Below the pieces are notes generated by a model that was given only the letters and a program-made list of their open reading frames with translations, ran no database searches and was not told where the DNA came from. This document shows positions 1 to 64,000 of a stretch of DNA of 64,000 nucleotides, in pieces (the first letter of the stretch is position 1; each line of letters starts with the position of its first letter). Location of the stretch: NCBI GenBank assembly GCA_030429455.1, contig JAUIFC010000002.1, forward strand, positions 1 to 64,000, given 5' to 3'. The DNA is from Bacteroidia bacterium. Its GTDB lineage: Bacteria; Bacteroidota; Bacteroidia; Flavobacteriales; Flavobacteriaceae. The translations under genes and the position numbers were made by a program.

Positions 1-222
1 CAAATGCTTCTGGTGCTTTAACATTTTTGTTTTCTTCAGATGGAAGTATTACGAGTAGTGGTTGGGAAGCTGTTGTTACTTGTTCATTCATTACTTGTCC
101 AGAGCCTGATAATCTTGTTGTAACTAATGTAACTGAGTCTTCTGCTAATGTCAGTTGGGATGCTGGAAGTACAGAAACTCAATGGGAGATAGAGTATGGT
201 GTTACAGGTTTTGCTCAAGGAA
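1..222 (+). repeat. Direct repeat copy 1 in adhesin gene
   Basis: Bases 1-222 match 1417-1638 with three differences that I could count, all after base 126; the offset of 1416 bases is exactly 472 codons, so the frame is kept. It covers the end of a CUB domain and the first half of an FnIII module. The copy probably extends left of the window. Confidence 0.9.
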
Positions 223-3200
223 GTGGAACGATAGTTCAAGTTGGCACAAATTCTTTTTCAATGACAGGTTTAAATCCACTTACGACATACGATATATATT
301 TGAGAGCAAATTGTGGAACAAATCCAGGGGATGATGATAGTAATTGGATTGGCCCTGTAAGTTTTACAACCCTTTGTGCAGCATTTACAGCACCATATAC
401 AGAAGATTTTGAAACCTTTACAGTATCTTCTTCTCCATTTGTAGACGAGAATTGTTGGACATCTGTTAGTGGAAATTATTATTGGGAAGTTGCAGACACC
501 GGAGATTCCTCATCCTCAGGAACTGGTCCAGCTCCTGGCGTAAGCACGGGAAATTATTTGTTTACAGAAGCTTCAAATAGTAGTTCTGGCGATACTACGG
601 ATTTAACATCTCCTCTAATCGATTTAAGCAATTTAGCTATTCCTTCGTTACAGTTTGATTATCATATGTATGGAGGCGATATGGGAACCTTAGAAGTTCT
701 TGTGAATGGAACCGATAATGTATTTACTGTTAGTGGTCAACAAAATTTTGAGAATGATCCATTTCTTAGTCAAATTATTGATTTAACTGCTTATACCAAT
801 CAGACAATTTTTGTTGTCTTTAGAGGCATTAGAGGATTCGGTTTTCAAAGTGATATCGCAATTGATAACATTAGGTTCAACGAAATGCCTACTTGTCCAG
901 ATCCTAGTAATTTATTTACATCGGGTATAACGGGATCAAGTGCCGATATCAGTTGGGATGCCGGAGGTACAGAAACACAATGGGAGGTAGAATATGGTCT
1001 TGCAGGTTTTGCGCAAGGAAACGGAACGATTGCACAAACTAATACAAATCCATTTACGTTGACGGGTCTAAATACACTTACGACATACGACATTTATTTA
1101 AGAGCCAATTGCGGATTGAATCCTGGAGATGATGATAGCAATTGGATAGGTCCTGTAAGTTTTACTACTCTACCAGATTATTGTAATGGAGATCTTTTTT
1201 ACGATTCTGGTGGCCCAAATGGCAATTATTCTAACGGCGAATTTAATACCACCACCATCTATCCTTCGGCTGGATTTAATACCGTAACCGTTGATTTTAA
1301 CTCTTTTCAAACAGAGAGTTGTTGTGATTATTTGCAGATTTTTGATGGTGTCGACACAAATGCGCCCCTTATTGGCCAATACCAAGGATTTAATAGTCCA
1401 GGTTCTGTTTCATCATCAAATGCTTCTGGTGCTTTAACATTTTTGTTTTCTTCAGATGGAAGTATTACGAGTAGTGGTTGGGAAGCTGTTGTTACTTGTT
1501 CATTCATTACTTGTCCAGAGCCTGATAATCTTGTTGTAACTAACGTAGCTGAGTCTTCTGCTGATGTCAGTTGGGATGCTGGAAGTACAGAAACTCAATG
1601 GGAGATAGAGTATGGTGTTACAGGTTTTGTGCTGGGAAGTGGAAACATTGTTCAAGTTAATACAAACCCATATACGCTATCGGGATTAAATCCTAATACA
1701 ACTTATGATGCTTACTTGAGAGCCAACTGTGGCACTAACCCAGGAGATGACGATAGTAATTGGATAGGGCCTGTAACTTTCACAACCCTTGAATTATATC
1801 CTCCTAGTAATTTGGTCTCAGAGATAACGGATGAAATAAATGGTACAGTCGAATTAAATTGGGGAGTTGCTGCTTCTATTGTTGGAGAATGGATCATAAA
1901 TTTATCAGTCAGTTGTAATGGTTTTGATGATGTTAGTGCTCCTATCATCTTTTATGACGATTTTACTTTCGAAGTTCCAAGTGAAAATTCTTCAGGGACA
2001 TGGGTGTTAACAGGCAACCAAATTGTTTTTACGTTCGATAACGGATTTCAATATACTGGAACAGTGCAAGGAAATTATATGAGTGGTACCAATGCTGCCG
2101 GTGGATGTTGGTATGCAGATCAAATTTCGACAGGTAACGATAATGCTACAACAATGGATTTTGTGGTGTCGGGTATTTCAATCAGTGGTGAAATTACATC
2201 TACTCCAAATCAAGTTTATACACATACTTTTAATCAGAATATTTCCAATAATACTGTTTCAAGTTTTAATGTGTATAGGGACAATATAGTTATAGCTTCG
2301 ACTACAGTGACTACTTACACAGATATACTTCCGGCTTACGGTACATATACCTATTATGTTACTGCTGTGTATAATGGCCTTGAGTCTGTGGCTTCAAATA
2401 CCGAAGTTGTTGTATGGTCCTCTTGTTCTGCGCCAAGTAACTTAGCGGTGACTAACATATTAGGTAATAGTGCCGATTTGAGTTGGGTTGCTGGTAGTAC
2501 AGAGACCGAATGGGAAATAGAATATGGCTTAGCTGGTTTTACTCAAGGCAGTGGAACAATTGTACCAACAAATGCCAATCCATATACACTAGCAGGATTG
2601 ACTCCAGTAACCGCATACGATGTGTATTTAAGAGCAATCTGTAGTACAAATTCTGTTGACAATAGTGCTTGGATAGGTCCAGTGTCGTTTACAACACCAT
2701 GTGCAGTTCATTTAGCTCCGTTTTATGAACACTTTGCACATACTACTATTCCAGATTGTTGGGATGAATATGGAAGTGAAAACTGGAACTTTAGCTTAGG
2801 CGCTGCATACGATGCTGCTTCGGCTGGGGATCATACTTCTGGACAGAATACACATTACGCTTGGATAGATGCTTCTTCGCCAAATGGTGCACAGCATATA
2901 AGTCACCTTAAAACAATGGATATAGATGTTTCTCAATTATCTACTCCAACCTTACAATTTTCGGTGTTTAGTATGAATACTGACGATTTTACCTACAATA
3001 CTTTAAGAGTAACTGTAAGTAATGCGGCTAATGAAACTTTGAATGTGTTAACCTTACAGGGGCCAACGAATAACTGGTCAACTTATACGATAGATTTGTC
3101 ATCTATTACATTAAATTCTAATATAATTAGGGTTGAATTTTCTATAGAAGAAAATAGCCCTGGTATTCCTTATTTTAATGATATTTTGATTGATGATGTA

Positions 3201-3473
3201 ATTGTTGATGAAAGCAGTGTGTTAAGTGTTGAAGATTTTGATAGTGATGCATTGAGCTATTATCCTAATCCTTTAACTGATGTTCTAAATGTGTCGTATT
3301 CTAAAGAGATAGACAAAGTTGAAATCTATAATGTATTAGGACAAAAACTAAAGACTTTAAATACAAGACAGAGAAATCTTGAGATTGACATGTCTTTATT
3401 TAATGCAGGAACTTACATTTTGAATATTTATTCAGAGTCCTCTCAACAAGTAATTAAGGTCATTAAGATGTAA
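1..3473 (+). CDS. Partial mosaic T9SS-secreted adhesin (FnIII/CUB/MAM-like)
   Basis: The reading frame is open at the left edge (first full codon at base 3), so this is the 3' part of a larger gene; 1157 codons are visible. It holds four fibronectin type III-like modules (bases 96-375, 888-1170, 1512-1790 and about 2410-2695), each with a WDAGSTETQWE- or WVAGSTETEWE-like strand and ending near WIGPVSFTT. It also has two MAM/jelly-roll-like modules (about 380-885 and 2700-3210) and one complete CUB-like domain (1171-1505) with paired cysteines (ESCCDYLQIFDG); the first visible residues are the end of another CUB copy. The last 75 residues (YYPNPLTDVLNV, LFNAGTYIL) are a type A T9SS sorting domain, so the product should be exported by T9SS and anchored or released at the cell surface. 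A role in adhesion or substrate binding is inferred from the modules. The nearly identical module copies are unusual. Confidence 0.9.
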   Translation, partial: NASGALTFLFSSDGSITSSGWEAVVTCSFITCPEPDNLVVTNVTESSANVSWDAGSTETQWEIEYGVTGFAQGSGTIVQVGTNSFSMTGLNPLTTYDIYLRANCGTNPGDDDSNWIGPVSFTTLCAAFTAPYTEDFETFTVSSSPFVDENCWTSVSGNYYWEVADTGDSSSSGTGPAPGVSTGNYLFTEASNSSSGDTTDLTSPLIDLSNLAIPSLQFDYHMYGGDMGTLEVLVNGTDNVFTVSGQQNFENDPFLSQIIDLTAYTNQTIFVVFRGIRGFGFQSDIAIDNIRFNEMPTCPDPSNLFTSGITGSSADISWDAGGTETQWEVEYGLAGFAQGNGTIAQTNTNPFTLTGLNTLTTYDIYLRANCGLNPGDDDSNWIGPVSFTTLPDYCNGDLFYDSGGPNGNYSNGEFNTTTIYPSAGFNTVTVDFNSFQTESCCDYLQIFDGVDTNAPLIGQYQGFNSPGSVSSSNASGALTFLFSSDGSITSSGWEAVVTCSFITCPEPDNLVVTNVAESSADVSWDAGSTETQWEIEYGVTGFVLGSGNIVQVNTNPYTLSGLNPNTTYDAYLRANCGTNPGDDDSNWIGPVTFTTLELYPPSNLVSEITDEINGTVELNWGVAASIVGEWIINLSVSCNGFDDVSAPIIFYDDFTFEVPSENSSGTWVLTGNQIVFTFDNGFQYTGTVQGNYMSGTNAAGGCWYADQISTGNDNATTMDFVVSGISISGEITSTPNQVYTHTFNQNISNNTVSSFNVYRDNIVIASTTVTTYTDILPAYGTYTYYVTAVYNGLESVASNTEVVVWSSCSAPSNLAVTNILGNSADLSWVAGSTETEWEIEYGLAGFTQGSGTIVPTNANPYTLAGLTPVTAYDVYLRAICSTNSVDNSAWIGPVSFTTPCAVHLAPFYEHFAHTTIPDCWDEYGSENWNFSLGAAYDAASAGDHTSGQNTHYAWIDASSPNGAQHISHLKTMDIDVSQLSTPTLQFSVFSMNTDDFTYNTLRVTVSNAANETLNVLTLQGPTNNWSTYTIDLSSITLNSNIIRVEFSIEENSPGIPYFNDILIDDVIVDESSVLSVEDFDSDALSYYPNPLTDVLNVSYSKEIDKVEIYNVLGQKLKTLNTRQRNLEIDMSLFNAGTYILNIYSESSQQVIKVIKM
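1417..1638 (+). repeat. Direct repeat copy 2 in adhesin gene
   Basis: Second copy of the repeat at 1-222. After about 1638 the two copies diverge quickly at the nucleotide level while the FnIII fold pattern continues, which fits a recent duplication or gene conversion confined to this block. Confidence 0.9.
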
Positions 3474-3513
3474 TGTGAATATTTTCTTTTAAGTCAACTT
3501 AAATTACAATACT

Positions 3514-3559
3514 AAAACAAGGCGTATTGAATTTCTTAAAATTCAATACGCTTTGTTTT
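3514..3559. terminator. Bidirectional hairpin terminator
   Basis: Arms 3514-3534 and 3539-3559 form a 21-bp stem with one G-U pair and a 4-base loop, followed by a T run to the right and preceded by A-rich sequence. It lies between the convergent adhesin gene and tetR-like gene and can serve both. Confidence 0.85.
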
Positions 3560-3571
3560 TTTTGATTTAGA

Positions 3572-6146
<2,575 letters not shown>

Positions 6147-6334
6147 TTATTTTAAAAACGTTACTAATTTACATTTTAAACTGTAATTTTGCAGACCTTA
6201 AAAAAACATTTTGAAATGATTAGCATCAATTTCAATTTGGCATGGATATAGATAAGATAGGCTAAGACCTGACATGATTATTTGGGTTTTGTGAATTATA
6301 GGAGATTTTAATTTTAAATATAAACTTTAAAAAA

Positions 6335-6853
6335 ATGAATAAATATTTTTTAATAATAGCTTTAGTTTTTACAACAGTAGTTTCTGCTCAGTCCAAAATT
6401 GGAACTATCAACACCGATTACATTGTTACAAAATTACCTGAGTTCGAAGATGTTCAAAAAGATTTGAACACCTACAAAGAAAGTTTGGATGCCAGTATCA
6501 AGGAAAAGTATGATGAATACCAATCTAAAATGAAAGAATACGGCGAAAAAGAAAGTACTTATACTGAAGCTTTAAAGCAGTTAAAACAAAAAGATATTTT
6601 GAAACTTGAAGAGGATATCCAGAAACTGCAAGCAAATTCTGCAAAATTGTACCAAGTGCGACAAGACGAAGATTTAAGACCGCTATATAAAAAGATTGGC
6701 GATGAGGTTGAAAAGATAGTTAAAGCTGAAAGTTTTACACATGTTTTTGAAAGCAATAGCAGTAACATGATTTACATTTCGCCAGATTACGACATTACTT
6801 TAAAGGTGATGAAAAATTTAGGAATTCCTACAGAGGAAGCGCCAAAGCAGTAA
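6335..6853 (+). CDS. OmpH/Skp-family periplasmic chaperone
   Basis: A 172-aa protein with a signal peptide (cleavage likely after VVSA, about residue 18). The mature part starts SKIGTINTDYIVTKLPEF, the usual OmpH/Skp opening, followed by a long charged coiled coil (about residues 45-115), which forms the tentacles of the Skp trimer. It is expected to hold unfolded outer-membrane proteins in the periplasm. It ends one base before the convergent truA-like gene with no room for a separate terminator. A possible promoter box TAATTTTG lies far upstream at 6184-6191, which would leave a leader of about 140 bases. Confidence 0.9.
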   Translation: MNKYFLIIALVFTTVVSAQSKIGTINTDYIVTKLPEFEDVQKDLNTYKESLDASIKEKYDEYQSKMKEYGEKESTYTEALKQLKQKDILKLEEDIQKLQANSAKLYQVRQDEDLRPLYKKIGDEVEKIVKAESFTHVFESNSSNMIYISPDYDITLKVMKNLGIPTEEAPKQ

Positions 6854-6854
6854 C

Positions 6855-7634
6855 TTACAAGTTTACTTCGTGAAGAATAAGACCAGAAGCTGGAGCAACA
6901 TGTTCCAGCTTTATTTTTTGGGTTCCATCAAGCGTTTTTAGAAAAAAATCATAAGTCTTCGCGTGGTTTCCAAGATCAATGAGCATGCCCATCATCAATC
7001 TTATTTGTCCGCGTTTAAAGCCTTTGCCAGTCACTTTTAACACATAAGAGGTTTTAGGAAAAAAACTAGCTGTGAGTTCTATATTTTCTTCGATTCTGCA
7101 TTCAAATATTTCAGCAATAGTATTTGTGTTTTCGTTGGGTCTAAAGGTGTAGGAGTAAAAATCTTTCTTTCCTTTAAATTGTAGAGCCGCTTTTTTCATC
7201 AGTTCTATATCCAACGAATAATTGATATTCGCCATAATTGCGGCAGAAAATGGATGAATTTTTTCGCCAAACGCAAAATAATAATGGTAAGTTTTAAATT
7301 TTGTGTCTTGAATTACATTAAAGTTTTTGTCGACCTCTTTAATGCTTAACGCTCTGATGTCTGAAGGAAGATTTAAATTGAAATTTGTCATAAACTCTTC
7401 TAAATCAATGAGCTGTTCGTTGCAAAACAATTCTAAATATGTTTGATTGGCAGAGACTTTAGCATCTGTTCTGCTGCATACCAAAACTTTGGTTTTAACC
7501 TCTGGTAAAATGTAGTTTAAAGTTCGTTTGACCATAAGCTCAACAGTTTTGACATTCGGCTGAACTTGCCAGCCGTGGTATCTAAAGCCCAGGTATTGAA
7601 ATGAGATGAGGTAATAAAAACGTTTTGGTTGCAT
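6855..7634 (-). CDS. Divergent TruA-family tRNA pseudouridine synthase
   Basis: A 259-aa protein of TruA length. The N-terminal strand YLISFQYLGFRYHGWQVQP matches the TruA opening, and the catalytic aspartate is retained in CSRTDAKVSANQ. The surrounding loop differs from the canonical GRTDAGVHA: glycine is replaced by lysine and histidine by serine. The second-half motifs (HYYFAFG, DFYSYTFR, GKGFKRGQIRLMMG) also fit TruA. It is expected to make pseudouridine in RNA, but the divergence suggests a paralogue with another site or substrate rather than the housekeeping TruA for positions 38-40. The start ATG fits the conserved beginning. Confidence 0.8.
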   Translation of the reverse strand: MQPKRFYYLISFQYLGFRYHGWQVQPNVKTVELMVKRTLNYILPEVKTKVLVCSRTDAKVSANQTYLELFCNEQLIDLEEFMTNFNLNLPSDIRALSIKEVDKNFNVIQDTKFKTYHYYFAFGEKIHPFSAAIMANINYSLDIELMKKAALQFKGKKDFYSYTFRPNENTNTIAEIFECRIEENIELTASFFPKTSYVLKVTGKGFKRGQIRLMMGMLIDLGNHAKTYDFFLKTLDGTQKIKLEHVAPASGLILHEVNL

Positions 7635-7935
7635 GAATTGTTAGTAATGCATTTTTTATTTCTGGCTATCTAAAATAGAAATTTATTATCAAAACCATAC
7701 ATAGTAATGATCAAATATATGTTACAAAAGAAAATAAAAAATAACCTATAATCAATATTCTTAAGTTTATACCATTTGTGATTTGAAATTACTGTATAAA
7801 GAAAAAAGAGCGATATATTACGGTAATTTCAAGTTATAAATGGTATTAATCCTTTCTCTTGGGTTCATGTGGTAACCATCAATAGTTTTGGCACAACAGG
7901 TCGTGCACTTTATCGGTGGGATGAAGGGTAGTTAT
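7635..7935. other. Intergenic region with hairpin repeat element
   Basis: About 300 bases without a gene. The only structure is the imperfect inverted repeat at 7769-7846 (own entry). I see no terminator with a T run and no clear promoter box for the leftward truA-like gene. Confidence 0.7.
7769..7846 (+). repeat. Dispersed hairpin element, copy A
   Basis: Arms 7769-7796 and 7819-7846 pair over 28 base pairs around a 22-base loop. Every departure from perfect complementarity (7778/7837, 7780/7835, 7782/7833, 7793/7822) is a G-U wobble when read as plus-strand RNA and would be an A-C mismatch on the other strand. The left arm recurs at 35178 and 63964. Confidence 0.85.
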
Positions 7936-8547
7936 TCAAGAATATTCAAATACATCAATCATTTTTACATGTAATTCTGGGAATAGTTTGGAAGTTATTG
8001 TTTCGTTCTTCTCTTCATAAGTTTCCAATTCTTCATATTTTCCAGTTTCTAGATAGAATATTTGAAGAGATTTTCCCTCAGGATTTGCAATCCAATACTC
8101 TTTAACACCATTTTCTTCATAGAGATTGTATTTTTCTGTGTAGTCCCTTTTTATGGTGGATGGCGAAAGAACTTCAATGATTAAATCTGGCGCACCAACA
8201 CAACCTTTGTCGTCCAATTTCGACAAATCACATACAACACAAATGTCAGGTTGTACAACGGTAACTATTTCATTATCAGATCGCCCTTTGTTTTTAATCA
8301 AACGGACGTCAAATGGAGATTCGTAAACATCACATTTACTTTTCTTAAAAAAACTTCCTATTTCTATGTGAAGATTGCTTTCTACTTTTTGGTGAATCCT
8401 TTTGGGTGCTGGACTCATTTTGTACACCCACCCTCGGATAAGTTCTACGCGTTCACTAAATTTCCAAGTGAGGTAATCTGCATATGTGTATGTTTTATTT
8501 AAATCTAGTTGAGATATGTCTGTGATTTGAGGTTTCATATCGACCAT
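7936..8547 (-). CDS. Uma2-family (DUF820) PD-(D/E)XK nuclease-like protein
   Basis: About 203 aa with the Uma2/DUF820 layout: an N-terminal YADYLTWKFSERVELIRGWVY segment as two strands and a helix, then VVQPDICVVCD and GAPDLIIEVLSPST with the PD...E-V acidic pattern of restriction-endonuclease folds, and DYTEKYNLYEENGVKEYWI. This family is widespread in bacteria and cyanobacteria; its biological role is not settled. A minus-strand TATATTTG box at 8561-8568 favours the ATG at 8547 or 8538 over the TTG at 8556. It stands alone between the truA-like and his genes. Confidence 0.8.
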   Translation of the reverse strand: MVDMKPQITDISQLDLNKTYTYADYLTWKFSERVELIRGWVYKMSPAPKRIHQKVESNLHIEIGSFFKKSKCDVYESPFDVRLIKNKGRSDNEIVTVVQPDICVVCDLSKLDDKGCVGAPDLIIEVLSPSTIKRDYTEKYNLYEENGVKEYWIANPEGKSLQIFYLETGKYEELETYEEKNETITSKLFPELHVKMIDVFEYS

Positions 8548-8560
8548 TCTATACAATAAT

Positions 8561-8568
8561 CAAATATA
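8561..8568 (-). promoter_or_regulatory. Putative -7 box for Uma2 gene
   Basis: CAAATATA on the plus strand reads TATATTTG on the minus strand, an exact TAnnTTTG match, 13 bases before the ATG at 8547. No -33 TTTG was recognised. Confidence 0.5.
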
Positions 8569-8698
8569 CTAAAAATAGGCTTTAAAAGATACACGCGCTT
8601 CTAAACACTAACTTTACTACTTTGAGGGATTATAGTGAGGTGTGTTATTTAGTCCTTGTAATTATAGATTTCTAATTAAACGAACTATAATGAATTTT

Positions 8699-9298
8699 TT
8701 ATTTATGCCTTTCTTTTAAAACCTTAGCCACATCCTCTAGTTTAAAGCCCTTTGCTTGCAACAAGACCAAGTAATGGAATAATAAATCCGCAGATTCATT
8801 TAGAAACAGCTCTTCATTATCGTCTTTGGCTTCGATGACTGTTTCTATAGCTTCTTCACCCACTTTCTGAGCGATTTTATTGATGCCTTTTTCAAATAAT
8901 GAAGCGACATAAGATTTGTCTCCAGAGCTGTTGTTTTTACGCTCTTCGATGGTGTTTTCCAAATGAGATAAAAAACCGAATTGTTCTACGTTAATTTCAG
9001 CCCAACAGGTGTCATCGCCTTTATGGCAAGTCGGTCCATGAGGAGTGACATAATATAATATGGTATCGTAATCGCAGTCGATTTTGTAATCTTTCAGCTC
9101 TAGGAAATTTCCGCTTTCTTCGCCTTTGGTCCATAAGCGTTGTTTGCTGCGACTGAAAAATGTAACTTTCTTTAATTCCAATGTTTTTTCAAAAGCGTCT
9201 TCGTTTTGATAGCCTAACATTAAGACTTGTCTGGTTTCAATATCTTGCACGATGGCTGGGACTAAATTGTCAGGGCTTTTTTTAAAATCTATTTTCAT
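8699..9298 (-). CDS. hisIE: Bifunctional phosphoribosyl-AMP cyclohydrolase / phosphoribosyl-ATP diphosphatase HisIE
   Basis: Carries out steps 2 and 3 of histidine synthesis. The 199-aa protein has an N-terminal HisI domain (about 1-105) with metal-binding [10 protein letters not shown] and [11 protein letters not shown], and a C-terminal HisE domain (about 110-199) of the MazG-like all-alpha type with [16 protein letters not shown]. Its start overlaps the hisF stop by four bases (ATGA type), so the two are translationally coupled. It is the last gene of the leftward hisA-hisF-hisIE unit. Confidence 0.96.
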
Positions 9299-10050
9299 AA
9301 CCTTACAGGTATGTGTTTTTGTTGTAATTCTAGTTTTAAATGAGGTATGGCAATTTCTTTAAAATGAAATATACTCGCTGCCAAAGCTGCATCGGCTTTT
9401 CCATGGTTAAACGTGTCCACAAAATGTTGAATGTTTCCAGCACCACCAGAAGCAATGACAGGGATATTCAACAAATTATGAAGTTGAAGTAATGCTTCAT
9501 TGGCAAATCCATTTTTGGTACCGTCGTGGTTCATGGATGTAAACAAGATTTCTCCTGCGCCGCGTTGTTCGGCTTCTTTTGCCCATTCGAACAAATCGAT
9601 GTCTGTTGGGACTTTACCACCGACCAAATGGACTTTCCATTCATCACCTATTTTTTTGGCATCAATAGCGACGACAATGCACTGGTTGCCAAAAGCAAGG
9701 GATAATTCGTTGATTAACTCCGGTCGCTTTACAGCTGCAGAATTGATGGCAACCTTATCTGCACCAGCTTTTAAAATTGCTTTGACGTCTTCAACACTCG
9801 ATACGCCACCGCCAACAGTAAAAGGAATGTTTATTTTTTCGCCCACATGTTTTACCAATTCCACGAGTGTTTTACGTTTTTCGTGAGTCGCCGTTATGTC
9901 TAGAAACACCAATTCATCGGCACCTTCATTAGCATAAATTTCAGCAAGTTCCACCGGATCACCTGCATCTCTTAATCCCACAAAATTAATTCCTTTTACA
10001 GTTCTGCCGTTTTTGATGTCAAGACAAGGGATAATGCGTTTTGTTAACAT
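9295..10050 (-). CDS. hisF: Imidazole glycerol phosphate synthase cyclase subunit HisF
   Basis: Cyclase half of IGP synthase, which closes the imidazole ring with ammonia from HisH. The 251-aa TIM barrel shows the catalytic aspartates in [15 protein letters not shown] and [10 protein letters not shown], and phosphate-binding loops ([17 protein letters not shown]). Its obligate partner HisH is not in this window, so hisH must lie elsewhere. It lies downstream of hisA across a 107-base gap filled with inverted repeats. Confidence 0.96.
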
Positions 10051-10052
10051 TT

Positions 10053-10070
10053 GAGGTTATGGGTTTATAG
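10053..10070 (+). repeat. Inverted repeat arm in hisF-hisA gap
   Basis: GAGGTTATGGGTTTATAG is nearly complementary to 10157-10175 and related to the copy at 40797-40814. The pair could fold the hisA-hisF intercistronic mRNA into a stem-loop. Confidence 0.75.
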
Positions 10071-10156
10071 TTTATGCGTTTATGAGAATATTTCGAATAC
10101 AAATGTCGTAAAGATTTACGGTAATGTATAATAAGTCTTTATTGTTTAACAATAAC

Positions 10157-10175
10157 CTCATAACCCCATAAACTC
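10157..10175 (+). repeat. Repeat arm overlapping hisA stop codon
   Basis: CTCATAACCCCATAAACTC covers the last codons (E-F-M-G-L-stop) of hisA on the minus strand. Its first 18 bases are identical to 40797-40814. Confidence 0.85.
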
Positions 10176-10880
10176 ATATACTTCTTTAAGGTTAATTCTA
10201 TTCTCATAAATCGCTTTTCCGATAATAGCTCCTTCACACCCCATGTCTTTTAGAGTATGTAAATCATCGATAGTCGTGATGCCTCCAGAAGCTATTAAAT
10301 TGATATCAGGTGTTTCTTTCAAAATCTCACTGTAAAGCGCGTTTGAAGGTCCTTCAAGCATACCGTCTTTAGAAATATCTGTACAAATGACATACTTAAC
10401 GCCTTTTGTGTGGTAATCTTTGATAAATGATTGTACTTCGAGTTCACTTTCTTCCAACCATCCACTAACCGCTATTTTATTGTGATGGCAATCTGCTCCA
10501 AGGATGATTTTTTCATGCCCATAAATCCTTAGCCACTGTTCAAAAACTTCGGGTTGTTTGACCGCTATGCTTCCTCCAGTAATTTGGCTAGCGCCGGATT
10601 CGAAGGCAATACGCAAATCCTCATCAGATTTTAAACCGCCACCAAAATCAATCTTCAGCTGGGTTTTAGAAGCAATTGTTTCAAGTATTTTATAGTTGAC
10701 AATGTGCTTGGATTTTGCACCATCTAAATCTACCAAGTGCAGATATTGAATGCCGTGATCTTCAAAAGCTTTGGCAACTTCAAGAGGGTTCTCGTTATAA
10801 ATTTTTTTTGTGTCGTAATCACCTTTAGAAAGTCTAACACACTTTCCTTCGATAATATCTATGGCTGGAATTAGTCTCAA
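10158..10880 (-). CDS. hisA: Phosphoribosylformimino-5-aminoimidazole carboxamide ribotide isomerase HisA
   Basis: Amadori isomerase of histidine synthesis, 240 aa, a TIM barrel related to HisF. Catalytic aspartates lie in [15 protein letters not shown] and [12 protein letters not shown]; phosphate loops are IDFGGGLKS and IASGGITT. It is the first gene of the hisA-hisF-hisIE unit, with 240 bases separating it from the divergent pdhA. The last six codons, including the stop, are made of a dispersed intergenic repeat, so the C-terminal residues may have been replaced by repeat sequence; the core fold is complete without them. Confidence 0.96.
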
Positions 10881-11083
10881 AATTTACTTTTTTGCAAAAT
10901 TGAACTAAAATATTGGTTTTTAACTTAGAGAATATGAAATATTAAGTTAATGTCTGCTGCTTCATTGGCATACCAATGTAGATGAATGTGCTTTATTTTT
11001 AGGTAGTTATATTTCAATCTAAAATTAATTGTAATTCTTACTCATATTTTAAGGCAGTCGGTTTCATTTCATAATTATTATTT

Positions 11084-11091
11084 TATTTTTG
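11084..11091 (+). promoter_or_regulatory. Putative -7 box for pdhA
   Basis: TATTTTTG matches TAnnTTTG and leaves a leader of about 25 bases before the pdhA ATG at 11121. The -33 element is not clear (GTTTC lies near the expected place). Confidence 0.5.
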
Positions 11092-11120
11092 TCTTTCGTG
11101 TTTTTTAAAAATAATTTTAG

Positions 11121-12116
11121 ATGAAGCAGATAACCAAAGACACTTATCTCGATTGGTATGAGAACATGCTATTTTGGAGAAAATTTGAAGATAAATTAGC
11201 CCAAGTTTACATTCAGCAGAAAGTAAGAGGTTTCTTGCATTTGTATAATGGTCAAGAAGCTATTATGGCTGGTGCATGGCATGTCATGGATCGTGAAAAA
11301 GACAAAATGATAACAGCCTACCGAAACCACGTTCAACCGATTTGCATGGGAGAAGACCCAAAACGTGTTATGGCAGAATTGTATGGAAAGGCTACAGGGA
11401 CTTCCCAAGGTTTAGGTGGTTCTATGCATATTTTTTCTCCCGAACATAACTTCTATGGAGGTCACGGGATTGTAGGAGGACAAATACCGCTAGGTGCTGG
11501 TTTAGCTTTTGCTGAAAAATACTTTAATAAAGGTGGCGTAGTGCTCACATTTTTAGGCGATGGTGCTGCAAGGCAAGGTTCTCTTCACGAAACCTTCAAT
11601 ATGGCTATGAATATGAAGTTGCCAGTGGTGTTTTGTGTAGAAAACAACGGATATGCGATGGGAACTTCGGTAAGCAGAACAGCTAACCACGAGGATATTT
11701 GGAAACTTGGTTTGGGATATGAAATGCCATGTGGTCCAGTGGATGGAATGAAACCAGAAAAAGTAGCCGAAGCACTTGACGAAGCTATCATGAGAGCAAG
11801 ATCTGGAGGTGGACCAACATTTTTGGATATAAAAACCTACAGGTATAGAGGACATTCGATGAGTGATGCTCAAAAATATAGAACCAAAGAAGAGGTAGAG
11901 GAATACCAAAAAATAGATCCAATTACTTATGTAAAAGAAACTATATTGGAGCAAAACTATGCTTCGGAAGACGATATCAAAGACATTGATAAAAGAGTAA
12001 AAGCGAAAGTAAAAGAATGTGAAGATTTTGCAGAAAATTCTCCATTCCCAGAGAAGAATGTCATGTACGATGTGGTTTACCAACAAGACAATTATCCATT
12101 TATTCCTCATAAATAA
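11121..12116 (+). CDS. pdhA: Pyruvate dehydrogenase E1 component subunit alpha
   Basis: The thiamine-diphosphate subunit that decarboxylates pyruvate. The 331-aa protein has the TPP motif GDGAARQGSLHETF...VENNGYAMGT (GDG-X-NN), the E1-alpha signature RYRGHSMSDAQKYR with phosphorylation-loop-like residues, and the substrate-channel segment GQIPLGAGLAFAEKY. The beta subunit is not adjacent: the next gene, nine bases downstream, is the E2 acyltransferase, so pdhB must lie elsewhere, an arrangement I believe is common in flavobacteria. A TATTTTTG box at 11084 may drive the pair. Confidence 0.95.
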   Translation: MKQITKDTYLDWYENMLFWRKFEDKLAQVYIQQKVRGFLHLYNGQEAIMAGAWHVMDREKDKMITAYRNHVQPICMGEDPKRVMAELYGKATGTSQGLGGSMHIFSPEHNFYGGHGIVGGQIPLGAGLAFAEKYFNKGGVVLTFLGDGAARQGSLHETFNMAMNMKLPVVFCVENNGYAMGTSVSRTANHEDIWKLGLGYEMPCGPVDGMKPEKVAEALDEAIMRARSGGGPTFLDIKTYRYRGHSMSDAQKYRTKEEVEEYQKIDPITYVKETILEQNYASEDDIKDIDKRVKAKVKECEDFAENSPFPEKNVMYDVVYQQDNYPFIPHK

Positions 12117-12125
12117 TTATATAGA

Positions 12126-13763
12126 ATGGCACAGGTAGTAAATATGCCACGTCTAAGCGACACTATGGAAGAAGGTGTTGTGGCAAAGTGGTTAAAACAA
12201 GTTGGCGATAAAGTAGAAGAAGGAGATATACTTGCTGAAATCGAAACAGATAAAGCAACAATGGAATTTGAGTCCTTTCATGAAGGAACCTTATTACATA
12301 TTGGTATTGCAGAAGGCGATGGTGCTCCAGTGGATTCCCTTTTAGCCATTATCGGCGATGAAGGGGAAGATATTTCAGCACTTTTAAATGGTGATTCAGA
12401 TGGAGCAGAAACAGTTGAAGTTGAGGAATCTTCTGCTGAAGAAGCAGAGGCTACAACAGCGGTTGTTGCTATTCCTGATGGAGTAGAAGTGGTCACCATG
12501 CCTCGTCTAAGTGATACGATGGAAGAAGGTACGGTCGCAACATGGTTAAAGCAAGTTGGCGACAAAGTAGAGGAAGGCGATATTCTTGCTGAAATCGAAA
12601 CGGATAAAGCAACGATGGAGTTTGAGTCTTTCTATTCGGGAACTTTATTACATATAGGTATAGAAGAAGGTGCTAGTGCACCAGTAGACGACGTACTTGC
12701 CATAATTGGCCCTGATGGAGCCGATGTTCAGGCAATCTTGAATAGCTTAAAAGGAGGTTATACAATGGCATCGAGTGATTCTGCTCCTAAAGTAGAAGCT
12801 GAAGATAGTCCTGCAGTTGAAGAACAAGTTACTGAGGCGACTTCTGCATCAAACGAAAGAATTTTTGCCTCACCTCTTGCTAAGAAAATGGCTTCTGACA
12901 AAGGCATCGACCTGAGCAAAGTGAAGGGCAGTGGTGAAAATGGTAGAATCGTTAAGAAAGATATAGAAAACTATAAACCTTCTGCCGAACCTTCTGCTCC
13001 AAAAGCAAGTCCTGTTGCAGAAGCTCCAAAAGTTGAAGCACCAGTTGCAAAACCTGTTGAAATTTATACCCCAGTTGGCGAAGAACAATTTGAGGAAACT
13101 AAGAATTCTCAAATGCGTAAGACAATCGCTAAGCGTTTAGGAGAATCTAAGTTTACTGCACCACACTATTATTTGAATATCGAAGTCGATATGGATAATG
13201 CAATGCTGTCTAGACAGCAGATTAATGCCATGCCAGATACTAAAATCTCTTTTAACGATTTAGTATTAAAAGCATCGGCGATGGCTTTGAGAAAGCATCC
13301 TCAAGTCAATTCTCAATGGCATGGAAATACCACTAAAATCGCAAGGCATATTCATCTTGGCGTTGCTGTTGCAGTGGATGATGGTCTAGTAGTACCTGTT
13401 ATAAAATTTGCAGATCAGCAATCGCTTATGCAGATTGGTCAAAATGTAAAATCGATGGCCATAAAAGCTAGAGATAAGAAATTGCAACCTGCCGAAATGG
13501 AAGGCTCGACATTTACGGTCTCAAACTTAGGTATGTTCGGTATTTCAGAGTTTACAAGTATCATAAATCAGCCAAATTCGGCAATATTATCTGTTGGTGC
13601 GATTATCCAAAAACCTGTTGTAAAAAATGGAGAAATTGTAGTTGGAAATACTATGAAACTGACTTTGGCATGCGACCACAGAACAGTTGACGGTGCCACA
13701 GGAGCTAAGTTTTTACAAACCTTAAAAACATACATCGAAAATCCAGTCACAATGCTGGCTTAA
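12126..13763 (+). CDS. pdhC: Pyruvate dehydrogenase E2, dihydrolipoamide acetyltransferase with two lipoyl domains
   Basis: Transfers acetyl groups from E1 to CoA and forms the core of the complex. The 545-aa protein has lipoyl domains at about 1-78 and 119-196, each with the lipoylated lysine in EIETDKATMEFES (K43 and K161). A peripheral-subunit-binding domain follows (IFASPLAKKMASDKGIDL, GENGRIVKKDIE), with Ala/Pro/Glu-rich linkers. The catalytic acyltransferase domain ends in ACDHRTVDGATGAKFL, containing the DHRxxDG motif. The two lipoyl domains are about 90% identical in protein but differ at many third codon positions, which points to an older duplication kept similar by selection. A strong terminator follows. 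Confidence 0.96.
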   Translation: MAQVVNMPRLSDTMEEGVVAKWLKQVGDKVEEGDILAEIETDKATMEFESFHEGTLLHIGIAEGDGAPVDSLLAIIGDEGEDISALLNGDSDGAETVEVEESSAEEAEATTAVVAIPDGVEVVTMPRLSDTMEEGTVATWLKQVGDKVEEGDILAEIETDKATMEFESFYSGTLLHIGIEEGASAPVDDVLAIIGPDGADVQAILNSLKGGYTMASSDSAPKVEAEDSPAVEEQVTEATSASNERIFASPLAKKMASDKGIDLSKVKGSGENGRIVKKDIENYKPSAEPSAPKASPVAEAPKVEAPVAKPVEIYTPVGEEQFEETKNSQMRKTIAKRLGESKFTAPHYYLNIEVDMDNAMLSRQQINAMPDTKISFNDLVLKASAMALRKHPQVNSQWHGNTTKIARHIHLGVAVAVDDGLVVPVIKFADQQSLMQIGQNVKSMAIKARDKKLQPAEMEGSTFTVSNLGMFGISEFTSIINQPNSAILSVGAIIQKPVVKNGEIVVGNTMKLTLACDHRTVDGATGAKFLQTLKTYIENPVTMLA

Positions 13764-13782
13764 GAATTAAACGTAAAAATTT

Positions 13783-13818
13783 AAAAGCCCTTTCAATACA
13801 ATTTTGAAAGGGCTTTTT
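13783..13818 (+). terminator. Rho-independent terminator after pdhC
   Basis: Arms 13783-13796 and 13804-13817 give a perfect 14-bp stem (AAAAGCCCTTTCAA) with a 7-base loop and a T tract. Confidence 0.9.
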
Positions 13819-13833
13819 AGTTATACTCTTATA

Positions 13834-13860
13834 CCTCACAGGTCTCAAAGACCTGTGAGG
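13834..13860. repeat. Short palindromic intergenic element
   Basis: CCTCACAGGTCT and AGACCTGTGAGG form a perfect 12-bp stem with a 3-base loop, directly downstream of the pdhC terminator. No T tract follows, so it is not an obvious terminator. From memory, similar CCTCACAGGT palindromes occur between genes in flavobacterial genomes. Confidence 0.75.
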
Positions 13861-13884
13861 TCTGTTATAACAACATGTTATTTT

Positions 13885-14691
13885 ATGGTAAGGGCATTAA
13901 AGATTGTAATTCATTCGGTTTTAATTGTATTTTTAAGTTTAGTCACACAAATAGGTGGGTTGATTTACCTTATCACTCTTTTTACTTTTCGAGATTCTCA
14001 AACTAAAAAGAAACTAAAACAAAGTCTTGTTTTCATAAGTTTGTATTTAGGTTCAACCTATTTTATTGTGCCTCAACTTGCACCATTTTTTGGAAGAGAG
14101 AAAATTGTGGATTCGAATCACTTAGAAGTACATTCTTGGGTTTATAAATTATGCAATCGAGATTATGTAACTTCAGAATTACATTCAACATTACATTCTA
14201 TAGCTGATAATTTAAATTCAAAATATCCTAAGCTTAAGTTGATATATCTTGACGCCAATTTTCCTTTTATAGATGGATTTCCACTTTTACCTCATTTAAG
14301 TCATAATGACGGTAAGAAAATCGATGTGACTTTTATTTATGAAGATAGTAATGCTCATGTTGTTAATTTAAAACCCTCCAGAAGCGGATATGGAATTTAT
14401 GAAAACCCTCGAGATAATGAAAGTAATCAGACAGAAGTTTGCAAAAGCTATGGGTATTGGCAGTATGATTTTCCAAAATATTTGTCTTTGGGTAAAGTAA
14501 ATGCTGATGTCCAATTTTCTAAAAAAGGAACTAAAGATTTGATTATAAAAATATTAGAAGAAGAGAGTCTTCAGAAACTGTTTATTGAACCACACTTAAA
14601 AAACAGGTTAGACTTGTCTCATTCCAAAATACGCTTTCATGGTTGTCAAGCTGTAAGGCATGATGACCACATCCATTTTCTGGTTAAGTAG
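13885..14691 (+). CDS. Membrane-anchored MepA-like murein endopeptidase domain protein
   Basis: A protein of 268 aa when started at the ATG at 13885; an earlier in-frame start at 13804 would read through the terminator and palindrome and is unlikely. Two hydrophobic segments come first (about residues 5-35 and 50-70). The C-terminal half has the metal-ligand pattern of the LAS/M74 peptidases: LSHNDGKKIDVTF (H and D ligands) and VRHDDHIHFLV, like the MepA motifs around H-x6-D and HDDHxH. Cleavage of peptidoglycan cross-links in the periplasm is inferred. It ends three bases from the convergent GGGP-synthase gene. Confidence 0.65.
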   Translation: MVRALKIVIHSVLIVFLSLVTQIGGLIYLITLFTFRDSQTKKKLKQSLVFISLYLGSTYFIVPQLAPFFGREKIVDSNHLEVHSWVYKLCNRDYVTSELHSTLHSIADNLNSKYPKLKLIYLDANFPFIDGFPLLPHLSHNDGKKIDVTFIYEDSNAHVVNLKPSRSGYGIYENPRDNESNQTEVCKSYGYWQYDFPKYLSLGKVNADVQFSKKGTKDLIIKILEEESLQKLFIEPHLKNRLDLSHSKIRFHGCQAVRHDDHIHFLVK

Positions 14692-14694
14692 TAA

Positions 14695-15387
14695 CTACTC
14701 GAACACAGTTCCCATCACAATCACGTCTGCGCCAGCCTCGTAAATGGATTGTTTTTGTTTTTCAGTTTTAATGCCGCCACCAACAATTATTGGAAGTTGG
14801 GTTGTTTTTCTAGCTTGACTTACAATGGTCTCGTTAACATGGAATCGAGCTCCGCTACCAGCTTCAAGATAAATTAATTTTTTGCCAGAATATTCAGCGG
14901 CATGGATGATACTACAAATACGACCAACTTGTGATTGAGAAATTGGTTTGGTTTTACTTACACGTTCTACAGCAGATTGATGGCCTCCATCGATCAAAAT
15001 ATACGAAGTTGGAATAACCTCTAATGAAGTATCTTTCAGTTTTGGGACAGCTTTTATGTGTTGATGTATAAGATATTCAGGATTGTCACCCGACATAAGA
15101 CTAAGGAAAAGAATGGCATCGGCATAACCTGTTATTTGATTGACATCACCTGGAAATAAAACTAAGGGCAAAGTTGATTTAGCCTTAAGAGCTTTAACGA
15201 GTTTTTCTGTCCTGCCGTTTTCCACTTTACTGCCTCCAATAAATAAAAAATCGCATTCAGGCAACTTGTTTAAAATAATGTCAATTTTAGAAATGTCGAT
15301 TTTGTCTGGATCTAAAAGTATTGCTAGTAATTTTTGCCCATTGGATTTTGAATTCAACAGTTGGGTATATAATGAATCCTTTCCCAT
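14695..15387 (-). CDS. PcrB/geranylgeranylglyceryl phosphate synthase family protein
   Basis: A 230-aa TIM-barrel prenyltransferase joining a polyprenyl diphosphate to sn-glycerol-1-phosphate. Visible motifs are LLAILLDPDKID, FLFIGGSKVENG, LFPGDVNQI, LIYLEAGSGA and IIVGGGIKTEKQ, with phosphate-binding glycines at the barrel end. Group II GGGPS homologues occur in Bacteroidota, while archaeal ones make ether lipids; the lipid made by this cell cannot be read from the sequence. The start overlaps the dgt stop by one base (TAATG), so the two genes form an operon. Confidence 0.9.
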   Translation of the reverse strand: MGKDSLYTQLLNSKSNGQKLLAILLDPDKIDISKIDIILNKLPECDFLFIGGSKVENGRTEKLVKALKAKSTLPLVLFPGDVNQITGYADAILFLSLMSGDNPEYLIHQHIKAVPKLKDTSLEVIPTSYILIDGGHQSAVERVSKTKPISQSQVGRICSIIHAAEYSGKKLIYLEAGSGARFHVNETIVSQARKTTQLPIIVGGGIKTEKQKQSIYEAGADVIVMGTVFE

Positions 15388-16724
15388 TATAGATTTTGTC
15401 CAGAAAGGGTTTTGTAAATGTCCAGTGCCCTGCTATCCGTGAGTAAAGCCACTTGACTGCAAAGTTCTAACAACCACTCTTCGGTATTAAGCGATTCGAA
15501 ATCAAAATCTTTCAAATATGATTTTATGATGATGCGGTCATAATGGTTGTCTTTTCCTTTTTTATAATTGTCTATCGCAGAGGAGAATTGGTCTAATATT
15601 TCGGAGATGACCCGATACCCAACCGTTTCTTTTTCTAATACCTCTTGACTTTCGTAAATGTTTTCGACGCTAACTTTAATAATGTCGTCAATCTGAGCTT
15701 TGTATTTGGATAATTTAGTCAATGGTTTTGTTAATTCTCCTTTTCTTATGCGCTCTTCATTGTCGATAAATAGTCGTGAGGTTTCTTGTATCAACTGACT
15801 TATAGCAACCGAACGCAAATAATTTAACCTATGATTTGTATTGGTGAGTTGCGCATATTTTTCTCTATTAAGTTTAGGACTCACCAGTTTGATAAGGTAT
15901 TCTAAGGCGTAATCTTCTGGAATCAGCCCTAGATTGATGCCATCTTCAAAATCGATAATGGTATAGCAAATGTCGTCTGCGGCTTCAACCAAATAGGCAA
16001 GAGGATGCCTCATAAAGGCATTTTGAGACGTAGAATCTAGGCCTAAGTCTTTAGCAACATCTTCAAACAAGTCGGTGTCTGGCTTAAAAACACCATATTT
16101 TTTATAAGCCACATGTGTTTCGTCTGGGTTTATCTCTGAAGTTCTAGGGTATTTTGTAAAAGCGCCCAGCGTAGCGTAAGACAGACGTAAACCACCTACT
16201 GTTCCGTGTTTAGATTCGTTAAGCAATTTAAACCCGTTGGCATTGCCTTCAAATTTTGTAAGGTCTTTATAGGCCCATTCAGAAATTTCATTTTTAAATC
16301 TTTTTCCATTTCCTCGTTCAAAAAATGCACCAATGGCCTTTTCGCCGGAATGGCCGAATGGTGGATTCCCAATGTCATGTGCCAAAGCTGCGGCAGCTAC
16401 AATGGCCCCGAAATCGCCGAATTGATAACCAAGCGATTGTTCTAAATGTGGATACTTTTCGAGAATGGCTTTTCCTACAATACGTCCCAAAGACCGCCCA
16501 ACAACAGACACTTCCAAACTATGTGTTAATCGGGTATGTACAAAATCTGTTTTGGAAAGCGGAATGACTTGTGTTTTGTCTTGAAGACTTCTAAATGCCG
16601 AAGAAAAAATAACGCGGTCATAATCGACTTCAAAACCTAAACGCGTTTCGTCTTGTTCTTTTCGTAGTCGTTTAGTTTTGTCGCCAAAGCGTTTTAAGGA
16701 TAAAAGGTTTTCCCAGTTTAACAT
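15387..16724 (-). CDS. dgt: Deoxyguanosinetriphosphate triphosphohydrolase (dGTPase)
   Basis: Hydrolyses dGTP, and possibly other dNTPs, to the nucleoside and triphosphate, setting nucleotide pool size. The 445-aa protein carries the HD-domain ligands: H in VHTRLTHSLEV, HD in AALAHDIGNPPFGHSGE, and a later D in EAADDICYTIIDFEDG. The ATG at 16724 is preferred to the GTG one codon before. It is the first gene of a two-gene unit with the PcrB-family gene. Proteins of this family can also limit phage replication by lowering dNTPs, but nothing here shows such a role. Confidence 0.94.
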   Translation of the reverse strand: MLNWENLLSLKRFGDKTKRLRKEQDETRLGFEVDYDRVIFSSAFRSLQDKTQVIPLSKTDFVHTRLTHSLEVSVVGRSLGRIVGKAILEKYPHLEQSLGYQFGDFGAIVAAAALAHDIGNPPFGHSGEKAIGAFFERGNGKRFKNEISEWAYKDLTKFEGNANGFKLLNESKHGTVGGLRLSYATLGAFTKYPRTSEINPDETHVAYKKYGVFKPDTDLFEDVAKDLGLDSTSQNAFMRHPLAYLVEAADDICYTIIDFEDGINLGLIPEDYALEYLIKLVSPKLNREKYAQLTNTNHRLNYLRSVAISQLIQETSRLFIDNEERIRKGELTKPLTKLSKYKAQIDDIIKVSVENIYESQEVLEKETVGYRVISEILDQFSSAIDNYKKGKDNHYDRIIIKSYLKDFDFESLNTEEWLLELCSQVALLTDSRALDIYKTLSGQNL

Positions 16725-16934
16725 CACTTGGTTTTTACTTCGCTAAAATAAGGTTTTTGTAAGATGTGGTGAACCTTTTGATTTGTGAATTTTAAACATA
16801 TTATTCTGACATGATGGCCACCAATGCACGAATGGACTGAATGTTAATTACAACTATGTTGGAAGCTGAAAAACTATTCAGAGTATTTCCAAATAATTTA
16901 GTTATTGCTATATTGGCATAAATAAAACAATTCT

Positions 16935-17672
16935 ATGCAAACTTTAGAAGGCATAAAAAATCAACTTTTTAAGGCGGTTTATTTTAACGATTTGACCACT
17001 TTATTAAAGGTTAGGCATGAATATCCTGAAGTCTACCGTTATTGCCTTGATTTTAAACTAACAACAGATGAAAACTATTTGGACATCAAAATAGAATTGG
17101 CCTTGCTTACACATTTAAATTACCGGGTTTGGAATAAACACGATTGGGTAAATAAGGTTATGCATAAAGTGGAATCTCGTCAGAAAAACACCCAGAACAT
17201 GCTTGAGTTTTGGAATGCTGAAGGTATTTTTATTGATGGCGCTAGTTTGCCAGCGTATTCTCAGTACTGTGAGCTATTCTTTTGTTTGTGTAAAGATGAA
17301 ATGGATAGGTTAGATGATCCTGCTTATGATTTCAACGGTGAATTCAGAGAAATTGATCGACAGTTGTTTATAAGTGCAGAATCTTTTAATTTTCAGGAAA
17401 CTAAAACCTTGCTATTACAGGGTGCAAACCCTCATTTCTGTTTTGATGAAAAAGATAAGTCTCACAACATATTCGATAGAATAAGTGGTGAGGCATCATT
17501 TCTAGCCATCGAAGTTTTTGAAAAGTTCAAGCATTACGAAAACAAAGGTATCAACAAGATAAACTGTGAACAATTGACCATTTTTTCGCATTTGATCGGT
17601 CTTGCAGCACATGAAGATATGTGGTCGTTAATCAATAAATATAAACAATACAGCGATAGGATTATAGAATGA
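16935..17672 (+). CDS. Hypothetical protein, possibly ankyrin-like C-terminus
   Basis: A 245-aa soluble protein that I do not recognise. The sequence is helical and rich in aromatic and acidic residues. One stretch (SFNFQETKTLLLQGANPHF) reads like a single ankyrin unit and precedes another helix pair, so a degenerate ankyrin fold is possible. No signal peptide or membrane segment. It stands alone on the plus strand at the left edge of the accessory region, with an unremarkable 200-base upstream gap. An immunity or accessory role is only a guess from size and context. Confidence 0.6.
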   Translation: MQTLEGIKNQLFKAVYFNDLTTLLKVRHEYPEVYRYCLDFKLTTDENYLDIKIELALLTHLNYRVWNKHDWVNKVMHKVESRQKNTQNMLEFWNAEGIFIDGASLPAYSQYCELFFCLCKDEMDRLDDPAYDFNGEFREIDRQLFISAESFNFQETKTLLLQGANPHFCFDEKDKSHNIFDRISGEASFLAIEVFEKFKHYENKGINKINCEQLTIFSHLIGLAAHEDMWSLINKYKQYSDRIIE

Positions 17673-17827
17673 GATTAAGTAAGTTGCAGGATTAAAATAT
17701 AATTATTTAAACAGTAGTCAGATTTTTGAAATTAAAGAAGAAATAGTAAAGTAAAAATATCAATTTATAATCTTGCAAATGAATTAACATAGATGAAAAT
17801 TATAGTACAGGAATCAAAAAAAATTGT

Positions 17828-18265
17828 TTAAATATTGTACACGACATATATAAAATAAAATCCGTTGTAAGTTGTTAGTCTCCAAGCTCTTTTTGTAGAA
17901 ATATTAGTTACTTTTTTATCTTTTTTTGCTTTAAACTTTTTAATCAATTCAACTTCATATTCAATGATCTTTTCTTTGCTCTTGCTTTTATATACACGCT
18001 CAACAAATTCAAATCCTTTTCTGTAATCATTACTATCCATTCTAACTAATGTATCGCCCATGACCCCAATCTTTATTTCAGAAGCCTTAGCCAATATTTC
18101 ATTAATTCTAATGGTAACTTTTCTCTTTGTAGCAGGTTTAGATAAAACCCCTGTAATGGCTGCTTTTCCAACTAACTTAGGAGGCTTACCATTAAAGTTT
18201 TTAAAAAAAGCTTGTAACCAACTTCTATTATTTAATGGATGTAGTTCTTTTGGTTTTTTAGTCAT
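17828..18265 (-). CDS. Small basic hypothetical protein
   Basis: A 145-aa, lysine-rich protein. Residues from about 65 on (EIKIGVMGDTLVRMDSNDY, YKSKSKEKIIEYEVELI and a final GFYFIYVVYNI) loosely resemble the KIG...R / YE-LI pattern seen in some small GIY-YIG-like proteins, but the order of elements is not canonical, so this is a weak lead. The basic charge suggests nucleic-acid binding. It lies beside another unknown leftward gene, separated by a hairpin at 18295-18316. Confidence 0.6.
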   Translation of the reverse strand: MTKKPKELHPLNNRSWLQAFFKNFNGKPPKLVGKAAITGVLSKPATKRKVTIRINEILAKASEIKIGVMGDTLVRMDSNDYRKGFEFVERVYKSKSKEKIIEYEVELIKKFKAKKDKKVTNISTKRAWRLTTYNGFYFIYVVYNI

Positions 18266-18294
18266 ATTAAAAAATTAAAGAAAGATTAATTAAA

Positions 18295-18316
18295 TAGGCA
18301 ACCCGAGGGTTGCCTA
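18295..18316 (-). terminator. Perfect hairpin, probable leftward terminator
   Basis: TAGGCAACCC and GGGTTGCCTA form a 10-bp stem around GA. On the minus strand it is followed by a T/A-rich stretch (ATTTAATTAATC), suiting termination of the gene at 18406-19122. There is no T tract on the plus side. Confidence 0.65.
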
Positions 18317-18405
18317 AATGTAAATCACTGCATTGTTGGTATAACCGCCAATTCGTCATTACAGCATGTAAAAATAAGGAAACAGTAGTTTTTTAAAAGA
18401 AATTT

Positions 18406-19122
18406 TTATATCAAATCCCTAAAATCATCAAAAAACACTTCATAATCATCTCTAATGCCTACATTTAGCCGCCATCCTTCGTTAAGGATTCTATCAAACT
18501 CTTCTGAGGTTAATGCTCGATCAATATAAACAGGATAGTCTAGGCGCTCCTGTTTGTTTTTCTGAAAAAATTCGGGAATATCTAATATATCGCCTTTATT
18601 TTCATAGAAGATTTTACTTTTTAGGTCAGTCCAATTTATATTTTCATAAATGTCTTCAGGTACATTACTTTCCGAAAAATATAAAGCTTCTTTGCCACCA
18701 AACAATTGAACTTGCCTGTAAAATTTTTGCCTGAAATCATTTACTATTTTGTCTAAACTAGAATCTTTTTTAAATAAAAAATTACGGTTAAAAAGATACC
18801 ATTCAATAAAGAATTTTAAGTTATTAATACAGGAAGGATGAAGATCAAAATATATACCTTCTGATTCAACTTCATAACAAAAGTCGTCTTGTGTAGCAAA
18901 GAATTCGCGCGTTAGACATAAAAATTCTTCATCTGGAAATGATTCCAAATGTTTAAAATTTTCAAACTGATTGATGAACGATTTATCATCAATTTCTAAG
19001 TCATAATTAATCGTCCTGTAAGACACATTTTTCTTAAAAAATAGACTGATTTGTTTTGCAGTTTGTTCAATATCTAAAAACTTTAATTTTGTATCGTGCA
19101 GCACGCATAAACTCTTTCCCAT
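18406..19122 (-). CDS. Hypothetical acidic protein
   Basis: A 238-aa protein rich in Phe, Tyr, Asp and Glu, without signal peptide or membrane segment; I do not recognise a family. Its acidic character and aromatic content resemble bacterial immunity or anti-restriction-type proteins only in composition. It is divergent from the restriction-methylation gene that starts 191 bases away, so the two could share control, but no operator was seen. Confidence 0.6.
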   Translation of the reverse strand: MGKSLCVLHDTKLKFLDIEQTAKQISLFFKKNVSYRTINYDLEIDDKSFINQFENFKHLESFPDEEFLCLTREFFATQDDFCYEVESEGIYFDLHPSCINNLKFFIEWYLFNRNFLFKKDSSLDKIVNDFRQKFYRQVQLFGGKEALYFSESNVPEDIYENINWTDLKSKIFYENKGDILDIPEFFQKNKQERLDYPVYIDRALTSEEFDRILNEGWRLNVGIRDDYEVFFDDFRDLI

Positions 19123-19279
19123 GAGAATTATTTTAAATGATATGTAAAATACAGTATTGGGTTTCGTATTTTAGCGAGATGTAAATATACTTTTTGTCTA
19201 CGTTCATTAAAGATACTTCATTTTTTCAATATTAAAAAAACCAAAAGAGCTTTTTATCCAAGGCTAAATGATAATAAAG

Positions 19280-19287
19280 TATATTTG
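19280..19287 (+). promoter_or_regulatory. Putative -7 box for the R-M-S gene
   Basis: TATATTTG is an exact TAnnTTTG match 26 bases before the ATG at 19314. The -33 element is unclear. Confidence 0.5.
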
Positions 19288-19313
19288 AGTATTAAAAAAC
19301 AGTTTAGTGTAAA

Positions 19314-22300
19314 ATGATTGATAAGAATAATTTTAAGGCACTTTTAAAACATTTGGATTTTGAGAAAAATGGTCAGGTCTTTAGAAAAGATTTTGAAGAA
19401 CCCGGAGTTTTTTTAAGGGTTGATTTTCTTAGGGAAATTATTGAATATCCCGAATTAGTTGGACTCAAAATTAATGAAAGGCAAACCTGTAACTTTTCTT
19501 CTGGAGAAAATGCAGTTGTTTTTGAATGCGTTTATCAGCTTTTAAACAAAGGCTACAAACCAAAACATATTGAACTTGAACCAAAATGGAAATTAGGACG
19601 TGGGCCAAGTGGTGGTCGGGCTGATATTTTAGTTAAAAATCAAAATGACAAACCTTTACTATTAATAGAGTGTAAAACTTACGGAAAAGAATTTAAGAAA
19701 GCCTGGAAAGACACTCAAGAAGATGGCGGCCAGCTTTTTTCTTATGCTCAACAGATATCTGAAACTGATTTTCTTTGTTTATACGCAAGTGAATTTGATG
19801 AGAAAGAGAATATAATATTAAGAGAACAAAGAATCATTTCTCATAAAGACAACGAAAAAATACTTGAACAAAGTGACGAATTAAAATCTTTTAGAAAAGC
19901 AAGTAACGTAAAAAAACGTTTCGAAGTTTGGAAAGAAACCTATCAACTTGAATATACAGAATCTGGAATTTTTGAAGATAACATAAGAAAATATGAAATT
20001 GGTAAAAGCAATTACACGTTAGATATTGACACTCGACCAGTTAGAAACGAAGATAAAAAAGGTAAATATCATAGATTTAGAACAATTTTACGCCAACACA
20101 ACATTGCTAGAAGAGAAACGGCATTCGAAGTTTTAGTTAATTTATTTTTAGCTAAAATAGTAGATGAAGAAGAAAACAAAACCAACCTAGAATTTTATTG
20201 GAAAGGTGTCGCCTATGATAATTATTACGATTTTATAGACCGATTACAAAAGCTATATCATAATGGAATGCGAAAGTTTTTGAAAGATGAAGTCATGTAT
20301 ATCAGTAACGAACAAATAGACAATGCTTTTTGGACAGTAAAAAACGAAAGAAATGCAACTAAGAAACAAATTCAAAAGTATTTTAGAAATTTAAAATTTT
20401 ACTCAAATAACGCATTCTCACTTCTCAATGTTCATAACGAGAAGTTGTTTAATCGTAACACAAAAGTACTGGTTGAATTAGTCCAGATGTGGCAAGGTTT
20501 AAGACTTATAACCAAAGAACAAAATCAGTTTTTAGGAGATATGTTTGAGTATTTTCTTGACAACTCAATAAAACAATCTGAAGGGCAATTTTTTACACCA
20601 ATGCCAATAACTAAATTTATTATTGGTTCGTTACCTTTAGAAGATAAAATTAAAAATTCAACAGAGCCATTAAAAGCAATTGATTACGCTTGTGGTTCAG
20701 GTCATTTCCTTACGGAATATGCTCATCAAATAAAACCATTAGTCGAGAAATACAAAGAAATAGATGTTAGCAAATACTACGAAAATATAACTGGCATAGA
20801 GAAAGAAGACCGACTTGCAAAAATTGCAAAAGTATCTGCTTATATGTATGGTCAAGACCAGATTAATATCGTAGAAGAAGACGCACTTGCTAATATTTCG
20901 GGTATAAAAAAAGAAACTTACGATGTTCTGGTAGCAAATCCACCATTTGCAGTAGAAGGCTTTTTATTAAATCTTAGTGAAAAGCAAAAACAGCTTTACA
21001 GTTTAATAGAAACCACAGAATTAAATTCTAATACGAGTAACATTCAATGTTTCTTCATTGAAAGAGCCAAACAATTAATGTCGCCTGGCGGTGTTGCTGG
21101 TATAATTGTACCTTCATCAATTCTTTCCAACTCAGACGGTACACATATTGGGACAAGAGAAATTCTTTTAAAATATTTCGATATCATTTCTATTGTAGAA
21201 TTAGGAAGTGGGACTTTTGGTAAAACAGGAACTAACACGGTAATTTTATATTTAAAACGTAAGTCTCAAAAGCCAGAACCTGCTGAACACTACGCTAACC
21301 GTGTGCAAGATTACTTTGAAGGAATTAATGAATATGATAAGAGTACAGCAGTATATCAAGATTTATATCTGGTAAAAAAATATTGTGAACATATAGATGT
21401 ACCATTTGAAGAATACAAAAAGCTATTTGGTATAACAACTTTAAACTTTGATAAACTTGATAATTTATTAAAAACAGAAATATTTGTCGAGTATAAAAAA
21501 GATTTTGACAATTCTACAACAATTAAAAACTACAAAAAGAAGAAGATATTTAAAGATAAAACCAAGGAAGAAAAGGAGTTAGAACTCAACAAACGGTTTA
21601 TAAAATACATCTACCAAATAGAAAAAGACAAGCTTTACTATTACATGCTAGCTTATGAAAACAAGCAAAAGGTTTTAATTGTAAAAAGTCCAAATACGAA
21701 CAAAGAACAAAAGAAGTTTTTAGGTTACGAATGGAGCGGAGCAAAAGGTAGTGAAGGTATTAGATATACTGGTGGTAACACCTTAAATGACATTAAAACA
21801 CCACTTTTTAATCCACTCAATTTAAACGATGAAACCAAAATCAACTTTCTTATAAAACAAAACTTCTTAGGCGAAAAACCTAGTGATTTAAAAGACTTAG
21901 AAAAGTATAAAAATTTAATAACTTATACAGATTGTACGAATCTTTTAGATTTTGGCAGAAAAGATTTTAATAAAGCGTTTTTACTTACACCCAAAAAAAA
22001 AGTTAGTGATTATCAAACTAAATATTCGCTTGTAAAAATTGGAGAAATATATAAAACATCATCTGGCGGCACTCCATTATCAACTAAACAAGAATACTAC
22101 TTAAATGGTAAAATCCCTTGGATTAATAGTGGGGAAGTTAAAATTGGGCCAATAAGTAGCACGAGTAATTTTATAACAAAAGAGGGTTTAGAAAATTCTT
22201 CAGCAAAATTATTCCCTAAAAATACGGTATTAATTGCCATGTATGGTGCTACTGCTGGCCAAGTAGGTTACCTGACTTTTGAAGCATCAACAAATCAAGC

Positions 22301-23147
22301 TATATGTGCGTTATTACCAAATAATAAAGTGAACCATATTTTTACATATGAATACTTAAATACTCAGATAGAAATGTTTTTAAGTATCAGGACAGGTGTT
22401 GCTCGAGCAAATTTATCTCAAGAAAAAATTAAGAACATAAAAATTCCTTTACCTCCAAAAAGCGTACAGGAAGAAATTATAAAAGAATGTGAAGCTATAA
22501 ATAAATCAAACAATCAAGCAAAAGAATTAATCGATAACTTAAAAAAAGAAATTGAAGTTAAAATAAATGCAGTAAAAGGAAGTCAAGAATATTTAAGTAA
22601 CATTATGAATATAACTAGGGGAGCTTCACCCCGACCAATAAGAAAATATTTAACAGAAGATGAGGATGGAATAAATTGGATTAAAATTGGTGACGTATCA
22701 CAAGGTTCTAAATACATTACAAAGACACAAGAAAAAATCACAAAAGAAGGAGCAAGTAAATCTAGATTTGTAAGTAAAGGGGATTTTATTTTATCTAATT
22801 CGATGAGTTATGGTAGGCCATATATTTTAAAAATTGATGGTTGTGTTCATGATGGTTGGTTAATACTTTCTGATATAAATGACAGATTAGATAAGGATTA
22901 TCTATATTATATTCTAGGTAGCAAATTAGTACAACAGCAATTTTCAGATTTGGCCACAGGGACCACTGTAGATAACTTAAATATATCAAGAGTTAAATCT
23001 GTTAAAATCCCAATACCTTTGGTAGCAGAACAAAAAAAATTAATGCTAAATATTAATAAATTAGAAAAAAAGATTAGCGAAGCCAACAAAATTATAGAAA
23101 GTACAAAAGGAAAAAAACAAGCGATTTTAGACAAGTATTTGAAATGA
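19314..23147 (+). CDS. Single-chain restriction-methylation-specificity protein (type IIG-like)
   Basis: A 1277-aa protein combining all functions of a restriction system. Residues about 90-125 hold a PD-(D/E)XK nuclease site, GRADILV...LLIECKTYG (D104, E119, K121), as in HsdR N-termini. The central part is a gamma-class N6-adenine methyltransferase with motif I DYACGSGHFL (D457) and motif IV NPPF (542-545), followed by the PSSILSNSDGTH segment typical of HsdM. The C-terminus has two HsdS-like target-recognition domains, from about 904 (GGTPLSTKQEYY, IPWINSGEVK) and from about 1095 (RGASPRPIRKYL, INWIKIGDVSQG), each followed by a coiled helix. It should methylate and cut at a bipartite site. 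No separate R, M or S gene is nearby. Confidence 0.9.
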   Translation: MIDKNNFKALLKHLDFEKNGQVFRKDFEEPGVFLRVDFLREIIEYPELVGLKINERQTCNFSSGENAVVFECVYQLLNKGYKPKHIELEPKWKLGRGPSGGRADILVKNQNDKPLLLIECKTYGKEFKKAWKDTQEDGGQLFSYAQQISETDFLCLYASEFDEKENIILREQRIISHKDNEKILEQSDELKSFRKASNVKKRFEVWKETYQLEYTESGIFEDNIRKYEIGKSNYTLDIDTRPVRNEDKKGKYHRFRTILRQHNIARRETAFEVLVNLFLAKIVDEEENKTNLEFYWKGVAYDNYYDFIDRLQKLYHNGMRKFLKDEVMYISNEQIDNAFWTVKNERNATKKQIQKYFRNLKFYSNNAFSLLNVHNEKLFNRNTKVLVELVQMWQGLRLITKEQNQFLGDMFEYFLDNSIKQSEGQFFTPMPITKFIIGSLPLEDKIKNSTEPLKAIDYACGSGHFLTEYAHQIKPLVEKYKEIDVSKYYENITGIEKEDRLAKIAKVSAYMYGQDQINIVEEDALANISGIKKETYDVLVANPPFAVEGFLLNLSEKQKQLYSLIETTELNSNTSNIQCFFIERAKQLMSPGGVAGIIVPSSILSNSDGTHIGTREILLKYFDIISIVELGSGTFGKTGTNTVILYLKRKSQKPEPAEHYANRVQDYFEGINEYDKSTAVYQDLYLVKKYCEHIDVPFEEYKKLFGITTLNFDKLDNLLKTEIFVEYKKDFDNSTTIKNYKKKKIFKDKTKEEKELELNKRFIKYIYQIEKDKLYYYMLAYENKQKVLIVKSPNTNKEQKKFLGYEWSGAKGSEGIRYTGGNTLNDIKTPLFNPLNLNDETKINFLIKQNFLGEKPSDLKDLEKYKNLITYTDCTNLLDFGRKDFNKAFLLTPKKKVSDYQTKYSLVKIGEIYKTSSGGTPLSTKQEYYLNGKIPWINSGEVKIGPISSTSNFITKEGLENSSAKLFPKNTVLIAMYGATAGQVGYLTFEASTNQAICALLPNNKVNHIFTYEYLNTQIEMFLSIRTGVARANLSQEKIKNIKIPLPPKSVQEEIIKECEAINKSNNQAKELIDNLKKEIEVKINAVKGSQEYLSNIMNITRGASPRPIRKYLTEDEDGINWIKIGDVSQGSKYITKTQEKITKEGASKSRFVSKGDFILSNSMSYGRPYILKIDGCVHDGWLILSDINDRLDKDYLYYILGSKLVQQQFSDLATGTTVDNLNISRVKSVKIPIPLVAEQKKLMLNINKLEKKISEANKIIESTKGKKQAILDKYLK

Positions 23148-23218
23148 TAATCATAAAATAAGCATTAAATAATCTGTCTAATCTATTTGAAATGGCATTT
23201 TAAATAAACTCAACAACT

Positions 23219-24019
23219 ATGAGTAAGTCTTATTTTATCAAACCACATAAAGCCTTTGATCCTCAAAAGTTACTTAAAAATGTGACCAAATGGCATGGGG
23301 TTAAATTTCAGAACCCTAATTGTGATGAATGGCTTTTTTGGGTTGAGAATGAATCGACCAGAGGTGTAGAAGTTACTTATGATGATCCCTATATAGAAAT
23401 TTGTGTATTCATTTTGTCTAACCATATTGATTATCAATTAGTCAACTGGATAGGTCAAGCCATTGCAGAAGAATTTGGTGGTGTTTGCGAAAATGAAGAC
23501 GAAAACATAAACCTAAAAGAAATAATAAACTTGACTTCAACTCAGGAAAGATTTAAAAATGATTTTAAGGTCGTTAGCTCTCTGGCAAAACGTAAAGATA
23601 CCATAACCATTTATGGACCTCATCGTCCTGTTTATATTGGGTATAATTTTATTTCTCGTTTAGAAACTATGGATGATGCAGCTGTGCAACTGGACCTCTG
23701 GATTAGGCACCTACAATACAAATTGCCACTTACTTCCGGTAGTTATATTGAAATAAAACATCCCGATGAACCAAAATACGTAAAAACATTACAATTGAAT
23801 GATTATCAAATTATAGGAAAATTTGACTATTTGGCTATAGAAACAGGTTCGGATGATGTCTGTATCATCACTAATGACGATTTAAATACCATTTTACCAG
23901 ATACATGGACCTTAATCGATGAATATACTATAGAAGCACAGCCTTTAAATCAAAAAGCACAATTAGACTTACTTCATCGCGCCTTACCAATGAACAGAAT
24001 AGACGAGTTAAATGATTGA
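23219..24019 (+). CDS. Hypothetical protein next to R-M-S gene
   Basis: A 266-aa soluble protein with no recognised domain. It has two apparent halves: residues 1-95 with alternating aromatic strands (DEWLFWVENES, YIEICVFILSNH) and residues 110-266 with TITIYGPHRPVYIGYNF and a central tryptophan-rich helix. It starts 71 bases after the R-M-S gene on the same strand, so co-transcription is possible. A link to restriction is inferred only from position. Confidence 0.6.
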   Translation: MSKSYFIKPHKAFDPQKLLKNVTKWHGVKFQNPNCDEWLFWVENESTRGVEVTYDDPYIEICVFILSNHIDYQLVNWIGQAIAEEFGGVCENEDENINLKEIINLTSTQERFKNDFKVVSSLAKRKDTITIYGPHRPVYIGYNFISRLETMDDAAVQLDLWIRHLQYKLPLTSGSYIEIKHPDEPKYVKTLQLNDYQIIGKFDYLAIETGSDDVCIITNDDLNTILPDTWTLIDEYTIEAQPLNQKAQLDLLHRALPMNRIDELND

Positions 24020-24117
24020 TTTAACTTTAAATATAACTCTTCAATTTTCCTAAAGAAATTTAGCATGGTATTATCTTTTATTGTGGAAGTTATAACTGAG
24101 AATTTAGAAATGTCAAA

Positions 24118-24147
24118 ACCCCTCATGAAATTGCTTTCAAAAGGGGT
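24118..24147. terminator. Hairpin between convergent genes
   Basis: ACCCCT (24118-24123) pairs with AGGGGT (24142-24147), and TGAAA with TTTCA inside, separated by a 2x2 internal loop. T tracts are weak on both sides, but its position between two convergent genes favours a terminator. Confidence 0.55.
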
Positions 24148-24171
24148 ATAAAACCTAAACCAAAATTATGA

Positions 24172-25440
24172 TCAACTTCGGTTTCTGCTGCTTCGAGTGG
24201 AGTTGCTGTTACTTCTGTTAGATTTGCTTGAAGTCGCTTTACTTCTGCTTGATCTTGAACGGTTTTGAGATGCCGATGTTTTTCTATTGGAACTTCTATT
24301 GCTACTTAGTTTGGAGCTATTCTTAGATCTTCTTGATACAGTTTCACTTTTTCTCGAGGAATTTGAAGGTCTAGTTGAAAGGCTTCTTCTATTATCTCTC
24401 GAAGTAGATGTGGCATTACTCTGTCTCGTTTGATTTCTGGAATTACCAAATGTACGTTCAGTAGTATTTCTCGAATTATTTCTGCTATTGTTTGTTACAG
24501 ACGCTCTGTTTGTCCTAGAATTATTTCTCTCAAAACGCGTCGATTGTCTATTTGGCTCTGAATTTCTTCGGTTTATACTTGAAGCTTCTCTGTGTGCTCT
24601 TGAAGTGCTTCTTGTTGTTGCCGTATTTTGGTGAACGCGATTTGTATCTGTATATGCCACTCTAGATGTTCTTGTTCTGTTTATTTCAGAATTTCGTCTG
24701 GTTACGTTCGAGCGTATCTCCCTTTCACTTCTGTTTCTTGGAGCTTGTGCATACCTTCTATTACTTCTTACATTGGCATTACTTCGATAGTTAAAGTTTC
24801 TCCTATCTTGAATAAAGTGTCTTGTATTGTTAATGTAAGGCCTGTAGAATATATGTCTTACAGGAGTGTAAAATTGTCTATAAGCAAATGGACTTATTAC
24901 ACAAAACTGTGCGGGTGGTATAGCGTAAAATCTGTGCCAAGGTCTCCAAACATATCTTCGGTTAAAGGCATTTATAAATCCTCTTTGTCTCCAGAATATG
25001 TTGTTTCTATAATAAATATTCAATCCACCGATTCTATTGACAAATCCAAAGTTGCTATAAAATATTGGGATGTTACCTATTTGATTTACACGTCCAAAGT
25101 AATCGTAAAATATCGGCGTGTTTTCTATTTGAATGATCGCTCCAAAACTATCGTATTGCACATAAGGATTGTAATTGAATCCAGTATTGAAACTGAAATT
25201 AAAATTCCCATTACCAAAACCTACATTTAGGTTCGGCCCATAGTTTGGAATAAAGAAATCAAATTGTCCGTCCTGAAATACTGAAAACTCTATGCCGTTT
25301 TCCATAAAAATAAAAGACTGCCCTTGATTAAAGTTCCAGTAATAGTTTGAAGAATTTTCAAACTCTGAATTTGAATGGTTTGCCCATGCAGCTGTACTGA
25401 AAAAAACAAACCCTGCTAAAAAATAAAAAAATCGTTTCAT
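24172..25440 (-). CDS. Secreted Ser/Arg/Asn-rich low-complexity protein
   Basis: A 422-aa protein with a signal peptide (MKRFFYFLAGFVFFSTAAWA). Residues about 25-140 are rich in Asn, Phe, Tyr and Gly, with two related units (TPIFYDYFGRVNQIG and IPIFYSNFGFVNRIG) that suggest repeated beta hairpins. Residues 140-200 are aromatic and basic. From about 215 to the end it is almost only Ser, Arg, Asn and Thr, strongly basic and presumably disordered. The function is unknown; binding to nucleic acid, acidic polysaccharide or the cell wall is conceivable. It reads leftward and alone, facing a DUF3667 gene across a 170-base divergent gap. Confidence 0.75.
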   Translation of the reverse strand: MKRFFYFLAGFVFFSTAAWANHSNSEFENSSNYYWNFNQGQSFIFMENGIEFSVFQDGQFDFFIPNYGPNLNVGFGNGNFNFSFNTGFNYNPYVQYDSFGAIIQIENTPIFYDYFGRVNQIGNIPIFYSNFGFVNRIGGLNIYYRNNIFWRQRGFINAFNRRYVWRPWHRFYAIPPAQFCVISPFAYRQFYTPVRHIFYRPYINNTRHFIQDRRNFNYRSNANVRSNRRYAQAPRNRSEREIRSNVTRRNSEINRTRTSRVAYTDTNRVHQNTATTRSTSRAHREASSINRRNSEPNRQSTRFERNNSRTNRASVTNNSRNNSRNTTERTFGNSRNQTRQSNATSTSRDNRRSLSTRPSNSSRKSETVSRRSKNSSKLSSNRSSNRKTSASQNRSRSSRSKATSSKSNRSNSNSTRSSRNRS

Positions 25441-25599
25441 GACTAAAGGGTTTTATATGTTATACCATTCATTAAACAAAGGGCGTGCCATGTTTTGTAA
25501 TATGTTGATAGATAAATATTTGTATTTTAAACTTAGGTTGAATGATAATTTTTAACTTTAAAAAAATTAACAACAACTCTATTATTTCTTAAATATTTT

Positions 25600-25607
25600 T
25601 ACATTTG
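25600..25607 (+). promoter_or_regulatory. Putative -7 box very close to the ATG
   Basis: TACATTTG matches TAnnTTTG and ends four bases before the ATG at 25612, which would give a leaderless or nearly leaderless mRNA. Confidence 0.45.
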
Positions 25608-25611
25608 ATTT

Positions 25612-26685
25612 ATGGACGAAAATCCAATCATCTGCAAAAACTGTGGGCATCATAATCCAGAAGATGCTAAATTTTGCATGGATTGTGGTCAAAAGATTGG
25701 AGACGATTTGACTTTTGGTCTTCTGTTTTACAATACCATAGGCAATTATTTTTCGTTCGATGCTCGATTTTTTCGAAGTGTAATTCCCTTATTATTCAAA
25801 CCAGGTTATATAGCTTCAGAATTTGTAAAAGGTAGAAGATTACGTTACCTGCATCCCGGACAGATGTATCTGTTTGTTACTGTTATTTTCTTTTTTGTCT
25901 TTAGTTATTACGTCAGAGACACCAGAAAAGTGATTGAAGACAACACCAAAAATGTGTTTGAAGAAATTGATAACGATATTAAGCGCTTGGATACCATTGT
26001 ACAAATAGATCCAAAGCTTTTGGATACAATACAAGTGCAAAGTTTTGATGATATCAATAGAATTGCCAAAGATATCGAAGCCAATAAGTATAAGACGAAG
26101 GACAGTTTAAACAACACAAAAGGCAATGTCGATTGGGTAAATTTTGATTTCGACCGCAATGCTGTAGATTCCTTAATAGCTGTCAATGCTTCGGAATACA
26201 AAATCTATAAGGCCATGGGCATGGACGATGATGCTGGTTATTTTACAAAACGATTTTATAGCCAGAGTTTAAAACTTTATAGAACCACAGGTTTCGGACA
26301 GATATTTCAATATTTTATAGACAGCATTCCCTTGGCGATGTTTGTTTTAATGCCACTATTTGCTTTTATTTTAAAGGTATTTTATTTTCGAAGTGGCAAC
26401 TATTCGCATCATTTGGTATTCAGTTTTTATTTCTTCTGTTTTTTGTTTACAGTTTTTAGCATTGTTTTGACCGCTAATAGGATAGATGAAAATATTCCAG
26501 CTTGGATAAGTATTGTGATTATTTTATCAACATTCTTCTATCTATGGCGTGCCATTGTACGGTTTTATCAGAAACATTGGTTTTGGAGTTTTATTAAAAC
26601 AGGCATTATTAGTGGAATCTATTTATTTTTCGTTATACCATTAGCTTTTGTAATCATGCTTTTGGTTGCTTTTTTATTTTATTAA
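25612..26685 (+). CDS. DUF3667 zinc-ribbon membrane protein
   Basis: A 357-aa protein that begins with a zinc ribbon (C8, C11, C22, C25: CKNCGHHNPEDAKFCMDCG), followed by the DUF3667 hallmark GYIASEFVKGRRLRYLHPGQ and a transmembrane helix (MYLFVTVIFFFVFSYYV). A charged extracytoplasmic segment follows (about 105-235), then four to five C-terminal helices. The family is common in Bacteroidota and its function is unknown; the ribbon plus membrane layout suggests a sensor or assembly factor. It lies 87 bases upstream of an AIM24-family gene with its own possible promoter. Confidence 0.85.
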   Translation: MDENPIICKNCGHHNPEDAKFCMDCGQKIGDDLTFGLLFYNTIGNYFSFDARFFRSVIPLLFKPGYIASEFVKGRRLRYLHPGQMYLFVTVIFFFVFSYYVRDTRKVIEDNTKNVFEEIDNDIKRLDTIVQIDPKLLDTIQVQSFDDINRIAKDIEANKYKTKDSLNNTKGNVDWVNFDFDRNAVDSLIAVNASEYKIYKAMGMDDDAGYFTKRFYSQSLKLYRTTGFGQIFQYFIDSIPLAMFVLMPLFAFILKVFYFRSGNYSHHLVFSFYFFCFLFTVFSIVLTANRIDENIPAWISIVIILSTFFYLWRAIVRFYQKHWFWSFIKTGIISGIYLFFVIPLAFVIMLLVAFLFY

Positions 26686-26747
26686 AAGGCATTTAATCAT
26701 AATTGATATGCTGAGCTTCACAGGGTTTCTAGATAAAAAAAATCACG

Positions 26748-26755
26748 TAAATTTG
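26748..26755 (+). promoter_or_regulatory. Putative -7 box for AIM24 gene
   Basis: TAAATTTG matches TAnnTTTG, 17 bases before the ATG at 26773; TTTC sits near the -33 position. Confidence 0.45.
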
Positions 26756-26772
26756 ACATAAAACTTAAACAT

Positions 26773-27567
26773 ATGAATGCACACGAAATAGATTATGAAA
26801 TTCACGGCGAAGAAATGCAATTTGTTGAAATTGAATTAGATCCTCAAGAAGCAGTTATTGCCGAATCCGGAAGTTTTATGATGATGGACGATGGGATAAA
26901 GATGGAAACTATTTTCGGAGATGGCTCACAAAAGAACCAAGGTTTTTTTGGTAAAATTTTAGGTGCAGGAAAACGAATACTTACAGGCGAAAGTATGTTT
27001 ATGACGGCTTTTTACAACAATTTGACTGGAAAACGAAAAGTGTCTTTTGCATCGCCTTATCCAGGTAAAATTATTCCGATAGATTTATCTGAGGCTGGCG
27101 GTAAATTTATTTGTCAAAAAGATGCTTTCTTATGTGCGGCAAAAGGCGTGAGCATTGGTATCGAGTTTTCCAAACGCTTAGGTAGAGGTTTGTTTGGTGG
27201 CGAAGGCTTTATCATGCAAAAACTAGAAGGCGATGGGATGGCTTTTATTCATGCAGGTGGAAATATGTACGAACGAACTTTAGAAGTTGGAGAAATTTTA
27301 AGAGTGGACACCGGCTGTATCGTTGGATTTACCCAAAACGTTGATTATGATATCGAATTTGTAGGCGGAATTAAAAATTCAATTTTTGGAGGCGAAGGTT
27401 TGTTTTTTGCCAAACTTCAAGGGCCAGGTAAAGTCTATATCCAATCCTTACCATTCAGTAGATTGGCAGATAGAGTAATAGCATCGGCACCACAAGCTGG
27501 CGGAAGGGATAAAGGCGAAGGCAGTATTCTTGGAGGAATTGGCAATCTTCTCGACGGAGATAACTAG
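26773..27567 (+). CDS. AIM24/TIGR00266 family protein
   Basis: A 264-aa protein with the glycine-rich double beta-barrel pattern of the AIM24 family: [45 protein letters not shown] and [19 protein letters not shown]. No signal peptide or membrane span is seen, so it is probably cytosolic. Bacterial members have no settled function. It ends 53 bases before the large outer-membrane gene on the same strand. Confidence 0.9.
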
Positions 27568-27620
27568 TTTTATTATCCGTTCAGTACATAATATTCCTTA
27601 TTTGCAGTAGTTTTACCACT

Positions 27621-30600
27621 ATGCGCAAAGGCATTGTTTATATCACATTCTTAATATTTAGCTTTTCTTCTCAGGCTCAAACAATTATAAACAAGAGTTT
27701 TAAAGTAAGGGACAGTATAGTCTTGGATTCTATAAGCATAAGTCCTTTCGATTTTAAGGTTCAAGGCAATGAAAAAATATTAGATACAAGCTTTTACGAC
27801 ATAAGTTTTTCCAAAGCGACACTTTATCCAAAGCAAAAATTAAAAGATAGTTTTAGCGAAATTCAGGTTTTTTATTACCCTTTGCCAAAATTCCTCACAC
27901 AAACGTATAGTCTTTATGATAGGCGTTTAATTGTAAAAGAAAACACAAACAAGGACAGTTATTTTGATTTGATTAAATCTGAAAAATCTCAAATTACTTC
28001 TCCATTTCAGGGCTTAAATACGGTGGGAAATATTTCAAGGGCAATAGTTGTGGGTAATAATCAAAATACAGTAACTCAATCTGAATTAGATTTACAAATT
28101 TCTGGAAAAATTTCGCCCAATGTTACTTTACGTGCCTCAATACAAGATGCCAATGTGCCAACACAAACCAATGGGTTTTCTCAGCGTCTGGACGAATTTG
28201 ACCAGATATTTATAGAATTACAAGGGCCTAATTGGGGAATAAGAGCAGGAGATATAGATCTTGTTGAGCAGAACTCTTTTTTCGGGGCTTTTACCAAAAG
28301 GGTTCAAGGACTTAGAGTCGAAGCAGGTTTTGGCGACGATGAGCACAAAACAAATGTCAGTGCTTCTGGCGCATTGGTGAGAGGTGTTTTTGCAAGAGCA
28401 GAACTAGTGGCTCAAGAAGGCAATCAAGGCCCTTACAAAATTAATGGACCAAATGGAGAATTGTTTGTGCTGCTTGTCTCCGGAAGCGAAGCCGTTTTTG
28501 TAAACGGCAGACGATTACAACGTGGTGAGAATTTCGATTACGTTATAAATTACAACGCGGGCGAACTGATTTTTAATCCCACATTTCCAGTGACTTCAGA
28601 AATGAGAATTGTTGTCGAATATCAATATACCGAACAGAATTTCACTCGAGTTGTGGCTCACGGAAAAGCGTCTCATCAAGCTGAAAAATGGCGCATGAAT
28701 GGCATGTACTTTGTCGAAAGCGATTTGAAGAATCAACCCTTACAACAAAATTTGAACCAAGCGCAAGTCGAAGCTTTGGCAAATGCTGGCGACAACCAAG
28801 ATTTAATGTTTATTCCAAGTGCTGTGGAAACCGAATTTTCTGAAAACAGGATTCAATATACAAAACAAGTCATTGAGGGGATTGAAGCTTTTGTGCTTTC
28901 TAATAATACAGAGGATGTTCTTTTCAATGTCGTTTTTACCGATGTTGGTGCAAATCAAGGAAATTATATTTTGACAAATGACAATGCTGTAACCAATGTT
29001 TATGAATTTGTGCCTCCATCAAATGGTGTTCCACAAGGTAATTTTGAGCCTATTCGTCAACTTATTGCGCCTCAGAATCTTGAAGTTGCCTCGGTAAACG
29101 GAACTTACAAAGTGGCCAATAAGACAACTGTAAATTACGAATTGGCGATAAGCCAAAACGACAAAAACTTGTTTTCAGAAATTGATGATAATAATAACTC
29201 TGGTCTTGCAGGACGACTTAATATTCAACAAAATATTTTACAAACCAAAGACACGCTGGCCCTAGATGTTGGAGTAGATGTCAACTATATTGACAAGGAT
29301 TTTACACCTATACAAAGACTTTTTAATGTCGAATTCAGAAGAGATTGGAACATAGATAATGCCCTAGGAAATCAGGTTCTTACAGATGTTTATACTAAAA
29401 TGAATTGGAAAAATAAATTAAATTCAACCTATAGATTTCAACAATTGGATTTTTCGGAGAGTTTTAGTGGCAATAAACATGTGTTGAATTCTAAAATGGA
29501 TTTGGAGAAGCTTCAATTTCAATTGAATACGAGTGTGCTGAATGCCGAATCGGAACAGTTTAAAACAGATTTTTTTAGATTAAATGCTCAATCGACTTAC
29601 AGTCTAAAGAAGTATTGGATTGGTGCAAAAGTAGATTTGGAAGATGTTCAGGAGTTTGATATCACACAAGATGCGTTGACTGCAAAGTCGCAACGTTTTC
29701 AGGATTATGAAAGTTTTCTTGGCGTAGGAGACAGCACCAAAGTCCATGTGCAATTGGGTTATAGGTATCGGGAGACCGATAGTTTAATGGATGGAAATTT
29801 GGCAAGGTCTTCAACATCAAATGACATTTATCTTAAATCGACTTTAATAAAAAATAAAGCTTCACAGTTGAATGTTTTTGCCAATTATAGAACAATAAAA
29901 TTCGATAGACCAGGAGTTCAAGACCGTGAAATTGTGAATGCTAGAATTCAATACAACCAAAACCTATTTAAGCAGAAAATCACTTTTAGAACGACTTATG
30001 AAACGAATAGTGGTACTGTGGCAAGACAAGATTTTACATTTGTTCAAGTTGAACCTGGTCAAGGTCAATTTACATGGGTGGATTATAATTCTAATGGCAT
30101 TCAGGAACTTGACGAGTTTGAGGTTGCTCAATTTCAAGATCAAGCGGAATATGTGCGGGTATTATTGCCTAATCAGGTGTTTGTTGGAGTAAATCAAAAT
30201 CGCTTTTCCAACCAGATGAATATCAATTTGCGCTCATGGGAGAAAGAGAAGGGAATAAAAAAAATGTTTTCACATTTTTTCAATCAGACGGCGTTCAGTA
30301 TCGACAGGCAATTGGCAAGAGATGCCAATGCTATAGAAATCAATCCATTTTCTTCTGGTAATTCTGAGGAGTTGGCACTCCTTTCAAATTTTAGAAACAC
30401 CTTGTTTTTTAACCGTGGTAGACAAAAATATACCAATTCCTACACGTATATATCCAATGTAAATAAAAGTTTGTTAAGTACTGGTTTACAGGATAATATA
30501 CTTGAAAGTCATCAGTGGGATTTCCTTCACAAGTTTGGTGAAACTTGGTTGTTGAATACCAATTTGAGTTACACATTGAACGAGAGTATTTCAGAAAATT

Positions 30601-31019
30601 TTGACAATAGAAATTTTGAATTAAATGCAAATGAAGCTCGCCTAAAACTATCCTATTTGTTATCCAACGAAAAGCGCTTTGATGTGTATTACGAATATAA
30701 ATCTCAGGAAAACTTAACTGGAGACGAAACACTTACACAACAAACCGCTGGCGTGTCTTTTACCTTTATCAATGGAAGTAAATACAACATCAATGGAGAT
30801 GTAAACTACATCAAAAACATATTTGAAGGCGATAGTTTTTCGCCAGTTGCTTTTACCATGTTAGAAGGCTTACAACCTGACGACAATTTTACATGGAATC
30901 TATTTCTGCAGCGTAAGATTACGTCTTTTCTAGACTTAAATCTAAATTATTCAGGTCGAAACTCTTCAGGCTCTAGAACCATTCATACTGGGAGTGTTCA
31001 ATTAAGGGCTTATTTTTAA
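27621..31019 (+). CDS. Large outer-membrane beta-barrel protein, uncharacterised Bacteroidota family
   Basis: An 1132-aa protein with a signal peptide (cleavage near SSQAQ). The middle part (about 140-350) contains ISRAIVVGNNQN, LRASIQDANVPTQTNG and EFDQIFIELQGPNWGIRAGD. It then has a module with VLLVSGSEAVFVNGRRLQRG and YVINYNAGELIFNP, a pattern found in very large Bacteroidota surface proteins, loosely like parts of SprA. The remainder is alternating amphipathic strands with many aromatic and Asn residues, ending in LRAYF with a terminal aromatic, as expected for an outer-membrane barrel. Function unknown. Its last 18 bases overlap the convergent transglycosylase gene. Confidence 0.75.
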   Translation: MRKGIVYITFLIFSFSSQAQTIINKSFKVRDSIVLDSISISPFDFKVQGNEKILDTSFYDISFSKATLYPKQKLKDSFSEIQVFYYPLPKFLTQTYSLYDRRLIVKENTNKDSYFDLIKSEKSQITSPFQGLNTVGNISRAIVVGNNQNTVTQSELDLQISGKISPNVTLRASIQDANVPTQTNGFSQRLDEFDQIFIELQGPNWGIRAGDIDLVEQNSFFGAFTKRVQGLRVEAGFGDDEHKTNVSASGALVRGVFARAELVAQEGNQGPYKINGPNGELFVLLVSGSEAVFVNGRRLQRGENFDYVINYNAGELIFNPTFPVTSEMRIVVEYQYTEQNFTRVVAHGKASHQAEKWRMNGMYFVESDLKNQPLQQNLNQAQVEALANAGDNQDLMFIPSAVETEFSENRIQYTKQVIEGIEAFVLSNNTEDVLFNVVFTDVGANQGNYILTNDNAVTNVYEFVPPSNGVPQGNFEPIRQLIAPQNLEVASVNGTYKVANKTTVNYELAISQNDKNLFSEIDDNNNSGLAGRLNIQQNILQTKDTLALDVGVDVNYIDKDFTPIQRLFNVEFRRDWNIDNALGNQVLTDVYTKMNWKNKLNSTYRFQQLDFSESFSGNKHVLNSKMDLEKLQFQLNTSVLNAESEQFKTDFFRLNAQSTYSLKKYWIGAKVDLEDVQEFDITQDALTAKSQRFQDYESFLGVGDSTKVHVQLGYRYRETDSLMDGNLARSSTSNDIYLKSTLIKNKASQLNVFANYRTIKFDRPGVQDREIVNARIQYNQNLFKQKITFRTTYETNSGTVARQDFTFVQVEPGQGQFTWVDYNSNGIQELDEFEVAQFQDQAEYVRVLLPNQVFVGVNQNRFSNQMNINLRSWEKEKGIKKMFSHFFNQTAFSIDRQLARDANAIEINPFSSGNSEELALLSNFRNTLFFNRGRQKYTNSYTYISNVNKSLLSTGLQDNILESHQWDFLHKFGETWLLNTNLSYTLNESISENFDNRNFELNANEARLKLSYLLSNEKRFDVYYEYKSQENLTGDETLTQQTAGVSFTFINGSKYNINGDVNYIKNIFEGDSFSPVAFTMLEGLQPDDNFTWNLFLQRKITSFLDLNLNYSGRNSSGSRTIHTGSVQLRAYF

Positions 31020-32552
31020 AACCATTCCTGGTTTTAGGCTATTGCCTCTAAGGTTATTAAGTTCTTTAAGATTGCTAATGCTTACATTCTTGAATTTCTG
31101 AGAAATGCTCCAAAGAGAATCACCTTGTTTCACCGTATAAGTGGCATTGGAATTGGCTATTTTTTGAGGTGTTTTCTTTTTGGATGTAGAAGCTTTCGCA
31201 ACATGATCAAAATTGGTAGATCTTGGATATATCGTCAGTCGTTGTCCAATTCTTAAATTATTAGACCTCAAACCATTCCATCGCTTAATTTGTGAAACCC
31301 TCACACCATATTTTCTAGCAATTCTTCCCATATAATCACCAGAGCGAACACGATATCTAATTCTGTCACCCATTTTAACGTATTGGGGTAATTTTTCTTT
31401 GGACTTTTTAATATTTTCTTGAGCGTAATTATATACTTCTTGTTCGTTTGAGACATAAAGGCCTAAGGCTTTGTAAGGCAATCGAAGGGTATATTTTCTG
31501 GATTTGTCCTCAGGAATAATATTAAGTTTATAGCTTGGATTTAGGAATTCTATAAAATTTATATCGGTATTCGTTATTTCGGCAACTTGGTCAAATTTGA
31601 TGAGGTTTTTTGCCTGAATTGTGTCTGTTGCAATGTAAGGTGTATAGCCTAAACTGGGTTTCAAGCCATATAATTCAGCGTTTTCAAAAATGTACATCAC
31701 GGCGAAAAATGCTGGAACATAACCAGAAGTTTCTCGAGGTAAAAACGATCGAATGGCCCAATAGTTTTTCTGTCCTCCACTTCTTCTTATGGCTTTGTTT
31801 ACATTTCCCGGACCAGAGTTATAAGCAGCCAATGCCAAATTCCAATCGTCGAAAATAGAGTAGAGGTCTCTTAAATACTTAGCTGCTGCTTCTGTGGATT
31901 TTATAGGGTCCATTCGCTCATCAACATAACTGTTGACATGAAGATCGTATATTTTTCCTGTTTGAAACATAAATTGCCAAAGGCCGGTTGCGCCAACCCA
32001 AGATTTTGCTTTTGGGTTTAAAGCCGACTCGACTATGGCTAGGTATTTTAACTCCAGCGGTATGTCATACTTGTCAAAAATTTCTTCAAACATAGGAAAG
32101 TAGTAGGTGCTCAGACTGAGTAATCTTTCATTGATGCCTTTGTCTCTTTTTAAATAAAATTTAATAACATTCTCTAAATCTGGGTGGTAGCCAATATCTA
32201 AAGGCGTTTGAGCATTGAGATTTGCAAGATTTTTTTTCAAGGCCTCAGAATCGAGTTTGAAATTTATTTTTTTATCAAAACTGTTGTTTTTAATAGCATC
32301 TTCTTGAACTTTAAACATAGACGAGTTTGCCAATAGAGCTTGCCATGAAGAATCTATAATCATGGTCTTTTTAAAGTCTTCAAAAAACCATACCAAGGTG
32401 TCAGATTCTAAGGTTTTTATAAGCACTTTGTCAAGTTTGGAATTCGAGAAGTTTTTACTCACATCGCTTTGCTGAGCATTTAGGTTGCTAAACGTAAAAC
32501 AGGTCAATAAAGAGAAGGTAAACAAAAATTTAATGGACTTATAATCAGGCAT
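31002..32552 (-). CDS. MltD-like lytic transglycosylase with two LysM domains
   Basis: A 516-aa periplasmic enzyme expected to cleave peptidoglycan glycan strands to 1,6-anhydro ends. The ATG at 32552 gives a good signal peptide (MPDYKSIKFLFTFSLLTCF...LNAQ); the start nine codons earlier would add a poor leader. The SLT domain has the catalytic glutamate E175 in LAIVESALNPKAKSWVG, GLWQFM and LALAAYNSGPGNVNKA. Two LysM modules follow (YRVRSGDYMGRIARKYGV and YTVKQGDSLWSISQKF), which bind peptidoglycan. Its 3' end overlaps the convergent barrel gene by 18 bases. Confidence 0.93.
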   Translation of the reverse strand: MPDYKSIKFLFTFSLLTCFTFSNLNAQQSDVSKNFSNSKLDKVLIKTLESDTLVWFFEDFKKTMIIDSSWQALLANSSMFKVQEDAIKNNSFDKKINFKLDSEALKKNLANLNAQTPLDIGYHPDLENVIKFYLKRDKGINERLLSLSTYYFPMFEEIFDKYDIPLELKYLAIVESALNPKAKSWVGATGLWQFMFQTGKIYDLHVNSYVDERMDPIKSTEAAAKYLRDLYSIFDDWNLALAAYNSGPGNVNKAIRRSGGQKNYWAIRSFLPRETSGYVPAFFAVMYIFENAELYGLKPSLGYTPYIATDTIQAKNLIKFDQVAEITNTDINFIEFLNPSYKLNIIPEDKSRKYTLRLPYKALGLYVSNEQEVYNYAQENIKKSKEKLPQYVKMGDRIRYRVRSGDYMGRIARKYGVRVSQIKRWNGLRSNNLRIGQRLTIYPRSTNFDHVAKASTSKKKTPQKIANSNATYTVKQGDSLWSISQKFKNVSISNLKELNNLRGNSLKPGMVLKISP

Positions 32553-32632
32553 AAAATGGATATTAAAAAAGAAGGTCAAAATAATATTTTAATAATAATT
32601 TGCATATTATTTAAAGATTTTTTTAAATAAAA

Positions 32633-32660
32633 AAAACCCAAAGAAAAAACTTTGGGTTTT
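32633..32660 (-). terminator. Terminator for DUF4293 gene
   Basis: AAAACCCAAAG and CTTTGGGTTTT form an 11-bp stem with an A6 loop; on the minus strand it is followed by a long T tract. Confidence 0.85.
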
Positions 32661-32684
32661 GCACTAAATATACTAAGGTAAAGA

Positions 32685-33089
32685 CTATCTAAAACGATCT
32701 GCAGATTTTACAAGTTCATCATCTCTTTTGATGCCCCTAAGAGCTAATACAATACAAACAATAGAAATGAAAGGAATGATGATCCAAATACCCTTCTGCG
32801 AAAAATTAAATTCTCCAGGTAGTGTTAGCAAAGTGTATGCTAGAAAGCCTAGTACGACAGAGTTTAAAACAAAAATTGTCATACCTAACTTGCTTTGAAG
32901 ACTTCTGTTTTTATATGAAAACAAGGTCCAGAAAGAAAGAAGTATAACCAATATAAAGACAACTAAATATTCAAAAGCAAAAGACTCAATGATATTAACA
33001 AGTTGATCTATTGTTTTGAAGAAAAAAGAAGCAACAACATTAATAATGATGATAACAATTAAATAAATGCTTTGAATTCTTTGAATCAT
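32685..33089 (-). CDS. DUF4293 family four-helix membrane protein
   Basis: A 134-aa protein with four predicted membrane helices (about 5-28, 38-58, 68-92 and 98-118) and the N-terminal MIQRIQSIYLIV typical of DUF4293. Function unknown. It is divergent from rho, a neighbour arrangement I recall from other flavobacteria but cannot verify here. A minus-strand TATTTTTG box lies at 33110-33117. Confidence 0.85.
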   Translation of the reverse strand: MIQRIQSIYLIVIIIINVVASFFFKTIDQLVNIIESFAFEYLVVFILVILLSFWTLFSYKNRSLQSKLGMTIFVLNSVVLGFLAYTLLTLPGEFNFSQKGIWIIIPFISIVCIVLALRGIKRDDELVKSADRFR

Positions 33090-33109
33090 ATGTTCTTTAA
33101 AAAGGATTG

Positions 33110-33117
33110 CAAAAATA
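33110..33117 (-). promoter_or_regulatory. Putative -7 box for DUF4293 gene
   Basis: CAAAAATA on plus reads TATTTTTG on minus, 20 bases before the ATG at 33089. Confidence 0.45.
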
Positions 33118-33279
33118 GAGGTTTATTTGCAAAAAACTAAATTTAAAAGAAAAATATGTTGTATTATTGCAATGCATAATTGCTGATGGCAATTTCTCAA
33201 TGCATAAACAACTCAACAACTTCTTCAAAGGTTAATATTACAAATTTTAGTATAGTTAATAACGCTTTTTTATTTATAC

Positions 33280-35007
33280 ATGTTCGAAATCATAGAATTA
33301 AAGTCAAGAAAATTGGCTGAATTACAACAAATCTCAAAAGATTTGTCTATCCCAAAATACAGAGGGCTTAAAAAATTAGATTTAGTTTATAAAATATTGG
33401 ATTTTCAAGCTTCTAATCCGAATGAAGTAAAGTCCTATTTGGATTCTTCTAGTACCAAAGAAGAAAAAGTAGAGGTGAAAAAAGAAGTAAAAGTTGAAAA
33501 TGTTGAAAAAAAGCCAACAAATCAAAGAAAACCACGAAAACCGAGAACTGTACGTTCTAAAACTTCAACGGCAGTTTCCAAAAAGGAAGAAAACACAATA
33601 GAGGAAAAACCTAAAGTGGAAGATAAAAAAACGGAAAACCGAGAGCAAAAAAGAGAAAATCCTAGACAAAAGTCGGTAAGAAGAGATAATGAATCGAACA
33701 ACAAACCTTCAAGATCTCATCAAAAGCAATCTCCTCAAAGTAATCAAAGTCAAAAGAATTCGGTTGAACAACAAAATAATCAGAATCAAACCAAATCTGC
33801 AGATCAGCCAAGTGTAAAGACAGATCAAAATTCGCCCCAAACGGCCGAAAAACCTCAAAACGAAAACAAATACAGACATCCGCAGTATGAGTTCGATGCG
33901 TTAATTCAATCAGAAGGGGTTCTGGATATTATGCAAGATGGGTATGGCTTTTTAAGGTCATCAGATTACAATTATTTGTCTTCTCCAGACGATATTTATT
34001 TGTCACAATCTCAAATTAAATTATTTGGACTTAAAACAGGAGATACAGTTCTTGGAGAAGTTAGACCGCCTAAAGAAGGTGAGAAATATTTTCCATTAAT
34101 TAAGATTATTAAAATAAATGGACTTGATCCTAAGGTGGTTAGAGATAGAGTGTCATTTGAGCACTTAACGCCGCTGTTCCCGCAAGAAAAACTGAATATT
34201 GCAGACAAGGGCAATAATATTTCAACTAGAATAATCGATTTGTTTTCGCCAATAGGCAAAGGGCAACGCGGAATGATTGTAGCACAGCCAAAGACTGGTA
34301 AAACAATGTTGTTAAAAGATGTCGCCAATGCCATTGCGGCCAATCATCCAGAAGTTTACCAAATTGTACTTTTAATTGACGAACGTCCAGAAGAAGTAAC
34401 CGATATGCAGCGTCATGTTAAAGGCGAAGTAGTTGCTTCAACTTTTGATAAAGAGGCACATGAACACGTAAGAGTGGCTAATATTGTGATCGAAAAAGCA
34501 AAACGATTGGTAGAATGTGGCCATGATGTGGTTATTCTTTTAGATTCTATTACTCGATTGGCGAGGGCTTACAATACGGTTCAGCCAGCAAGTGGAAAGG
34601 TCTTAAGTGGTGGTGTTGATGCCAACGCATTACATAAACCAAAACGTTTCTTTGGTGCAGCACGAAACATAGAAAATGGTGGCTCTCTTTCTATCATTGC
34701 CACGGCTCTTATCGATACAGGATCTAAAATGGACGAAGTTATTTTTGAAGAATTTAAAGGAACAGGTAATATGGAATTGCAGTTAGATAGAAAAATATCT
34801 AACAGAAGAATATTCCCTGCTATCGATTTGAATTCCTCAAGTACACGTCGTGATGATTTATTACATCATGAAAATACATTGCAGAAAATGTGGGTGTTAA
34901 GAAAATACCTTAACGATATGAACCCTATTGAAGCGATGGAATTCATTCACGACCGAATTAAACAAACCCGAAGCAACGAAGAGTTTTTAGTAACTATGAA
35001 TAGTTGA
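33280..35007 (+). CDS. rho: Transcription termination factor Rho
   Basis: Hexameric RNA-dependent helicase that ends transcription. The 575-aa protein has an N-terminal Rho_N helical domain ([21 protein letters not shown]) and then an insert of about 150 residues (about 60-205) made mostly of Lys, Glu, Gln, Asn, Ser and Pro. A cold-shock-like RNA-binding domain ([20 protein letters not shown]) and the RecA-like ATPase follow, with Walker A PKTGKT (337-342), [14 protein letters not shown] as Walker B/R loop, and [20 protein letters not shown]. Polar inserts in Rho occur in Bacteroidota and Actinobacteria; they may bind extra RNA or phase-separate, which cannot be read here. Confidence 0.97.
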
Positions 35008-35177
35008 TCACTATCTGGTAGATTTTAATGTTCAAATTTTTTCATTCTTCAGACTAGAATTCCTAGAATTGGTTGAATTTTAATTTTATAGCAAAACATT
35101 TTTAAACCGAACTCTTCTCTTTTATAACTGAAAAGTCCAGTGTTTTATTAATGCGTTTGGTATTTCAGCTTTTACTT

Positions 35178-35256
35178 ATACTATTTGTGATTTGAAATTA
35201 TTGCAAAAGAAATTGAAGGCTAAGAGAAGAATTCTGCTTTAACTGTTATTTCAGTT
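35178..35256 (+). repeat. Dispersed hairpin element, copy B (degenerate)
   Basis: The left arm plus flank (35178-35214) matches the element at 63964-64000 over 37 bases with four transitions, and the first 28 bases match copy A at 7769. The right arm survives only as weak similarity near TTATTTCAGTT (35246-35256). Confidence 0.75.
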
Positions 35257-35288
35257 CTTGGTAATTTTATAAACCGGGTTTGTTACCT

Positions 35289-36053
35289 TTAAGTAACGAT
35301 AACTTCTATTCCTAAATGTTCTAAGGCTATTTTATCTTTTTTGGCAATTTCTGAATCTGTTATCAATACATCCATATCTTGAATATCAACGATTTTTCCA
35401 AAACTACGTTTTCCAATTTTTGAGGAATCTGCTAAGACGATTACTTTTTCGGAGGCTTTAATCATGGCTTTGTTTAGCTGAGCTTCTAATGCGCTGGAGG
35501 TTGTCAGGCCAAATTCCAAGTCTATGCCATCCACGCCTAGAAATACTTTATTGCACGAATAGTCTTTAAGAGTTTGTTCGGCGATAGAGCCAATAACAGA
35601 ATTTGAGCTTTTTCGTACATTACCACCTAATTGAAGGGTTTTGATATTTTCATAATTACAAAGTTCTACAGAGACGAATAAAGACGAGGTGACCACGGTA
35701 AGTTTGTCAAAGTCTCCCAACAATTTGGCAAGGTAAAGGACTGTTGTTCCAGAGCCTAGAATAATATAGTCTCTGTTGTTTATAAGCGTTAAACTTTTTT
35801 CTGCTATTTTTTTCTTTTGGTCAACTTGGATGCTTTCTTTTTCGCCAATATTCCTTTCAAAAGCATAAAGAGACTGTTTACTTGCGCCTCCATGAGTCCT
35901 GTATAATAACCCTTTGTGTTCTAAAAAACTAAGATCTTTTCGAATCGTTACAGAAGAAACATCAAATTTGTCGCACAAATTTTGCACCCTTACAAACCCA
36001 GCTTCGTTGAGTTCTGTAAGAATTTGCATTTGTCTTTCGTTTATGCCATCCAT
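35289..36053 (-). CDS. DeoR/GlpR-family transcriptional regulator
   Basis: A 254-aa repressor with an N-terminal winged helix-turn-helix (VQNLCDKFDVSSVTIRKDL, GLLYRTHGGA) and a DeoR sensor domain of the sugar-phosphate isomerase fold (YIILGSGTTVLYLAKLL, LQLGGNVRKSSNSVIG, VFLGVDGIDLEFGLTTS). It is divergent from glpD and glpK, so it very likely represses glycerol use and responds to glycerol-3-phosphate. The 106-base gap holds a tandem GTTTCGT repeat that may be its operator. A minus-strand TATATTTG box lies five bases ahead of the ATG. Confidence 0.92.
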   Translation of the reverse strand: MDGINERQMQILTELNEAGFVRVQNLCDKFDVSSVTIRKDLSFLEHKGLLYRTHGGASKQSLYAFERNIGEKESIQVDQKKKIAEKSLTLINNRDYIILGSGTTVLYLAKLLGDFDKLTVVTSSLFVSVELCNYENIKTLQLGGNVRKSSNSVIGSIAEQTLKDYSCNKVFLGVDGIDLEFGLTTSSALEAQLNKAMIKASEKVIVLADSSKIGKRSFGKIVDIQDMDVLITDSEIAKKDKIALEHLGIEVIVT

Positions 36054-36058
36054 AAAAG

Positions 36059-36066
36059 CAAATATA
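36059..36066 (-). promoter_or_regulatory. Putative -7 box for the DeoR-type gene
   Basis: CAAATATA on plus reads TATATTTG on minus and ends five bases before the ATG at 36053, predicting an almost leaderless mRNA. Confidence 0.45.
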
Positions 36067-36104
36067 TAATTTTATGATTGTTAACCATAAATTAATGTAA
36101 TTAT

Positions 36105-36121
36105 GTTTCGTAAAGTTTCGT
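36105..36121. promoter_or_regulatory. Candidate GlpR operator, tandem GTTTCGT
   Basis: GTTTCGT occurs at 36105-36111 and again at 36115-36121, ten bases apart, about one helical turn, just upstream of the glpD -7 box. DeoR-family proteins bind short repeated sites in such intergenic gaps. Confidence 0.5.
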
Positions 36122-36128
36122 TTATTAT

Positions 36129-36136
36129 TATTTTTG
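36129..36136 (+). promoter_or_regulatory. Putative -7 box for glpD
   Basis: TATTTTTG matches TAnnTTTG, 23 bases before the TTG start of glpD at 36160. Confidence 0.5.
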
Positions 36137-36159
36137 CATGTAAACAAAACTAAACGGAA

Positions 36160-37731
36160 TTGATTTCAAGAAAAAACCAACTTAAAGCAATTGAAAAATC
36201 AGAGCTTTGGGATTTTGTAATTATAGGAGGAGGAGCAAGTGGTTTAGGTGCCGCTGTAGATGCTTCTTCAAGAGGTTTTAAAACGGTGCTATTTGAAAAT
36301 GTAGATTTTGCAAAAGGAACATCAAGCAGAAGCACAAAACTAGTTCATGGTGGTGTGCGTTATCTGGCGCAAGGCAACATATCTTTGGTTAAAGAAGCTT
36401 TAGAAGAAAGAGGTTTGTTGGCAAAAAATGCAAGGCATTTATTTAAAAATCAGAAGTTTGTAATTGCTAATTACAGTTGGTGGCAGCGATGGTATTATCT
36501 TATTGGTTTGACTATTTACGATCTGTTAGCTGGAAAATTGGGAATCGGGAAGACAACAAGTGTTGGAAAAAAATCGACTTTAAAGAGGTTGCCAAACCTA
36601 ATAAAAAAGGGCTTATCAGGAAGTGTGATTTATCATGACGGCCAATTTGATGATTCTAGATTGGCTTTAAATTTAGCACAAACCGCAATCAAGCATGGCG
36701 CAGTGGTCATGAATCATATGAAAGTCGTGGATTTGATAAAAGACCAAAATGGTAAACTAAAAGGTGTTTACGTCCAAGATAAAGAAACAAAACGAAAGTA
36801 TGCGTTGTTCACCAAAGTAGTTTTAAACGCAACAGGTGTTTTTTCCAATAAAATCATGAAATTGGATGGTAGAAAAAAACATGGTTTAAAAATTGTACCA
36901 AGTCAAGGTGTTCATCTTGTGATAGATGCCTCTTTTTTAGGTGGAACAGAAGCGTTGATGATTCCTAAGACCAAAGATGGTCGCGTGTTGTTTGCTGTGC
37001 CTTGGCACAATAAATTATTATTAGGTACTACAGATACACCCATTAAAAAATCAAAATATGAACCAATTGCCTTGGACGAAGAAATTGATTTTATTCTCGA
37101 AACTGCAGCTCAGTATTTAGAAAAAAAAGTAACGAGAAAGGATGTACTTTCTGTATTTGCAGGTCTAAGGCCATTAGTTGCTCCAGAGGGTGATAAGAAA
37201 AATACAAAGGAAATATCCAGAGGGCATAAAATCATTGTTTCCGATTCAGGCATGTTTTCCATTGTAGGCGGCAAATGGACTACCTATCGACACATGGCTG
37301 AGGAGATGGTGGACAAGGCCATTGCATATCATCAATTGGAGTTTAGGCCATGTCAAACAAGAGAATTAAGTATTCATGGTAACGTAAAAGAGACTTCAAA
37401 TACAGATTCACATTATTACATTTATGGCAGTGAAGTTCAGGAAGTATTCAATCTAATCGCTCAGAAGCCAGAATACAATGAGCGAATACATCCCGATTAC
37501 GACTTCAAAATTGGAGAAATTGTATGGTCTGTTCGTAACGAAATGGCAAGAACAGTTGAAGATATTTTAGCAAGAAGAAATCGTTTGTTATTTTTAGACG
37601 CAAGAGCAGCCATTCAAGCAGCTCCTATGGTTGCAAAGATTTTGGCTGAGGAACTAGGGAAAAACTCAACATGGGTAAAACAGCAGGAAGAGGAATTTAT
37701 TAATGTGGCAAGGGCCTATGTTTTATCTTAA
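36160..37731 (+). CDS. glpD: Glycerol-3-phosphate dehydrogenase (FAD)
   Basis: Oxidises glycerol-3-phosphate to dihydroxyacetone phosphate and passes electrons to quinone at the membrane. The 523-aa protein starts with an FAD-binding dinucleotide fold (FVIIGGGASGLGAA) and has the GlpD signature SSRSTKLVHGGVRYLAQ, VPSQGVHLVID, PWHNKLLLGTTDTPI and SIVGGKWTTYRHMAEE. The start is TTG at 36160: no in-frame ATG precedes the FAD motif. It is followed after 12 bases by glpK. Confidence 0.95.
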   Translation: MISRKNQLKAIEKSELWDFVIIGGGASGLGAAVDASSRGFKTVLFENVDFAKGTSSRSTKLVHGGVRYLAQGNISLVKEALEERGLLAKNARHLFKNQKFVIANYSWWQRWYYLIGLTIYDLLAGKLGIGKTTSVGKKSTLKRLPNLIKKGLSGSVIYHDGQFDDSRLALNLAQTAIKHGAVVMNHMKVVDLIKDQNGKLKGVYVQDKETKRKYALFTKVVLNATGVFSNKIMKLDGRKKHGLKIVPSQGVHLVIDASFLGGTEALMIPKTKDGRVLFAVPWHNKLLLGTTDTPIKKSKYEPIALDEEIDFILETAAQYLEKKVTRKDVLSVFAGLRPLVAPEGDKKNTKEISRGHKIIVSDSGMFSIVGGKWTTYRHMAEEMVDKAIAYHQLEFRPCQTRELSIHGNVKETSNTDSHYYIYGSEVQEVFNLIAQKPEYNERIHPDYDFKIGEIVWSVRNEMARTVEDILARRNRLLFLDARAAIQAAPMVAKILAEELGKNSTWVKQQEEEFINVARAYVLS

Positions 37732-37743
37732 AATTACATATCG

Positions 37744-39240
37744 ATGTCAGAAAAATATATTTTAGCATTAGATCAGGGAACCACTTCTTCACGATCTATC
37801 CTTTTTGATAAGTCAGGTGAAATTGTCGCTATGTCACAAAAAGACTTTGAACAAATTTTTCCAGATCAAGCTTGTGTCGAACACGACCCCATGGAGATTT
37901 GGTCTTCTCAATGGTTTACCATGTTGGATGTCGTCAAAAAAGCAACTATAAATCCCGAACAGATTTCAGCAATTGGAATTACCAATCAGAGGGAAACAGC
38001 CATTGTTTGGGATAGAAAAACTGGAGAACCTGTCTACAATGCCATCGTTTGGCAAGATAGAAGAACTGCCAACTATTGCGATCAACTTAAAGATGAAGGT
38101 TATATTGAAGTGATTCAAAACAAAACAGGTTTGGTTTTAGACGCTTATTTCTCTGCGACAAAAGTCAAATGGATATTAGATCATGTCGAAGGCGCAAGAG
38201 CCAAGGCAGATAAAGGTGAATTGTGCTTTGGTACAGTCGATACGTGGTTAATATGGCAGTTGACTAAAGGAAATACCTTCATAACAGATCCAAGTAACGC
38301 CAGTAGGACTTTGCTTTTCAACATAAATACCATGTCTTGGGATCAGGAATTGTTGGATTTGTTTGATATTCCAAGTTCAATGTTGCCAGAAGTAAGAGAA
38401 AACAGCGAGGTGTATGCCGCGTTGGATTTTTCAATTTTAAAAGCAAATATTCCAATTGCTGGTATGGCAGGAGATCAGCAAGCTGCCTTGTTTGGACAAT
38501 TGTGTACATCAAAAGGCATGCTGAAAAATACATATGGAACGGGTTGCTTTTTATTAATGAATACAGGAGAGGAGCCAGTTTTTTCAAAAACTAATCTGTT
38601 GACAACGGTAGCTTGGAAAATAAATGGGGAAGTGAACTATGCTTTGGAAGGCAGTGTTTTTGTTGGTGGTGCTTCAGTGCAATGGTTAAGGGATGGACTT
38701 CAAATGATTAAAGATTCTAAAGAAGTAGAAGATTTAGCAAATTCTGTTGAAGACAATGGAGGCGTTTATTTTGTTCCAGCATTGACTGGTTTAGGTGCGC
38801 CACATTGGGATGCGTATGCAAGGGGTGGAATATTAGGAATTACCAGAGGTACGAACAAAGGTCATATCGCACGTGCAACATTGGAAGGCATTGCTTATCA
38901 AGTTTACGACATTGCAAAAGCTATGGAAGAAGATGCCTCTTGTGACTGCAAAGAGTTGAGGGTAGATGGTGGTGCATCTGCTAATGATCTGTTGATGCAA
39001 TTTCAGTCAGATATTTTTGGTTTTGATGTCGTGAGACCTCAAGTTCAGGAAACAACCGCCTTGGGCGTTGCATATTTGGCTGGCTTAGCTGTTGGCTTTT
39101 GGAATTCAATTGACGACCTCCAATCGCAATGGTCCATCGGTAAACGCTTTTCTCCTCTAAAACAAGAAGAAGAAACAAAAGCCCAGCTTTCCAAATGGCA
39201 TAAGGCTGTTTCCAGAGTGAGAAACTGGGCGAAAGACTAA
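37744..39240 (+). CDS. glpK: Glycerol kinase
   Basis: Phosphorylates glycerol to glycerol-3-phosphate. The 498-aa FGGY-family kinase has the ATP-binding opening [16 protein letters not shown], the glycerol-contact segment [46 protein letters not shown], and the C-terminal [17 protein letters not shown]. It is co-transcribed with glpD. No glycerol facilitator (glpF) follows, which is the usual third gene of this locus. Confidence 0.97.
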
Positions 39241-39299
39241 GTCTGCCGAATTCTACTGAGGCTAATTACTTTTAAGGTAACAATCAGGTTTTGATTACT

Positions 39300-39818
39300 T
39301 TATCGAGTTGGAGGATATTCTTCTAAAATGCTTAAAATCAATTCATTAATAAAAGTTTCTCGTTCAGTTGGGTTTTTTGTGTCCTTCATGCGGGATTCGA
39401 CAACACCTTGCCAAAACAATTCTTTGGTAAGTGCGTCTACAAATTCAACAGTCAAAGCAATCATTTCTTTTTCAGTTCGAAGAGGAATACCACCTGAAAC
39501 ACCACCACCAACGCTGCCACCACCTGTACTTAAACCTACACCAATGCTATTTTCGGTTTCGACAGTGTACACTTCCGCATAAAAGTTGATGCTAAAATCT
39601 GGAATGGTCTTTTTAGTGATACTTTTTTTAGCTAAAATACTTTCCAAGGCATTTTTTATTCTTTTTTCATCCAGTTGTGATAAGCAGGTTTTGTCATTTA
39701 GAAAGTAATCGAAACTAGCGTATTTCGAAAAATCTATTTCATTATCATAGTCTGTATAAACTTTTGCTGAAGAACATGACAATACTATAAAGATGAAAAA
39801 AAGATAAAAAAATCTCAT
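39300..39818 (-). CDS. DUF4136 lipoprotein
   Basis: A 172-aa protein with a lipoprotein signal (FIVLSCSS, lipidated Cys near residue 15). The mature part follows the DUF4136 pattern: VYTDYDNEIDFSKYASFDY, a central ALESILAKK helix, the glycine-rich loop GVGLSTGGGSVGGGVSGG, and LFWQGVVESRM with ERETFINELI near the end. Envelope-located; function unknown. It converges with glpK across 59 bases without a clear terminator. Confidence 0.85.
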   Translation of the reverse strand: MRFFYLFFIFIVLSCSSAKVYTDYDNEIDFSKYASFDYFLNDKTCLSQLDEKRIKNALESILAKKSITKKTIPDFSINFYAEVYTVETENSIGVGLSTGGGSVGGGVSGGIPLRTEKEMIALTVEFVDALTKELFWQGVVESRMKDTKNPTERETFINELILSILEEYPPTR

Positions 39819-39827
39819 TTTTTATTT

Positions 39828-39835
39828 CAAATTTA
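39828..39835 (-). promoter_or_regulatory. Putative -7 box for DUF4136 gene
   Basis: CAAATTTA on plus reads TAAATTTG on minus, nine bases before the ATG at 39818. Confidence 0.45.
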
Positions 39836-39894
39836 AACTTTAATTCAGAAGAAATCTAATTTTGAAGTCGTTATAATTGTTAAATATTTAAGAG

Positions 39895-40593
39895 TTGAAT
39901 GTTTTTGGAATCGATGCTTGTAAAATGGGCTGGTGTGTTATCGGTCGGATAAACAATTCGATGGTGTGGGGTTGTGTTGAAAATATTCAACAAATTGTAA
40001 ATGCTTATCCAACTGTTGAAAGGATTCTTATCGACATACCAATAGGGTTGTATTCAGGAAATTTTACAAGAACTGTAGATCAAAAAGCCAGAACTTACCT
40101 AGAAAAACGAAAATCCAGTCTGTTTTCACCGCCTTGTCGAAAAGCAGTGTATGCCTCAAATTATAAGGAAGCCTTAGAACTGAATAGAAAAATGACAGGC
40201 AAAGGTATTTCTGTGCAAGCCTACAATATCAGTTCAAAAATTAAGGAAATAGACAAATGGTTAGATGTCAAACCTAATCATATTGAAGTATTAGAAGCTC
40301 ATCCGGAATTATGTTTTAAAAGTTTAAACAGCAATATTGATTTGGATTTTTCTAAACATACTAAAGAAGGAATTGAACTACGACAACAAGTGCTTTTTAG
40401 GCATCAAGAAGAATTAAAATCAGTCTTCCAAAATTTGATGAAATCTTATAAACGAAGCCAAGTCAAAGCTGACGATATCTTGGATGCTATGGCGCTTTAT
40501 GTGATTAATAAGAATTCAGAGAAATTAAAAATCATTTCTGATAAAAACAGCATTGATGAAACCGGTAAAAAAGTGGGTATTGTCTTCGGTTAA
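39895..40593 (+). CDS. DUF429 (predicted RNase H-like) protein
   Basis: A 232-aa protein starting MNVFGIDACKMGWCVI, with ILIDIPIGLY and a C-terminal DDILDAMALYVI, giving the D...D...DD acidic pattern of the DUF429 family, which is predicted to have an RNase H-like fold. The start is TTG at 39895; the first in-frame ATG lies inside the first strand. Activity is unproven in the family as far as I know. It stands alone with repeat-rich DNA downstream. Confidence 0.8.
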   Translation: MNVFGIDACKMGWCVIGRINNSMVWGCVENIQQIVNAYPTVERILIDIPIGLYSGNFTRTVDQKARTYLEKRKSSLFSPPCRKAVYASNYKEALELNRKMTGKGISVQAYNISSKIKEIDKWLDVKPNHIEVLEAHPELCFKSLNSNIDLDFSKHTKEGIELRQQVLFRHQEELKSVFQNLMKSYKRSQVKADDILDAMALYVINKNSEKLKIISDKNSIDETGKKVGIVFG

Positions 40594-40618
40594 CCGTCAT
40601 GACGGCGTCATTATTAGT

Positions 40619-40739
40619 GGGTAGAGGGTAGTCTTAGTGTGCTCTGCGTGTAAAATCTTAGCGACCTTCGCGTGAAAATTTTCAACATTAAGAAATTAAG
40701 AAAATTAAGTCAGTAGAGGGTAGTTAGTAGAGGGTAGAC
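40619..40739 (+). repeat. GTAGAGGGTAGT repeats
   Basis: Three nearly identical units at about 40619-40632, 40713-40723 and 40727-40738 read GTAGAGGGTAG; the reverse complement ACTACCCTCTA occurs at about 41976-41987. Confidence 0.75.
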
Positions 40740-40784
40740 TTTGTTTGCCTTGCGTAAACCCTTGCGGCTCTTGCGGTTAAATCA
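40636..40784 (+). repeat. GCG-rich phrase repeats, copies 1 and 2
   Basis: Segments at 40636-40682 and 40741-40784 share the phrase pattern of CTTGCG/CTTCGCGTGAAA/TTGCGGTTAAA. Relatives lie at 41680-41769 (inverted) and 48429-48513. Confidence 0.65.
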
Positions 40785-40796
40785 TAACCACTACTC

Positions 40797-40814
40797 TCAT
40801 AACCCCATAAACTT
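40797..40814 (+). repeat. CTCATAACCCCATAAACT repeat, intergenic copy
   Basis: Eighteen bases identical to 10157-10174, where the same sequence forms the end of hisA. Confidence 0.85.
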
Positions 40815-40837
40815 CATCACCTCATATCCTCAAACAA

Positions 40838-41563
40838 TCACTTATACCTATGCCATTTTTCCATCATATCTTCGCCTTTTGTGGTTTTGCCCGTGTGAAG
40901 CCACAGACCTTTGTCAAAGGTTCTTTTGAATTCTAAAGATTTTCCTACATTGCTTTGGTCTTTTGAGAAAAACTCTACATTTTCGATATAATCCTTGCTG
41001 CTACCAGACCAACTTCCGCCACTGGAACCAACAAATTGCCCTGTTTCGCTATTTAGTGCTAAAACTTGATAACGGCTGTTGGTAATCATTTTCAAAGTTT
41101 TACGAGGTCTGTATTCTATGGTTCGCCATTCTGCATCTCCTTCATCTTTCTTTTTGTGGATACGCCAGCAAAACGCCATCTCGTAATTGTCAGCTTCATC
41201 AAATTTTACCCACTTTTCTTTATCACCAGTAATTAAGTTGGTAAGCGTCAATTGTTTATTGTCCAATACATTTAAGTATTCCCTGGTTGTTCCAGAATGT
41301 TTAGGTTCGTTAGAGTCTATGTCCAAATGTTCCTTGTAACTGAAATTATTTAAGGTGTATGTGCCGCCTTTAGCTTCCATAAATTGACCACTGTCTTTTT
41401 CATAAGCCGCATAAGTGAAATAAGAATTGCTATATAATTTAATAGCTTCGTACTCGACGGGCTTTCCATTTTTTTCAACTAAACGCCACGCGCCATTGAG
41501 AATTTGAGCGTTAGTCCCGAAACCTAAAACTAGACTAAAAATTAAAGCAAAATAGAATTTCAT
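40838..41563 (-). CDS. Secreted protein with two lipocalin-like halves
   Basis: A 241-aa protein with a signal peptide (MKFYFALIFSLVLGFGTNAQ). Two halves look related: LNGAWRLVEKNGKP, SNSYFTYAAYEKDSGQFM and GGTYTLNN in the first; AEWRTIEYRPRKTLKMI, NSRYQVLALNSETGQFVG and GGSWSGSSKDY in the second. Each would be a small lipocalin-like barrel, binding an unknown ligand in the periplasm. No operon partners; bounded on both sides by repeat-rich intergenic DNA. Confidence 0.75.
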   Translation of the reverse strand: MKFYFALIFSLVLGFGTNAQILNGAWRLVEKNGKPVEYEAIKLYSNSYFTYAAYEKDSGQFMEAKGGTYTLNNFSYKEHLDIDSNEPKHSGTTREYLNVLDNKQLTLTNLITGDKEKWVKFDEADNYEMAFCWRIHKKKDEGDAEWRTIEYRPRKTLKMITNSRYQVLALNSETGQFVGSSGGSWSGSSKDYIENVEFFSKDQSNVGKSLEFKRTFDKGLWLHTGKTTKGEDMMEKWHRYK

Positions 41564-41679
41564 AGCAAGTGGGTTTACTACAAAAATGAAAAATACATCT
41601 CTATGAAACGTCTCTTTTATACAAAATTTAATGAAAATGCTTTGGTTTTTTAATACTTAATGCCTTATGTTGAAATCTC

Positions 41680-41769
41680 TCGCAAAGCCGCCAAGGCGCT
41701 AAGCTCTATTGTTATGTAGAGTTCCACGCGAAGCACACAAAGATTTATACGCAAAGGGACACAAAGTTT
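41680..41769 (-). repeat. GCAAAG phrase repeats, inverted copy
   Basis: CGCAAAGCCGCCAAGGCGC and later ACGCAAAGGGACACAAAG read in the opposite sense to the copies at 40636-40784. Confidence 0.65.
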
Positions 41770-41804
41770 AATGTACCTTAAATTCTTAATGTTTATGTTT
41801 TAAG

Positions 41805-42008
41805 TACGAAGTATTTAGCATGAAGTATTTAGTGATTAGTGGCTAGTGTTCAGTATGAGCTCTTGAATTTGGTTGACATGATTTTACTAAATACTAATTA
41901 CTCAGTACTTTCAAACAGCTAAAGACTAAAGACTCGACACTAAAGACATCCTGTCAAATATCTAAACACTAACGACTACCCTCTAAAGACTACCAGACTA
42001 CCAACTGC
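41805..42008. repeat. ACTA-phrase repeat tract
   Basis: About 200 bases made of imperfect words such as AAGTATTTAG, ACTAAAGACT, CTAAACACTAACGACTACC and ACTACCAGACTACC. The GAAGTATTTAGC words near 41815 and 41825 can pair with CTAAATACT near 41888, so part of the tract is an inverted repeat. Confidence 0.65.
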
Positions 42009-42011
42009 CAC

Positions 42012-43007
42012 CTACACCATAAACTCCGTTTCTGGAAAAACTTCTTTTATTTCACTCATTGTGTCGTAAATCTCGACAAGGTTTTCAGAATTTACAAGTG
42101 TTTTGCGGTAGGGTTTAAAATTGGGTATACCTCTAAAGTAGTTCGTATAATGTCGTCGTGTTTCGAGGATGCCGAGGCGTTCGCCTTTCCAGTCAACAGA
42201 CATTTGCAAGTGCCTTTTGGCCACTTCGACGCGTTCCGTCAATGTTGGTGGAGCAAGATGTTTTCCTGTCCCAAAAAAGTGTTTCACTTCTCTAAAAAAC
42301 CAAGGATAACCTATGCTGGCACGACCAATCATGGCACCATCTAAGCCGTATTTGTCTCGCATTTCCACAGCTCGTTCAGGTGTATTTACATCGCCATTGC
42401 CAAATACAGGAATATGCATGCGTGGATTGTTTTTTACCTCGGCGATAGGTCTCCAATCCGCAGAGCCTTTATACATCTGAGCGCGAGTTCGGCCATGAAT
42501 GGAGATCGCTTTGCAACCAACATCCTGTAATCTTTCAGCAACTTCTACAATGTGGATGGAATCATGGTCCCAACCCAATCTGGTTTTGACAGTTATGGGC
42601 AATTTGGTATGTTTTGCCATGGCTTCAGTGAGCGAAACCATCAAGTCGATGTCTTTAAGAATACCTGCTCCAGCACCTTTGGAAACAACTTTTTTGACAG
42701 GGCAGCCAAAGTTGATGTCAATAATATCGGGCTTGGTTTGTTCGACAATTTCCACAGATTTGAGCATGGCATCGAGATTGGCACCAAATATTTGAATGCC
42801 GACAGGTCTTTCTTTTTCGTAAATATCCAGCTTAATGACACTTTTGGCGGCATCCCTGATCAATCCTTCAGAAGAGATAAACTCCGTATAAACCACATCT
42901 GCGCCTTGCTCTTTGCATAAGGCTCGAAATGGTGGGTCACTCACATCTTCCATTGGAGCAAGCAGCAGTGGAAAGTCGTTTAATTCTATATCGCCAATTT
43001 TTACCAT
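42012..43007 (-). CDS. dusB: tRNA-dihydrouridine synthase (DusB/NifR3 type)
   Basis: FMN enzyme that reduces uridine to dihydrouridine in tRNA. The 331-aa TIM barrel has LLAPMEDVSDPPFRALC, the catalytic cysteine in DINFGCPVKKVVSKGAGA, TVKTRLGWD, ISIHGRTRAQMYKGSADW and GADVVYTEF. The C-terminal helical domain starts near TERVEVAKRHLQM. A TAATTTTG box on the minus strand ends four bases before the ATG, so the mRNA may be leaderless. Confidence 0.94.
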   Translation of the reverse strand: MVKIGDIELNDFPLLLAPMEDVSDPPFRALCKEQGADVVYTEFISSEGLIRDAAKSVIKLDIYEKERPVGIQIFGANLDAMLKSVEIVEQTKPDIIDINFGCPVKKVVSKGAGAGILKDIDLMVSLTEAMAKHTKLPITVKTRLGWDHDSIHIVEVAERLQDVGCKAISIHGRTRAQMYKGSADWRPIAEVKNNPRMHIPVFGNGDVNTPERAVEMRDKYGLDGAMIGRASIGYPWFFREVKHFFGTGKHLAPPTLTERVEVAKRHLQMSVDWKGERLGILETRRHYTNYFRGIPNFKPYRKTLVNSENLVEIYDTMSEIKEVFPETEFMV

Positions 43008-43011
43008 GTGG

Positions 43012-43019
43012 CAAAATTA
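43012..43019 (-). promoter_or_regulatory. Putative -7 box for dusB
   Basis: CAAAATTA on plus reads TAATTTTG on minus and lies four bases before the ATG at 43007. Confidence 0.45.
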
Positions 43020-43046
43020 AGTTTTAAATCACAAATACCAAAAGCA

Positions 43047-43910
43047 CTAAAATACCCGCACGATATTAAATCCAAAGAATATTTCTGCATCGCCCCAATC
43101 ACCTCTGGCATTGCTGATAAATCCAGGTTCGTTGGTGGATTGTGCATTGGAAAACAACAACTGAAAGACATGACCACCAGTTTCGATATCAATGCCAATG
43201 GTTAAGGGATTGTTGTAAATAGAGTTGCTTTCTCGGCTAAAGTTGTACACATAATCGGCATTTAAGCTGATGCGTTTACTTAATTTATATCGGCCACCAG
43301 CACCAAGCGCGAACTGGTTATGATTTGCAGATCCCGTTGCTCGTACATCTTGAAAGTTTTCCCTCACATACGTCGGTGCTACAAGAAATGAAAATTTATC
43401 AGAAAATCGTCTTGAAATCAACAGCTGATGGGCAAAACTCCAACGGTCAGCAGGCTCTAATGCTGGAAAAAAGTCTTCATCCAGTTCGGCATTAATGTTG
43501 GCAATATGATAGCCCACAATATTAAACCCGAAATTTTCATTTTGTTTGGCGATGCTATATTTTACCGAACTTGCATAGGTTTGTCGCCATGATTCTCGGC
43601 TAATACTGAATTGAATACCATCAAAAAAGCTATAGACCAATTGAATCCTCGTATTGGCCTCGTCTAATCCAAAAAAGGTTTCAAACCCATTGGTAATGTC
43701 TCCAAACCTATGTGACACATACAAGTAAAAATCGCCTTTTTCAGCAATTTTAGTGGATTGTAAATTGGCAATGCGCATGGCTTTGAAGGCAGGAAGTTGG
43801 TACGATGCCGTATCTTTTGCTTCACTTTCTAATTCGTCTAACAAATCATCTTGACTGTAACTCAAATTTTGAAATAAAATGAAAACAAGTAATGGTATAA
43901 TTTTTTTCAT
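43047..43910 (-). CDS. DUF5777 family outer-membrane beta-barrel protein
   Basis: A 287-aa protein with a signal peptide (MKKIIPLLVFILFQNLSYSQ) and alternating strands with DFYLYVSHRFGDITNGFETF, FSISRESWRQTY, FSFLVAPTYVRENF and a final FFGFNIVRVF ending in an aromatic residue. It is the last gene of a four-gene operon (cytochrome c, YceI, OB-fold, barrel) and is six bases from the OB-fold gene. The role is unknown; the neighbours suggest respiration or small-molecule handling at the outer membrane. Confidence 0.85.
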   Translation of the reverse strand: MKKIIPLLVFILFQNLSYSQDDLLDELESEAKDTASYQLPAFKAMRIANLQSTKIAEKGDFYLYVSHRFGDITNGFETFFGLDEANTRIQLVYSFFDGIQFSISRESWRQTYASSVKYSIAKQNENFGFNIVGYHIANINAELDEDFFPALEPADRWSFAHQLLISRRFSDKFSFLVAPTYVRENFQDVRATGSANHNQFALGAGGRYKLSKRISLNADYVYNFSRESNSIYNNPLTIGIDIETGGHVFQLLFSNAQSTNEPGFISNARGDWGDAEIFFGFNIVRVF

Positions 43911-43916
43911 AAGGTT

Positions 43917-44300
43917 TTAGTTTAAAATAATACACTGGTCCAATTTGAGTTCTTCTAAAAGGTCGTCATAGCCAATGATTCGGCCTTTTAGGGTCACTTT
44001 AAGCTTGTTGGTTGGAATCTCGGTGTTGGATTTAAATTGGCAATAGGTGTTTTCATTCAGGCTAAGGCCAGCTGCGTCAGTAGAGGTGACTGTGCCGGAA
44101 ATAACGACCACCTTATCTTGCCATTCTGATGGATTGCTTTTTACTTTTTCAAAAATAGCCGTTGCTTCACTTGTCATGGCAACCTCTCTATCTTCAATTG
44201 TAGCGGGTGGCTTCATGACATATTCATAAAACACAACACCAACGGCAGCTGTAAATAAAAGTATGGCAATGGCAAGTTTACTTTTTTTCGATAAGTTCAT
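43917..44300 (-). CDS. Membrane-anchored OB-fold (tRNA_anti-like) protein
   Basis: A 127-aa protein with an N-terminal membrane anchor (LAIAILLFTAAVGVVFYEYV) and an OB-fold-type domain (VVVISGTVTSTDAAGLSL, YCQFKSN, VTLKGRIIGYDDLL). The anchor places the domain in the periplasm, which fits ligand or protein binding better than tRNA binding. It overlaps the YceI gene by 23 bases, so translation is coupled. Confidence 0.8.
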   Translation of the reverse strand: MNLSKKSKLAIAILLFTAAVGVVFYEYVMKPPATIEDREVAMTSEATAIFEKVKSNPSEWQDKVVVISGTVTSTDAAGLSLNENTYCQFKSNTEIPTNKLKVTLKGRIIGYDDLLEELKLDQCIILN

Positions 44301-44820
44301 AACGTAAGGAAATGGTGATGGTTTCAGAGATTTTTTCGCTGACGATACTAGGGATTTTTATGTCAAAATCTTGCGGACTCACAGTAAATTCTGATTCTAA
44401 AAGAAGTTTATCCGCCTTTTTTGTCAAACGTGCTTGAGTTGAAATGGCTTTGGATTTTCCTTTAATGTTCAATTCGCCTTGGAGTGGATAGGTTTCAGTT
44501 GAAGACAAAGCCGACCATTGAAAATTTTCCAATGCTCCTTTAAATGTGGCTTTAGGAAATTTATCCGCATCCATGTAATTTTCATTAAAATGTTCCCGCA
44601 TCAAGGCTACTCTAAAGTTGAAGGCTTTAATGAACAACAAACCCGCAATTTCTCCATTGTCCACATTGAGTAAAACCGTGGTGCTGTTGTTTTGCGCTTC
44701 AACGGGTTCGAAGGCTTCGACCGAGGCTTTGAACTCGGTAAAGCCTGTTTTGGTAAAGTATTTTTGCGCACTCAGTTTAGCAAAACAACATAAACTGAGG
44801 AAGGTGATGAAAAGCTTCAT
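44278..44820 (-). CDS. YceI-family periplasmic lipid-binding protein
   Basis: A 180-aa protein with a signal peptide (MKLFITFLSLCCFAKLSAQ) and a YceI lipocalin-like barrel: FTEFKASVEAFEPVEAQNN, FMREHFNENYMDADKFP-like segment (read as VALMREHFNENYMDADKFP), KATFKGALENF and GELNIKGKSKAI. YceI proteins bind polyisoprenoids or similar amphipathic molecules. It overlaps the cytochrome gene by four bases and the OB-fold gene by 23, the middle of a tightly coupled operon. Confidence 0.92.
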   Translation of the reverse strand: MKLFITFLSLCCFAKLSAQKYFTKTGFTEFKASVEAFEPVEAQNNSTTVLLNVDNGEIAGLLFIKAFNFRVALMREHFNENYMDADKFPKATFKGALENFQWSALSSTETYPLQGELNIKGKSKAISTQARLTKKADKLLLESEFTVSPQDFDIKIPSIVSEKISETITISLRYELIEKK

Positions 44821-45173
44821 TCGTCGTCGTTTTCTGGAAAACCATCTTCAACCCACTTGTCGAACAATTCGCGATCTGCCAAAGGCATCAACCCGCTTTG
44901 TGGCATAGGGTTGTTCACGTCGTTTATCCGTAAGATCAAATTCCCATTTTCTGTAGAGTTGCGCACCAAATCGTAAGTGGACAAATTTAAACCGCCGCTA
45001 GCGGCTGATGCACTATGGCAGTTGATGCAAAAATTATCAACCACAGCTTTGATATCTGGATTATAGGATACGGTCTCAACAATAGGCGCTGTATCTTCGT
45101 CTTCGATTACCGCTTCCGAGCAACTCCACATCCCAAATAGGATAAAAGCAATACATACATGTTTCAATGGCAT
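44817..45173 (-). CDS. Lipoprotein c-type cytochrome domain protein
   Basis: A protein of 118 aa from the ATG at 45173; an in-frame TTG three codons earlier is less likely. It has a lipoprotein signal (FILFGMWSC, Cys18) and one haem motif CINCH (C49, C52, H53), followed by SAASGGLNLSTYDLV and DVNNPMPQSGLMPL, which supplies methionines for the distal ligand. It is expected to carry electrons in the periplasm and is the first gene of the four-gene operon. Confidence 0.85.
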   Translation of the reverse strand: MPLKHVCIAFILFGMWSCSEAVIEDEDTAPIVETVSYNPDIKAVVDNFCINCHSASAASGGLNLSTYDLVRNSTENGNLILRINDVNNPMPQSGLMPLADRELFDKWVEDGFPENDDE

Positions 45174-45303
45174 AACAGTCAAGGGTTTAAAAAATTGAAT
45201 TTAAAACTAATGAAATACAAATAAAATGAGTTTGACTATGGGATTTTATTAACACGAAAACGATTTAGTACGGAGTATTAACGTTTTATTTTGATTAAAT
45301 TTA

Positions 45304-45311
45304 TATTTTTG
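45304..45311 (+). promoter_or_regulatory. Putative -7 box for T9SS gene
   Basis: TATTTTTG matches TAnnTTTG and leaves a leader of about 70 bases before the ATG at 45386. Confidence 0.45.
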
Positions 45312-45385
45312 AAATACTGTAAAGACACCTACGAAAAGGATTTCGATGATTCATAAAAAAACTTAAACAAACTAAATATGAAATT

Positions 45386-47911
45386 ATGAAAAAACAATTA
45401 CAAAACTTACTTTTGGTTTTAATTATGAGCTCAACAGGTATTGGTTTTGGGCAGACTTTTACAAGCATAGCAGCTGATAATGCCGGAAATTATGGTACAG
45501 CATGGGCTGGTGATGGAGGGACTGGCTTTGGAAGTTGGACATTTAGGGATTTTGATGGTAATGGTGCTGCAGGAGAATTTTTACAGCAGAATGCGAACGT
45601 TGATTCACCAAACATAGCCACAGGTAATAAGTCTTTTGGTACATTTGCCAATTCAGGAAATGAGGCACGAATGGCTGCGTTTAGAAATTTTGATCAAACT
45701 TTAAAACCTGGAGATCGTTTTCAAGTGGATATTCAACATGGAAATATTCAAACTGGTTTTTCCATGGGATTTACCTTAAGATCTGGAACTAATAATTTGA
45801 ATGCAGATGACTACAATTCAGACTCAAGATTTGAATTCTTGTTTATTGGAGGTAATACTAATTATAGTATAATAGGAGCTTCAACAACAGATACAGGGGT
45901 AGGTTTTACCACAAGTGGAATAAGGGTTCAAGTTACGCTTGTCGATTTAAATACAGTAGATGTTGTTCTGACCACCTTACCATCCGGCACACCAGTAACA
46001 ATATCAGGAATTTCTCTTGGAGGAACTGCTAATACTGAGTTAGAAAGCTTGGCCTTATACAATAGATATACAAATCTAGCCAATGTTTATTTCAATAATT
46101 TATCTGTGGACAGAGAAACCTATACCACAACTCAAGATGGAGATTACACAGACATAAATACTTGGTTAAATGGAGATGTTCCGCCTAACGATGGTAGAGG
46201 ACTAATTCAGATTAATCATAATGTAGATTTAAATACTGATTTAGAAATATTAAATCAATTGGTGGTTTCTTCACCAAACTCTCTTGCCGTACAGTCAACG
46301 AATGTACTAACAATTGGAAGTGTAGCTACATTAGATGTCAATTCTGGAGCCAATTTAACCTTTAAAAGTGATGTGAATGGTTCGGCTCAACTCGGCGAAT
46401 TCACTGGAACTTTATCAGGAACTGGAGATTTTACCGTAGAACGCTATATGTCCGCCAACAGAGCGTTTCGATTTGTGACTTCACCAGTTGGAGGTAGTCA
46501 AACCATCAGAGAAGCGTGGCAAGAAGGCGCAACAACAGCAATTTCCAATCCTAATCCAGGTTATGGGACACATATCACTGGTGAGCAAGGAACAGCAGGT
46601 ACTGTAAACGCAACAAGTGGCTTTGATGAAACTCTTACAGGTAATCACTCTATATTTATTTGGGACAATAACACTGATGGTTATGCATCAAATATGACAT
46701 CAACAAATATTACACTTAATGCAGGAGATACTTATGCATTATTTGTGAGAGGTGATAGAGGCATTAATCTGACAGACGATGATGCTGAAGGTTCTACAAC
46801 CCTTAGAGCCACTGGGACAATGAATGTTGGCACACAAGCATCAGGCACAGCGTTTGATGCTTTGAGTTCTACACAAGGTCATTACAGTATAGTGCCTAAC
46901 CCCTACCAAGCCATAACTGACTTATGCGCAGTTGATAGAACAAATTTAAATGATTCTTTTTGGATACGAAGTGTATCGGGTGCCGTGGGAAACTGGTTAG
47001 AACTTGACTTATCAAATAGCGGTGGTGGTTTATGTGCTGCAGCACCGGTACCTGCTCCAGGTTCTGACGATTCACGTTTTGTACCTCCTGGAATAGCTTT
47101 CTTTGTACAAACCGCAACGAATGGAGCTGCAAGTATAACATTTAATGAGGATGATAAAGCCACAGACAATGCAGCATTGACAACTGTATTTAGCCAAACC
47201 TCTATCTTTTATATTAATTCCAGATTGTATTTAACTTCTGCACTTCAAAATGGCGGTGTTGAAAGAGACGCCTTTGGGTTAAGGTTTGATAGCCAATTTA
47301 CAACACTTGGTGATAGTTCAGAAGATATTGATAAATTTCTAAATACAAACGAGAGCATCGCAGTTGTAAATAATGGACTTAAGGCAATTGACAAACAGAA
47401 TATGCCATCCTTAGGAGATATCATTCAACTCAATATAACAGGTTATACTGATAGTCAGTACAGCCTATTATTTATGATGGAAAATGTTCCAAGTGGCATG
47501 GGTGTTTTTATCAACGATAATTACTTAGGCATACAGACAGAAATCACCAACGACTATGTTTTTGATTTCACTGTTGATGCCAATATCCCTGAAAGCATTG
47601 CCGAAGACCGTTTTAGTCTGGTGTTTGACAACACAACGCTGGGTGTTGTGGAGAATGCCTTTGGTGAAGACCTTAGCCTGTATCCAAACCCAACACGTGA
47701 TGGTAATTTTAACATAGCAACGACAGGTTTGACTGGAGACGTGACTATAGAAATTACCAACGTCTTAGGTCAGGTGGTGTTTAAACAACAGCAAGCTTTA
47801 ATAGGTAATGAAGTGGAAGTGAATAGTGCTCAGCTTGACAATGGTACCTATATCGTTAAATTAACTCAAGGCTCTAGAAGCTTAACATCGAAACTTATCA
47901 TTAATAAATAA
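45386..47911 (+). CDS. T9SS type A sorting domain surface protein
   Basis: An 841-aa protein with a signal peptide (MKKQLQNLLLVLIMSSTG...FGQ). Residues about 20-250 form a lectin-like jelly-roll (LKPGDRFQVDIQHGNIQ, ESLALYNRYTNLANVYFNN); 250-350 are a beta-helix-like stretch beginning TTQDGDYTDINTWLNGDVPP. The centre is a family found in Bacteroidota cell-surface proteins (RFVTSPVGGSQTIREAW, HYSIVPNPYQAITDL). The C-terminal LSLYPNPTRDGNFNI, VTIEITNVLGQVVF and LDNGTYIVKLTQG form a type A T9SS sorting domain. It should be exported to the surface; the ligand is unknown. Confidence 0.9.
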   Translation: MKKQLQNLLLVLIMSSTGIGFGQTFTSIAADNAGNYGTAWAGDGGTGFGSWTFRDFDGNGAAGEFLQQNANVDSPNIATGNKSFGTFANSGNEARMAAFRNFDQTLKPGDRFQVDIQHGNIQTGFSMGFTLRSGTNNLNADDYNSDSRFEFLFIGGNTNYSIIGASTTDTGVGFTTSGIRVQVTLVDLNTVDVVLTTLPSGTPVTISGISLGGTANTELESLALYNRYTNLANVYFNNLSVDRETYTTTQDGDYTDINTWLNGDVPPNDGRGLIQINHNVDLNTDLEILNQLVVSSPNSLAVQSTNVLTIGSVATLDVNSGANLTFKSDVNGSAQLGEFTGTLSGTGDFTVERYMSANRAFRFVTSPVGGSQTIREAWQEGATTAISNPNPGYGTHITGEQGTAGTVNATSGFDETLTGNHSIFIWDNNTDGYASNMTSTNITLNAGDTYALFVRGDRGINLTDDDAEGSTTLRATGTMNVGTQASGTAFDALSSTQGHYSIVPNPYQAITDLCAVDRTNLNDSFWIRSVSGAVGNWLELDLSNSGGGLCAAAPVPAPGSDDSRFVPPGIAFFVQTATNGAASITFNEDDKATDNAALTTVFSQTSIFYINSRLYLTSALQNGGVERDAFGLRFDSQFTTLGDSSEDIDKFLNTNESIAVVNNGLKAIDKQNMPSLGDIIQLNITGYTDSQYSLLFMMENVPSGMGVFINDNYLGIQTEITNDYVFDFTVDANIPESIAEDRFSLVFDNTTLGVVENAFGEDLSLYPNPTRDGNFNIATTGLTGDVTIEITNVLGQVVFKQQQALIGNEVEVNSAQLDNGTYIVKLTQGSRSLTSKLIINK

Positions 47912-47928
47912 ACTCTAAAAAATTTGTG

Positions 47929-47936
47929 TATTTTTG
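47929..47936 (+). promoter_or_regulatory. Putative -7 box for small membrane protein
   Basis: TATTTTTG lies 40 bases before the ATG at 47977, so the small gene may be transcribed apart from the T9SS gene. Confidence 0.45.
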
Positions 47937-47976
47937 GACAACGTCTAAAAGACATCTATAAAAAAACTATACAACA

Positions 47977-48159
47977 ATGAAAAATAGAATACTATTAACA
48001 GCAGTCTTAAGCCTTTTGTTTGTCATTGACCTAATGGCTCAGCCAATACTACCAGGTGATGGTACTGGAGATGTAGCGGACAATCCTATTCATTTTTTGG
48101 TCTATCCGTTTCTTATTCTAGGTGCTTACTTGGGATTCAAAGTGATTAAAAAGAAATAG
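47977..48159 (+). CDS. Small 60-aa signal-peptide/membrane protein
   Basis: A 60-aa protein with a signal sequence (MKNRILLTAVLSLLFVIDLM, probable cleavage after AQ), a short acidic glycine-rich linker (PGDGTGDVADNP), one membrane helix (IHFLVYPFLILGAYLGFKVI) and a lysine tail. It lies 65 bases downstream of the T9SS gene on the same strand and ahead of a terminator. Peptides of this PGDGTGDV design occur widely downstream of T9SS surface genes in my recollection, but I cannot verify that here. Function unknown. Confidence 0.75.
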   Translation: MKNRILLTAVLSLLFVIDLMAQPILPGDGTGDVADNPIHFLVYPFLILGAYLGFKVIKKK

Positions 48160-48507
48160 ACAAAAAAAAGTTTTGTATCAAGTACAATAAAAGTATGTCG
48201 ATTCAATCTCTATTCGACAGAAAACGTAGTTATTTTGGGTTATCAAATTAGTGCATAGACCTAAGATTTTGTTTGTTTCAAAAAGTTTGTAAGCGTTAGC
48301 TTTGTTTTATCAACATATGTAATATAAGCCTGCCTATTTGGTGGGCTTTTTTAATCATAACTACGAGTAAGTAACTAATCAGTATCTTTTATTCTTTTAG
48401 TTAACTGATTATCAAAACTAAAAAATCAACCGCAATGAACACAATGGAAATACGCAACAATTTAGCACTTTGTGACCCTTGCGCAAATCTTGGCGGTCCT
48501 TTAGCGG
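48160..48507. other. Gene-free region with terminator and repeats
   Basis: About 350 bases without a credible gene: the terminator at 48326-48350 ends the rightward unit, and the phrase repeat at 48429-48513 reaches into the end of the PPTase gene. Confidence 0.7.
48326..48350 (+). terminator. Rho-independent terminator
   Basis: AAGCCTGCC pairs with GGTGGGCTT (two G-U wobbles) around a TATTT loop, followed by a T tract. Confidence 0.8.
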
Positions 48508-48513
48508 TTAAAA
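48429..48513 (+). repeat. GCG/GCAA phrase repeat overlapping PPTase stop
   Basis: Words such as AACCGCAATGAACACAATGG, CCCTTGCGCAAATCTTGGC and CTTTAGCGGTTAAA are shared in style with 40636-40784. The minus-strand stop codon of the PPTase gene (48508-48510) lies within the final GGTTAAA. Confidence 0.65.
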
Positions 48514-49158
48514 TAAACTAAGCCTTGGTTTACAATAGTTTGAAAATTTAATATCGGGCTGGTAAGGTACAAAAATAAATACATGAAGATCATTGTATAT
48601 CTTTTCCTCTATGATACTTTGGTTAAAAGCAATGGCGACAAACTGCCCGTCATGACTAATGCTTAGCGGGGCGTTCTGCTTATTATTTTTATTCAATACA
48701 CTTGGAATGCCTGTGTCGCTTTTAACGATGGCATAGTTTTTTTGCTCTAGAAGACCTTTAAAAACAGAATATTCGTCAACTCTAAAAATTTTATTGCAGT
48801 AAATCTTTGAGGCGACATAAGAGTATATGTAGTCTGTAGTGATTTCAGTATGAATGCATAAGTCAAATGAATTTATGCTAACGCTGGAGGCAATGTTTTC
48901 AAAGACTTTGTTGAAAGAGTTTATTTTAATGGATTTTGGATTAAAAACAGGCGCCGAATCGGTTGCGCGTTGCCAAGCTTTGTAAGTAGATTCTTTAATG
49001 GACCACAACGTCCAAAAGCTTTTTAAAGGAGAGTTCGATTTTAGAATCAAATCAATTTCAAAAGCGTTGAAGAGTTTTTCAAGACATCTTGGTCTTAATT
49101 TATGGTACTGCGATTTAGCGATGTGCCAATCAATGATATCGTTGCCTATCAATTCCAT
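48508..49158 (-). CDS. 4'-phosphopantetheinyl transferase superfamily protein
   Basis: A 216-aa enzyme expected to attach phosphopantetheine from CoA to a carrier protein. It shows both family motifs: LIGNDIIDWH near the start (metal-binding acidic residues D7 and D10) and LWSIKESTYKAW (K55, E56). Its length is between AcpS and Sfp types. It lies 101 bases downstream of an acyl carrier protein gene, its likely substrate, in the order fahA-ACP-PPTase. Residues beyond about 100 are divergent. The stop codon sits inside a repeat. Confidence 0.85.
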   Translation of the reverse strand: MELIGNDIIDWHIAKSQYHKLRPRCLEKLFNAFEIDLILKSNSPLKSFWTLWSIKESTYKAWQRATDSAPVFNPKSIKINSFNKVFENIASSVSINSFDLCIHTEITTDYIYSYVASKIYCNKIFRVDEYSVFKGLLEQKNYAIVKSDTGIPSVLNKNNKQNAPLSISHDGQFVAIAFNQSIIEEKIYNDLHVFIFVPYQPDIKFSNYCKPRLSLF

Positions 49159-49259
49159 TGCCCTATTTGCCTAAAAGCTAGAAGTTTTTTCAATTTTAAT
49201 GGCCAAAAAAGCTGTTACCGTTCTAAAAGGTTCTCATGCTTGTACAGCATTTTAAAGCT

Positions 49260-49517
49260 TTAGGAAGCAAGTTTGGATTCAATAATTTTTAAAGAAGCTC
49301 CGACAGATAGCATTTTCTCCATTTCTTTATTTTCAATTCGAATGTCAAATTCATCTTCAACATCCAAAATAATATCTACGAGATTCGCAGAATTGATATC
49401 AAGGTCTTTGATAAATTCTGTACCCTCATTCAGTTGTTCGAAACTTTCCAAATTATTGACATAGGGCTTTACGATGCTTTTGAGTTTTGCTATAATGTCG
49501 TTTTTGTCAACCCCCAT
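49260..49517 (-). CDS. Acyl carrier protein-like protein
   Basis: An 85-aa four-helix carrier protein. The attachment serine is S43 in DLDINSANLVDIILDVEDEF, where canonical AcpP has DSLDxVEL; the Asp before the serine is replaced by Asn, so it is a specialised carrier rather than the fatty-acid AcpP. It begins one base after the end of fahA and is followed by the PPTase, so the three are co-transcribed. No ketosynthase, acyltransferase or other synthase lies nearby. Confidence 0.88.
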   Translation of the reverse strand: MGVDKNDIIAKLKSIVKPYVNNLESFEQLNEGTEFIKDLDINSANLVDIILDVEDEFDIRIENKEMEKMLSVGASLKIIESKLAS

Positions 49518-49518
49518 T

Positions 49519-50805
49519 TTATTTATGTTTGTACACAGGAAGCAACATGTTTTTTACTTCGCCAAACCCAATCCGTACGTCATCATTTTTACAATAACCT
49601 CGAATGGTTACGGTGTCATAGTCTTCGATAAATCTACGTTCAGCGCCATCTTTTAACTTTAACGGATTTTCGCCACGCCAAGATAATTCGAGCATAGAAC
49701 CATACGAATCTGGTGTAGGTCCAGAAATAGTGCCGCTAGCCAGCATATCTCCAGAATTCATATTACATCCGTTTATGGTATGGTGAGCCAGTTGTTGACT
49801 CATTGTCCAATACATGTATTTGAAGTTAGTTCGAGACACCACAGTTTCTGTGCTGTCTTTTGGAGTAATGCTTACCTCAAGGTTAATGTCGTAGCTTTTC
49901 TTTTTATCTTTTGCAATGAGATAAGGCAGTAATGGTTTGATGGGTTCTGGGCTATCAATTTTAAAAGGTTGTAAAGCATCCAAGGTTACAATCCATGGAG
50001 AAATCGATGAAGCAAAGTTTTTGGCCAAAAAAGGACCGAGAGGAACGTACTCCCATTTTTGAATATCTCTCGCACTCCAATCGTTAAAAAGCACCATTCC
50101 AAAGATGTTGTTTTCAGCTTCGTCAATTGGAATAGGTTTTCCTAAAGGATTTCCAGCCGTCGTGATAAATGCCATTTCCAACTCGAAATCTACTAATCTC
50201 GAAGGGCCAAATATTGGTGAATCTGCACCTTTTGGTAACTTTTGGCCTTGTGGTCGATGTACTTTTCTTCCACTAGTTACAATCGACGAACTTCTGCCAT
50301 GATAGCCAACAGGAATATGAAGCCAGTTTGGTAATAATGCATTTTCAGGATCTCTAAACATCTTGCCAACATTTGTCGCATGTTCTTTACTGGAGTAAAA
50401 ATCGGTGTAATCTCCAACTTGAACCGGCATTTGCATTTCTATTTCATCAAGGCTAAATAACACTGCTTGTTTGTGGCTTTCATTTACTTTTAAAGTCGTG
50501 TTATTTTCGTCAAATATTTCAGCAATTCTATTTCTTACTCTACGCCAAGTTTTTCTGCCATCGGCAATAAAATCGTTTAAAGTATCTTGAAGAAAAATAT
50601 CATCTGTCAACTCGATGCCTTCAAAGTACCCTAACTGATGCAAGGCACCCAAATCTATCGCGTAATCACCAATTCGCGTACCTATAGTAATGATGTCGTC
50701 TCTTGTGAGAAAAACCCCAAAAGGGATGTTCTGGATAGGAAAATCTGTTTGCTCTGGTGTGTCTAACCAGGTTTTTCGTTTAGGATCATTAGCCAATAAA
50801 CTCAT
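49519..50805 (-). CDS. fahA: Fumarylacetoacetase
   Basis: Last enzyme of tyrosine breakdown, cleaving fumarylacetoacetate to fumarate and acetoacetate. The 428-aa protein has the eukaryote-like two-domain form: an N-terminal domain (FGVFLTRDDIITIGTRIGDY) and the FAH fold with VGDYTDFYSSKEHATNVG, PVGYHGRSSSIVTSG, DFELEMAFI, LFNDWSARDIQKWEYVPLGP (metal and catalytic residues) and SGDMLASGTISGP. It is the first gene of an operon with an ACP and a PPTase. No other tyrosine-degradation gene is seen here. Confidence 0.95.
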   Translation of the reverse strand: MSLLANDPKRKTWLDTPEQTDFPIQNIPFGVFLTRDDIITIGTRIGDYAIDLGALHQLGYFEGIELTDDIFLQDTLNDFIADGRKTWRRVRNRIAEIFDENNTTLKVNESHKQAVLFSLDEIEMQMPVQVGDYTDFYSSKEHATNVGKMFRDPENALLPNWLHIPVGYHGRSSSIVTSGRKVHRPQGQKLPKGADSPIFGPSRLVDFELEMAFITTAGNPLGKPIPIDEAENNIFGMVLFNDWSARDIQKWEYVPLGPFLAKNFASSISPWIVTLDALQPFKIDSPEPIKPLLPYLIAKDKKKSYDINLEVSITPKDSTETVVSRTNFKYMYWTMSQQLAHHTINGCNMNSGDMLASGTISGPTPDSYGSMLELSWRGENPLKLKDGAERRFIEDYDTVTIRGYCKNDDVRIGFGEVKNMLLPVYKHK

Positions 50806-50843
50806 GCGCTTCTGTTTTGTATTTAAGAATTGTTAAGGTCTTT

Positions 50844-50851
50844 CAAATATA
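50844..50851 (-). promoter_or_regulatory. Putative -7 box for fahA operon
   Basis: CAAATATA on plus reads TATATTTG on minus, 38 bases before the fahA ATG at 50805. Confidence 0.45.
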
Positions 50852-50883
50852 TTATTTTATGTTTATTAACCGAATGCTTTTCT

Positions 50884-50891
50884 TATTTTTG
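50884..50891 (+). promoter_or_regulatory. Putative -7 box for glyA
   Basis: TATTTTTG ends one base before the first in-frame ATG (50893), which argues that translation starts at 50908 or 50914. Confidence 0.5.
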
Positions 50892-50907
50892 AATGAATTT
50901 AACTAAA

Positions 50908-52203
50908 ATGACTATGACTGAAGATTTACAAATATTCGATCTTATCAATGCAGAAGAAAACCGCCAAAGAAATGGTCTTGAACTTATCGCAAGTGAAAAT
51001 TTTACAAGTCCAAATGTCATGAAGGCGACGGGTTCGGTTTTAACCAACAAATATGCCGAAGGATACCCTGGTAAACGCTATTATGGGGGATGCGAAGTTG
51101 TTGACGACATCGAGAATATTGCCATAGAACGTGCAAAGCTTCTTTTTGGCGCGAGTTATGCCAATGTCCAACCACATTCGGGATCGCAAGCCAATACAGC
51201 GGTGTTTTCGATGTGTCTCAAGCCTGGGGACAAAATTTTAGGATTTGATTTAGCTCACGGTGGCCACTTGACACATGGTTCGCCAGTTAACTTTTCGGGC
51301 AAACTCTACAATCCTGTATTTTATGGTGTAGACGAAAAGACTGGTCGCTTGGACTACGATAAAATTGAAAGCATAGCGGTAGCAGAACAACCTAAGATGA
51401 TCATTGCTGGCGCTTCGGCCTATTCCCGCGAAATAGATTATAAAGCTTTTCGAACAATAGCAGACAAGGTTGGTGCAGTGCTTTTGGCAGATATTGCGCA
51501 TCCAGCAGGATTGATTGCAAAGGGACTTTTGCAGGATCCTGTTCCACATTGCCATGTCGTAACCTCTACAACGCATAAAACGCTGCGCGGCCCAAGAGGC
51601 GGTATCATATTGATAGGCGAAGACATCGAAAATCCTTTTGGTGAAAAATTAAGAAGTGGTAAACTTAAAAAAATGTCATCGCTTATGAATTCTGGTGTTT
51701 TTCCAGGAAATCAAGGTGGTCCACTAGAACATGTTATTGCAGCGAAAGCTGTTGCTTTTGGCGAAGCTTTAACCGATGAATTCTTACATTACATGATTCA
51801 AGTAAAAAAGAATGCAGCGATCATGGCAAAAGCCTTTGTCGAGAAAGACTACCATCTTATTTCGGGTGGAACAGATAACCATATGATGTTGATTGATTTA
51901 AGAAATAAAAATATTACGGGCAAGTTGGCTGAAGAAACACTTGGCAAAGCAGGGATAACCGTTAATAAAAACATGGTGCCTTTCGACACGCAATCGCCTT
52001 TTGTTACTTCGGGTATACGAATAGGTACTTCTGCCGTAACAACACGTGGCTTTGCTGAAGAAGACATGGGTTGGATAGTTGAAAAAATTGATGAAGTGAT
52101 CATGAATCACGACAACGACCAAAAACTCAATGACATTAAAGAAGAAATTGAAAGTAAAGTAAAAGATATGCCTTTGTTTTCAACTTCTGAAACCATAGTT
52201 TAG
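50908..52203 (+). CDS. glyA: Serine hydroxymethyltransferase
   Basis: PLP enzyme that interconverts serine and glycine and makes methylene-tetrahydrofolate. The protein shows [65 protein letters not shown] and the PLP lysine in [15 protein letters not shown]. In-frame ATGs are at 50893, 50908 and 50914; the promoter box overlapping the first favours a later one. It is followed after 26 bases by a DUF2059 gene. Confidence 0.96.
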
Positions 52204-52229
52204 TAACGTATAAATTTTAAAATAAAATA

Positions 52230-52643
52230 ATGAAAAAAACAATTGTAATAGCCGTCGCCTTATTTTTAGGGACATTTTTGAATGTAAATGCTCAAGATGA
52301 AGCCTTTAAAGCAGATGCTATAAAACTAACAAAAATGAGTTCTGGTGCTGCCGAAGCTGGCATGGCTCAAATCTACACCATGATTCCAGAAGACAAGGTA
52401 GAAGCCTTTAAGGCAGAACTTGAACCAATAATGAACGAGTATTACGAAAAAATTGCTGTAAAAAGCATGGAATACTATACACATGACGACATAAAGCAAC
52501 TTTTGGAATTTTATGATTCGGACTTAGGTAAAAAATCATTAAAGGTTCAAGAGGAAATGGCAAAAGCTGCAATGGGTAGCATGGCACAGGAATTACAGTA
52601 CAAGCTTATGCCAATTGTGCAAAAATACATGCAAGGGCAGTAG
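52230..52643 (+). CDS. DUF2059 periplasmic protein
   Basis: A 137-aa protein with a signal peptide (MKKTIVIAVALFLGTFLNVNAQ). The helical remainder contains the DUF2059 core: YYEKIAVKSMEYYTHDDIK, LLEFYDSDLGKKSLKVQEE and AQELQYKLMPIVQKYM. Function unknown; periplasmic by signal. It probably shares the glyA transcript and ends at a strong terminator. Confidence 0.88.
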   Translation: MKKTIVIAVALFLGTFLNVNAQDEAFKADAIKLTKMSSGAAEAGMAQIYTMIPEDKVEAFKAELEPIMNEYYEKIAVKSMEYYTHDDIKQLLEFYDSDLGKKSLKVQEEMAKAAMGSMAQELQYKLMPIVQKYMQGQ

Positions 52644-52671
52644 ATTTGTTTTGTATTCTTAAAATCAATAG

Positions 52672-52700
52672 CCTCAAAGATTTAAAATCTTTGAGGTTTT
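52672..52700. terminator. Bidirectional terminator between convergent genes
   Basis: CCTCAAAGATTT and AAATCTTTGAGG (52672-52683 and 52685-52696) form a near-continuous palindrome with a T tract on the right; A-rich sequence lies on the left. Confidence 0.85.
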
Positions 52701-54262
52701 TATTCGTCTTCAAAAATGATGTTTTGATAAGCGCCAGCATCTGGACTTAAGGTTCTGTTTATGCCTAAAATATCCAATGGCACCTCTTGTGCAATCGAGG
52801 GATTCCCAAAGTTTACAACAGGAGACTCGCTACCAATAATCAATCGATTTAATGGTGCATCCAAGAAAATAGGATCTTCATTTAAAATGATATTCTCGTA
52901 TTTTGTAGGGTCTTCAATATCAAATTCAGGTTCGTCAAATAATTGATTGTTGAAAGGATTGATACGTAATAAAGAATTTTCAAACTTAAAGTTGAAGGCA
53001 GCGTCGTCAGAACGATTAAAATTCACTTCAACTCGTTCGTTGCCATAAATGATACAATTTGAAAATCGCGCTTCTACCAAATCTGCTACAAAAGTTTGTT
53101 CCTGTGTTTCTAATTGATTTTCAATAAGTAGTGCAGGAAACTGTCGAAACGAATTCTGCCAAAAGTTGGCAATAGTACAATGCTTAAAGTTGTATTGTCC
53201 GCCAAGTGAGAGATTAACGGATACTTGCCCGGAATTATTAACCACTAAATTTTCGGCGTCAATAAAACTTGTTCTAGCCAATAACCCAACATTTGCCGAA
53301 TTATAGATTTGTGTGTTTTTGATGGTTAATGTTGGGTTTCCAGTACCATCATTAGAATCCATCAGCATACCCACAGTAGCATTTTTGATGGTTACATGAT
53401 TAAAGCTGTTGTTAGTACTCCCTTGTGTCATCCAAATGGCACCCCATTGCCCGGGAACATCGGCGAAGGCCGGTTCCAGTCGATCGCCTTCAAAAATAAT
53501 TTCACCTTCCAAAGCATCTTGATCTTGACTAAGTTGACCATTGGCTTGAATCGAACCTGTATTAGCCACAATAATTCCGCTATCTTCATGAAAATGTACA
53601 CGAGCACCAGCTTGAATTTCTAAGGTTTTCCCTGGTGGAACAGCAGCATAGCCGTAAACAACATAAGGTTTTTCGCTGGTAAGTACTAATTCGGAATCGT
53701 CTAAAAAGAAGCCTTCAATGAGGATGTCGTTTCCTTCGTCGTCTTGGCCTAAGGTTAAGGTTTCGGTAGTTCCGTCGTTAAAACGTTCTGGAAACAAAAA
53801 AACCGCATCCTGAACCAAAGTCACTAACTCTACAGATTGTAAGTTTGAACCGCTGTCAAATTCAATTCTGTCTGTATATAAAAATTGTGAGTTTTGTGAG
53901 GCTATTTCATTGATGTCTGCAGTGACTTCAACAAAAACAAATATGCTATCCTGAGCTAGAATTTCTACATTGTCGAAAGATTTTCCAGGGATGCCATCCA
54001 CATTTAGTCGGTATTTTGACAGGTCACCTAAGGACAAGCTCACGCTAGGAATACTGATGTCTTCATCACTTTTGTTATACACTTTAAATTGATAGGTGCT
54101 CGAACCAATATTGCTAAAAATGGTATCTAGGTATAAAGTGTCGGACGAAAATTCTAAATCTCCAGAGCTCAATTCAAATTCAAAATCCTCTCGGCAGGAG
54201 GATAACGAAATGATGGTAATTATAATGAGAAATGGGAAATACTTTTTAATAAATTCGATCAT
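52700..54262 (-). CDS. Lipoprotein with right-handed beta-helix
   Basis: A 520-aa protein with a lipoprotein signal (LIIITIISLSSC). After an N-terminal Ig-like region (LDTIFSNIGSSTYQFKVYN) comes a stretch of parallel beta-helix coils (IIVANTGSIQANGQLSQ, NNSFNHVTIKNATVGML, LTIKNTQIYNSANVGLLAR, IDAENLVVNNSGQV, YNFKHCTIANFW) and an end segment LSPDAGAYQNI like other Bacteroidota right-handed helix proteins. The role in the outer membrane or surface is unknown. It is followed on the same transcript direction by being downstream of the glutamine cyclotransferase gene (26 bases away). Confidence 0.8.
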   Translation of the reverse strand: MIEFIKKYFPFLIIITIISLSSCREDFEFELSSGDLEFSSDTLYLDTIFSNIGSSTYQFKVYNKSDEDISIPSVSLSLGDLSKYRLNVDGIPGKSFDNVEILAQDSIFVFVEVTADINEIASQNSQFLYTDRIEFDSGSNLQSVELVTLVQDAVFLFPERFNDGTTETLTLGQDDEGNDILIEGFFLDDSELVLTSEKPYVVYGYAAVPPGKTLEIQAGARVHFHEDSGIIVANTGSIQANGQLSQDQDALEGEIIFEGDRLEPAFADVPGQWGAIWMTQGSTNNSFNHVTIKNATVGMLMDSNDGTGNPTLTIKNTQIYNSANVGLLARTSFIDAENLVVNNSGQVSVNLSLGGQYNFKHCTIANFWQNSFRQFPALLIENQLETQEQTFVADLVEARFSNCIIYGNERVEVNFNRSDDAAFNFKFENSLLRINPFNNQLFDEPEFDIEDPTKYENIILNEDPIFLDAPLNRLIIGSESPVVNFGNPSIAQEVPLDILGINRTLSPDAGAYQNIIFEDE

Positions 54263-54288
54263 GTTGAAGTAACGATTATGGTCATGGT

Positions 54289-55320
54289 TTATTTTGAAAC
54301 AATCTTAACTTCAAAAAGTTTATTCCAGTTTTTGCCTGTGACGTATAATTTTTTGGTTTTTGCATGGTAGGCAATCCCGTTTAATACATCAAGTTCTGGA
54401 TGTTGTTGAACTTGATTTTTTAAACTTTTAAAGTTGATGACACCTTCTATCGCTCCATTCTTTGGGTTAATGATGGCAACGCCATCTTTTTGGTAAGTAT
54501 TGGCATAAATTTTTCCTTCTACAAATTCCAATTCATTCAATTTTCCAGAAATCGAATTATGCGTTGTCGTCTGTATGTAGTCAATTTCGGCAAGGGTATT
54601 TCTGTCTAGACGCCAAATTTTATTCGTCCCGTCGCTTTTGTAGATGTAATTGTCGTCATGGCATAAACCCCAACCTTCTTTGCTCTTATTATAACGGAAT
54701 TTGTCTTCGGCTTTAAAGGTGTTGATGTCATAAATAAAGCCTTCGCCTTCTCGCCAGGTAAGCTGATAAAGTTTGTCATCTATAATTGTTAGGCCTTCAG
54801 CGAAATAGTGATTTTTTAGTTTATGTTCTCTAAGAATTTTCCCAGATTCCAACTCGACTTGAAGAAGTTTTGATTTGCCGTATTGCCCAATGCTTTCAAA
54901 TAAAGAATCGCCTTTAAATTCCAAACCTTGCGTAAAAGAAGTAATTTGATGAGGATAAGCGTTTACAACTTCAAAAGAATATATTTTTGGTGGTGTATCA
55001 TTAAAAATTTTCAATGATTTAGTCAATTCAAAAGTTTCGTCGCCTGAATGAACGACGACTGTTAAGTCGTGCTTTCCCAATAAAACATCGGATAATTGTA
55101 TAACAATGCTATTGGTAGTAGAACTGTTTTCAACGTCTTGAAAGGTGTATGCTATTAAATCTATGGGTTTGCCTTCCAAAGCCTTAACTTTAAAACTTAA
55201 TTCGGTATTTAGTTTTAATTCTTTTATCGGCGAAACAAACTCAAGCTTAAATTGTTCTTTGTCTTCACAGGAGGACAATATAAAAAGAAAAGCCATGAAT
55301 AGAAAGAAGTGATTTCTCAT
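54289..55320 (-). CDS. Glutaminyl-peptide cyclotransferase, lipoprotein
   Basis: A 343-aa protein of the beta-propeller glutamine cyclotransferase family that forms N-terminal pyroglutamate. It has a lipoprotein signal (LFILSSCED), an N-terminal Ig-like part (about 20-115) and the propeller with PHQITSFTQGLEFKGDSLF, HYFAEGLTIIDDKLYQLTW, EGWGLCHDDNYIYKSDG, LNELEFVEGKIYANTYQKD and DVLNGIAYHAKTKKLYVTG. It may act on exported proteins with N-terminal Gln, which are common after Bacteroidota signal cleavage (…AQ). Followed by the beta-helix lipoprotein gene. Confidence 0.92.
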   Translation of the reverse strand: MRNHFFLFMAFLFILSSCEDKEQFKLEFVSPIKELKLNTELSFKVKALEGKPIDLIAYTFQDVENSSTTNSIVIQLSDVLLGKHDLTVVVHSGDETFELTKSLKIFNDTPPKIYSFEVVNAYPHQITSFTQGLEFKGDSLFESIGQYGKSKLLQVELESGKILREHKLKNHYFAEGLTIIDDKLYQLTWREGEGFIYDINTFKAEDKFRYNKSKEGWGLCHDDNYIYKSDGTNKIWRLDRNTLAEIDYIQTTTHNSISGKLNELEFVEGKIYANTYQKDGVAIINPKNGAIEGVINFKSLKNQVQQHPELDVLNGIAYHAKTKKLYVTGKNWNKLFEVKIVSK

Positions 55321-55375
55321 TTCAAAATTCTTTGAATTAGGCTACAAAAGTATATGATTTTTTTAATTTATAAAC

Positions 55376-55405
55376 TTGGCAAACATTTTAAAGGTTGTAT
55401 ATTTG
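55376..55405 (+). promoter_or_regulatory. Promoter of SRP RNA gene
   Basis: TTG at 55376-55378, a 19-base spacer, and TATATTTG at 55398-55405 match the Bacteroidota TTTG-N19/21-TAnnTTTG form, with transcription expected to begin about 55409. Confidence 0.7.
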
Positions 55406-55408
55406 CAC

Positions 55409-55506
55409 CTGGCAAGTCCTACACAACCAGCTCCTGTCGAATCCTCCAGGGTGGGAACGCAGCAAAGGTAGATGGTCGTAGCGGTGTGATGTAGGTAGCT
55501 TGCCTT
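55409..55506 (+). ncRNA. ffs: Signal recognition particle RNA (bacterial small type)
   Basis: About 98 bases with the SRP helix 8 core (CCTCCAGGGTGGGAACGCAG and GCAAAGGTAGATGG), including the GGAA tetraloop and the symmetric and asymmetric internal loops bound by Ffh. Its ends pair as GGCAAG (55411-55416) with CTTGCC (55499-55504), and a T6 tract follows at 55505. It guides signal-peptide proteins to the membrane. Confidence 0.93.
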
Positions 55507-55545
55507 TTTTTATTCCATTATTTTAGATATTTCAAACATCTAAAT

Positions 55546-56349
55546 ATGTCAAAAATTGTTTTAATTACAGGAGCGTCTTCGGGTCTAGGACAAGCTATGG
55601 CCGAATTTCTAGTCCAAAAAAACTTCAAGGTTTACGGCACTTCAAGACAGCCAAAAACTTCAACAAAAAATGGTGTAATTCTCAAAGCTCTTGATGTTAC
55701 AAAATCTGAAAGTATTGAAAGTTGTATCCAAGAGATCATTTCAGAATCTGAAAAAATAGATATCCTTATTAATAATGCTGGTGTAGGAATAACAGGACCT
55801 TTGGAAGAAATTCCCATCGAAAAGGCCAAAACACATTTCGATACCAATTTTTTTGGAACCATAACGGTGATAAATACTGTTTTACCATACATGAGGGCCA
55901 ACAAACAAGGTTTAATAATAAATATTACATCTATTGCGGCTCACATGGGATTGCCTTTTAGAGGCTTTTATTCGGCATCAAAAGCTGCTCTGGCAACAAT
56001 TACAGAGGCTTACCGCATGGAGTTAAAGACGTTTAATATACAAATGACAAATCTCGCTCCAGGAGATTTTGCAACTAATATTGCACAAGGCCGATTTCAT
56101 GCGCCATTGAAGAAAGATTCGGCATACCATGACAATTATAAACTATCTCTGGATCTTATGGATGCAGATGTCGATAAAGGAAATGATCCGATTATACTGG
56201 CCAAAGCAGTTTATAGAATTATAAACCAGTCTTCGCCTAAAGTAAACTACAAATCTGGTGCTTTTTTACAATGTTTTTCTGTAACTTTAAAACATATTTT
56301 ACCACAAAAACTTTTTGAAAAAATATTACTCAAACACTATAAACTTTAA
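55546..56349 (+). CDS. SDR-family oxidoreductase
   Basis: A 267-aa short-chain dehydrogenase with the NAD(P) motif TGASSGLGQAMAE, NNAGVG, the catalytic serine (NITSIAAHMG) and YSASK (Y and K). The substrate loop is not diagnostic. It lies downstream of the SRP RNA and 11 bases before the transaldolase-like gene, so the two form an operon. The C-terminus (LKHILPQKLFEKILLKHY) suggests membrane association, as in some SDRs acting on lipids or sterols, but this is only inference. Confidence 0.9.
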   Translation: MSKIVLITGASSGLGQAMAEFLVQKNFKVYGTSRQPKTSTKNGVILKALDVTKSESIESCIQEIISESEKIDILINNAGVGITGPLEEIPIEKAKTHFDTNFFGTITVINTVLPYMRANKQGLIINITSIAAHMGLPFRGFYSASKAALATITEAYRMELKTFNIQMTNLAPGDFATNIAQGRFHAPLKKDSAYHDNYKLSLDLMDADVDKGNDPIILAKAVYRIINQSSPKVNYKSGAFLQCFSVTLKHILPQKLFEKILLKHYKL

Positions 56350-56360
56350 ATCTCCAAATC

Positions 56361-57017
56361 ATGAAATTTTTTATCGACACGGCAAACCTTCAGCAAATTA
56401 AGGAGGCCCAAGACATGGGAATCCTAGATGGTGTAACAACAAATCCTTCATTAATGGCAAAAGAAGGTATAACTGGTCATGATAACATTATCCAACATTA
56501 CATTGATATTTGTAATATAGTGGATGGTGATGTAAGTGCAGAAGTAATAGCCACAGATTTTGAGGGTATAGTTAAGGAAGGCGAAGCTCTTGCCAATCTT
56601 CATGAACAAATTGTAGTTAAAGTACCTATGATTAGAGAGGGTGTTAAAGCTATAAAGTACTTTTCTGATAAAGGGATAAAGACCAATTGCACGTTGGTAT
56701 TTTCGGTAGGTCAGGCACTTCTTGCTGCAAAAGCTGGTGCAACTTATGTATCTCCTTTTATTGGTAGATTAGATGATATCTCGTCAGATGGACTTAGTCT
56801 TATTACCGATATAAGACAGGTGTATGATAACTACGATTTTGATACCCAAATTCTTGCTGCTTCGATAAGACATACCATGCATGTGATTGATTGTGCTAGA
56901 ATTGGAGCAGATGTCATGACAGGCCCATTGAGTTCAATCGAAGGTTTACTAAAGCATCCGTTGACAGATAGTGGTCTAGAGAAATTCTTAGCAGATTACA
57001 GAAAGACAAATTCTTAA
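56361..57017 (+). CDS. fsa: Transaldolase / fructose-6-phosphate aldolase
   Basis: A 218-aa TIM-barrel of the short transaldolase (TalC/FSA) type. The opening MKFFIDTANLQQIKEAQ and DGVTTNPSLMAKEG are typical; the Schiff-base lysine is in IVVKVPM; further motifs are TNCTLVFSVGQALLAAKAG, SPFIGRLDD and ILAASIRH. Whether it is a transaldolase or an aldolase cannot be told from motifs. It ends at a double hairpin terminator shared with the convergent membrane gene. Confidence 0.93.
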   Translation: MKFFIDTANLQQIKEAQDMGILDGVTTNPSLMAKEGITGHDNIIQHYIDICNIVDGDVSAEVIATDFEGIVKEGEALANLHEQIVVKVPMIREGVKAIKYFSDKGIKTNCTLVFSVGQALLAAKAGATYVSPFIGRLDDISSDGLSLITDIRQVYDNYDFDTQILAASIRHTMHVIDCARIGADVMTGPLSSIEGLLKHPLTDSGLEKFLADYRKTNS

Positions 57018-57030
57018 TTTGAAAGCTATT

Positions 57031-57089
57031 AGCTTAAGGAATAGTTCTATTAAGCTTTTGATTTTGGACTTTCAGAAAATCAAAAGCTT
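57031..57089. terminator. Two overlapping hairpins, bidirectional terminator
   Basis: A 7-bp stem (57031-57037 with 57050-57056) overlaps a perfect 14-bp stem AAGCTTTTGATTTT (57052-57065) with AAAATCAAAAGCTT (57076-57089). The two stems share bases and cannot form at once. The stop codon of the leftward gene lies inside the second stem. Confidence 0.8.
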
Positions 57090-58027
57090 AACTTAAGTTG
57101 CAAATTCCAAATGATTAAGGATAATATGATCAAAAAAATTATCCAGGTAACTAACTCTGCCCAAAATTTTGATCGAATTCTCCAGATAAAATCAGCAATA
57201 TAGATGGCAAATGGCCAGGTAGATAATACCCATAAATTCTCTATTGTTGGTGTAGTGAGTAACTGAGTAACTATTCCAATGATTATGAATAGGAAAAAAT
57301 ATTTTGCGTTGTTTTTGTGAAAAATTGCACGTTTTTGGTTCACGTTTATGATTTGATAGACGAACAGAATAAATACCAATAGCCAAAAAACCAACTGCCA
57401 AATTTGTAGATTGGCAGTTAATAGGTCAAAGTTAAAACTAGGAGTTTGGAAAAAAAAATCTACCCCAAAAGGCTTATTATACATGTAAAGCGCAAAAACC
57501 TGAACCAAAACGACGACTGTTGAAATTGAAAATATTGGTACAAGGTACAACCGCCATTCCAGATTAGAGAATAAAATTGAAGCCCCAAAAGCAATGAACA
57601 ATAAATAGATGAAGTTAGGTTCAAAAAGACTGGCTATAAACAAAAACAGTACGACTTGAAACATCACCAAATTCTTTTGTCCTGAATTCAAAAATTTATA
57701 GCATTGATAAATCGCCAGAGAAACGAAAAGTAATGCAAATAGCGTATTGCCCTCAATCAAAAATGGCATGCAGAGGCTTATGAATAAGGCAAAAAATAAA
57801 TTTCCTAAACAATGTCTTTTTTGAACTTCGTACTGCTTTAGAGTTAAATCAAATATGTAAAGAGTGCCAGCAAATGAAAAATATTTTAAAACAGAAAGTC
57901 CAACTGTGATAAAATCAACAGGTAGCTCAAGTGTTAGGCTAAGTTCGAAACCAAAGTAAAGTGTCAAAACTATACCTAAAACAATATAGACAACAGGTTT
58001 AGATTGTTTAAAAAAATCTACTATCAT
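57080..58027 (-). CDS. DUF6427 multipass membrane protein
   Basis: About 315 aa with eight to nine hydrophobic helices (first at about residues 10-30: PVVYIVLGIVLTLYFGFEL). Short loops with Glu and Asn-rich motifs (FEPNFIYLLFIAFGAS, TTPTIENLW) match DUF6427, a flavobacterial family of unknown function, by my reading. The ATG at 58027 is preferred to the TTG three codons earlier. It is divergent from the DUF6341 gene; the stop codon is in a terminator stem. Confidence 0.8.
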   Translation of the reverse strand: MIVDFFKQSKPVVYIVLGIVLTLYFGFELSLTLELPVDFITVGLSVLKYFSFAGTLYIFDLTLKQYEVQKRHCLGNLFFALFISLCMPFLIEGNTLFALLFVSLAIYQCYKFLNSGQKNLVMFQVVLFLFIASLFEPNFIYLLFIAFGASILFSNLEWRLYLVPIFSISTVVVLVQVFALYMYNKPFGVDFFFQTPSFNFDLLTANLQIWQLVFWLLVFILFVYQIINVNQKRAIFHKNNAKYFFLFIIIGIVTQLLTTPTIENLWVLSTWPFAIYIADFIWRIRSKFWAELVTWIIFLIILSLIIWNLQLKLSF

Positions 58028-58041
58028 TACAATCAAATGTT

Positions 58042-58049
58042 TATTTTTG
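58042..58049 (+). promoter_or_regulatory. Putative -7 box for DUF6341 gene
   Basis: TATTTTTG matches TAnnTTTG, 25 bases before the ATG at 58075. Confidence 0.45.
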
Positions 58050-58074
58050 CAAGGTAATTATAATCCTGAAAGGC

Positions 58075-58302
58075 ATGAAAGATTTTTTTGAAGCGATACA
58101 ATCTTTATTTATGGATGTGTTGTTTGCTCCATTAACTTATATAAGATTAGAAATTCAGCCCAGCTCGTGGTTGATGGCGAACGGTATAAATTTTGTCTTT
58201 CTTCTTATAGGTTTTGCGTTCTTTTTTTACTGGATGAAACAGTTAAAAATATTTAGCAAAACAGAAAACACAAAAGACGACGACGAGGTTTATTTGATAT
58301 AA
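58075..58302 (+). CDS. DUF6341 small membrane protein
   Basis: A 75-aa protein with a conserved-looking N-terminus (MKDFFEAIQSLFMDVLFAPL), an amphipathic middle, one membrane helix (NGINFVFLLIGFAFFFYWM) and an acidic tail ending DDDEVYLI. The pairing with DUF6427 in divergent orientation suggests a shared task, unknown. Confidence 0.8.
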   Translation: MKDFFEAIQSLFMDVLFAPLTYIRLEIQPSSWLMANGINFVFLLIGFAFFFYWMKQLKIFSKTENTKDDDEVYLI

Positions 58303-58396
58303 CAGCGTTCTCAACATATTTTAATAGTAATAGTGAAGGGATAGAAGTTGATTTCTATTCCTTTTGCTATTTATCATTGTTAGCAAAACATACATC

Positions 58397-58783
58397 ATGA
58401 ACATTTCTCTAACAACGCCTGCTTTATTATTTCCGGCCATATCACTGTTGTTATTGGCTTATACCAATCGTTTTCTAACCATAGCAGGATTGATAAGAAG
58501 TTTACATAAAAGCTATCAGGAAAATCCAAATAAAAATATCAAGGCACAGATTGTTAACCTCAAAAGACGAGTAAATCTGATCAAAAACATGCAAATATTT
58601 GGGATTGTGTCGTTATTGCTTTGCGTGTTGAGCATGTTTTTAATTTATGAAGAACTTCAATTTTATGGGAGTTTGGTTTTCGGCGTTTCGTTAGTCCTAC
58701 TAATGCTTTCTTTAGTGCTTTCCATCATTGAAATTCAAATCAGTGTTAAGGCCTTGAATATTCAACTGGATGGAATGAAATAG
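58397..58783 (+). CDS. DUF2721 membrane protein
   Basis: A 128-aa protein with three helices (about 5-24, 65-85 and 92-115) and a cytosolic loop LHKSYQENPNKNIKAQIVN with basic residues, matching DUF2721. The ATG at 58397 is chosen over the start 11 codons earlier, because it begins the hydrophobic segment directly. Function unknown. Confidence 0.8.
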   Translation: MNISLTTPALLFPAISLLLLAYTNRFLTIAGLIRSLHKSYQENPNKNIKAQIVNLKRRVNLIKNMQIFGIVSLLLCVLSMFLIYEELQFYGSLVFGVSLVLLMLSLVLSIIEIQISVKALNIQLDGMK

Positions 58784-58900
58784 TTCCCTAAAAACCCAAA
58801 GGGGACTTTTTTTGAAAATGGAGCAATTTGAAAATGTGTTAATTTATCAATTTGAAATTAATAAATCCCAAAACTCGTAATCACAATTACAAACATCTCC

Positions 58901-58950
58901 AGACTAAATTACTACATGCTACCGACTACCAACTAATTACTATTCACTAA
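58901..58950. repeat. ACTA-phrase repeat, short copy
   Basis: CTAAATTACTACATGCTACC and GACTACCAACTAATTACT resemble the words in 41805-42008. Confidence 0.55.
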
Positions 58951-59029
58951 AAAAACAGTTCATAACTTTTAAAAAGTTTATTGGGAATACAGATACTCAA
59001 TTAATAATTTTACACCAAACACGCATTAC

Positions 59030-62000
59030 ATGTACATCATTTTCGATACGGAAACCACAGGTTTACCTAAACGTTACAACGCCCCAATAACCGACACAGA
59101 CAATTGGCCAAGAGCCATACAAATTGCTTGGCAAATTCATGACGAATGGGGCGAACTCATCGAAAATGATAATTTCTTAATTCAGCCTGATGGTTTTGAT
59201 ATACCTTATGATTCGGAACAAATTCATGGCATTTCAACCGCTTTGGCAGAGCAACAAGGCATCCCTTTTCATGAAGCTTTAGACCGATTCAATACAGCAT
59301 TAAGCAAAGCCAAATTTGTAGTAGGGCAGAATGTGGATTTTGATGTAAATGTTATGGGGTGCGAATTCTATAGAGCTGGCGTGGAAACCTCATTATCCGA
59401 AATGCCAGTTTTAGATACATGTACCGAGGAAACGGCAAATTTATGTCAAATTCCAGGTGGTCGAGGTGGAAAGTTTAAATTGCCTACACTGACAGAGCTT
59501 CACGAGTTTCTATTCAACGAGCCATTTGCGGAGGCACATAACGCTTCGGCAGATGTGGAGGCAACGACAAGATGTTTTCTGGAGTTGCTTAGGAAAGCAC
59601 ATTATTCAGAATCTGATTTACAAGCAGAGTTGGGTTATCTTAAAGCCTTTAGAGATAGACATCAAGGGACATTTAGGGCAGTCGGATTAACACATCTTAA
59701 TCTTAAAAAGGAATCCGAAAAACTTAGAAAATTAGAACAAAAAGATAAAGCGGTTCAATTATCCGACAAGGATTTAGATGAAAATCTCAAGACGATTGAA
59801 AATATTCCCTTTGTTCATTTACACAACCATAGCCAATTTTCGATTCTGCAATCGACCATGTCCGTGCAGGACTTGATTGGAGCTGCAGCTAAAAACAATA
59901 TGCCGGCTGTAGCACTAACCGACCATGCAAATATGATGGGTGCCTTTCATTTTGTGAATGCTGCAAAAGCACATAAAAAGAAATTGGCTGAAGACGAAGC
60001 AGATAAGTTTGTAAAGCCGATTATTGGATGCGAGTTTTTTGTCTGTCAGAATCATTTAGACCGTAGTCATAAAGACAATGGTTACCAGATGGTGATGCTT
60101 GCCAAAAATAAACGAGGATACCACAACCTTTCCAAAATGTCTTCGATCGCATTCACCAAAGGATTTTATTATGTGCCAAGAATAGATCGAGAAATCGTCA
60201 AAAAATACAAGGAAGACATCATTGTATTGTCAGGTAACCTTTACGGTGAAGTGCCTTCTAAAATATTGAATGTTGGAGAAAAGCAAGCCGAAGAAGCTTT
60301 GCTATGGTGGAAAGAAGAATTTGGAGACGATTTTTATGTGGAATTGAATAGACATCACCAAGATGACGAAGAACGGGCGAATCAAAGTCTGGTCGCATTG
60401 GCTAGAAAACACAATGTAAAACTTGTTGCCTCCAACAATGTGTATTATGAAACTCAAGACGACGCAAATGCTCACGACATTTTGTTGTGTGTAAAAGATG
60501 GTGAAAAACAAGCCACACCAATAGGTCGTGGTCGTGGTTACCGTTATGGCTTGCCAAATAGTGATTACTATTTTAAGTCGAGCGATGACATGAAACAGAT
60601 GTTTAAAGATTATCCTGAAGCTGTTTTGCACACCAAAGAGATTGCGGACAAAGTTGAATTTTACGACCTTGCCAGTGATGTTCTTCTACCAGCTTTCGAA
60701 ATCCCTGATGAGTTTAAACATCCAGAAGATCAATTGGATAATGGGAAACGAGGAGAGAATGCTTACCTAAAACACATTACTTACCAAGGGGCAGAAAAGC
60801 GCTATGGTGAACTTACAGAGCCTATCAAAGAACGTCTTGACTTTGAACTGGAAGTTATAGCCAATACGGGTTATCCAGGTTATTTCTTGATTGTTGAAGA
60901 CTTTATAAGAGAAGCGCGAAACATGGGTGTTTCGGTCGGGCCAGGACGAGGGTCGGCAGCAGGAAGTGTTGTGGCCTATTGTTTGAAAATTACAAATATC
61001 GATCCCATTAAGTACGACTTACTTTTTGAGCGTTTCTTAAATCCTGAACGTGTCAGTATGCCTGATATCGATATCGATTTTGATGACGAAGGACGAAGTA
61101 GAGTCATGGACTATGTAATAAAAAAATACGGCGAAAATCAGGTCGCACAAATTATTACCTATGGAACAATGGCAGCCAAATCTGCCATTCGCGATACAGC
61201 AAGGGTTTTAGATTTACCGCTTTTTGAAGCCGACAAGATTGCCAAACTTGTCCCTGATATGACAAAGTTTAAAAAGATTTTCGGCAAAACAGAAGCAGAA
61301 TTGAAGGAGAAGTTCAGGTCCGAAGATTTGGAAAAAATCAATGAACTCATTAATCTAAGTGAGAGCGATGGCGAAAAGGCCGAAACTATTAACCAGGCAC
61401 GTATCATCGAAGGTTCGGTAAGAAATACTGGGGTTCATGCTTGTGGAGTGATCATCACTCCAGACGACATTACCAAATTTGTGCCTGTGTCCACAGCAAA
61501 AGATTCTAATCTGTATTTAACGCAGTTTGACAACAATGTTGTGGAATCTGCGGGTTTATTAAAAATGGATTTCTTAGGCTTAAAGACCTTGACCTTGATC
61601 AAGGATACTGTCAAAATTGTAAAGGCCAAAGATGGTATCGAGTTGGTGCCTGACGATTTTCCATTGGACGATGTAAAAACCTACGAACTGTTCCAAAGAG
61701 GAGAGACGGTTGGGATTTTTCAATACGAATCTCCTGGGATGCAAAAACACATGAAGGACCTGAAACCAACTGTTTTTGAAGACCTTATTGCAATGAATGC
61801 CTTGTATCGTCCTGGGCCAATGGAATACATTCCAAGTTTTATTAGACGTAAGCATGGGGTGGAAGAAATTACTTACGACTTGCCAGAAATGGAGGGTATT
61901 CTAAAAGAGACCTATGGCATAACGGTTTATCAAGAGCAAGTGATGCTGCTGTCTCAAAGACTTGCAAATTTCACAAAAGGTGAAGCAGATGTCTTAAGAA

Positions 62001-63385
62001 AAGCCATGGGTAAAAAGTTGAAAGATGTTCTGGCAAACTTGAAGCCTAAATTTATCAATCAATCAAAAGACAATGGTTTTCCTGAAGAAACCTTAGAAAA
62101 AATCTGGAAAGATTGGGAGGCTTTTGCAAGTTATGCATTTAACAAATCTCATTCGACATGTTATGCTTATATCGCCTACCAAACGGCTTATTTAAAAGCC
62201 CACTATCCTGCTGAATATATGGCTGCTGTGCTTTCCAATAATATGAAAGACATCAAAAAAATCACTTTCTTTATGGAAGAGTGTCGCCGAATGGGCGTTG
62301 AGGTATTAGGACCAGACGTTAACGAATCGTTTTATAAGTTCTCTGTAAATAAAAATAATGCCATTCGTTTCGGAATGGGAGCGATTAAAGGGGTTGGAAA
62401 AGGTGCTGTCGACACAATTGTGGAACATCGCAAAAAAGACGGCGAATACAAATCAATTTTCGATTTGGCGAAACGCATAGATTTAAGAGCGGCAAACAAA
62501 AAGGCCTTTGAAGGATTGGCCTATGCAGGAGCATTTGATAATTTAGGTAATGTTCACAGGGCGCAATATTTTCATCAAAGCGAAGGCTCCGAGCAGAGTT
62601 TTATCGAAAAAATTCTCAAATATGCTTCTCGTTATCAGGAAAATAAAAATTCTGCACAGGTCAGCCTATTTGGCGATTCCAGTGAGGTGCAAATTCCAGA
62701 GCCTGTTGTTCCGCCATGCGAACCTTGGCATAATATGAAAACCCTTAAAGCTGAAAAAGAAGTTGTTGGACTTTTCTTATCAGCTCACCCGTTGGACGAT
62801 TTTAAATTGGAAATGAAGCATTATTGCAATGCAGATTTAAAAGCTTTTGAAAATGTTGATAAACTATTGAATAAAGAACTTAGCATCGCTGGAATCGTTA
62901 CGGATGTGAATCATCGTGTGAGTAAAACGGGAAAGAATTATGCAACATTTGTCATAGAAGATTATAAAGACAGCCATGAGTTTTGGTTATACGGTGAAGA
63001 TTATCTAAAATACAGGCATTACCTTATTATGGATCAGTTTATCCATCTAAAATTGAAACATACACAATACATTAATAGTAAAACAGGTCAGCCAGGTCGT
63101 GTAAATACCATTTATATTTCGTTTAAACAACTGCACGATGTTATTCCCGAATTTTCTAAAAAAATTCAGTTAAAGATAGATGTTGAAAAAGTAACCGATG
63201 ATTTAATTGCAAGAATTAATCAGATTTTCAACAATTATCAAGGCAGCGTCCCAATCGATATTTTGTTAATTGACCACACAAAAAACATCAATTTAAAAAC
63301 CCATAGCAAGTCTAAACGATTGGAAGTAAATTCAGAATTACTAAAGCAGTTGCATCGAATGGAGTTGAATTATAAGTTGAATTGA
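59030..63385 (+). CDS. dnaE: DNA polymerase III alpha subunit with N-terminal exonuclease domain
   Basis: Main replicative polymerase, 1451 aa. Residues 1-190 are a DnaQ-like 3'-5' proofreading exonuclease (IIFDTETTG, D7 and E9; later FVVGQNVDFDVN and AHNASADVEAT). The PHP domain starts near residue 260 (FVHLHNHSQFSILQ, ALTDHANMMG). The palm has catalytic aspartates near residue 680 in MPDIDIDFDDEGRSR, preceded by VGPGRGSAAGSVVAY. Fingers, a helix-hairpin-helix, and an OB-fold near LSIAGIVTDVNHRVSKTG follow. Exonuclease fusion at the N-terminus, as known in some Bacteroidota, puts proofreading on the polymerase chain. Confidence 0.96.
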   Translation: MYIIFDTETTGLPKRYNAPITDTDNWPRAIQIAWQIHDEWGELIENDNFLIQPDGFDIPYDSEQIHGISTALAEQQGIPFHEALDRFNTALSKAKFVVGQNVDFDVNVMGCEFYRAGVETSLSEMPVLDTCTEETANLCQIPGGRGGKFKLPTLTELHEFLFNEPFAEAHNASADVEATTRCFLELLRKAHYSESDLQAELGYLKAFRDRHQGTFRAVGLTHLNLKKESEKLRKLEQKDKAVQLSDKDLDENLKTIENIPFVHLHNHSQFSILQSTMSVQDLIGAAAKNNMPAVALTDHANMMGAFHFVNAAKAHKKKLAEDEADKFVKPIIGCEFFVCQNHLDRSHKDNGYQMVMLAKNKRGYHNLSKMSSIAFTKGFYYVPRIDREIVKKYKEDIIVLSGNLYGEVPSKILNVGEKQAEEALLWWKEEFGDDFYVELNRHHQDDEERANQSLVALARKHNVKLVASNNVYYETQDDANAHDILLCVKDGEKQATPIGRGRGYRYGLPNSDYYFKSSDDMKQMFKDYPEAVLHTKEIADKVEFYDLASDVLLPAFEIPDEFKHPEDQLDNGKRGENAYLKHITYQGAEKRYGELTEPIKERLDFELEVIANTGYPGYFLIVEDFIREARNMGVSVGPGRGSAAGSVVAYCLKITNIDPIKYDLLFERFLNPERVSMPDIDIDFDDEGRSRVMDYVIKKYGENQVAQIITYGTMAAKSAIRDTARVLDLPLFEADKIAKLVPDMTKFKKIFGKTEAELKEKFRSEDLEKINELINLSESDGEKAETINQARIIEGSVRNTGVHACGVIITPDDITKFVPVSTAKDSNLYLTQFDNNVVESAGLLKMDFLGLKTLTLIKDTVKIVKAKDGIELVPDDFPLDDVKTYELFQRGETVGIFQYESPGMQKHMKDLKPTVFEDLIAMNALYRPGPMEYIPSFIRRKHGVEEITYDLPEMEGILKETYGITVYQEQVMLLSQRLANFTKGEADVLRKAMGKKLKDVLANLKPKFINQSKDNGFPEETLEKIWKDWEAFASYAFNKSHSTCYAYIAYQTAYLKAHYPAEYMAAVLSNNMKDIKKITFFMEECRRMGVEVLGPDVNESFYKFSVNKNNAIRFGMGAIKGVGKGAVDTIVEHRKKDGEYKSIFDLAKRIDLRAANKKAFEGLAYAGAFDNLGNVHRAQYFHQSEGSEQSFIEKILKYASRYQENKNSAQVSLFGDSSEVQIPEPVVPPCEPWHNMKTLKAEKEVVGLFLSAHPLDDFKLEMKHYCNADLKAFENVDKLLNKELSIAGIVTDVNHRVSKTGKNYATFVIEDYKDSHEFWLYGEDYLKYRHYLIMDQFIHLKLKHTQYINSKTGQPGRVNTIYISFKQLHDVIPEFSKKIQLKIDVEKVTDDLIARINQIFNNYQGSVPIDILLIDHTKNINLKTHSKSKRLEVNSELLKQLHRMELNYKLN

Positions 63386-63396
63386 TGAAATTGATT

Positions 63397-63404
63397 TAAA
63401 TTTG
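63397..63404 (+). promoter_or_regulatory. Putative -7 box for DUF6265 gene
   Basis: TAAATTTG matches TAnnTTTG, 25 bases before the ATG at 63430. Confidence 0.45.
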
Positions 63405-63429
63405 AGTCTCACAACAAATAATAATCACC

Positions 63430-63936
63430 ATGAAAACATTTTGTATTTTGCTGATTGCTATGCTAATGGCCGCATGTAGTAACACTAAAAAAGAAGAACC
63501 CAATGCCAAACCATTACCAAAGCCTTTGGTGGAACAAGAAGTTCAGCTAACTAAAGATTTAGATTGGTTGTTAGGAAAATGGAATCGAATTAACGAGGAA
63601 GAAGGATTAACAACTTTAGAATTCTGGGAAAAAGAAAATTCTTCGGTGTATAAAGGTTTAGGATTTACATTACAAAATGGCGATACCATCAAGCAAGAAA
63701 AGATGCGAATCACTAACAATGGCAATGCTTGGATTCTTACAGTTAAAGTCCCTGAAGAAGAAACGGCAGTAGCATTTTCGGAAAAAGAAGTGGGAGAGAC
63801 GACCTTCACTTTTGTAAATCCAGACATCGATTTTCCAAACTCTATAAAATACTGGATGACCGACGATACTTTAAAAGCCAATATATACAATAAGGATTTG
63901 GAAATTTTATTTGATTTTGTAAAACTTGATGAGTAA
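63430..63936 (+). CDS. DUF6265 lipoprotein
   Basis: A 168-aa protein with a lipoprotein signal (LLIAMLMAACSN) and a lipocalin-like barrel: LDWLLGKWNRINEEEGLTTL, FWEKENSSVYKGLGFTL, TFVNPDIDFPNSIKYW. DUF6265 is the best fit. Function unknown; anchored in the periplasm or outer membrane. It starts 45 bases after dnaE. Confidence 0.85.
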   Translation: MKTFCILLIAMLMAACSNTKKEEPNAKPLPKPLVEQEVQLTKDLDWLLGKWNRINEEEGLTTLEFWEKENSSVYKGLGFTLQNGDTIKQEKMRITNNGNAWILTVKVPEEETAVAFSEKEVGETTFTFVNPDIDFPNSIKYWMTDDTLKANIYNKDLEILFDFVKLDE

Positions 63937-63963
63937 TATAGCATTCACAAAATCTTTCAGTTT

Positions 63964-64000
63964 ATACCATTTGCGATTTGAAATTACTGTAAAAGAAATT
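63964..64000 (+). repeat. Dispersed hairpin element, copy C (cut by window edge)
   Basis: ATACCATTTGCGATTTGAAA and the following bases match 35178-35214 over 37 bases with four transitions and the left arm of 7769-7796. The right arm, if present, lies beyond the window. Confidence 0.8.

What the first reader, a model, noticed from the sequence alone, without database searches (positions are those of the whole stretch)
7769..7846. 28-bp RNA-type stem whose only deviations are four G-U wobbles
Every departure from complementarity between the arms becomes a G-U pair in plus-strand RNA and would be A-C in the opposite strand. Random decay would produce other mismatches, so this hints at selection on an RNA hairpin. 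It has no coding sequence and no T tract.
Basis: partly seen in the sequence, partly recalled or inferred. Interest (0 to 1): 0.65.

Follow-up and report, generated by a model that had tools for sequence, protein, structure and literature searches.

The report
Short copy of flavobacterial hairpin MITE
The hairpin is one of dozens of copies of a small jumping DNA element found across one family of bacteria; its RNA-like G-U pairs are real and appear to have been kept by evolution in the spreading element, but this copy inherited them rather than being selected here.

Summary
In detail: window 7769-7846 is a 28-bp stem with a 22-nt loop whose only four departures are G-U in plus-strand RNA, unique in the window and beyond chance. 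It is not a lone RNA gene. It is a 78-bp internally deleted copy of a 162-bp palindromic mobile element (MITE-like) with 33-, ~77- and 162-bp forms in this genome (genus of Psychroflexus maritimus) and relatives across the family. Insertions repeat a TWA target; here TTA flanks both sides.

All four wobbles are the family consensus in this genome, so they are one inheritance. Between lineages the picture differs: covariation along the whole stem (242 double-change cells, 74 in shuffles), 59 of 59 copies fold better on the plus strand, and deep branches show WC to GU 152, to AC 45. So a plus-strand hairpin seems kept in the propagating lineage. RNA versus folded single-strand DNA, and the moving enzyme, remain open. 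The window copy lies antisense to both neighbours.

The parts
7769..7846 (+). 78-bp short form of the mobile element
   Evidence: 28-bp stem, 22-nt loop; same ends as the 162-bp form (L021, L030 and others)
7769..7796 (+). 5' arm / left inverted end
   Evidence: its first 24 bases match the family left end exactly
7819..7846 (+). 3' arm / right inverted end
   Evidence: its last 24 bases match the family right end exactly
7797..7818 (+). loop; spans the deletion junction that makes the short form
7767..7769 (.). left target repeat TTA (its A is also the element's first base)
   Evidence: rule
7846..7848 (.). right target repeat TTA (its T is also the element's last base)
   Evidence: rule
6855..7634 (-). 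flanking gene, PseudoU_synth_1 domain (tRNA pseudouridine synthase)
7936..8556 (-). flanking gene, Uma2 domain
35178..35212 (+). second copy, left end only (3'-truncated)
63964..64000 (+). third copy, left part; runs on beyond the window to about contig base 64024, then diverges
32629..32822 (-). probable empty counterpart of L092's insertion site
   Evidence: 139 of 200 columns identical, with gaps near the site

Best explanation
The hairpin is a short, internally deleted copy of a non-autonomous palindromic mobile element that lives mainly in one bacterial family (Flavobacteriaceae by the named hosts). SHOWN: many dispersed copies with the same ends, a repeated TWA target, filled and empty sites, three size classes, next to no coding capacity, strong covariation along the stem, plus-strand bias of wobble pairs between lineages, and neutral-looking change of copies within the window's genome. 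INFERRED: a protein acting in trans recognises the ends (about 16 bp each may be enough, since 33-bp forms exist) and puts the element into TWA sites, and the folded plus strand (as RNA in co-transcribed messages, or as single-strand DNA during transfer) helps an element to spread or be tolerated. Selection then acts on the spreading lineage; a landed copy such as this one is released from it and drifts. I hold the element identity at about 0.95, inheritance of the wobbles at 0.95, lineage-level selection on the plus-strand fold at about 0.8, and RNA rather than single-strand DNA as the folded molecule at about 0.6.
For: Copies: 63 matches in the own genome; 105 distinct full-length copies from the loci fetched by then. 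Target repeat: middle base of TWA equal on both sides in 50 of 59 (26.6 expected) and 89 of 105 (48.1 expected), all three bases equal in 60 of 105. Insertion into a gene: in L241 the element splits a Y1_Tnp (RAYT-like) gene whose homologue in L240 is unbroken; further empty sites L185 and L125, probably window 32629-32822. Structure: 38 pairs, 30 with double changes; 94.5% of cells paired, 242 double-change cells against 74.1 +/- 9.0 shuffled and 26-50 slid; the reversed alignment gives no consensus fold and 59 of 59 copies fold better on the plus strand. Wobble bias: internal branches WC>GU 58, WC>AC 19; single-copy lineages 94, 26; 27 + 68 double WC>WC changes; terminal branches of the window genome 13, 11 with 1 double. 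Window genome, 20 paired copies plus 18 solo arms: 25, 24, p 1.0. Orientation: in tandem gene pairs 37 elements co-directional, 18 opposed, p 0.014.
Against: No autonomous partner was found. Terminal branches of another genome, G009, are strongly wobble-biased (15 against 2), so change is not neutral-looking everywhere. G-U is not in excess over what column composition alone predicts (670 observed, 707 expected); what departs is too few A-C (192 against 283) and too many Watson-Crick pairs (5701 against 5212). The plus strand is G-rich (2886 G, 1576 C), so part of the raw G-U:A-C ratio is composition (random register 905:528). Internal against all terminal branches showed no significant contrast (p 0.32); the contrast appeared after a split made later. 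The opposed positions were taken from the plus-strand consensus fold. No expression data were available.
Confidence: 0.8

Rival explanations
1. A cis-acting or trans-acting RNA of the host, selected at each site.
For: Plus-strand fold and covariation; copies tend to lie co-directional with neighbours; G009 terminal branches keep pairing (15 against 2).
Against: Window-genome arms change neutrally (25:24:42); many truncated copies; window copy antisense to both neighbours; no Rfam match near a gathering score.
Confidence: 0.08
2. Ordinary dsDNA MITE: both ends bind a transposase, arms coevolve with it or are copied onto each other, and the wobble bias only reflects left/right end differences and G-rich composition.
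For: Inverted ends, repeated TWA target, 33-bp forms that keep only the ends; composition explains part of the G-U:A-C ratio.
Against: Covariation is also strong in inner helices that are not ends (columns 58-66 with 108-116), inner G-U:A-C is 336:139, and deep branches differ from recent ones (152:45 against 79:52, p 0.0013).
Confidence: 0.25
3. REPIN-like hairpin moved as single-strand DNA by a RAYT (Y1) transposase.
For: Hairpin made of two inverted ends; compensatory changes are also reported for REPINs (PMC3116915, passages); Y1_Tnp matches in G000, G009 and G021.
Against: G015 has 43 matches to the element but no Y1_Tnp match (genome 90% complete); target bases are repeated; the one element seen beside a RAYT-like gene interrupts it; G025 has 13 Y1_Tnp matches and no element match.
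Confidence: 0.12
4. Intrinsic terminator or chance inverted repeat.
For: Strong hairpin.
Against: No T tract; dozens of homologous copies; 0 such stems in 3 simulated windows.
Confidence: 0.01

Closest known systems
ERIC (IRU/RU-1) of enterobacteria, 127 bp
   Same: Intergenic, long stem-loop, non-autonomous, inverted ends, target duplication, carried by whole families with copy number varying by lineage (PMC2229807 passages; PMC10969869 passages).
   Different: Different phylum; TWA target; size classes 162/77/33 bp. No sequence comparison with ERIC was run; no Rfam family reaches its gathering score on the element.
REPIN / REP-RAYT
   Same: Mobile hairpin from two inverted ends; compensatory changes (PMC3116915 passages).
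   Different: Repeated target bases, ends ATACC...GGTAT, and a high-copy genome without a Y1_Tnp match.
BOX / RUP / SPRITE of pneumococcus
   Same: Small interspersed repeats called parasitic, some transcribed (PMC3049150 passages incl. part of the abstract).
   Different: BOX is modular (same passages); this element is one continuous palindrome. No sequence comparison was run.
Correia/NEMIS of Neisseria
   Same: Stem-loop transcripts; 24-bp inverted ends; target duplication (PMC2229807 passages).
   Different: Host phylum and target; RNase III processing was not testable here. No sequence comparison was run.

Membership tests
MITE (non-autonomous inverted-repeat element) | Terminal inverted repeats | tested here: met
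   28-bp arms in the window copy; corresponding ends in 105 full copies
MITE (non-autonomous inverted-repeat element) | Target site duplication | tested here: met
   89 of 105 share the middle target base, 48.1 expected; exact length 1-3 bp unresolved because the outer bases of TWA deviate (15 and 25 of 105) more than the inner A/T (6 and 5 of 105)
MITE (non-autonomous inverted-repeat element) | No transposase, no long ORF | tested here: met
   one plus frame is open end to end in 2 and one minus frame in 3 of 105 copies
MITE (non-autonomous inverted-repeat element) | Cognate autonomous element with the same ends | tested here: inconclusive
   no facing pair at IS distance among matches of TWATACCAKTTNTNA in G000, G009, G015, G062 (my reading), nor around fetched transposases; assemblies are fragmented
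Structured RNA (plus strand) | Covariation above controls | tested here: met
   242 double-change cells, shuffles 74.1 +/- 9.0, slides 26-50
Structured RNA (plus strand) | RNA is made from the plus strand | not testable with these tools
   no RNA-seq; only an orientation bias of 37 to 18
REPIN / RAYT system | RAYT in the genomes that carry many copies | tested here: inconclusive
   Y1_Tnp matches in G000 (1, weak), G009, G021; none in G015 (90% complete)
ERIC family proper | Sequence homology to the 127-bp ERIC consensus | not tested
   no ERIC sequence was fetched or compared
Intrinsic terminator | T tract after the stem | tested here: not met
Any Rfam 15 family | Score at gathering threshold | tested here: not met
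   window; ten loci; on the window hairpin the best matches are microRNA models far below threshold, and none overlaps the copies

The most novel reading that the evidence does not exclude
A bacterial element with a DNA-transposon-like repeated target that can spread only if its plus strand folds as a hairpin, i.e. mobility passes through, or is gated by, a folded RNA or single DNA strand; strand-specific covariation is then a fossil record of transposition competence.
Probability: 0.2. Interest if true: 0.8.

Novelty: new member of a known kind. Interest (0 to 1): 0.5.

Why it matters
Small palindromic repeats such as ERIC and BOX are said to form RNA structure, but whether hosts or the elements themselves select for it is hard to tell. 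Here deep branches keep pairing by compensation and wobble, while copies in the window's genome change neutrally, so the two levels of selection can be told apart in principle. The family spans many genera and gives a ready test set, and it would be a useful addition to repeat and RNA libraries for Flavobacteriaceae.

Tried and rejected
Coding element: one plus frame is open in 2 and one minus frame in 3 of 105 copies. Variability by codon phase is nearly even over the whole element (0.65, 0.67, 0.59 bits) and over positions 29-81, but uneven over positions 82-134 (0.65, 0.76, 0.44); I did not follow this up, and the many stops speak against coding.

RNA-copied element of LINE type: right-end-only and left-end-only copies in the own genome were about equal by my reading (11 against 8, leaving out contig ends, a nested insertion, 33-bp forms and chance matches), so no 5'-truncation signature.

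Autonomous partner: 24-base ends with up to 3 mismatches; the 15-base pattern in four genomes; paired ends 0.7-3.2 kb apart in the loci fetched by then (best pair 8 of 24 mismatches, none convincing); DDE_Tnp_4 in the own genome (none); DDE_Tnp_1 and Y1_Tnp across 27 genus genomes (no match with copy number by eye); element ends in 25 loci, 23 of them transposase regions, and the element profile in 17 of these. None found. L029's transposase fragment beside a truncated copy belongs by its end to another repeat (my reading).

TA duplication of the IS630 type (recalled): rejected because the flanking bases repeat directly and the L185/L125 empty sites lack TATA.

First count of changes in window-genome arms (42, 35, 80) is replaced (25, 24, 42): the first included 13 solo arms with 4-8 mismatches, many of them 33-bp forms whose inner half is not homologous. 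Both counts are ungapped, so a few mismatches come from small indels (e.g. L027, L015).

The ORF test reports no element inside an ORF, but the element's own stops would hide such cases, and L241 is one; so it says nothing on insertion into genes.

Plasmids and phages: one weak partial plasmid match (Xenorhabdus, 46% of the query, E 9e-4), no phage match.

Literature: searches (listings only) showed no report of this element; the review PMC10969869 holds no word beginning 'Bacteroid' or 'Flavobacter' in its main text. That is absence from this library only.

Full report
WHAT IS THERE. Window 7769-7846 holds arms of 28 bp around a 22-nt loop. The only non-Watson-Crick oppositions are two G/T and two T/G, all wobble in plus-strand RNA. 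The plus strand folds at -34.0 kcal/mol, the minus strand at -18.3. No other place in the window has such arms at loops of 3-60 nt, and 3 simulated windows had none. No ORF of 80 aa or more covers it, and there is no T tract.

IT IS A REPEAT. The own genome gives 63 matches at E 0.001 or better, the arms of a copy often counted apart. Copies fall in three main sizes with the same ends: about 162 bp, about 77 bp (the window copy is 78) and 33 bp (L048, L050, L052, L053, L056 and a variant in L045), besides intermediate and truncated ones. The four wobble positions are the same in the consensus of the long and short forms: left arm ATACCATTTGTGATTTGAAATTACTGTAA, right arm TTACGGTAATTTCAAGTTATAAATGGTAT. 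Over these 29-base arms the window copy differs at one base, so it is close to the consensus and probably young.

IT MOVES. In 59 full-length copies the middle base of the flanking TWA is the same on both sides in 50 (26.6 expected); in 105 copies it is 89 (48.1 expected), with all three bases equal in 60. The A of ATACC and T of GGTAT deviate less (6 and 5 of 105) than the outer T and A (15 and 25 of 105), so the duplication may be 1, 2 or 3 bp. The window copy has TTA on both sides. In L241 (genome G021) the element sits inside a RAYT-like gene whose homologue in G009 (L240) is unbroken. L185 and L125 are empty counterparts of L061's site, and window 32629-32822 is probably an empty counterpart of L092's site.

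WHERE IT LIVES. 13 of 27 genomes of the genus have a match, own genome included. In the family 91 of 397 genomes match at E 0.001; only 2 candidates per genome were scored and many weak matches are short and may be chance, so this is rough. In the order 15 of 395 match at E 1e-8, two of them outside the family; in the phylum 7 of 395, all in the family (own genome included, 2 candidates scored each). In ten genomes chosen because they had matches, matches ranged from 1 to 48, with both strands of the palindrome counted and at most 40 candidates scored. Named hosts from an exact-pattern scan (29 stretches) are Psychroflexus maritimus, Flavobacterium tibetense, Polaribacter filamentus, uncultured Algibacter, Flaviramulus and Flavobacteriaceae, and MAGs labelled Flavobacteriaceae, Flavobacterium or Bacteroidia.

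THE FOLD IS REAL AT FAMILY LEVEL. The 59-copy alignment A1 gives a consensus fold of 38 pairs on the plus strand, 30 with double changes; the reversed alignment gives none, and 59 of 59 copies fold better on the plus strand, mean -46.8 against -30.7. With the structure fixed, 94.5% of cells pair and 242 cells carry double changes, against 74.1 +/- 9.0 in shuffles and 26-50 when the partners are slid. Inner helices, far from the ends, covary as well. Caveats: the structure came from the same alignment; the shuffle does not keep relatedness, the slide does. On the larger 105-copy alignment the plus strand again gives a consensus fold, but of 19 outer pairs only (-11.3), and the minus strand none.

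BUT NOT IN PLACE HERE. On a tree of 105 copies I counted changes away from Watson-Crick pairs at 71 opposed positions, as to G-U, to A-C, to other, and double WC>WC. Internal branches: 58, 19, 53, 27. Single-copy lineages: 94, 26, 96, 68. Window genome: 13, 11, 29, 1. G015: 45, 32, 63, 3. G062: 6, 7, 4, 1. G009: 15, 2, 9, 0. The four many-copy genomes pooled give 79:52, the deep branches 152:45 (p 0.0013). With 20 paired copies (long and short) and 18 solo arms of the window genome the count is 25, 24, 42 (p 1.0); a first count (42, 35, 80) contained non-homologous stretches and is replaced. G009 is an exception that may mean recent activity or selection in place. Before the split, internal against all terminal branches was not significant (p 0.32). 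Against column composition, G-U is about as expected (670, 707), A-C is low (192, 283) and Watson-Crick is high (5701, 5212).

CONTEXT. I placed 113 copies (105 long, 8 short) with a simple ORF caller: left neighbours are co-directional in 65 of 106, right neighbours in 62 of 102, and in tandem gene pairs 37 against 18. Two orthologous insertions (L136 with L153; L061 with L157) are counted twice. The caller cannot see insertions inside genes. The window copy is one of the 18 opposed: both neighbours run on the minus strand.

MECHANISM. Best reading: a non-autonomous element moved in trans through its ends into TWA sites, whose plus-strand hairpin matters for spread or for being tolerated, for example as a co-transcribed stem-loop, or as a folded single DNA strand during movement. 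The moving enzyme was not found. ERIC elements are reported to alter transcript stability depending on orientation (PMC2229807, passages), which would fit the orientation bias but was not tested here.

NOVELTY. It works like ERIC, BOX and REPIN elements and meets the MITE features tested, with the cognate transposase not found. I saw no report of it in the searches named. New member of a known kind, with unusually clear hints of the level at which selection acts.

Noticed in passing
L024, L035, L036, L044 (own genome); L029 about 3030: A second small repeat with ends like CCTGAGTTCGATTA is scattered in the same genome; in L036 it is nested in the first element, and a broken DDE transposase in L029 (IS982-like by recall) ends in a similar sequence, so it may be its source.
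   Followed up: partly
L108 (genome G151), about 2791-4830: An insert of about 2 kb with a reverse-transcriptase-like ORF (group II intron type by recall, no family search) splits one copy of the element.
   Followed up: partly
L241:1466-1628 (genome G021): A divergent copy interrupts a Y1_Tnp (RAYT-like) gene whose homologue is unbroken in G009 (L240).
   Followed up: yes
L045, L048, L050, L052, L053, L056: 33-bp forms made of the two ends alone, at least four with TWA on both sides, suggest that about 16 bp per end suffice for movement.
   Followed up: partly
L251:1209-1286 (genome G062) and L209:1003-1079 (genome G021): The short form has nearly the same deletion junction in different genera with different arms, as if the deletion recurs at short internal repeats.
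   Followed up: partly
L061 and L157: What looks like the same insertion in two genomes of the genus, within a conserved stretch that also exists elsewhere without it (L185, L125).
   Followed up: partly
positions 82-134 of the 162-column alignment: Variability by codon phase is uneven in the right half (0.65, 0.76, 0.44 bits) although almost no copy has an open frame.
   Followed up: no
L101:984-1059: A Flavo-1 RNA (RF01705, 61.3 bits) lies near an element copy in another genus.
   Followed up: no
genome G021, contig ends: Many copies sit at contig ends, so the element probably breaks short-read assemblies and copy numbers are underestimates.
   Followed up: no
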